From: Ktedonobacteraceae bacterium
GTDB taxonomy: Bacteria > Chloroflexota > Ktedonobacteria > Ktedonobacterales > Ktedonobacteraceae
Assembly: GCA_014896635.1 (NCBI GenBank)
Contig: JADBKA010000049.1
Span: 1-25,198, forward strand
DNA: 25,198 nt
Direction: 5' to 3'
The notes under the pieces were generated by a model that worked only from the letters and a program-made list of their open reading frames with translations, made no database searches and was not told where the DNA came from. This document shows positions 1 to 25,198 of this stretch, piece after piece. The number at the start of each line of letters is the position of its first letter. Position 1 is the stretch's first letter. The position numbers were made by a program, and so were the translations under genes.

Positions 1-491
1 CTGCCATTGGCGTAGTTCAGCAGGTGTGTCCGCGTCTCGAAGTCCAGGTAGAAGCTATTTTTGCTGGCCCAGTTGAGCACTTCCTTGCCAGTGCCGCGCA
101 ATACGGTAACATCCAGAGCTTCCACTTTCACCTGCTGGAGCACCTGTGCAGATTGCGCAGTGGTAGGAGCAGCATCGGCGAGAGACAGGCGCAGGGATTC
201 GGGGTGACTTTCACGAAACAGGCGTTGCAGCGTCCAGGCTCCGCCGGCCTCGATCTTGTCGGGAACGGCGGGCAAAGGCACAATCCAGCCGATATTCGAG
301 GCTTCTCCCTGATAGGAAAAACTGGTCAGATAATGCTCGACGCCGTTGTGCCAGGCCACCAGCGTCGCGGCGCGATCCAGGCGCACATCTCCGTCGGGAG
401 CAACCAGCCCACCACAGGCAAAACCCGGCGATGTCTGCGCGGCAAGGAGAACGAGAGCCGCAATGAGTGCGACGGTCAGCTTCTTGATCAT
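1..491 (-). CDS. Secreted DUF2330-type protein, partial (C-terminus beyond left edge)
   Basis: The reading frame starts at ATG 491 and stays open to position 1, giving 163 residues with no stop, so the gene is cut by the window. A strong ribosome site (AAAGGGGGT) lies just upstream. The N-terminus is a clear signal peptide: MIKK, then a hydrophobic stretch of about 15 residues, then a likely cleavage after SPGFA directly before Cys26. The mature start (CGGLVAPDGDVRLDR), followed by WHNGVEHYLTSFSYQG and a NIGWIVPLPAVPDKIE segment, matches my memory of DUF2330 proteins, an exported family of unknown function. Cys26 could suggest a lipoprotein, but the preceding residues GFA do not make a good lipobox. 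It is the last gene of a minus-strand run after holB and the methyltransferase-like gene; its own ribosome site suggests independent translation. Confidence 0.7.
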   Translation of the reverse strand, partial: MIKKLTVALIAALVLLAAQTSPGFACGGLVAPDGDVRLDRAATLVAWHNGVEHYLTSFSYQGEASNIGWIVPLPAVPDKIEAGGAWTLQRLFRESHPESLRLSLADAAPTTAQSAQVLQQVKVEALDVTVLRGTGKEVLNWASKNSFYLDFETRTHLLNYANG

Positions 492-577
492 CGTGGACCC
501 CCTTTTAATTTTCTGCTTTTCGCAGCATTTATCCACGATGACGCACTCGTTGAAAAAATAGTTCCCGGCCCTGTACC

Positions 578-1498
578 TTATTGCAGCAGAAAGCCAGCAA
601 CGTGATAGCCCCGTCCAGGACGATCCTGCTGCGGTAGATCGGTAATCCACTCCCAGTGAAGCTCATCGACAACTGTAAAAACGTTGTGTACAAGCTCAGA
701 GAAAATACGCGGAACAAGGGGAATCGTGCGACGCTGCTGTGGCTCACCTTCGGCGCTGTGAGCCTTGAAGACGAAGCCATGCGTATCGCTGATCAGCACG
801 GCCATGCCGCCCTGATCGAGCAGCGTGCGCAGCAAGTGCAGATGAGCGTTGATGATGCGAATACGAAACTGCTGCGCCGCTTCCTGATAGCGGCGCTGGC
901 GTTCTTGCTCGCTCACCATCTGGGGAGAGACGCGCTCTATCTGATCGAGCATATCGAGCAAGGGATAGCTGAAGAGCTGAGAGAGAATCAGCGAGCTGAT
1001 CACAAGACCAAATTCGCCGGCCACCAGACCTCCAATCTGCGGCGGATCAGGCACCGGGCATTGCTCCAGGCACCCGGCGGCGGCATCGAAGAGCGCAGCC
1101 GCACCCTGCTGAGCCAGTCGCTGCCAGTCATAGCGACTGATGATGCGCGCAAGTCTGGCGCTGACATCACCACTGAGATCACAGTGAACAAGACTGATTT
1201 TCTTGCGCAGAGCAGGCCATACCAGCTCGTTGCCGGCCAGGCGCATCGCTTCATTGTCAAAATCGACCAGCACGACTTCATCAGAATAGCGCGCCAGCGT
1301 GGCCAGTGGCACCTCGGTACAGGCACCTGCCCCCAGAATCGCTGTGCTGCGAGAGGCGCCCGGCGCACGCGACTGGAGCGCACGCTGCATAATCTCTTCA
1401 CACTGCTGGAGATGCTGTGGCGAATGCAGGTGCAGCCACTCGCGCCTCTGTACGCCCTGCGTTTGCCTGTTACTGGAAGGTAAAGATTCGATACGCAT
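578..1498 (-). CDS. SAM-dependent methyltransferase-like protein (Rossmann fold)
   Basis: 306 residues. A Rossmann-type glycine motif is seen at about residues 53-60 (AILGAGACTEV), followed by a strand ending in an acidic residue (VVLVDFDNEAM), the usual layout of motif I and motif II of class I methyltransferases. A later hydrophobic strand (FGLVISSLILSQLF) could be motif IV, and there is a C-terminal block with VVDELHWEWITD. The substrate cannot be told from the sequence, and the glycine motif is not the textbook GxGxG, so the catalytic assignment is an inference. The start is ATG 1498 with only a weak upstream AGGCGA; holB ends 43 bases upstream on the same strand, so the two are probably co-transcribed. 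A long open frame on the opposite strand is a shadow of this gene. Confidence 0.6.
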   Translation of the reverse strand: MRIESLPSSNRQTQGVQRREWLHLHSPQHLQQCEEIMQRALQSRAPGASRSTAILGAGACTEVPLATLARYSDEVVLVDFDNEAMRLAGNELVWPALRKKISLVHCDLSGDVSARLARIISRYDWQRLAQQGAAALFDAAAGCLEQCPVPDPPQIGGLVAGEFGLVISSLILSQLFSYPLLDMLDQIERVSPQMVSEQERQRRYQEAAQQFRIRIINAHLHLLRTLLDQGGMAVLISDTHGFVFKAHSAEGEPQQRRTIPLVPRIFSELVHNVFTVVDELHWEWITDLPQQDRPGRGYHVAGFLLQ

Positions 1499-1541
1499 AG
1501 TTGTTATTCTGTCGCCTGCCGTCCCTGCCCCAGAAGCACTG

Positions 1542-2570
1542 TTAAACTTTGATGGTGGGTATATCGAGCATGAGCACTTCGAGCGCGGCGCGCATGTTTA
1601 CATTCTGCTCCAAAGCTTCTCGTGTCTGTAAAATAGCACGCACCATGCGCTCTGCCTCGGTAGTGCTGAGTTTCGCCGCCTGGCGCTGCAAAAGATCGCG
1701 CATATCGACGTTGATGATCAGATCCGGGCAACCATTGGTTGCCAGCATGAGATCGCGCCACCAGAGAAGCCACAGCTCTAACAGTTCCTGGACTTTCTCC
1801 GCATTGCCGCTTACCGTCTGTACAAAATCAAAACGCTTGACTTTATCAAGTGAAGGTACTTTTGCCAGCATTTCCAGTTGCGCGGCCCGCTCGGCCAATA
1901 GCTCTTCATCTTCTACTGCCTGCGCCGCCCATCCCATACGCCCGGCGGCAAGAGCGGCAATCAGTTCCGCTTCCTCAAGATCAACATGCCATTGTTGTAC
2001 AAGAGCCGTCTTGATCTGGTTCGCTGTGAGCAACTGCATAGGGATTTGCTGCACGCGCGAGACGATAGTGGGCAGCAGCAACCCGGCATCGGGAACGGTG
2101 AGGAGCAGCACCACATCCGGCTCCGGCTCTTCCAGCGTCTTGAGCAGACAATTGGCCGCCTGCACATTCATCTCATGAGCGTTCTGGATAATAAAGACGT
2201 TGCGGCGACCTTCGAGCGTTCGGCGCGAGGCATCGTTTTGCAGCGCACGAATCTGCTCGATCAGGATGAACTGCTTATCTGGCGCTCTGGTAATGATGTG
2301 TACATCCGGGTGGTTGCCGTGCTGAACTTTACGGCAGGATAAGCAGCTATTGCAGGGATCGAGGGGAGCCACGCCTGGATCAGGGCCGCCGGTGCAGAGC
2401 AACGTCTGCGCGAAACGATGAGCCAGCAGGCTCTTCCCGATGCGCTGCGGCCCTGAAAAGACATAGGCATGGCGCACGGCTTGCGCGAGCAGGGCGCGCC
2501 TGAGCATATCTATTGCATGTTCGTGGCCGACGATATGCCAGCCAGGACTCTGTGGCTGAAGGGTCGTCAT
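1542..2570 (-). CDS. holB: DNA polymerase III delta-prime subunit
   Basis: 342 residues, normal for HolB. This is the AAA+ clamp-loader subunit that, with DnaX and delta, opens the beta clamp at primed DNA. The N-terminus WHIVGHEHAIDMLRRAL is typical. Walker A is GPQRIGKS (about residues 40-47). A four-cysteine zinc module follows (CNSCLSCRKVQHGNHPDV, with the first Cys just upstream), then the Walker B-like strand VFIIQNAHEMN, the LLKTLEEP sensor block and the SRVQQIP segment that replaces the SRC motif of DnaX. No ribosome site precedes ATG 2570. Instead a promoter-like TTGCGA-17-TACCAT ends six bases before the start codon, so the message may be leaderless. Confidence 0.92.
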   Translation of the reverse strand: MTTLQPQSPGWHIVGHEHAIDMLRRALLAQAVRHAYVFSGPQRIGKSLLAHRFAQTLLCTGGPDPGVAPLDPCNSCLSCRKVQHGNHPDVHIITRAPDKQFILIEQIRALQNDASRRTLEGRRNVFIIQNAHEMNVQAANCLLKTLEEPEPDVVLLLTVPDAGLLLPTIVSRVQQIPMQLLTANQIKTALVQQWHVDLEEAELIAALAAGRMGWAAQAVEDEELLAERAAQLEMLAKVPSLDKVKRFDFVQTVSGNAEKVQELLELWLLWWRDLMLATNGCPDLIINVDMRDLLQRQAAKLSTTEAERMVRAILQTREALEQNVNMRAALEVLMLDIPTIKV

Positions 2571-2576
2571 GGTGCT

Positions 2577-2605
2577 ATGGTAGCAGATTCAAGCGATTCT
2601 CGCAA
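2577..2605 (-). promoter_or_regulatory. Candidate holB promoter giving a leaderless message
   Basis: On the minus strand, TTGCGA (2605-2600) and TACCAT (2582-2577) are separated by 17 bases. Transcription would begin about 6-7 bases after the -10 box, exactly at the holB ATG at 2570. No Shine-Dalgarno sequence lies before that ATG. The -10 box is a partial match to consensus. Confidence 0.45.
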
Positions 2606-2640
2606 CCATTCAATCGCAAAGCCACAAAGCCTTTCATTTT

Positions 2641-2740
2641 TTCCTCTCATCCTTCCAGTAGAGAAAAACAGGAAAAAAAGGATTTTTCGGGGAATGCCCC
2701 ATCCTTGCCAGAGGGCCTTGCAGGCTCCCTGGACTCCCGC
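2641..2740. repeat. Dispersed palindromic repeat, copy A
   Basis: The block has an A-rich lead (GAGAAAAACAGGAAAAAAAGG), a small hairpin TTTTTCGGGGAATGCCCC, and a second palindrome CCAGAGGGCC / GGCTCCCTGG at 2708-2732 followed by ACTCCCG. The order and wording match the copies at 5845, 8995 and 21275. This is the most decayed of the four copies: its second palindrome has two arm mismatches. Confidence 0.6.
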
Positions 2741-3006
2741 CTTTCGCGGTACTAAAGGCGCGAATAATCCAAATTCGCTATCTCTGCCCTCCTTCAAAGA
2801 TAGGTGTGGTATACTATCTGACGTGAGCTACTGCCTGATGCCACACAGCAAGCATGCCGTCTGAAACTACCAGTTGAGGTGGACGTATATTTTATAGGGA
2901 GAGGTTTGCCTGATCATCGGGTAAGTGTTTGATAGCTCATAGTGGTTTGCAGCGATTTGTGCTACGCTGTCAGTGTTAGTGTTCCAACAAAAACTTTACG
3001 CTAAAC
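2741..3006. other. Intergenic region between holB and the first sigma factor
   Basis: I see no gene here. The one structure worth noting is a perfect inverted repeat AGATAG (2798-2803) / CTATCT (2814-2819), whose centre overlaps a plus-strand TATACT (2810-2815) with no convincing -35 box. It could be an operator over a weak promoter, or chance. Confidence 0.3.
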
Positions 3007-3035
3007 TTATCGAAAATCCCTGCTTTACATATAAG
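3007..3035 (+). promoter_or_regulatory. Possible promoter of the first sigma factor operon
   Basis: TTATCG (3007-3012) and TATAAG (3030-3035) are separated by 17 bases. The -10 box matches consensus at five of six positions, the -35 box at about three. Initiation near 3042 would leave a leader of only about 7 bases before ATG 3049. I find no good GGAAC-type ECF promoter in this orientation. Confidence 0.3.
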
Positions 3036-3048
3036 GCTGATGTAACCG

Positions 3049-3855
3049 ATGGATACCTCTATCCGTTTGTACCATACGAACAGCGATCTGTATTCGTCAT
3101 CCAATGACGAACGGCAGGGCCATTCACCTCTTCCGTTGCCGGCAGATGAGAATGGCGAGACTGAAACAGCGCAGGCGAATGGAAAGGAACAAACAACGTC
3201 CTCTGTATCTCCTGCTACACAGACAGAACGGGTGGACGTGGCGGATTTCGAGGCAATCTTCCTGCACTATCAGACTCCCATTACCAATTTCATCTACCAT
3301 CTCATCGGCAACCGGGAGCAGGCATATGATCTTGCTCAAGATGTATTCGTAAAAGCATATAAGGCTTTACTGGGAGGAACTGTTGTACAGCCGGGAGCAC
3401 TCTCGGCCTGGCTCTATCGCATAGCCGCCAATACGACGACCGATACGCTGCGCCGCCGACGTTTGATTTCCTGGCTGCCGCTCTCACTCTTTAACGAAGA
3501 TCGTGGCATCGGGGCAGGAGTAGTTTCAGATTCCGGCGGGAATCTCACAGAGAACTTCGGGAGCGATGACCAGGCAGGCGAACTGCGGGGTTCCGGCAGC
3601 TCGCTGTACGAGCGCAACAGCTACGACGGCGGGCGTTTCGAGAATCGTGTGGCCGAGCAAGAGATTGTGGAACGGGTATTTCAACAGTTACCACCTAAAT
3701 ATGCCGTCTGTTTATGGCTTTACGAGAACGACGGGCTATCTTGCGCAGAGATCGCGGAAGTGCTTAAAATCAGCCCTTCCGCAGTAAAAATGCGCCTGAT
3801 GCGCGCCCGTGAACGCTTTATCGGGTTGTATAAAAAAGAGGTTGGTGAAGATTGA
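3049..3855 (+). CDS. ECF-type RNA polymerase sigma factor (module 1)
   Basis: 268 residues. Sigma region 2 is at about residues 66-140 (FEAIFLHYQTPITNFIYHL, then NREQAYDLAQDVFVKAYKAL, then LSAWLYRIAANT and a basic RRRR), and region 4 at about 200-265 (QLPPKYAVCLWLYENDGLS, CAEIAEVLKISPSAVKMRLMRARERF), with the usual helix-turn-helix. Two parts are unusual for ECF factors: a polar, probably disordered N-terminal extension of about 63 residues, and a Gly/Ser/Asn-rich linker of about 55 residues between regions 2 and 4. The stop overlaps the start of the next gene (TTGA at 3852-3855), so the anti-sigma factor is translationally coupled. It is clearly paralogous to the sigma factor at 13693, which lacks both insertions. 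Confidence 0.93.
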   Translation: MDTSIRLYHTNSDLYSSSNDERQGHSPLPLPADENGETETAQANGKEQTTSSVSPATQTERVDVADFEAIFLHYQTPITNFIYHLIGNREQAYDLAQDVFVKAYKALLGGTVVQPGALSAWLYRIAANTTTDTLRRRRLISWLPLSLFNEDRGIGAGVVSDSGGNLTENFGSDDQAGELRGSGSSLYERNSYDGGRFENRVAEQEIVERVFQQLPPKYAVCLWLYENDGLSCAEIAEVLKISPSAVKMRLMRARERFIGLYKKEVGED

Positions 3856-5750
3856 ACTGTAGTCAAGCACAGGCTTTGCTTGCCGAATATCGTGAATTGA
3901 AGAATGCTCAGGCGACTAACGGTACGCTTAACGGGTTAGAGGCCCATCTGGCGGAGTGTAGCGCTTGCAGGCAGGTTCTTGCGCAGCAGGAACTGGTCGG
4001 CAGTCGTATACGCTCTTTACCACTGCTGGAACCTTCACCAGAGGCGCGTACTCGTCTCCTGCAAGCGCTCGCAGCAGAACATATGCATTTTTTGCAGCAT
4101 TCCTCACCCGCAAGTATGCCTCCACCGCTGCCGGCTTTCCTGATGCCCTACCTCAAAGAACACGCCAGGCAGGCAAAACAGCCCAATGCTCTGACCGCTC
4201 TTTCTACAGCCGACACAGGACCTGTACCGCTTATTCATGCCAGACAAAGGAGACACAGGCGGCCCCGCAGAGCCGCATTGAACCATTTTGCTATCGTTGG
4301 GGCGGCGGCTGCTATCCTGATGATAGTGATGATGGGTGGCCTGATCTCTCTCTTATTGCTGGCGAATCATGGCGTTCCGAACGGACCAAATACTGTTGAC
4401 ATTGCGAACACTTCCCAGGTTTCTGCCGTAAGCTATACCACAACATCCACATATCCCCACGTGGCAAGTGCAGTTGCCGACCGCAACGCGATCTATTACT
4501 CGGCCTATAACAACGATGCTACGAGCTGGATGCTCCAGCGTTTTGACATTGCTTCCAGGACCAGCACGCCACTGCTCTCGCATGAAAACACGACGCCGTT
4601 GATCGTCCTGGGCAGCTCTCAGAACTGGTTACTGTGGCTGGATATGGGCGAGCGCAAACCCGTGAAAGGCAAATACCTTGCTAGCCAGGAACCTGCTTAC
4701 ACCTATTCCTGGAGCCTGCACGCGCTCTACCTGGGTGATACCGCATCCACAACAGACCAGGCAGCTTCGTCCACGCTACCGGTATCACTGACTTTGCAGA
4801 AGGGTACCTTCGACGAAAGCACAGCCCCATCCTGGATTCGTTCTCCCATCCAGGGCATCTGGTTTATCCAGAATTCGCTCCTGGTCACGACGCTTGATGC
4901 CAAAGGTGGCTCACATCTCTGGCAATATCAGCTCGATCCTGGCAAAAATGCTGCTTCTGCACCTAAAGAGCTTGCCAGCGCCAGCAAAGGGCATGTGCTG
5001 ACTTCACCGACGGCCAGCGGCAACGGATCGAATATCTACTGGGCCGAGGAATGGCAAACATCCGATGGGACACTCCACAGCAACATCTGGCAACAACACA
5101 CAACCGCTATTATGCCGTCCCAACCGGGCAAGTGGGCGCCACACGCCGCCACTGAGAAGCACGTCCTGCTCTCAGACGGTCACTCATTCCATCCACAGGT
5201 GGCTAACGATACGCTTTTCTTCCTAAGCACGGCTCAACAGGCAGGCCAGCCCACCGCGACACAGCAGGCCAGCCAGACCGCTTCAACGACTGCTTCAGCC
5301 ACCTCAACTGCCAGCGCGGCAGCAACTGGCCAACCTTCAGCAACGGCTACCGCTACAACCAATGCCAGCCTCAATGAATCGGTCGCAGCCATCATAAACA
5401 CAACACAGATTGACAGGAACATAGAGGGTGTACTGATGATTTATCCACCGGCAGCAACACAACCGGTTGCGCTGGATAAAGCTGGCAATGGCCCGGTGTT
5501 GGATCTTCAAGGGGGACCACGCTTCCTGCTCTGGCGAGATGCCTCGAAAGGCATTGCTATGTATGATGCCGCTACCCAGCTCCCCGTCACCATCGGGACA
5601 ACGATTCCAAAGGACCCCGCGCTCCTGATCGTCAATGGCGAAACCGTCGTATGGGTGGCGAAAGAGACGCCTGACAAAAATACTACTGGCGGCGGCGTTC
5701 CCATCACGTTCAACCTGTTTAGCTGGCCAACGCGCGTCCCCGGCGAGTAA
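3852..5750 (+). CDS. Membrane anti-sigma factor with large extracytoplasmic domain (module 1)
   Basis: 632 residues, starting at TTG 3852 inside the sigma gene's stop, with GAGG/GGTGAAG upstream as ribosome site. The N-terminus has the zinc-finger anti-sigma signature Cys3 ... His32-x3-Cys36-x2-Cys39 (HLAECSAC). A basic stretch (RQRRHRRPRR) precedes a single membrane segment at about 146-171. The remaining roughly 460 residues would lie outside the membrane. They contain repeated beta-strand-like segments (AIYYSAYNNDATSWMLQRFD, GSNIYWAEEW, LFFLSTA, RFLLWRDAS) that suggest a propeller or similar sensor, interrupted by an Ala/Thr/Ser/Gln-rich low-complexity run at about 460-505. The role, binding and holding the preceding sigma factor until an external signal arrives, follows from family knowledge; the signal is unknown. 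Confidence 0.85.
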   Translation: MNCSQAQALLAEYRELKNAQATNGTLNGLEAHLAECSACRQVLAQQELVGSRIRSLPLLEPSPEARTRLLQALAAEHMHFLQHSSPASMPPPLPAFLMPYLKEHARQAKQPNALTALSTADTGPVPLIHARQRRHRRPRRAALNHFAIVGAAAAILMIVMMGGLISLLLLANHGVPNGPNTVDIANTSQVSAVSYTTTSTYPHVASAVADRNAIYYSAYNNDATSWMLQRFDIASRTSTPLLSHENTTPLIVLGSSQNWLLWLDMGERKPVKGKYLASQEPAYTYSWSLHALYLGDTASTTDQAASSTLPVSLTLQKGTFDESTAPSWIRSPIQGIWFIQNSLLVTTLDAKGGSHLWQYQLDPGKNAASAPKELASASKGHVLTSPTASGNGSNIYWAEEWQTSDGTLHSNIWQQHTTAIMPSQPGKWAPHAATEKHVLLSDGHSFHPQVANDTLFFLSTAQQAGQPTATQQASQTASTTASATSTASAAATGQPSATATATTNASLNESVAAIINTTQIDRNIEGVLMIYPPAATQPVALDKAGNGPVLDLQGGPRFLLWRDASKGIAMYDAATQLPVTIGTTIPKDPALLIVNGETVVWVAKETPDKNTTGGGVPITFNLFSWPTRVPGE

Positions 5751-5756
5751 TAAAGT

Positions 5757-5810
5757 TTAGACAGCACAAAAGCCACTGTCCGCAAGGACAGTGGCTTTTG
5801 TGCTGTCTAA
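5757..5810. terminator. Perfect 25-bp hairpin, bidirectional terminator
   Basis: Arms 5757-5781 and 5786-5810 are perfectly complementary over 25 bases and close on a GCAA tetraloop. Inside the stem are AAAAGCC and GGCTTTT, so each strand carries a GC stem followed by a T run. It lies seven bases after the anti-sigma stop, between convergent genes, and can serve both strands. The stem is unusually long because pairing continues beyond the T run. Confidence 0.85.
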
Positions 5811-5844
5811 GGCATAAATGGTTTAATGATCCCTATCAAGTAAT

Positions 5845-5912
5845 GGGGAAAAAGAGTAGTACGGGGGACACCCCCGCGTCCCCCGCCAGGAGGGCAAAGC
5901 CCTCCTGGACCT
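5845..5912. repeat. Dispersed palindromic repeat, copy B
   Basis: A first hairpin CGGGGGACACCCCCG is followed by TCCCCCG and the second palindrome CCAGGAGGGC-AAA-GCCCTCCTGG (5886-5908), then ACCTCCC. Compared with copy C, the arm carries an A:T pair in place of a G:C pair, with both sides changed together. It lies between the convergent terminator and the 3' end of the acyl-CoA dehydrogenase gene. Confidence 0.75.
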
Positions 5913-5935
5913 CCCTCACCTACCGATTGCATGGT

Positions 5936-7084
5936 TTAGTGGCTGAGGTGTTTGGCAATAATGATGCGCTGTACTTCGCTGGTTCCTTCACCGATCTCGT
6001 TAAATTTCGCACTACGCCAGTAGCGTGAGACCGGGTACTCGTCCATGCACCCGTAGCCCCCATGAATCTGCACCGCCTGATCGGCTGCGCGTTTTGCAGT
6101 TTCAGAGGCGAAGAGTTTAGCCATCGAGGCTTCACGAGTATAGGGTTTGCCCTGCATATGCAGCCAGGCGGCTTTGTAATACATAAGACGAGCCAGTTCT
6201 ATCTCCATATCCATATCGGCCAGCTTGAACTGGATCGCCTGAAAGCTGTTGAGTGGTTTCCCAAACTGCTTGCGCTCCCTGGCGTAGTGCAGGGCCTCCT
6301 CCAGGCAGGCACGAGCCAGACCAACGGAAAGCGCAGCGATAGCAACGCGGCCACCGTCAAGAATGCGCATAAACTGTCTGAAGCCATCACCGCGCGCTCC
6401 GAGGATGTTCTCCTCCGGCACAGCACAATCCTCGAAGATCAGCGGACGGGTATCCGAAGCCTTCCAGCCCATTTTTTTGTAGGGGCTGCCGATAATATAG
6501 CCTGGCGTTCCTTTCGGCACGATGAGATTGGAAATTTCTTTGTGTCCATCGGAGCGTCTGCCGGTCACAGCAGCGATGGTGACGCCTCCACTGATTGCAG
6601 TGCCGGCATTGGTGATAAATACTTTCGAGCCATTGATGTGCCATTGTCCATCGCGCAACTCGGCTCTGGTCCTGGTGCCGCCCGAATCAGAGCCAGCTTC
6701 AGGCTCGGTCAGCCCAAAAGCCCAGAGCTGCTCTCCTCGCGCCAGTGGGGGGAGAAACTGCTGCTTCTGCGCTTTTGAAGCGAAGAGATAGAACGGCATC
6801 GCTCCCAGCGATGTATGTGCCTCCATTGTGATCCCGACTGAGACATCACCGCGCGAGATCTCCTCAAGTGCAATGCAGTAGGAAAGAAAATCTGCGCCTG
6901 CCCCGCCATATTCTTCAGGAAACGGCAAACCCAGCAAGCCCAACTCACCCATCTTCCGAATCAACTCGTAGGGGAATTTTCCCGTTGCATCCATCTCTTC
7001 GGCCAGCGGCTTGATTTCCTGCTCGGCAAATTCCCGGCATGTATCACGAATAGCTTTTTGCTCGTCGTTGAGTGCGAAATCCAT
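5936..7084 (-). CDS. Acyl-CoA dehydrogenase
   Basis: 382 residues from ATG 7084, chosen because GAAAGGGAA lies seven bases upstream; an in-frame GTG at 7108 has no ribosome site. A flavoprotein that oxidises acyl-CoA to trans-2-enoyl-CoA and passes electrons to ETF. Visible signatures are the FAD/substrate block AFGLTEPEAGSDSGGTRTRA, the middle beta-domain (HINGSKVFITNA), RKQFGKPLNSFQAIQFKLADM, and the C-terminal HGGYGCMDEYPVSRYWR. The catalytic glutamate is retained in IGEGTSEVQR, where the usual Tyr before the Glu is Gly. Chain-length preference cannot be told. It is a single gene downstream of metK, separated from it by a hairpin at 7194-7225; a TATAAT on the minus strand (7138-7133) without a good -35 box may be its promoter. 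Confidence 0.93.
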   Translation of the reverse strand: MDFALNDEQKAIRDTCREFAEQEIKPLAEEMDATGKFPYELIRKMGELGLLGLPFPEEYGGAGADFLSYCIALEEISRGDVSVGITMEAHTSLGAMPFYLFASKAQKQQFLPPLARGEQLWAFGLTEPEAGSDSGGTRTRAELRDGQWHINGSKVFITNAGTAISGGVTIAAVTGRRSDGHKEISNLIVPKGTPGYIIGSPYKKMGWKASDTRPLIFEDCAVPEENILGARGDGFRQFMRILDGGRVAIAALSVGLARACLEEALHYARERKQFGKPLNSFQAIQFKLADMDMEIELARLMYYKAAWLHMQGKPYTREASMAKLFASETAKRAADQAVQIHGGYGCMDEYPVSRYWRSAKFNEIGEGTSEVQRIIIAKHLSH

Positions 7085-7189
7085 AGGTAGTTCCCTTTCT
7101 TTCTCCACCAGGGTCGGAATGGTTCAGCAATAATTATATGATATATGGTACAGAAGGATCTCGCACTCATCCGCGCTTATCCGAGCACA

Positions 7190-7225
7190 CACAAAGCACG
7201 CTCCCGGCAGATAAGGAGCGTGCTT
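7190..7225 (-). terminator. Terminator downstream of metK
   Basis: An 11-bp perfect stem (AAGCACGCTCC 7194-7204 with GGAGCGTGCTT 7215-7225, 10-base loop) lies about 35 bases after the metK stop. On the minus strand the stem is followed by TTTGTGTGTG, an imperfect U tract. Confidence 0.6.
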
Positions 7226-7259
7226 CCTCTCCAACCGTCAGTTGAGAGATGTTTTCTGG

Positions 7260-8540
7260 CTAATCGTCAGCAGGGACCTGGCCGTTGCTCTCGACACGAC
7301 TCTCGACGCTGGCGCCAACACCTTTGCGAAGCATGGGGACCTTGTCCAGAGCTTCCCAGGGCGCGTCAATGTCGGTGCGCCCGAAATGACCAAACGCGGC
7401 TGTTGGCTGATAGATTGGCCGTCGTAGATTTAACGACTGAATAATGCCAGCCGGGCGCAGATCAAAGTGCTCGTTGATCAGACGCACAATCTCTTCGTCG
7501 GAGACACGCCCGGTGCCAAACGTCTCGACAAAAATGGCCAGCGGACGCGCCACGCCAATGGCATAGGAAACCTGCAACTCCAGACGGTCGGCCAGGCCAG
7601 CGGCAACCAGGTTCTTTGCGATATGGCGCACCGCATAAGCAGCCGAACGGTCCACCTTTGTCGGATCTTTTCCGCTGAACGCGCCGCCGCCGTGACGGGC
7701 TATGCCACCATAGGTATCGACAATAATTTTGCGCCCGGTCAGGCCCGCATCCCCCATCGGCCCACCTGTGACGAAGCGGCCAGTGGGGTTGACAAAGATT
7801 CTGGTTTTCTTGTCAAGCAAATGTTCAGGGATCACCGGCTTGATGATGTGCTCGATCACATCAGTACGTACCTGCTCAGAGTCGATGTACTCGGCGTGCT
7901 GCGCTGAGATCACCACCGCATCTACACGCACAGGACGCCCATACTCATATTGTACCGTAACCTGGCCCTTGCCATCGGGACGCAAATAGGTCATCGGACC
8001 ATTTCCCCCCCACGATCTACGTCTCACCTGCGAGAGCTGGCGCATCAATCTATGCGCCAGGCTGATCGGCAATGGCATGTACTCCGGCGTTTCATTGCAG
8101 GCAAAACCAATCATAATACCCTGATCGCCGGCCCCGATGCGCTCAAGTTCATCATCGCTCAACAGCCCGCCGTCTCCGCCCCGGCTCTCCAGCGAACGGC
8201 TCACGCCCACGTCAATATCAGCCGACTGCTTACCAATCGAGGTCACAACGCCGCAGGTACGATAATCAAACCCGTAGTCAGCATTAATATAGCCCACCTG
8301 CTCAATCGTCTTCCTCACCACAGCAGGCATGTCGATCCAGGCCGAGGTGGTGATCTCGCCGGCCACCAGCACCAGTCCGGTCGTGGTGGCCGTCTCACAG
8401 GCCACGCGCGCCAACGGGTCCTGTGTAAGGATGGCATCCAGAATCGCATCCGAAATCTGATCACACAACTTATCGGGATGCCCCTCCGTGACCGATTCGC
8501 TGGTAAAAAACGTTTTTGGGCTGTTCATGAAATTACTCAT
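7260..8540 (-). CDS. metK: S-adenosylmethionine synthetase
   Basis: 426 residues from ATG 8540, preceded by AGGAAGGAAAG; an upstream in-frame TTG (8567) is less likely. It condenses methionine and ATP to SAM, releasing phosphate and pyrophosphate. Seen motifs: [20 protein letters not shown] near the N-terminus (ATP-binding His and Mg-binding Asp), the methionine-binding loop [20 protein letters not shown], the [20 protein letters not shown] block, and the phosphate loop [19 protein letters not shown]. At about 426 residues it is somewhat longer than the typical 385-400, with the extra length in the short N-terminal lead and the C-terminal tail. It stands alone behind its own promoter and a SAM-I riboswitch (8697-8808), so high SAM should stop its transcription. 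Confidence 0.97.
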
Positions 8541-8650
8541 GAAACTTTCCTTCCTCTTTTTCTTCAAATGTAGAGATCATCACGTGGTGATTTTTTATAT
8601 TGTTCATCATATGATGAGCAGGAATAAGAAAAGTGCCAGGCGACGGGGTA

Positions 8651-8679
8651 CAAAAAAGACCCCTACAGTGCAGGGGTCT
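8651..8679 (-). terminator. SAM riboswitch expression-platform terminator
   Basis: On the minus strand, AGACCCCT and AGGGGTCT form a stem around GCACTGT, followed immediately by TTTTTT. It lies between the SAM-I aptamer and the metK start. Its 5' arm (CCCCT) can alternatively pair with AGGGG at the 3' end of aptamer helix P1, forming the antiterminator. SAM binding locks P1 and therefore favours this terminator. Confidence 0.9.
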
Positions 8680-8696
8680 GGCATTTCAGCGCATTC

Positions 8697-8808
8697 CCCT
8701 CATCTTGCGAACAGAGTCCGCCGGAATTGGCACCCTTCCTGCTGCCACGTCAGCAAGTGGGTTGCCGGGCTTCGTCGGGCCGTTTCCCTCCACCTCTCTT
8801 GATGAGAG
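8697..8808 (-). promoter_or_regulatory. SAM-I (S-box) riboswitch aptamer controlling metK
   Basis: Read on the minus strand from 8808: P1 5' strand CUCUCAUC, then the conserved AAGAGAGGUGGAGGGA, the core GGCCCGACGAAGCCCGGCAACC with the kink-turn, a P3 hairpin, GGUGCCAAUUCC, a P4 hairpin GCGGAC-UCU-GUUCGC, and AAGAUGAGGG closing P1 (8 bp with one G-U pair). All parts of the SAM-I consensus are in order. The transcription terminator follows 18 bases downstream, so this is an OFF switch: SAM binding ends transcription before metK. Confidence 0.95.
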
Positions 8809-8893
8809 CGATCTCGCTCAGATCTTCAGTTGTTCAGGAATATCTTGCAATTCCAGTTGAGATTCTCACGTTTTCTGATTACTGGTTATGACT

Positions 8894-8923
8894 ATTGTAC
8901 GCTACAGGTAACTGTCCTGTCAA
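8894..8923 (-). promoter_or_regulatory. metK promoter (sigma-70 type)
   Basis: Minus strand TTGACA (8923-8918), 18-base spacer, TACAAT (8899-8894). A perfect -35 box and a five-of-six -10 box, placed about 85 bases upstream of the riboswitch. The transcript leader to ATG 8540 would be about 345 bases. Confidence 0.8.
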
Positions 8924-8951
8924 ATAGTCGGCTCTACTATTCTGCTCAATA

Positions 8952-8972
8952 TTTTCGAGGGGAACCCCCCTG
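8952..8972. repeat. Partial copy of the dispersed repeat (first hairpin only)
   Basis: TTTTCGAGGGGAACCCCCC resembles the first hairpin of copy C (TTTTCGGGGGGACACCCCC) and lies about 40 bases from it. The second palindrome is absent, so this looks like a half copy left next to copy C. Confidence 0.4.
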
Positions 8973-8994
8973 CGCGTCAACTTGATGAGGATCT

Positions 8995-9091
8995 CCCTCC
9001 TCTCCCAAAGGAGAAAAAAGGGGAAAAGGGGGTTTTCGGGGGGACACCCCCAATCCCCCGCCAGGGGGGCAATGCCCCCCTGGACCCCCCT
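8995..9091. repeat. Dispersed palindromic repeat, copy C (most complete)
   Basis: The order is CTCCTCTCCCAAAGGAG, an A/G-rich lead, the first hairpin TTTTCGGGGGGACACCCCC, a spacer AATCCCCCG, and the second palindrome CCAGGGGGGC-AAT-GCCCCCCTGG (9061-9083), then ACCCCCC. It lies ten bases past the ahcY stop; on that strand the 10-bp stem could help end transcription although no U tract follows. Confidence 0.8.
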
Positions 9092-9100
9092 TTAGTTTAG

Positions 9101-10369
<1,269 letters not shown>

Positions 10370-10429
10370 CTATTTGCTTTTTTCCTTCCTTTTGGGAATC
10401 AGTAGAAATTTCTGTCAACACCACAATGG

Positions 10430-10444
10430 GTTGTATTGTACAAC
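10430..10444. promoter_or_regulatory. 15-bp palindrome in the PfkB-ahcY spacer
   Basis: GTTGTA-TTG-TACAAC is a perfect inverted repeat with a 3-base centre, just past the PfkB stop codon. A minus-strand TTGACA (10418-10413) follows but no good -10 box is found at 16-18 bases. It may be a repressor site for a separate ahcY promoter, or a short hairpin in the mRNA. Confidence 0.35.
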
Positions 10445-10447
10445 AAT

Positions 10448-11401
10448 TTATCGCTGACCGTTGAGCCTTAAAAACCATTCGGGATCAAAATGAGAATAAT
10501 TTACCAGTTCCTCGTAGCGCCGCCTGATATCGTCCATCGTCAGAGCGCGCAGGCCACTGATGCTAAAATCGGCGCAGGCAAATGAGCCGATGATATTACC
10601 ATGTACTACCGCCCGTTTAAGATCATCAATCGCGTAACGCCCGTCAACTAGCGGTGAAACGGTCGAGAGATAGCCCAGGAAGCCGCCGGCAAACGCATCA
10701 CCGGCGCCAGTCGGATCAATTACCTCTTCCAGAGGATACGCCGGGGCGCTAAAATAGGTGCCATCTGCGCCAAAAAGGAGCGCGCCATAGCTGCCCAGCT
10801 TCACCACCACGTATTTCAGACCCAGATCAAATAGCCAGCGCACCCCGGCGATAATGCTGGCCTGTTCCGTGTACTGGCGGACCTCTTCTTCGCTCATCAA
10901 CAATACATCGACCCGTTTTATCACTTCAGTAAGCTGCTGGCGAGCCGTCTCGATCCAGTAATTCATCGTATCTAGCACGGTAAGACGCACGTCATCAAGT
11001 TGCCGCAGTACCTCTATCTGTAAATCAGGCTGGATATTCGCCAGAAAGACCAGAGGACATCCGCGCAGTTCCAGAGGTATCTGCGGGTGGAAATCCGCAA
11101 ATACCACCAGTTGCGTATCCAGCGTATCACGCAGATTCATGTCCAGGTAGTAACGCCCGCTCCAATGAAATGTTTTCCCCTCTCGCACCTGTAAGCCTGC
11201 CAGATTGACACGACGCCCGCGCCAGAAATCAAGATGCTCCTGTGGAAAATCGCTGCCCACGACACCTACCAGATTCACCGGGGCATAGATTGAAGCAGCA
11301 GTGACAAAATATGAAGCAGCCCCGCCGAGAATACGTTCACGCCTGGCAAATGGCGTTTCAATCGTGTCCAGGGCCACCGAACCAACAACAAGGATCGACA
11401 C
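10448..11401 (-). CDS. PfkB-family (ribokinase-like) sugar/nucleoside kinase
   Basis: 317 residues from GTG 11401, chosen because GGAGG lies six bases upstream and the protein then begins MSILVVGSVALDTIE, the expected first strand; a TTG at 11431 in the same frame has no ribosome site. The first PfkB signature is seen as RILGGAASYFVTAAS, with GVVGSDFP, and the second as IDPTGAGDAFAGGFLGYL, which contains the catalytic Asp and anion hole. Substrate is not decided by the sequence. Its place between an HD protein and ahcY makes adenosine (the AhcY product) a reasonable guess, with methylthioribose, deoxyribose or ribose-1-phosphate as alternatives given nearby mtnA. Confidence 0.88.
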   Translation of the reverse strand: MSILVVGSVALDTIETPFARRERILGGAASYFVTAASIYAPVNLVGVVGSDFPQEHLDFWRGRRVNLAGLQVREGKTFHWSGRYYLDMNLRDTLDTQLVVFADFHPQIPLELRGCPLVFLANIQPDLQIEVLRQLDDVRLTVLDTMNYWIETARQQLTEVIKRVDVLLMSEEEVRQYTEQASIIAGVRWLFDLGLKYVVVKLGSYGALLFGADGTYFSAPAYPLEEVIDPTGAGDAFAGGFLGYLSTVSPLVDGRYAIDDLKRAVVHGNIIGSFACADFSISGLRALTMDDIRRRYEELVNYSHFDPEWFLRLNGQR

Positions 11402-11458
11402 TTCTATCCTCCAGAAAATAGTAGTAAGCAACCGGCGTTCCCGGCTACTATTGCAGGA

Positions 11459-12100
11459 TCAGACCGGCGTTGCATCGCTCAGATGTTCGATGACGCCATC
11501 GAGAAAAGCAACAGTACGATTGAACTTTTCACGCGCCATTTCACGGGCAGGTGCGGTATACAACGACTGGTAGAGTTCAATGAATCGCTCTTCGACATGG
11601 CGCAAGATGGCCGCCAGTACCTCCCCGCTCACCGCTCGATTTGGATAGCGTGCGCCGAATTCAATCAGCGACGTTACGACTGCGAGGCCGCTGAGCCGTC
11701 CCAGTTTATCGGCGTCATAGAGTACCTGGTGCTCCAGTGGGACTGTTGCTCGTTCTACATCCGGCACAGTCGTAACATGTGATCGGATGATTTGCTCTAC
11801 CGCCTGGATCTGCTCCTCCGGCACATCTAGCTCGCGTAAAAACTCAGTCGCCATTTCAGCCGACTTCACATGATGATTCTGAAACCCGTACTCAACCGTA
11901 GAAATATCGTGTAAATAGCCAGCAACGACCAGCGCATCCATATCAATACTTATTGCCTCTCCCGCCTCTTCCGCCTGTGCCTCCATCTCTAATGCCAGCA
12001 TTTTACAATTCGCTACTACGGCACTGATATAGCGAAAGCCCTCGGCCCCCATGATCTCTTCAGCATAGCGGGCCACAGCCGGCACGACATCAGCATCCAT
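11459..12100 (-). CDS. HD-domain protein with incomplete metal site
   Basis: 213 residues from ATG 12100, which overlaps the mtnA stop by 11 bases (ATGGATGCTGA), indicating translational coupling. The HD doublet is in VVAGYLHDIS (His64-Asp65), followed by HHVKSAEMATEFL (His76/His77), IIRSHV (His108) and LYDADKLGRLSG (Asp129/Asp131), the order expected of an HD phosphohydrolase. However no histidine occurs in residues 1-63, so the first His ligand of the H...HD...D set is missing; the equivalent position near RYISAVV carries Tyr/Ile/Ser. Substrate unknown. A role in the SAM/nucleoside salvage operon is inferred from position only. Confidence 0.8.
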   Translation of the reverse strand: MDADVVPAVARYAEEIMGAEGFRYISAVVANCKMLALEMEAQAEEAGEAISIDMDALVVAGYLHDISTVEYGFQNHHVKSAEMATEFLRELDVPEEQIQAVEQIIRSHVTTVPDVERATVPLEHQVLYDADKLGRLSGLAVVTSLIEFGARYPNRAVSGEVLAAILRHVEERFIELYQSLYTAPAREMAREKFNRTVAFLDGVIEHLSDATPV

Positions 12101-13283
12101 CGTTTGTTACTTCGCTCTCCCTTTTCCTTGAAAAGTTCTGCTCTTGCTGCGTGCAGAGCCGGCACAGCGTGCTCTCATACGGTGGCCAGGCAATGCCACG
12201 CTCAGTAATGATAGCGGTCACGTAGGTATGAGGAGTCACATCAAAAGCTGGATTGGCTACTGTGATACCTTCAGGAGCAATCCTTACGCCGCGTATCGTT
12301 GTTACTTCTTCGGCTCTGCGCTGTTCAAGCGGAATGCGTTCTCCGCCAGCCAGTTTGAGATCAATGGTGGAACAGGGGGCAACGACATAAAAAGGTATCC
12401 CGTGCGCCTGAGCGAGCACAGCCAGACCGTACGTACCGATTTTATTCGCCACATCCCCATTGGCTGCGATGCGATCAGCCCCGACAAAAACGGCTTTGAT
12501 GTCCCCATGGCGCATAAAATGCGCAGCCATGTTATCGGTGATTAGCGTCAGAGGCACTCCCTGCTGCTGCAATTCCCAGGCCGTCAACCTAGCGCCCTGA
12601 AGCACAGGGCGAGTCTCATCGACAAAAACATGCACGCGCTTCCCTGCCCGGTGCGCCACATAGATCGGGGCCAGCGCGGTTCCCAGGCCTGCTGTTGCCA
12701 GTGCACCGGTGTTACAGTGCGTGAGCAAAATATCCCCATCGGCGATCAATTCCGCGCCATAGTTCCCCATCAGCGCGCAGGCGGCCTCGTCCTCGTCTGC
12801 AATAGCCTGCGCTTCGTTTTTCAAGCGCGCGACCAGTTGCGAAACGGAAACTTGCTCCTCAACAGCCTGCTTCAGGCAACGCTCCATACGTTCCAGCGCC
12901 CAGAAAAGGTTGACGGCGGTTGGCCGTGTGCGAGCCAGCATGTGCGCCACTGCCAGGAGATGCTCCTGTATTGTCTCCAGCGGCGGGGCGTGTGGATGTT
13001 CACGAGCAAAACGGCGTGCTGCCAGCGCCATACCGAATGCCGCAGCTATGCCTATAGCAGGCGCTCCTCGCACCTTGAGCGTCTCGATAGCCTCCGCCAC
13101 CGCGCGCTCATGCGCCAGGCGCAGGTATGTCACTTGCAGCGGCAGTTGCGATTGATCTATAAGGCACACTGCCGCCTCCGCCATTCCCGCTATCTCTCTT
13201 ACCTGCTCGCCTGTTTCCTCCCACCAGACTGCTCGCACATGGCCCGGACCGTTCTTTGGGCCAGCATTGCCTGTACCAGCCAC
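12090..13283 (-). CDS. mtnA: Methylthioribose-1-phosphate isomerase
   Basis: 397 residues from GTG 13283, chosen because AGGAGG (13293-13298) lies nine bases upstream. The frame is open further upstream to 13409 but that part is arginine-rich and has no ribosome site. Family motifs begin about 15 residues in: VWWEE, AVCLIDQSQLP, LKVRGAPAIGIAAAFGMALA, RPTAVNLFWALERM, the catalytic Cys in LLTHCNTGALATAGLGTALA, VDETRPVLQGARLTAWEL, and the catalytic Asp in VFVGADRIAANGDVANKIGT. It converts 5-methylthioribose-1-phosphate to methylthioribulose-1-phosphate in methionine salvage. Relatives act on deoxyribose or ribose phosphates, so the exact substrate is not certain. It heads the operon and carries a short charged C-terminal tail beyond the normal family end. 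Confidence 0.92.
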   Translation of the reverse strand: MAGTGNAGPKNGPGHVRAVWWEETGEQVREIAGMAEAAVCLIDQSQLPLQVTYLRLAHERAVAEAIETLKVRGAPAIGIAAAFGMALAARRFAREHPHAPPLETIQEHLLAVAHMLARTRPTAVNLFWALERMERCLKQAVEEQVSVSQLVARLKNEAQAIADEDEAACALMGNYGAELIADGDILLTHCNTGALATAGLGTALAPIYVAHRAGKRVHVFVDETRPVLQGARLTAWELQQQGVPLTLITDNMAAHFMRHGDIKAVFVGADRIAANGDVANKIGTYGLAVLAQAHGIPFYVVAPCSTIDLKLAGGERIPLEQRRAEEVTTIRGVRIAPEGITVANPAFDVTPHTYVTAIITERGIAWPPYESTLCRLCTQQEQNFSRKRESEVTNDGC

Positions 13284-13466
13284 CAGGTCTCTCCTCCTCT
13301 TTCTGCTAAAATCTCTTCTGCCAGAGCCGTTCTGGATCACAGAACGAGACGTTGTACATATTATCTCTGTTTTCCAACGAAGTGATTTCTGCTGTGAAGC
13401 TCGCTCCACCCAATAGTACTAATCTGTGGGTGAATAATTGCTGAATTTCTACCTGAGTATGTTACC

Positions 13467-13495
13467 ATGATAGACGATACAGTACGCAACTGCAA
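13467..13495 (-). promoter_or_regulatory. Candidate housekeeping promoter of the mtnA operon
   Basis: Minus strand TTGCAG (13495-13490), 17-base spacer, TATCAT (13472-13467). Four to five matches in each box. The leader to the mtnA GTG would be about 175 bases. It lies downstream of the ECF-like element at 13520-13544, so the operon may have two promoters. Confidence 0.5.
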
Positions 13496-13519
13496 GTGTA
13501 AATAACTACATTGGCATGT

Positions 13520-13544
13520 TACTGATAGCGTCGGTGTCCGTTCC
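13520..13544 (-). promoter_or_regulatory. ECF-type promoter element facing mtnA
   Basis: On the minus strand, GGAACGGACA (13544-13535) is followed by CC, then GACG-N2-ATC-N-GTA ending at 13520. GGAAC to GTA spacing is 17. The same word and downstream half occur in inverted orientation at 13647-13670. GGAAC is the classic -35 core of ECF promoters. Confidence 0.6.
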
Positions 13545-13646
13545 ACTACACAGAGGGGAAAGCCTGACCCCTGTGATCTTCCAGCCAGATCGGTCGGCTC
13601 ACTGCCAGGCATGCGCCCATTCATAGCGAGGCTACAACCTCTTGAG

Positions 13647-13670
13647 GGAACGGACAGGACGGAATCTGTA
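13647..13670 (+). promoter_or_regulatory. ECF-type promoter element facing the second sigma factor
   Basis: GGAACGGACA (13647-13656), one base, then GACG-N2-ATC-N-GTA ending at 13670; GGAAC to GTA spacing is 16. Initiation near 13677 would put the AAAGGAAT ribosome site at the very start of the message and ATG 13693 about 16 bases in. This is expected if the sigma factor activates its own operon. Confidence 0.6.
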
Positions 13671-13692
13671 GCTCTCAAAGGAATAGTAGCGC

Positions 13693-14229
13693 ATGGTCCG
13701 GGTGGAAACACAGGAAAGTTCGTGGTCCTTTGAACAAATCTACGATGAATATAAAACGCCTATCTATAACTATGTCTATCACCTGGTTGGAGACCGCGAA
13801 CAAGCAGACGATCTAACACAAGATACGTTTTTAAAAGCATTCAAAGCTCTGCCAAAGATGGATGCAAATTTGAAGTTATCGGCGTGGCTCTATCGCATCG
13901 CAACAAATACAGCGTACGATGCACTGCGCCGCCGTAAACTGATCGCATGGCTCCCCTGGCAGGAGCTTGATCGTGAGCCTGCCGATGTAGAGAGTGCTGA
14001 TCCGCAGGAAATCTACGGTACGACCGAACTGGTACGCGCAGCTCTACGGCGTATGCCGCAGCAGTACCGGGCGGCTTTGCTCCTCTATACCCAGGAAGGC
14101 TTCACTTACAGCGAGATTGCTCAAACGTTGAACATCGCTGAAAGCGGCGTCAAAATGTATCTTTCGCGTGCGCGCCAATCCTTCAGGGAACACTACCGCG
14201 CTCTGGAGCAAGGAGGAAGTAACAAATGA
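13693..14229 (+). CDS. ECF-type RNA polymerase sigma factor (module 2)
   Basis: 178 residues, a normal ECF length. Region 2 at about 12-85 (FEQIYDEYKTPIYNYVYHLV, DREQADDLTQDTFLKAFKAL, LSAWLYRIATNTAYDALRRRKLIAWLPW) and region 4 at about 115-170 (RMPQQYRAALLLYTQEGFTYSEIAQTLNIAESGVKMYLSRAR). AAAGGAAT lies nine bases before ATG 13693. The wording in region 2 is very close to that of the sigma factor at 3049, so the two are paralogues. Its stop overlaps the start of the anti-sigma gene by four bases (ATGA at 14226-14229). An ECF-like promoter immediately upstream suggests self-activation. Confidence 0.95.
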   Translation: MVRVETQESSWSFEQIYDEYKTPIYNYVYHLVGDREQADDLTQDTFLKAFKALPKMDANLKLSAWLYRIATNTAYDALRRRKLIAWLPWQELDREPADVESADPQEIYGTTELVRAALRRMPQQYRAALLLYTQEGFTYSEIAQTLNIAESGVKMYLSRARQSFREHYRALEQGGSNK

Positions 14230-16106
14230 ATTGTGAGCACGTCAGGGAAATGCTCAGTGCTTACCTTGACAATGCTCTCTTTTCGGAAGAACGCGAGTCG
14301 GTTGCTGTCCATCTCCAATCCTGCCAGGCATGTAATGCAATACTTGCAGATTACCGACGCTTTGACACACTGCTTTCTGAACTTCCCCGTGTCAGCCCTG
14401 ATCCTTCTCTGCACATGAGAATATTTTCTTCACCTGAATATCTGGAACTCACCGGCACCTACAGCGGTTCCGAGCAGTTCAGCGATCCCACGCTTCCACA
14501 CAGGCGCTTGCGGCGCGATTCTGCCGACCGGCCACATCTTGTAGCACTACCTGGAGGCCGCTTATCGAATGCGCGCGCCGAAACAGTACCCGGTCCTGCT
14601 GTCCAGGCGACTCCCAGGGGGGGAGTAAGCAAAAAAACGCTGTTCATTATGCGGGCAGTCATCGCAGCCTGTCTTCTCCTGACCTTGCTCATAGGTGGCT
14701 TTACCGGCTGGAACATCCTCCAGCAACGGAACCAGGCCACCCGTCATACCACCGGTATTACACCGCCCGCCGACTTGCAGCAGGGACCCCTTCCTGCCGG
14801 CCTGCGTTTCGTTTTCCTGCGCGATGGCGCCCTCTGGAGCGCGCCAACCGATGGCAGCACCAGTATCGCTCGCCTGACACCCGACAACACGACGGTAGCA
14901 GCAAACTGGATAGTACGCCCGGCTCGCCCTGGCCGCTCTGCTGGCAATATGCTTGCCTATATTGATCTGCAACAGGCGCGCATTCACACCATCCGCAGCG
15001 ATGGACAGAGCGACACCATCATCAATATGCCGCTGGTCAAGCCGGGTACATCTCCAATCTCTCTCTGGGATACCGCAACTGGTGCTACTATCCTTAACAG
15101 CCTGGCCTGGTCACCTGATGGTACTCAACTGGCCTTTGCCGCCGATCCACAGGGAACTGGCCTTCCCGGCCTCTATATCCACTCAACGGCGACAGGAACC
15201 GTTCAGCAGGTGCCCCTCCCCACGCCCGGTATAGTCTCGCATCTCTCCTGGTCGCCCGATGGTATACGTATTGCCTTTGTGCTCAACCACGATGGAAAAG
15301 AGAGCTTGCTGGACTACAATACGCAGAATCACGGCATGCTTACCATTGCCTCACCAGCGAATATGCCTCTCGCTGCCGGAGAGCGAGTGCTGACACTTGC
15401 CTGGTCCCCAACTACAAATGCGCCAGCCGTTACCTGGAGCACCGGGAACGAGGCTGTTATTCACAGCATCTGGCTGCAACATATCGGGACGGCGAATACC
15501 AGTATACCCCGTTCCCTGATTAGCGGTAATTTTGTTCAGGCTACCTACAGCCAGAAAGGACCGGGTGGCACAGGGAACTGGCTGCTTATTAACCTTCAGG
15601 CCGGCCTGCCAGGCGATCTTATATCAATCGACATCAATGCAACCGCCACCCAGCTCACTTATGGGAAGCAGGCCAGTTTCGCCCGCTGGTCTCCCGATGG
15701 CCGGCAAGTCATCTACTTGAATGCCTTCTCAGGGGGAACGGGGACGCTCCATCTCGTGAATAGCATTACGCGCAGCGATACGCAGATTGCCGCCGGCGTT
15801 ACCAATGATCCCTTGCCGGCCTGGTCGATGGATAGCCAGTATCTGGCGTACAGCAGCAGCACACAGACGCAGATTATCAACACCCGGTCACTTCAGGCAA
15901 CACAGGCAGTTCGACCATTCCCGCCGCCGGGTCCTCAGGGTCCAGCTACCACTCTGAGCTGGTCAGCCGCATCACCCTCCCAGTTGGTCGTGGCTCTGGG
16001 CGACGGCCAGCAAGGTATCTACCTGGTCGATATCCAGCGCAGTACCTCTTCACGCCTGGACCAGAAGGGCATACAGGGTCCTGTTTCATGGTCGCTCATC
16101 CCTTAG
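14226..16106 (+). CDS. Membrane anti-sigma factor with WD40/TolB-like propeller (module 2)
   Basis: 626 residues, ATG 14226 with AAGGAGG upstream, overlapping the sigma gene. The N-terminus has Cys3 ... His29-x3-Cys33-x2-Cys36 (HLQSCQAC), the zinc anti-sigma fold. A basic, Pro/Gly-rich linker leads to one membrane segment at about 139-162. The exported part of about 460 residues contains repeats of the PD40/TolB type: LAWSPDGTQLAFA, LSWSPDGIRIAFV, ARWSPDGRQVIYL, PAWSMDSQYLAYS, plus more divergent blades, which together suggest a beta-propeller. It presumably holds the sigma factor at the membrane and releases it on an external cue. The cytoplasmic half matches the anti-sigma at 3852; the outer part is far more divergent. 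Confidence 0.9.
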   Translation: MNCEHVREMLSAYLDNALFSEERESVAVHLQSCQACNAILADYRRFDTLLSELPRVSPDPSLHMRIFSSPEYLELTGTYSGSEQFSDPTLPHRRLRRDSADRPHLVALPGGRLSNARAETVPGPAVQATPRGGVSKKTLFIMRAVIAACLLLTLLIGGFTGWNILQQRNQATRHTTGITPPADLQQGPLPAGLRFVFLRDGALWSAPTDGSTSIARLTPDNTTVAANWIVRPARPGRSAGNMLAYIDLQQARIHTIRSDGQSDTIINMPLVKPGTSPISLWDTATGATILNSLAWSPDGTQLAFAADPQGTGLPGLYIHSTATGTVQQVPLPTPGIVSHLSWSPDGIRIAFVLNHDGKESLLDYNTQNHGMLTIASPANMPLAAGERVLTLAWSPTTNAPAVTWSTGNEAVIHSIWLQHIGTANTSIPRSLISGNFVQATYSQKGPGGTGNWLLINLQAGLPGDLISIDINATATQLTYGKQASFARWSPDGRQVIYLNAFSGGTGTLHLVNSITRSDTQIAAGVTNDPLPAWSMDSQYLAYSSSTQTQIINTRSLQATQAVRPFPPPGPQGPATTLSWSAASPSQLVVALGDGQQGIYLVDIQRSTSSRLDQKGIQGPVSWSLIP

Positions 16107-16148
16107 AGTACGAATTTTTTCGCGTGAAGAATTTTGCCCTCAAAAGTG

Positions 16149-16178
16149 ATAACAATTTGCTCACTTATACGTTATAAT
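16149..16178 (+). promoter_or_regulatory. Promoter of the structured leader/small RNA
   Basis: A perfect TATAAT (16173-16178) with ATAACA (16149-16154, four of six) 18 bases upstream. Initiation would fall near 16184-16189, at the start of the folded region. Confidence 0.6.
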
Positions 16179-16183
16179 ACATA

Positions 16184-16390
16184 GGCTTGGGATGGATGGC
16201 GGGGTGTGCGCGAGCAAGCAGATCCACCTCGACGAGCAGCTTGTAGCGTACATCTACTCCACGTGCGACCTTTTCCCCATGAGGTACGCACGCGCACCTC
16301 CTGGAGCTTCGCGCCTGCACCATCCTGGATGAGCAGGCGTACGGTAAGGGGAGGACGAGCTGGCACCCCGTCCTCCCCTTGCTTTTCTCT
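16184..16390 (+). ncRNA. Structured small RNA or attenuated leader upstream of the histidine kinase
   Basis: A region of about 200 bases between a TATAAT promoter and a terminator, without coding character. Pairings seen by eye: GGAT 16194-16197 with ATCC 16322-16325; GGTG 16203-16206 with CACC 16318-16321; GCGCGAGC 16208-16215 with GCTTCGCGC 16306-16314 (one bulged T); TCCA 16223-16226 with TGGA 16302-16305; and a 10-bp apical hairpin CGTGCGACCT 16262-16271 with AGGTACGCACG 16282-16292 (one bulged A). Together they make a long irregular rod, loosely like 6S RNA in shape, but I recognise no known family. It ends in a strong terminator at 16346-16380, 36 bases before the kinase ATG. It could be a free small RNA or a riboswitch-like leader for the kinase. 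Confidence 0.6.
16346..16387 (+). terminator. Terminator before the histidine kinase start
   Basis: AAGGGGAGGAC (16346-16356) pairs perfectly with GTCCTCCCCTT (16370-16380) over 11 bp around a 13-base loop, then GCTTTTCTCTGTTT. The stem is very stable; the U tract is interrupted. Confidence 0.75.
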
Positions 16391-16415
16391 GTTTAAGAAG
16401 AGAAGAAAGGATTGC

Positions 16416-19016
16416 ATGCGGTTCTTTGCACGGTCTCTTGGGGGAAAATTGATAGTTGTGGCGACGCTGACGCTTTTGCTCTGCCTGCTCCTTTTCACTG
16501 TTCTTTCATGGGGCTTGCTCAAATTTTACTTTGAACGCTCAGCCCGCAATGACGCTCAGGCAGACCTGGAGCAGCTTGCCCAGGCATATCAGGGGCAGAG
16601 CACAAAGCTTCTCCAGGAACTGGAACAACTGGCCCATCGTCCCGATATCGTCAAAACGCTCTCGCTCTCTCCGCCAGCCATCCGCGCTGCGCAGGATTAT
16701 TTGCGCAGCCAGCTTACACCGCTTGCCCTCCATGAACACCTATCAGCCCTCGCTATTATTTCCAGAAATCATGAGATTCTGGCTCAGGTAGAGAGCGCCA
16801 ACCCACCGCAGAGCCAGCTCGCGTCCCTGCTCCCTGCCGCCACCCGGCTGCTCGATCAAACAATACGGGGCAGCCCTCTCATCCAGTTACAGCCCGACGG
16901 GGCAGGAGACGATCCGCACGGTAGAGCCTGGGTTCTGAGCCTCGCGTTCCCGTTGCAAAATACAGGCGGTACGCCCGTCAGCACCCTGCTGGCGATACTG
17001 CCAGTCGATACCATTTTCGCTCAAATGCTGGCTCAGAAGAGTGGAAAGGATGTGATTCTCTGCCTTGACAGGCAGCCACAGGCTATGACCGGAGCGACCA
17101 CTCGCAATCTTTCTACCGGATTAGAGGCACTCTGTACACCAGGCAGCACACAGGTCATCCATGCTTCGCAGCATTACCTGACATTTGCAAGCACAGTGCG
17201 CTTAAAGCAGCAGATAGCAGGCTCGCCTTCCTTGACCATTGTTGCCGTTGAGCCTCTCTATACGCTCAACGCTCGCAGTGGTCAGCTATTGTTGCTGTTG
17301 ATCGGACTAGGCCTGTTCACTTTCGCGCTAGGCGTCACCCTTTATGCTCTTCTTACCAGTATGCTGCTTGCCCGGCCTCTACGGCGCCTTCAAGCCCATG
17401 TTCAGGCTCTCATGATCAGCGTCTCACCGCAGAATCAACAGGCCAGCCCGTCGGAAACAGCGAATGATGAGTTCACACAAATTGCGCGCTCGCTCAACGT
17501 CCTCACCACCTCGCTCGACAGCGAGAGCCAGGCCCATACAGAGCAACTCAGCAACCTGCTGATCATGAGTGATGCCCTGATTTCAACCCTCAACCTGGAA
17601 CAACTACTTGGTGAATTCGCCTCGCGCCTGGGCTATATCATGCAGGCCAGGCACGTTTCACTGCTGCTATACGGACGTGATGTATCCTCACCCTGGGCAG
17701 TGGCACAGTGGTCCGATCAGCAAATAGTCAACTCGTATACGCTCCCGCCACCCGCTGCCACACTGTATCCCGCGCCTCCGGCTACAGGCTCTGTGACCGT
17801 GCATGCCGATCCGACTGCCGATATTACCACCGCCGTCACAACAAAACTGAGGGCGCTCCCCGGTAGCGCCCGCATGCACCATACCAGTGGGAAACGCAAA
17901 GCAATCCGTGCTCCCAGGATCACCGCTGAACAGCCACCGAAAACGACTTACACTAGCGGCCTGCGCCCTCCTCGCATTCCACGCCCCGCCCTGCGCGATC
18001 TGGATATGTTTCTAGCTCGCGTGGTCATCCAGCGCAAAAAAATCGCTTACGGTGAGGATATCGAGGCTATTTACCGCGAACGCAAAGAACCCTGGACACG
18101 TCTGGCACTCGACAGTGGCTATCACTCGGCCATTGCTGTCCCCCTCTTGCTACAGGACCAGGCTATCGGCGCTTTCATTCTCTACACCGATCACCCCCGC
18201 TCAGTCAGTCGCCGCGATACGTTCCTGCTCAGCACTGCCGCCATTCAGGCATCTATGGCAATCCAGAACGCGCTGCTCTTCGCCGAAGTCAAGGACAAGA
18301 ATGCTGCCCTTGAGCGCGCCAACCAGTTGAAGTCACAGTTTCTGGCAAACGTCACCCATGAATTGCGCACCCCCCTGCACAGCATTATCAGCTACGGCGC
18401 ACTCTTACTGGAAGGCTTCGTGCCAGGCGAACTGACCGCTGAGCAGCAAGAGCATCTCCAGTTCATGGTCCACCGCGCCGAAGATCTCGCGCATCTGGTT
18501 AATGATATGCTCGATCTCTCAAAAATCGAGGCCGACCGCATCGAGATCAAGGCCGAACCACTCAGCTTAGGCCCATGCCTGGCAGACGTCGTGAACCAGT
18601 TGAAGCCAATAGCGAACGAGAAAAATCTCTCCCTCAACCTGGAGATCAATCCTGCTCTTCCCCCGGCGCTGGCTGACGCCCACCGCATCCGCCAGGTGAT
18701 GATCAATCTGGTCTCCAATGCATTGAAATTTACAGAAAAAGGCGGCGTCACCATTCGTTGTATACAGATGAAAGAACGTGATATGCTGCTTATATCAGTG
18801 AGCGACACAGGTATCGGCATCTCGCCCGCTGCAATGAGTTATATTTTTGAGGCATTCCGGCAGGCCGATGGTAGCACAACGCGGCGTTTTGGTGGCACCG
18901 GCCTGGGCCTGACTATCGCCAGAAAGCTGATCGAGTTGCAAGGCGGTGAAATAGCGGTGGAAAGCGTCATGGGACAGGGTTCCACTTTCTCTTTCACCCT
19001 CCCCATTGCCTCCTGA
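16416..19016 (+). CDS. Membrane sensor histidine kinase with interrupted GAF domain
   Basis: 866 residues from ATG 16416, preceded by AGAAAGGAT; upstream in-frame sequence is the structured RNA and is not coding. Order of parts: membrane segment about 11-34; an extracytoplasmic sensor about 35-288, with paired helices and mixed strands like a dCache domain; second membrane segment about 289-318; a HAMP-like region with RPLRRLQAHVQAL; a GAF domain starting near 378 (LIMSDALISTLNLEQLLGEF) and resuming near 562; HisKA with phospho-acceptor His648 (THELRTPLHSIISY); ATPase with N box NLVSNALKFT (Asn768), G1 DTGIGI and G2 GGTGLGL. About 100 residues rich in Pro, Ala, Thr and Arg interrupt the GAF. 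The next gene is a receiver protein, its probable partner. Confidence 0.93.
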   Translation: MRFFARSLGGKLIVVATLTLLLCLLLFTVLSWGLLKFYFERSARNDAQADLEQLAQAYQGQSTKLLQELEQLAHRPDIVKTLSLSPPAIRAAQDYLRSQLTPLALHEHLSALAIISRNHEILAQVESANPPQSQLASLLPAATRLLDQTIRGSPLIQLQPDGAGDDPHGRAWVLSLAFPLQNTGGTPVSTLLAILPVDTIFAQMLAQKSGKDVILCLDRQPQAMTGATTRNLSTGLEALCTPGSTQVIHASQHYLTFASTVRLKQQIAGSPSLTIVAVEPLYTLNARSGQLLLLLIGLGLFTFALGVTLYALLTSMLLARPLRRLQAHVQALMISVSPQNQQASPSETANDEFTQIARSLNVLTTSLDSESQAHTEQLSNLLIMSDALISTLNLEQLLGEFASRLGYIMQARHVSLLLYGRDVSSPWAVAQWSDQQIVNSYTLPPPAATLYPAPPATGSVTVHADPTADITTAVTTKLRALPGSARMHHTSGKRKAIRAPRITAEQPPKTTYTSGLRPPRIPRPALRDLDMFLARVVIQRKKIAYGEDIEAIYRERKEPWTRLALDSGYHSAIAVPLLLQDQAIGAFILYTDHPRSVSRRDTFLLSTAAIQASMAIQNALLFAEVKDKNAALERANQLKSQFLANVTHELRTPLHSIISYGALLLEGFVPGELTAEQQEHLQFMVHRAEDLAHLVNDMLDLSKIEADRIEIKAEPLSLGPCLADVVNQLKPIANEKNLSLNLEINPALPPALADAHRIRQVMINLVSNALKFTEKGGVTIRCIQMKERDMLLISVSDTGIGISPAAMSYIFEAFRQADGSTTRRFGGTGLGLTIARKLIELQGGEIAVESVMGQGSTFSFTLPIAS

Positions 19017-19092
19017 AAAGAAGAAAAAGACAGGAGAGAATCTTCTCCTGCAAATATCTGCGAATCATTGCGAAGAATAAAGAAGGAGAAGT

Positions 19093-19491
19093 ATGAGTAC
19101 GACAGAAACAGACCAGCCCACGATCCTGGTGATCGAAAATGATGTTTCTAACCGCATCCTTATCGAACGAGTTCTCTCTACGCGCGGCTATCACTGCATC
19201 TCAGCATCCAACGGACGTGAAGCACTCGCACTGCTCGAACATGAGCACGCCGACCTCATCCTCACCGATATCTCTATGCCTGTACTTGACGGCTATCGTA
19301 CTACTCAGCTTATTCGCGCCCGCCCGGCACTGGCGAATGTCCCTATTGTGGCAGTCACGGCCTTCGCCCTCAGCGATGAAGGAGAAGCCGCCAGACGTAT
19401 CGGCTGTACCGAATACCTGACCAAACCTTTTAAACCCCGGCAACTGCTGGAAGTTGTCGAACGCCTTCTCCCGCAGAAGCAACGGCCATAA
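19093..19491 (+). CDS. Single-domain response regulator (CheY/DivK-like)
   Basis: 132 residues, just one receiver domain with no output domain. Phospho-acceptor Asp59 lies in LILTDISMPVLDGY, the switch Thr in IVAVTAFA, and the conserved Lys in YLTKPFKPRQL. The acidic pocket reads ILVIENDVSN, so one of the usual two adjacent acids is Asn. GAAGGAGAAG precedes ATG 19093. It lies 76 bases after the histidine kinase, with a 7-bp hairpin (CAGGAGA 19031-19037 with TCTCCTG 19044-19050) in between that lacks a U tract. It probably takes phosphate from that kinase and acts by protein contact or as a phosphorelay step. Confidence 0.93.
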   Translation: MSTTETDQPTILVIENDVSNRILIERVLSTRGYHCISASNGREALALLEHEHADLILTDISMPVLDGYRTTQLIRARPALANVPIVAVTAFALSDEGEAARRIGCTEYLTKPFKPRQLLEVVERLLPQKQRP

Positions 19492-19520
19492 ACTGACAGA
19501 ACCAGACCACACCATCGCCG

Positions 19521-19549
19521 TTGCACTCACACCCCCACCGTACTATAAT
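19521..19549 (+). promoter_or_regulatory. Promoter upstream of pepA
   Basis: TTGCAC (19521-19526), 17-base spacer, TATAAT (19544-19549). A strong sigma-70 type promoter. Initiation near 19556 places the terminator hairpin at 19577 about 20 bases into the transcript. Confidence 0.75.
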
Positions 19550-19576
19550 GCTAGACACAGGTCACAGACAAGCCAG

Positions 19577-19613
19577 CCGATCAGTTTGCCTGCTGATCGG
19601 TTCGTTTCTTTTT
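19577..19613 (+). terminator. Terminator within the pepA leader
   Basis: CCGATCAG (19577-19584) and CTGATCGG (19593-19600) form a perfect 8-bp stem with loop TTTGCCTG, followed by TTCGTTTCTTTTT. It can end the kinase/regulator transcript, but it also lies downstream of the pepA promoter and so would attenuate pepA. Confidence 0.75.
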
Positions 19614-19648
19614 ACATCCGCGCGTAAAAAAGACATGGAGTTGTTTTT

Positions 19649-21175
19649 ATGAAAATTCAAGTCACCACACAAAAAACTCATGATATTTTGAGTGATGCCC
19701 TCGTTGTCGCGGCTGCACGCAAGCCCCACGTGAGCGGGGGAGATGAAAAAAGCGTCCAGCTCTCCCCGGCAGCCGCCGAGGTGGATGCGCTGCTCAATGG
19801 CCTGATCATAGAACGTTGCGCTGACGGTGAGTTCAGGGGCAATGCGGGAGAAATGCTCACTATTCACCCGATTGGACGCCTGGCAGTCAAGCGTGTGCTT
19901 GTGATCGGCCTGGGCAAACAGGAGAATGTCACGTCCCAGTCCATCCGCCACGCCAGCGCGGTCGCGGCCCGCCATCTCCAGCGCACAGGCGCCCGGCACA
20001 TCACGCTGGCGCTGCAATGGAACGCGGCAGATGCCATACGGGAAGCGCAGGCGCAGACCGAGGGTGCTCTGCTCGGCCTCTATACCTTTCGCGCTTACCA
20101 GAGCAGAGAGAACGGCGAAAACAGGTCCCGCGTCGAGCACATCGACGTGCTGGCAGCGAACCAGAATCCTGACGACCTGGCGCGCGGCATTCAGAAAGGG
20201 CAGATCCTGGCTGAAGCCACCAACTTTGCCCGCGATCTGGTGAACGAGCCGCCCAATGTGCTGACACCAACCGAGCTGGCGAACCGTGCTGTTGCCCTGG
20301 CTCAACAGTCGGGCCTGGAATATGAAGTGCTTGACAGGGAAAAAATCGCAGCCCTCGGTATGGGTGGCCTACTAGGCGTCTCGCAAGGCAGCGCCGAACC
20401 GCCTCGCTTCATCATTCTGCGCTATCGCGGCGCGCCAGACAGCGGTGAGAAGGGGATAGCCCTGGTCGGGAAGGGCATTACGTTCGATACCGGCGGCATC
20501 TCGCTCAAACCAGCGGCAAATATGGACGAGATGAAAGGCGATATGGGCGGCGCCGCAGCCGTGCTCGGCGCGATGCGCGCTATTGCTGCGCTCAAACCCG
20601 CTATTAATGTGACCGCGCTCATCCCTACCTGTGAAAATATGCCGAGTGGCACAGCCTACCATCCAGGCGACATTCTGCGCATCATGAACGGCAAAACCAT
20701 CGAGATTGTCAATACCGATGCCGAAGGGCGCCTGATCCTGGCTGATGCGCTCTCCTACGCTGCCAGAGAGGGCCTCTCACCAATCATCGACCTGGCAACG
20801 CTGACCGGGGCCATCGTCGTCGCGCTCGGTCACATCACTACCGGTCTTTTTAGCAACGATCAGCTCCTGACCGATGAGATTATCGCCGCCGGGCGCAGCA
20901 CTGGCGAGAAATTCTGGCCCTTGCCAATGGACGAAGAATATGGCGAGTTGATTAAAAGCGACATTGCCGATATCAAACAAACAGGTGGTCGGCCCGCCGG
21001 CTCAATCGCAGCCGCCAAGATTCTCGAACAATTCGTTGGCAACGCCAGATGGGCCCATCTGGACATCGCCGGCACGAGCTATCTCGATAGCCAGAAACCC
21101 TATCGGGAAAAAGGCGCTACCGGCGTCGGCGTGCGCACACTGGCAGAGTTTGTACTCAACCGCGTCGGGCAGTAA
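19649..21175 (+). CDS. pepA: Cytosol (leucyl) aminopeptidase, family M17
   Basis: 508 residues, a normal length. It removes N-terminal amino acids from peptides using two metal ions and forms hexamers. The C-terminal catalytic half shows every family mark: VGKGITFDTGGISLKPAANMDEMKGDMGGAA (metal-binding Lys and Asp), VTALIPTCENMPSGTAYHPGDI, the signature NTDAEGRLILADAL (metal-binding Asp and Glu with the catalytic Arg), and IIDLATLTGAIVVALG. The N-terminal half is the usual variable regulatory domain. GGAG lies eight bases before ATG 19649. It has its own promoter, with a terminator hairpin in the leader, and is followed by a clear terminator, so it is a single-gene unit. Confidence 0.96.
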   Translation: MKIQVTTQKTHDILSDALVVAAARKPHVSGGDEKSVQLSPAAAEVDALLNGLIIERCADGEFRGNAGEMLTIHPIGRLAVKRVLVIGLGKQENVTSQSIRHASAVAARHLQRTGARHITLALQWNAADAIREAQAQTEGALLGLYTFRAYQSRENGENRSRVEHIDVLAANQNPDDLARGIQKGQILAEATNFARDLVNEPPNVLTPTELANRAVALAQQSGLEYEVLDREKIAALGMGGLLGVSQGSAEPPRFIILRYRGAPDSGEKGIALVGKGITFDTGGISLKPAANMDEMKGDMGGAAAVLGAMRAIAALKPAINVTALIPTCENMPSGTAYHPGDILRIMNGKTIEIVNTDAEGRLILADALSYAAREGLSPIIDLATLTGAIVVALGHITTGLFSNDQLLTDEIIAAGRSTGEKFWPLPMDEEYGELIKSDIADIKQTGGRPAGSIAAAKILEQFVGNARWAHLDIAGTSYLDSQKPYREKGATGVGVRTLAEFVLNRVGQ

Positions 21176-21199
21176 CCACCCAACAATTATCCGAATCGG

Positions 21200-21238
21200 G
21201 GAAGTTCTTGCAGGTGCAGAACTTCCTCTTATTTTTCT
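21200..21238 (+). terminator. Terminator of pepA
   Basis: GGAAGTTCT (21200-21208) pairs perfectly with AGAACTTCC (21218-21226), 9-base loop, followed by TCTTATTTTTCT. It starts 25 bases after the pepA stop. Confidence 0.8.
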
Positions 21239-21274
21239 CCGTAGTTATATCAAATCCATCTGGATACTGATGAT

Positions 21275-21326
21275 TGGGGAAAACGCCAAACCCTTCCAGG
21301 GGCCAGCAAGCCCCCTGGCCCCCCAC
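21275..21326. repeat. Dispersed palindromic repeat, copy D
   Basis: GGGGAAAACGCCAAACCC in the place of the first hairpin, then the palindrome CCAGGGG (21296-21302) / CCCCTGG (21312-21318), then CCCCCCAC. It is shorter and more diverged than copies B and C but has the same order of parts, and lies just past the pepA terminator. Confidence 0.55.
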
Positions 21327-21329
21327 GCT

Positions 21330-21540
21330 TCCGATCATCATTTCACCGGATCTGATATTATTTATTATACAGGAGATTCCTCATAGGCACGTACTGCTGT
21401 AGCATCACCTTCAGGTGTTTGCGGTCGTCATACGATGAGAGCATTTCCGCACAGGTGTTTCCTCGTTCCGTATAAATTATTAGATATTGAAAGACAAAAA
21501 TTATCCGAAACCATTAGAAGCTACAGAAAGGATTCTCACA
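21330..21540 (+). other. Leader region before the peroxiredoxin gene
   Basis: AT-rich TATTAT/TTATAC words around 21355-21372 and a TATAAA near 21472 could be -10 boxes, but neither has a convincing -35 partner. No gene or stable hairpin was seen. Confidence 0.25.
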
Positions 21541-22017
21541 TTGAGCACTGTACACAAACCGGTGCAGGTCGGCGACCAGGCACCCGACTTCACTTTGCCA
21601 TCACAAAATGGGCAACAGATAAGCCTGCACGATTTTATCGGCAAAGCTGCAATCGTCGTCTATTTCTATCCCAAAGATGAGACGGCGGGCTGCACTGCCG
21701 AGGCATGCGCTTTCAGAGACAGCTATGAAGTGTTTAAAGAGGCCGGAGCGGAAGTCATCGGTATCAGCTCTGACACAGCGGAATCGCACCGGCAGTTCGC
21801 GGCCAGGCACAGACTGCCATTTTTGCTGCTGAGTGACAGGAACGGAGCCGTACGCAAGCTGTATGGCGTACCCGCTACCTTTGGCCTGCTACCGGGCCGT
21901 GTCACCTATGTTATTGACAAAGAGGGCATTGTGCGTCACGTGTTCTCGTCGCAATTCACGCCGCAGAAGCACATTACCGAAGCCCTGCACACGATTCAAG
22001 CACTCACAACAAAGTAG
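21541..22017 (+). CDS. bcp: Thiol peroxidase, PrxQ/BCP type peroxiredoxin
   Basis: 158 residues from TTG 21541, chosen because AAAGGA lies eight bases upstream and the protein then begins MSTVHKPVQVGDQAPDFTLPS, the normal family start; another in-frame TTG at 21487 has no ribosome site. It reduces hydrogen peroxide and organic peroxides using thioredoxin-like donors. The peroxidatic Cys is in ETAGCTAEACAFRD, with a second Cys five residues on, the Cys-x4-Cys layout of atypical two-cysteine PrxQ. VVYFYPKDETAGC and GVPATFGLLPGRVTYVIDKEGIV are family blocks. It is a single gene between pepA and moaD. Confidence 0.93.
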   Translation: MSTVHKPVQVGDQAPDFTLPSQNGQQISLHDFIGKAAIVVYFYPKDETAGCTAEACAFRDSYEVFKEAGAEVIGISSDTAESHRQFAARHRLPFLLLSDRNGAVRKLYGVPATFGLLPGRVTYVIDKEGIVRHVFSSQFTPQKHITEALHTIQALTTK

Positions 22018-22110
22018 ACGGCGGGACGCATCGAACAAGCTTTGCTGAACAGTCACAAAAAAATTGTCACAGAAGCATACGAGGGACATCACAAAGCTCA
22101 ATCGTGCTAC

Positions 22111-22139
22111 TTGCAAGCGCGATAACAACGTGTTATGCT
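22111..22139 (+). promoter_or_regulatory. moaD promoter, apparently leaderless
   Basis: TTGCAA (22111-22116), 17-base spacer, TATGCT (22134-22139). Initiation about 7 bases later falls on the moaD ATG at 22146. No Shine-Dalgarno sequence precedes that ATG. Confidence 0.65.
22122..22136. promoter_or_regulatory. Candidate operator in the moaDE promoter
   Basis: ATAACA-ACG-TGTTAT is a perfect inverted repeat that fills the spacer and overlaps the start of the -10 box. A repressor bound here would block RNA polymerase directly. Confidence 0.45.
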
Positions 22140-22145
22140 GAACAT

Positions 22146-22421
22146 ATGAACATACGTATGCGCTACTTTGCTGCTTTGCGAGAAATCATCGGGCTGGGAG
22201 AAGAGACGTTCTCACTCCCCGAAGGCGCGCGCGTGGCCGATGCACGGGCGGTGCTGCTCGCGCGCTATCCTCGCCTGCAACTGATCCTGGAACGCTCACT
22301 ATGCGCGGTAAACAGGAACTATGTAGCAGCCGAGACAGTGTTACATGAAAATGATGAACTTGTATTTATTCCCCCGATGGGAGGTGGGAGCCACCAGGAG
22401 GAACATGTATGGAGCCGCTGA
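22146..22421 (+). CDS. moaD: Molybdopterin synthase small subunit with C-terminal tail
   Basis: 91 residues from ATG 22146; the frame is open upstream to 22104 but the promoter ends right at 22146 and the protein there starts MNIRMRYFAALREIIG, as the family does. MoaD is a ubiquitin-like sulfur carrier whose C-terminal Gly-Gly is adenylated by MoeB and thiocarboxylated. Here the expected end FIPPMGGG is followed by ten more residues (SHQEEHVWSR), so the diglycine is not terminal. The tail is encoded by the stretch that holds the moaE ribosome site, and the gene overlaps moaE by 13 bases. Either the tail is removed by a protease or sulfur loading works differently. Confidence 0.88.
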   Translation: MNIRMRYFAALREIIGLGEETFSLPEGARVADARAVLLARYPRLQLILERSLCAVNRNYVAAETVLHENDELVFIPPMGGGSHQEEHVWSR

Positions 22422-22822
22422 TCCGGCTCACGCGCGAGCCGCTTGATCGCAATGCCCTTATTGCGGCAGTCAGCCATCCCTCCATAGGAGGGATCGTCGT
22501 CTTTGAAGGCGTTGTACGCGATAATGCGCGCGGAAAACAGATTCGCTACCTTGAATATGAAGCGTATGAAGAGATGGCGGAGCAACAAATACGCCATATT
22601 ATCGATGAGGCGAAACAGCGCTGGGGAGTTGAGCGCGTTGCGGTCGCACATCGTTTCGGACGCCTGGAAATTGGCGAGGCCAGTGTGATCATCGTAGTGG
22701 CATGTCCTCACCGCGCCGAGGCTTTTGAGGCGTGTCGCTACATCATCGACACGCTGAAAACAACAGTTCCCATCTGGAAAAAAGAAGTCGCCACCAGCGG
22801 CGAAGAATGGGTGGAGGGCTAA
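22409..22822 (+). CDS. moaE: Molybdopterin synthase large subunit
   Basis: 137 residues, ATG 22409 with AGGAGG upstream inside moaD. MoaE binds cyclic pyranopterin monophosphate and takes sulfur from MoaD to make molybdopterin. Family blocks: GGIVVFEGVVRDNARGKQIR, YLEYEAYEEMAEQQ, VAVAHRFGRLEIGEASVIIV, and HRAEAFEACRYIIDTLKTTV followed by PIWKKE with the catalytic Lys. The reading frame is also open just upstream of its ATG, so a -1 shift at the end of moaD would fuse the two proteins. No other molybdenum cofactor genes are in the window. Confidence 0.95.
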   Translation: MEPLIRLTREPLDRNALIAAVSHPSIGGIVVFEGVVRDNARGKQIRYLEYEAYEEMAEQQIRHIIDEAKQRWGVERVAVAHRFGRLEIGEASVIIVVACPHRAEAFEACRYIIDTLKTTVPIWKKEVATSGEEWVEG

Positions 22823-22955
22823 GCAGAGCAGGTGGGAGTGCATCATGACATCACAACACTCATTCCTCATTTATGGTATACTGATAATAATATAGTGGGA
22901 TATCTCGGCATAAGCAACGGCCTGGGCATGTCCAGGGTTTTCTTGGAGGTCGTTG

Positions 22956-23792
22956 ATGAATCTATTCGAGAAACAGGGTCGGCTTAACCAGCTCTTCGCA
23001 CAAAGTCCCGTGAACGCCGCCTACCTCTCAGGTGCATTGGCAAATCGTACTACCTTCGGCCATCTGACCAATATCGACATCGCTATCCTGCTGATGGATC
23101 AGATCCGGTCAGACCAGTTTCTCGACTACCAGCTCTACTTCTACAGCGAGCTGGCAAAACGCCTGGAATCCGACAACATTGATGTCGTCATTTTAAACCA
23201 GGCTTCGCTGTTGCTGAAACTCCAGGTAATCAAATACGGGCAGATTCTCTTCAGCCGCGATGAGAAGCAGCGTGTTTCTTTCGAGACAAAAGCTGTCATG
23301 GACTACCTGGATTTCAAGCGGTTCGACGAGATCCAGAATCAGGCCCTGGGACGTCGCCTCTACGGACAGATGCTGCCCATCGACAAAGAGATGGTACAGC
23401 ATCACCTGATCCTGATGCGACAGGCCATCGCCATCCTGAAAGAAACAGGTGAAACGCCGCGCGACAGGTTCATCGCCGATTATCATGTCTATGGACTGGC
23501 CGAGCGTTATCTCCAGCAGGCCATCGAAGCCTGCCTGTATATCTGCACAATCCTGACAGCAGCTTTCGGGCTACGCAAGCCAGAAGACTACCATGAGCTG
23601 CTGAGCATCATCGCAACACAACAGATCATCCCACGCCCCCTGGCTTACCGCCTGGAAATCCTCGTCAACCAGCGCGATGCCCTGGTCCGCGAGCCGGATA
23701 CTATCAATCACGAACTGCTCTACGACCAGATCCACCAGCGATTGAACGACCTGGAAGAGTTCGCCGCCACCATAGAGAATCGCCAGGCGTGA
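22956..23792 (+). CDS. Fused MNT nucleotidyltransferase-HEPN protein with degraded active sites
   Basis: 278 residues from ATG 22956, with GGAGG six bases upstream. Residues 1-115 resemble the minimal nucleotidyltransferase (MntA) fold: YLSGALANRTTFGHLTNIDIAIL takes the place of the usual GS...SDID motif, with Ser to Ala after the Gly and Asn39 for the first Asp; Asp41 and the later NIDVVIL Asp remain. Residues 145-270 resemble HepT/HEPN: DYHVYGLAERYLQQAIEA, then RKPEDYHELLSIIATQQIIP, then Arg240-DALV-Arg245-Glu-Pro247 where HepT has R-x4-H-x-Y. Both catalytic signatures are therefore damaged. In the active two-gene system MntA AMPylates HepT; here one protein carries both, so toxin-antitoxin function is doubtful. 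A weak hairpin (CCTGG 22921 / CCAGG 22932) with TTTTCTT precedes the gene and may end moaDE. Confidence 0.72.
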   Translation: MNLFEKQGRLNQLFAQSPVNAAYLSGALANRTTFGHLTNIDIAILLMDQIRSDQFLDYQLYFYSELAKRLESDNIDVVILNQASLLLKLQVIKYGQILFSRDEKQRVSFETKAVMDYLDFKRFDEIQNQALGRRLYGQMLPIDKEMVQHHLILMRQAIAILKETGETPRDRFIADYHVYGLAERYLQQAIEACLYICTILTAAFGLRKPEDYHELLSIIATQQIIPRPLAYRLEILVNQRDALVREPDTINHELLYDQIHQRLNDLEEFAATIENRQA

Positions 23793-23813
23793 ACCTGCAA
23801 GCAAGCTCATGAA

Positions 23814-23836
23814 CCGGGGAGTGCGCTCCTCCCCGG
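23814..23836. terminator. Hairpin between convergent genes
   Basis: CCGGGGAG (23814-23821) and CTCCCCGG (23829-23836) form a perfect 8-bp stem with a 7-base loop, between the MNT-HEPN stop and the TPR stop. Neither strand has a clear U tract, so termination is a guess from position. Confidence 0.4.
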
Positions 23837-23843
23837 CTCTCGA

Positions 23844-25198
23844 TTACTGTTGCTCGCTGGCGATGCGCAGAGCATCGGCCTGGCTCATCGCGGCAGCGGC
23901 CTCATCTGGCCGACCGGCCTCTCGATACACCTGAGCCAGTGTCTCGTAGGCGACGATCATCGAAGGATCAAGCGCAATCGCTTGTTGCGCGGCCTCAACG
24001 GCCTCATCGTAGCGCCTGACTTCGCGCAGCGTATCGGCGAAGTCATTGTAATAGTCGGCATTGAGAGGATCGCTCTCAATGGCGTTCTGATAGTTCTCAA
24101 TGGCTTCGTCGTAACGCTTCAGCCCGTCATAGGCGGTTGCCAGCTGGTAATAGCCTTCTGGATCGTCCTCAAAGCGTTCGAGCAGCGCCTGAGCGGTCCT
24201 TATGGCCTCGTCATAACGTCCCAGGGAGTTGTACGTATCGGCCAGCCCGGCATAGGCTGCCGCGATATCATCATCGCTCAGTGCGCCATCTCCTCCTTTC
24301 TCTGCCTGCGCTACCAGGTGCTGGTAGGCGCTCAGAGCCTCATCGTAGCGTTCCGCTTCCAGATAGGCTTCGGCCAGGCTAAAGCGCGCGATGGTATTCT
24401 GTGGCTGGAGCTGAACGGCGCGTTCATACGCCTCAATAGCACCATCGCTATCCTCCTGCAAGGATCGCCAGGTTCCCAGATGCATCCATGCCTCGGCATC
24501 ATCCGGTTGCATCTCGACGATACGGGCATAGGTGCTGGCAGCCTGTTCGCGGTCGCCCATCTGCTCATAGATAGCCGCCAGTACATCATAGCCGGCCCGC
24601 CCTTCAGGGTCGAGTGCCAGCATTTGATTCGCGCTGGAGAGGGCATCGTTATAGCGCCGCATGTCCAGGTAGAGCGTGGCAAGTTCTCCATAGCGGGCGG
24701 GATCAGCCGGGTCCTGGTCTATACGCTTCTCCTGTTCCATGACGCGGCGCCATTGCTCGTTGACGCGCTCTCGCACATCACGCAGATTATTGGCAGCCGT
24801 CGCGTTATCAGGGTTGAGGAACAATGCCTGTCGATAGGCCTGGATCGCGTCCTGAAAGAGGTTCTGAAGACGATAGGCGTCCCCAACGTTCAGATACAGC
24901 TCGTCGTTTTCGGGGTCCAGTTCTAACGCCTGCTGGAACGTCTCCAGGGACTCTTCGTGCATTCCCAGATCTCCATAGAGATTACCGAGATTGATATATG
25001 CATCAAGTAACTGAGGGTCCAGGTCAATAGCACGACGGTAGCCAGCAACAGCGGATTCCGCATCGCCTAGATATTGCAAAGCGAGGGCCAGGTTATAGCG
25101 AGCGCGGGCATCCGTAGGATCGGCCTCTACTGCATGCTCAAAAGCATCGACCGCAGCCTCGTAGTCGCCCGCCTGAGCAGCCGCATTGCCTTTATCAG
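23844..25198 (-). CDS. Tetratricopeptide-repeat protein, partial (N-terminus beyond right edge)
   Basis: The frame is open from 25196 to the stop at 23844, 450 residues with no start needed inside the window. It consists almost wholly of about 12 TPR units of 34 residues, each with the usual pattern (for example AYINLGNLYGDLGMHEESLETFQQALELDP, quoted in parts: AYINLGNLYGDLG and ESLETFQQALELDP). A charged helix (NEQWRRVMEQEKRIDQDP) breaks the array near its middle. One unit is lengthened by an acidic insert (EKGGDGALSDDDIAAAY). TPR arrays are protein-binding scaffolds; no catalytic part is visible. A long open frame on the plus strand opposite this gene is a shadow produced by the repeats. Confidence 0.9.
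   Translation of the reverse strand, partial: DKGNAAAQAGDYEAAVDAFEHAVEADPTDARARYNLALALQYLGDAESAVAGYRRAIDLDPQLLDAYINLGNLYGDLGMHEESLETFQQALELDPENDELYLNVGDAYRLQNLFQDAIQAYRQALFLNPDNATAANNLRDVRERVNEQWRRVMEQEKRIDQDPADPARYGELATLYLDMRRYNDALSSANQMLALDPEGRAGYDVLAAIYEQMGDREQAASTYARIVEMQPDDAEAWMHLGTWRSLQEDSDGAIEAYERAVQLQPQNTIARFSLAEAYLEAERYDEALSAYQHLVAQAEKGGDGALSDDDIAAAYAGLADTYNSLGRYDEAIRTAQALLERFEDDPEGYYQLATAYDGLKRYDEAIENYQNAIESDPLNADYYNDFADTLREVRRYDEAVEAAQQAIALDPSMIVAYETLAQVYREAGRPDEAAAAMSQADALRIASEQQ

Follow-up and report, generated by a model that had tools for sequence, protein, structure and literature searches.

The window analysed here, 25,198 nucleotides of a Ktedonobacteraceae bacterium, holds an ECF sigma factor gene and a SAM-salvage operon that are read away from each other, and the question raised by the locus is what the DNA between them serves. 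ECF factors commonly activate their own operon. The preliminary description had accordingly proposed two inverted ECF-like promoters in this region, one facing the sigma gene (here the plus copy) and one facing mtnA (here the minus element), and had suggested a genome-wide search for further sites. The features discussed below are collected in Table 1.

Table 1. Features of the sigma locus and its surroundings, ordered by position in the window
Feature	Position	Strand	Description
metK, methionine adenosyltransferase	7260..8567	-	NCBIfam TIGR01034
ahcY, adenosylhomocysteinase	9101..10369	-	NCBIfam TIGR00936
PfkB-family kinase	10448..11431	-	Pfam PfkB
HD-domain hydrolase	11459..12100	-	Pfam HD
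mtnA, methylthioribose-1-phosphate isomerase	12090..13283	-	NCBIfam TIGR00512; predicted start codon
AATAGTACTA, holding the palindrome TAGTACTA	13412..13421		Candidate regulator site for the sigma-side promoter
Extended -10 TGTTACCAT	13460..13468	+	Putative housekeeping-type promoter towards sigma, from conservation; predicted start about 13475
Housekeeping-like promoter towards mtnA	13467..13495	-	TTGCAG (13495-13490), 17 nt, TATCAT (13472-13467); read from sequence
Minus element	13518..13544	-	GGAACGG (13544-13538), 17 nt from GGAAC to GTA, GTAAC (13522-13518); ECF-type promoter-like
Candidate long leader stem (sigma mRNA)	13535..13656	+	Left arm 13535-13544, right arm 13647-13656
Plus copy	13647..13670	+	GGAACGGACA, then GTA (13668-13670); second -35 word, kept at family level; complementary to the minus element
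ECF sigma factor, 178 aa	13693..14229	+	Pfam Sigma70_r2, Sigma70_r4_2
Anti-sigma factor	14226..16106	+	Zinc-finger N terminus (Pfam zf-HC2), beta-propeller repeats further on (PD40)

A conserved sigma factor beside a SAM-salvage operon

The gene names proposed earlier, mtnA, HD, PfkB and ahcY on the minus strand and sigma/anti-sigma on the plus strand, were confirmed by Pfam and NCBIfam profiles. The sigma protein matched Sigma70_r2 at residues 16-82 and Sigma70_r4_2 at residues 112-162 of its 178 aa, and scored above the cut-off for NCBIfam sigma70-ECF. No Pfam match to region 1 or 3 was found in it, leaving sigma regions 2 and 4 only, the make-up of an ECF factor. The anti-sigma gene follows directly with a 4-bp overlap, suggesting that the two are co-transcribed. 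Similarity and an AGGAGG at 13298-13293 indicated GTG 13283, some 230 nt away from the minus element, as the probable start of mtnA, rather than 13409, the limit of the open frame. Further along the minus strand, a SAM-I riboswitch (RF00162, 76.8 bits, 8697-8808) lies ahead of metK, which thus has SAM control of its own; a search of 13200-13720 with Rfam found no riboswitch ahead of mtnA. Another ECF sigma gene is present in the window at 3049-5750; its 632-aa partner lacks a Pfam match and has an N terminus that weakly resembles that of the anti-sigma factor described here.

Relatives were collected around the genome G001, which carries the closest mtnA locus among the 80 matches listed (L001, a Ktedonobacteraceae MAG, 67% identity) and served as the centre of a family search (29 genomes) and a class search (47 genomes). 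The sigma factor was found in all 29 family genomes, with best matches 87-95% identical and a second match of 41-42% in three of them. Across the class, 45 of the 47 genomes each contained one match at E <= 1e-45 (68-95% identity). In a phylum sample of 400 genomes, 49 matched at 1e-40, namely the same 45 and four at 42-49%, the best match outside the 45 being 49% identical. Where 20-kb stretches were available (13 family genomes), ahcY and metK (82-88%) fell below the sigma factor, and mtnA and HD (59-74%) and the anti-sigma factor (34-67%, partial matches) fell far below it. By these identities, conservation of the sigma protein is unusually strong for an ECF factor.

The anti-sigma factor kept its zinc-finger N terminus across relatives and differed in the remainder, with long matches in some genomes and, elsewhere, matches limited to roughly the N-terminal 60-170 residues. 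A truncated second sigma copy, 68% identical over residues 8-83, was seen directly upstream of the intact gene in G047 (L165 7794-8120). Five loci outside the family (L165, L167, L171, L178 and L179) showed, by eye, an apparent N-terminal extension of the sigma factor, with a start about 90 nt upstream and a ribosome-binding site of its own.

An outward-facing element that stays with the sigma gene

Within the window, the 10-bp word GGAACGGACA at 13647-13656 (+) and its exact inverse at 13535-13544 (-) lie at the positions and on the strands first reported, as do the GTA triplets at 13668-13670 (+) and 13522-13520 (-), with GGAAC-to-GTA distances of 16 and 17 nt. Allowing at most one mismatch, GGAACGGACA occurs only at these two places; 1.26 occurrences are expected, and 34 of 100 shuffles had two or more. 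The pattern GGAAC-N16-18-GTA gave three matches against 1.14 expected, a number reached in 9 of 100 shuffles, and the third match (21839-21863) is inside an AhpC/TSA gene. The half-site pattern GACG-N2-ATC-N-GTA, which had been taken as common to the two promoters, is indeed present in both copies, but among relatives neither the shared GACG nor the ATC recurred, unlike the -35 words and the GTA triplets. Judged from the window alone, the word pair is barely beyond chance, and its reality rests on conservation.

When relatives were compared, the minus element, which points away from the sigma gene, was found in all 45 readable sequences (the window and 44 genomes, G024 being left out as it offers no usable upstream DNA), and its orientation was fixed. 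The search expression, written after inspecting the sequences, allowed N15-N18; the spacing was N17 in 23 sequences and N18 in 22. AAC was present in 44 of the 45, and the following GG and the GTA in every one. The class-wide constant part is GnAACGG (GAC once), 17-18 nt and GTA(A/G)C, and two of the three changes at position 2 (GCAAC and GAAAC) keep AAC. In the available text of PMC3426412, ECF promoters in general have AAC at -35 and CGT at -10, and in that of PMC7083833, EcfG promoters read GGAAC-N16-CGTT, GCAAC ranking second in frequency among their -35 words. The minus element has the form of an ECF promoter, with AAC in its -35 part, GT in its -10 part and spacings of N17 and N18 only. 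This promoter geometry, the class-wide conservation and the tie to an ECF sigma gene uphold its description as ECF-like. With a probability that we put at about 0.48, the minus element (13544-13518) is an ECF-type promoter within the sigma gene's own control region.

Two other origins were considered for the minus side. A coding origin, as a short upstream ORF or an N-terminal extension, was rejected because the 17- and 18-nt spacers place the same conserved nucleotides in two frames and because the ATG varies. A small RNA ending in a terminator found no support either, as no terminator was detected on the minus side in any of the 45 sequences (shuffled mean 1.1).

The genome-wide search was carried out in the 29 family genomes, and 41 of the 46 matches to GGAACGGACA-N10-13-GTA lay at the sigma locus. 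The same pattern read backwards, as a control, gave 42 matches, so the five off-locus matches are no more than chance. For GGAAC-N17/18-GTAACAT, 23 of 45 matches were at the locus and 22 elsewhere. A search that allowed one mismatch gave 22 of 29 matches at the locus and 7 elsewhere. Off-locus matches were singletons except for two look-alike pairs of GGAAC-N17/18-GTAACAT. Six off-locus loci were inspected (both look-alike pairs and two of the five singles, none from those first appearing in the one-mismatch search), and all lay in stop-free stretches of 150 to 770 codons. A wider regulon defined by pattern was rejected on these grounds. The sequences therefore suggest that the minus element is nearly unique genome-wide, and targets with weaker sites may exist.

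The preliminary description had also proposed that both promoters were selected to couple a membrane-sensed signal, through the sigma factor, to the SAM cycle and methylthioadenosine salvage. Such coupling agrees with the divergent mtnA to the left of sigma in 22 of 27 family genomes read (28 genomes other than G024, less G029), where HD, PfkB, ahcY and metK come next if the DNA is longer, and with genomes outside the family in which mtnA (G030) or PfkB (G031-G034) faces away from sigma. The minus element was kept, however, where the operon had changed. It was retained where HD adjoins (G001, G006 and G012), where only a 40-residue mtnA remnant was matched (G009) and where 9.8 kb on the left side showed no SAM gene (G003). 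It was likewise retained where the nearest Pfam-supported left gene lies on the sigma strand (G037, G038, G040, G042 and G043), these neighbours being an aldehyde dehydrogenase twice, a histidine kinase, an alpha/beta hydrolase and a glycosyl hydrolase 57. Left-neighbour assignments rest on Pfam-supported genes, small intervening ORFs being outside the count. The remainder of the 16 non-family genomes comprised G044, with a malic enzyme facing away from sigma, G047, with the truncated sigma copy on the sigma strand and then mtnA, and four without an assigned left neighbour (G039, G041, G045 and G046). In G001 (L001 and L181) an mtnA is on another contig, where the exact element is absent; the element was found only at the sigma locus, having stayed with HD-PfkB-ahcY and sigma.

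Since the minus element is kept where mtnA is a remnant or absent or the neighbour is reversed, it follows sigma and not the SAM operon. In the window, moreover, a housekeeping-like promoter lies between the minus element and mtnA. The claim that two promoters tie a signal to the SAM cycle was thus not sustained, conservation of the minus element being independent of mtnA and the operon; selection for such coupling is quite unlikely, and the methionine-salvage link in the window is probably incidental. A promoter beside a metabolic operon need not serve that operon, and genomes with a changed neighbour can tell. Taken together, the lack of a small-RNA terminator and of a constant downstream gene argues against a purely outward function for the minus element and fits a local one.

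The sigma mRNA leader and the second word

Upstream of the minus element, all 29 family sequences carry TGnTAnnAT directed towards sigma. Within 150 nt, the highest-scoring sigma-70-type candidate gave a combined p of 1.8e-13 against mononucleotide shuffles over 45 related, and so non-independent, sequences. The score of this sigma-side promoter was clear outside the family (<=0.04 in 13 of 16 genomes, the exceptions being G037, G038 and G039) and weak inside it, at 0.20 in the window (20% of shuffles reach it) and 0.1-0.6 in most others; another site outscored TGnTAnnAT in L092, L106, L107 and L110, and a consensus scan omits the sigma-side promoter. Because the score is weak there, the promoter rests on conservation within the family. 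AATAGTACTA lies 47-49 nt before TGnTAnnAT in all 29 family sequences (the window and 28 genomes), a placement that would be expected of an activator site near -57. On the opposite strand, the -10 block facing mtnA is also conserved in the family alignment and overlaps the sigma-side block in the window; the consensus scan omits 13467-13495 (-) and lists another minus candidate, 13502-13474. The sigma-side block was kept in G003, where mtnA is missing from the locus, indicating that it serves sigma. As the predicted sigma-side promoter lies upstream of both words, these probably form part of the sigma mRNA leader.

The plus copy proved less constant than the minus element. Its word was GGAACGGAC in 24 of the 29 family sequences and degenerate in G020-G023 and G025. 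GTA followed in 21 of the 29, at N14 (1), N15 (5), N16 (12) or N17 (3), and was absent in eight; in G002, G003 and G027 the word is intact and the GTA mutated. Within 450 nt upstream of sigma, none of the 16 non-family genomes had GGAAC-N13-19-GTA on the plus strand, GGAACGG alone occurred in three (G033, G037 and G038) and GGAAC in nine. Transcription from the plus copy would begin at the ribosome-binding site, some 16 nt from the ATG. In its first form, the proposal that the plus copy is the sigma promoter was not supported: the word is kept in most of the family, but four GTA spacings and the position of the start speak against it. Given its varied or absent GTA, that start and the conserved extended -10 further upstream, the plus copy is the weaker promoter candidate. 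It may act as an autoregulatory promoter within the family, and the distribution suggests that it is probably not the ancestral arrangement.

The intact plus word beside a mutated GTA in those three genomes would also suit another DNA-binding regulator of the sigma gene, for which both words would be the site and the likeness to ECF promoters accidental. At the family level the word, TGGAACGGACAA, exceeds the length that a -35 box needs, which agrees with such a regulator and counts against the ECF-promoter reading. The word is not a palindrome, however, and across the class only GnAACGG (GAC once) and a GTA 17-18 nt away stay constant, which is promoter geometry. We consider this regulator very unlikely.

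The complementarity of the two words raises a further alternative, in which, within the 5' leader of sigma mRNA, they pair at the foot of a long hairpin that controls translation or decay of the message. Both words lie downstream of the predicted sigma promoter, the right arm just before the ribosome-binding site, and the arms paired with a probability of at least 0.78 in 22 of the 24 family leaders folded (G020-G023 and G025 were not among them). Furthermore, the inner flanks paired better with their own than with a swapped partner on the plus strand (p 0.004-0.007) and not on the minus strand (0.35-0.47), although this p of about 0.006 is one of several tests run and is suggestive only. Other observations do not fit pairing. 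The arms themselves show almost no covariation: in the 24 sequences with the plus word preserved, the base before GGAAC is always T in the minus element, whereas the plus copy has T in 21, A in two and G in one. Two-sided arm changes occur only in the G020 clade, which breaks three pairs, and the outer flanks gave no signal (p 0.12-0.47). Outside the family, core pairing was not above shuffles (combined p 0.11, 16 genomes), and the covariation p of 0.003 in the 16 genomes was not strand-specific (minus strand 0.005; in 13 genomes, 0.004 and 0.039). The window leader itself folded only slightly better than shuffles (z -1.66), and Rfam gave no match in 13200-13720 up to E 1. RNA control of sigma-factor mRNA leaders is known for E. 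coli rpoS and rpoH, which are alike in their long leader and predicted stem before the start codon and differ in not encoding ECF factors. It is likely enough that the family has a structured leader. Such a leader does not account for the invariance of the minus element across the class, or for an invariant left arm beside a drifting right arm, and we regard the hairpin as an unlikely explanation of the pair.

A possible self-limiting circuit and known systems

If the minus element is an ECF-type promoter, it would probably be read by the neighbouring sigma factor. Once freed from the anti-sigma factor, sigma would direct RNA polymerase to start at the minus element and to run away from the sigma gene, crossing at once the housekeeping-type promoter that makes the sigma mRNA. 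The distance between the two is about 50 bp (55 in the window, 41-58 in most sequences and up to about 110). Head-on transcription would then limit the sigma gene, amounting to negative feedback, and outward reading would enter mtnA-HD-PfkB-ahcY in the window and most of the family; in the remaining genomes it would meet different genes or no gene. On this view the plus copy would have arisen later, within the family, as a second -35 word, with a possible role in some positive autoregulation or in mRNA pairing with the minus element.

Several points weigh against the ECF-promoter reading. No gene is constantly downstream of the minus element, no terminator indicative of a small RNA was detected on that side, the sigma-side promoter scores weakly in the window and most of the family, the strand-specific covariation in the leader favours an RNA role, and it would be odd for so conserved an ECF factor to have a single clear target. 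A broader proposal, which we hold only tentatively and consider rather unlikely, is the following. Ktedonobacteria would possess a core ECF sigma factor with essentially one strongly conserved target, a leader-internal promoter firing against the housekeeping promoter of the sigma gene, in a class-wide self-limiting circuit of one locus to which the SAM-salvage operon is a passenger output in one family. If the minus element does limit the sigma gene, the usual sign of ECF autoregulation would be reversed. The best-conserved promoter-like site of the locus points away from an ECF gene that is conserved like a housekeeping gene.

In titles and abstract openings of the open-licence PubMed Central literature on Ktedonobacter or Chloroflexi ECF factors, on ECF factors with SAM or methylthioadenosine, and on antisense, leaders and GGAAC, we did not find this system described. 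The closest comparison is with the autoregulated ECF promoters, as presented in the available text of PMC3426412. These systems resemble the present one in combining an ECF sigma factor with an anti-sigma factor, which is co-transcribed there, and in the AAC of the -35, the GT in the -10 and the range of spacing. They differ in that the class-wide element here points away from sigma and the sigma-facing copy is found at the family level only. The EcfG system of alphaproteobacteria (PMC7083833, same limitation to the available text) shares the -35 word, the spacing and the GCAAC variant; its general stress promoters serve 79 transcription units, whereas one locus was found here and the anti-sigma factor is a zinc-finger protein. 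SigAb of Acinetobacter, in the part of PMC12153292 that is available, is likewise an ECF factor, and its small regulon extends to non-coding RNA, but it recognizes the -35 GTCAAC, and the promoter described there lies upstream of sigAb itself.
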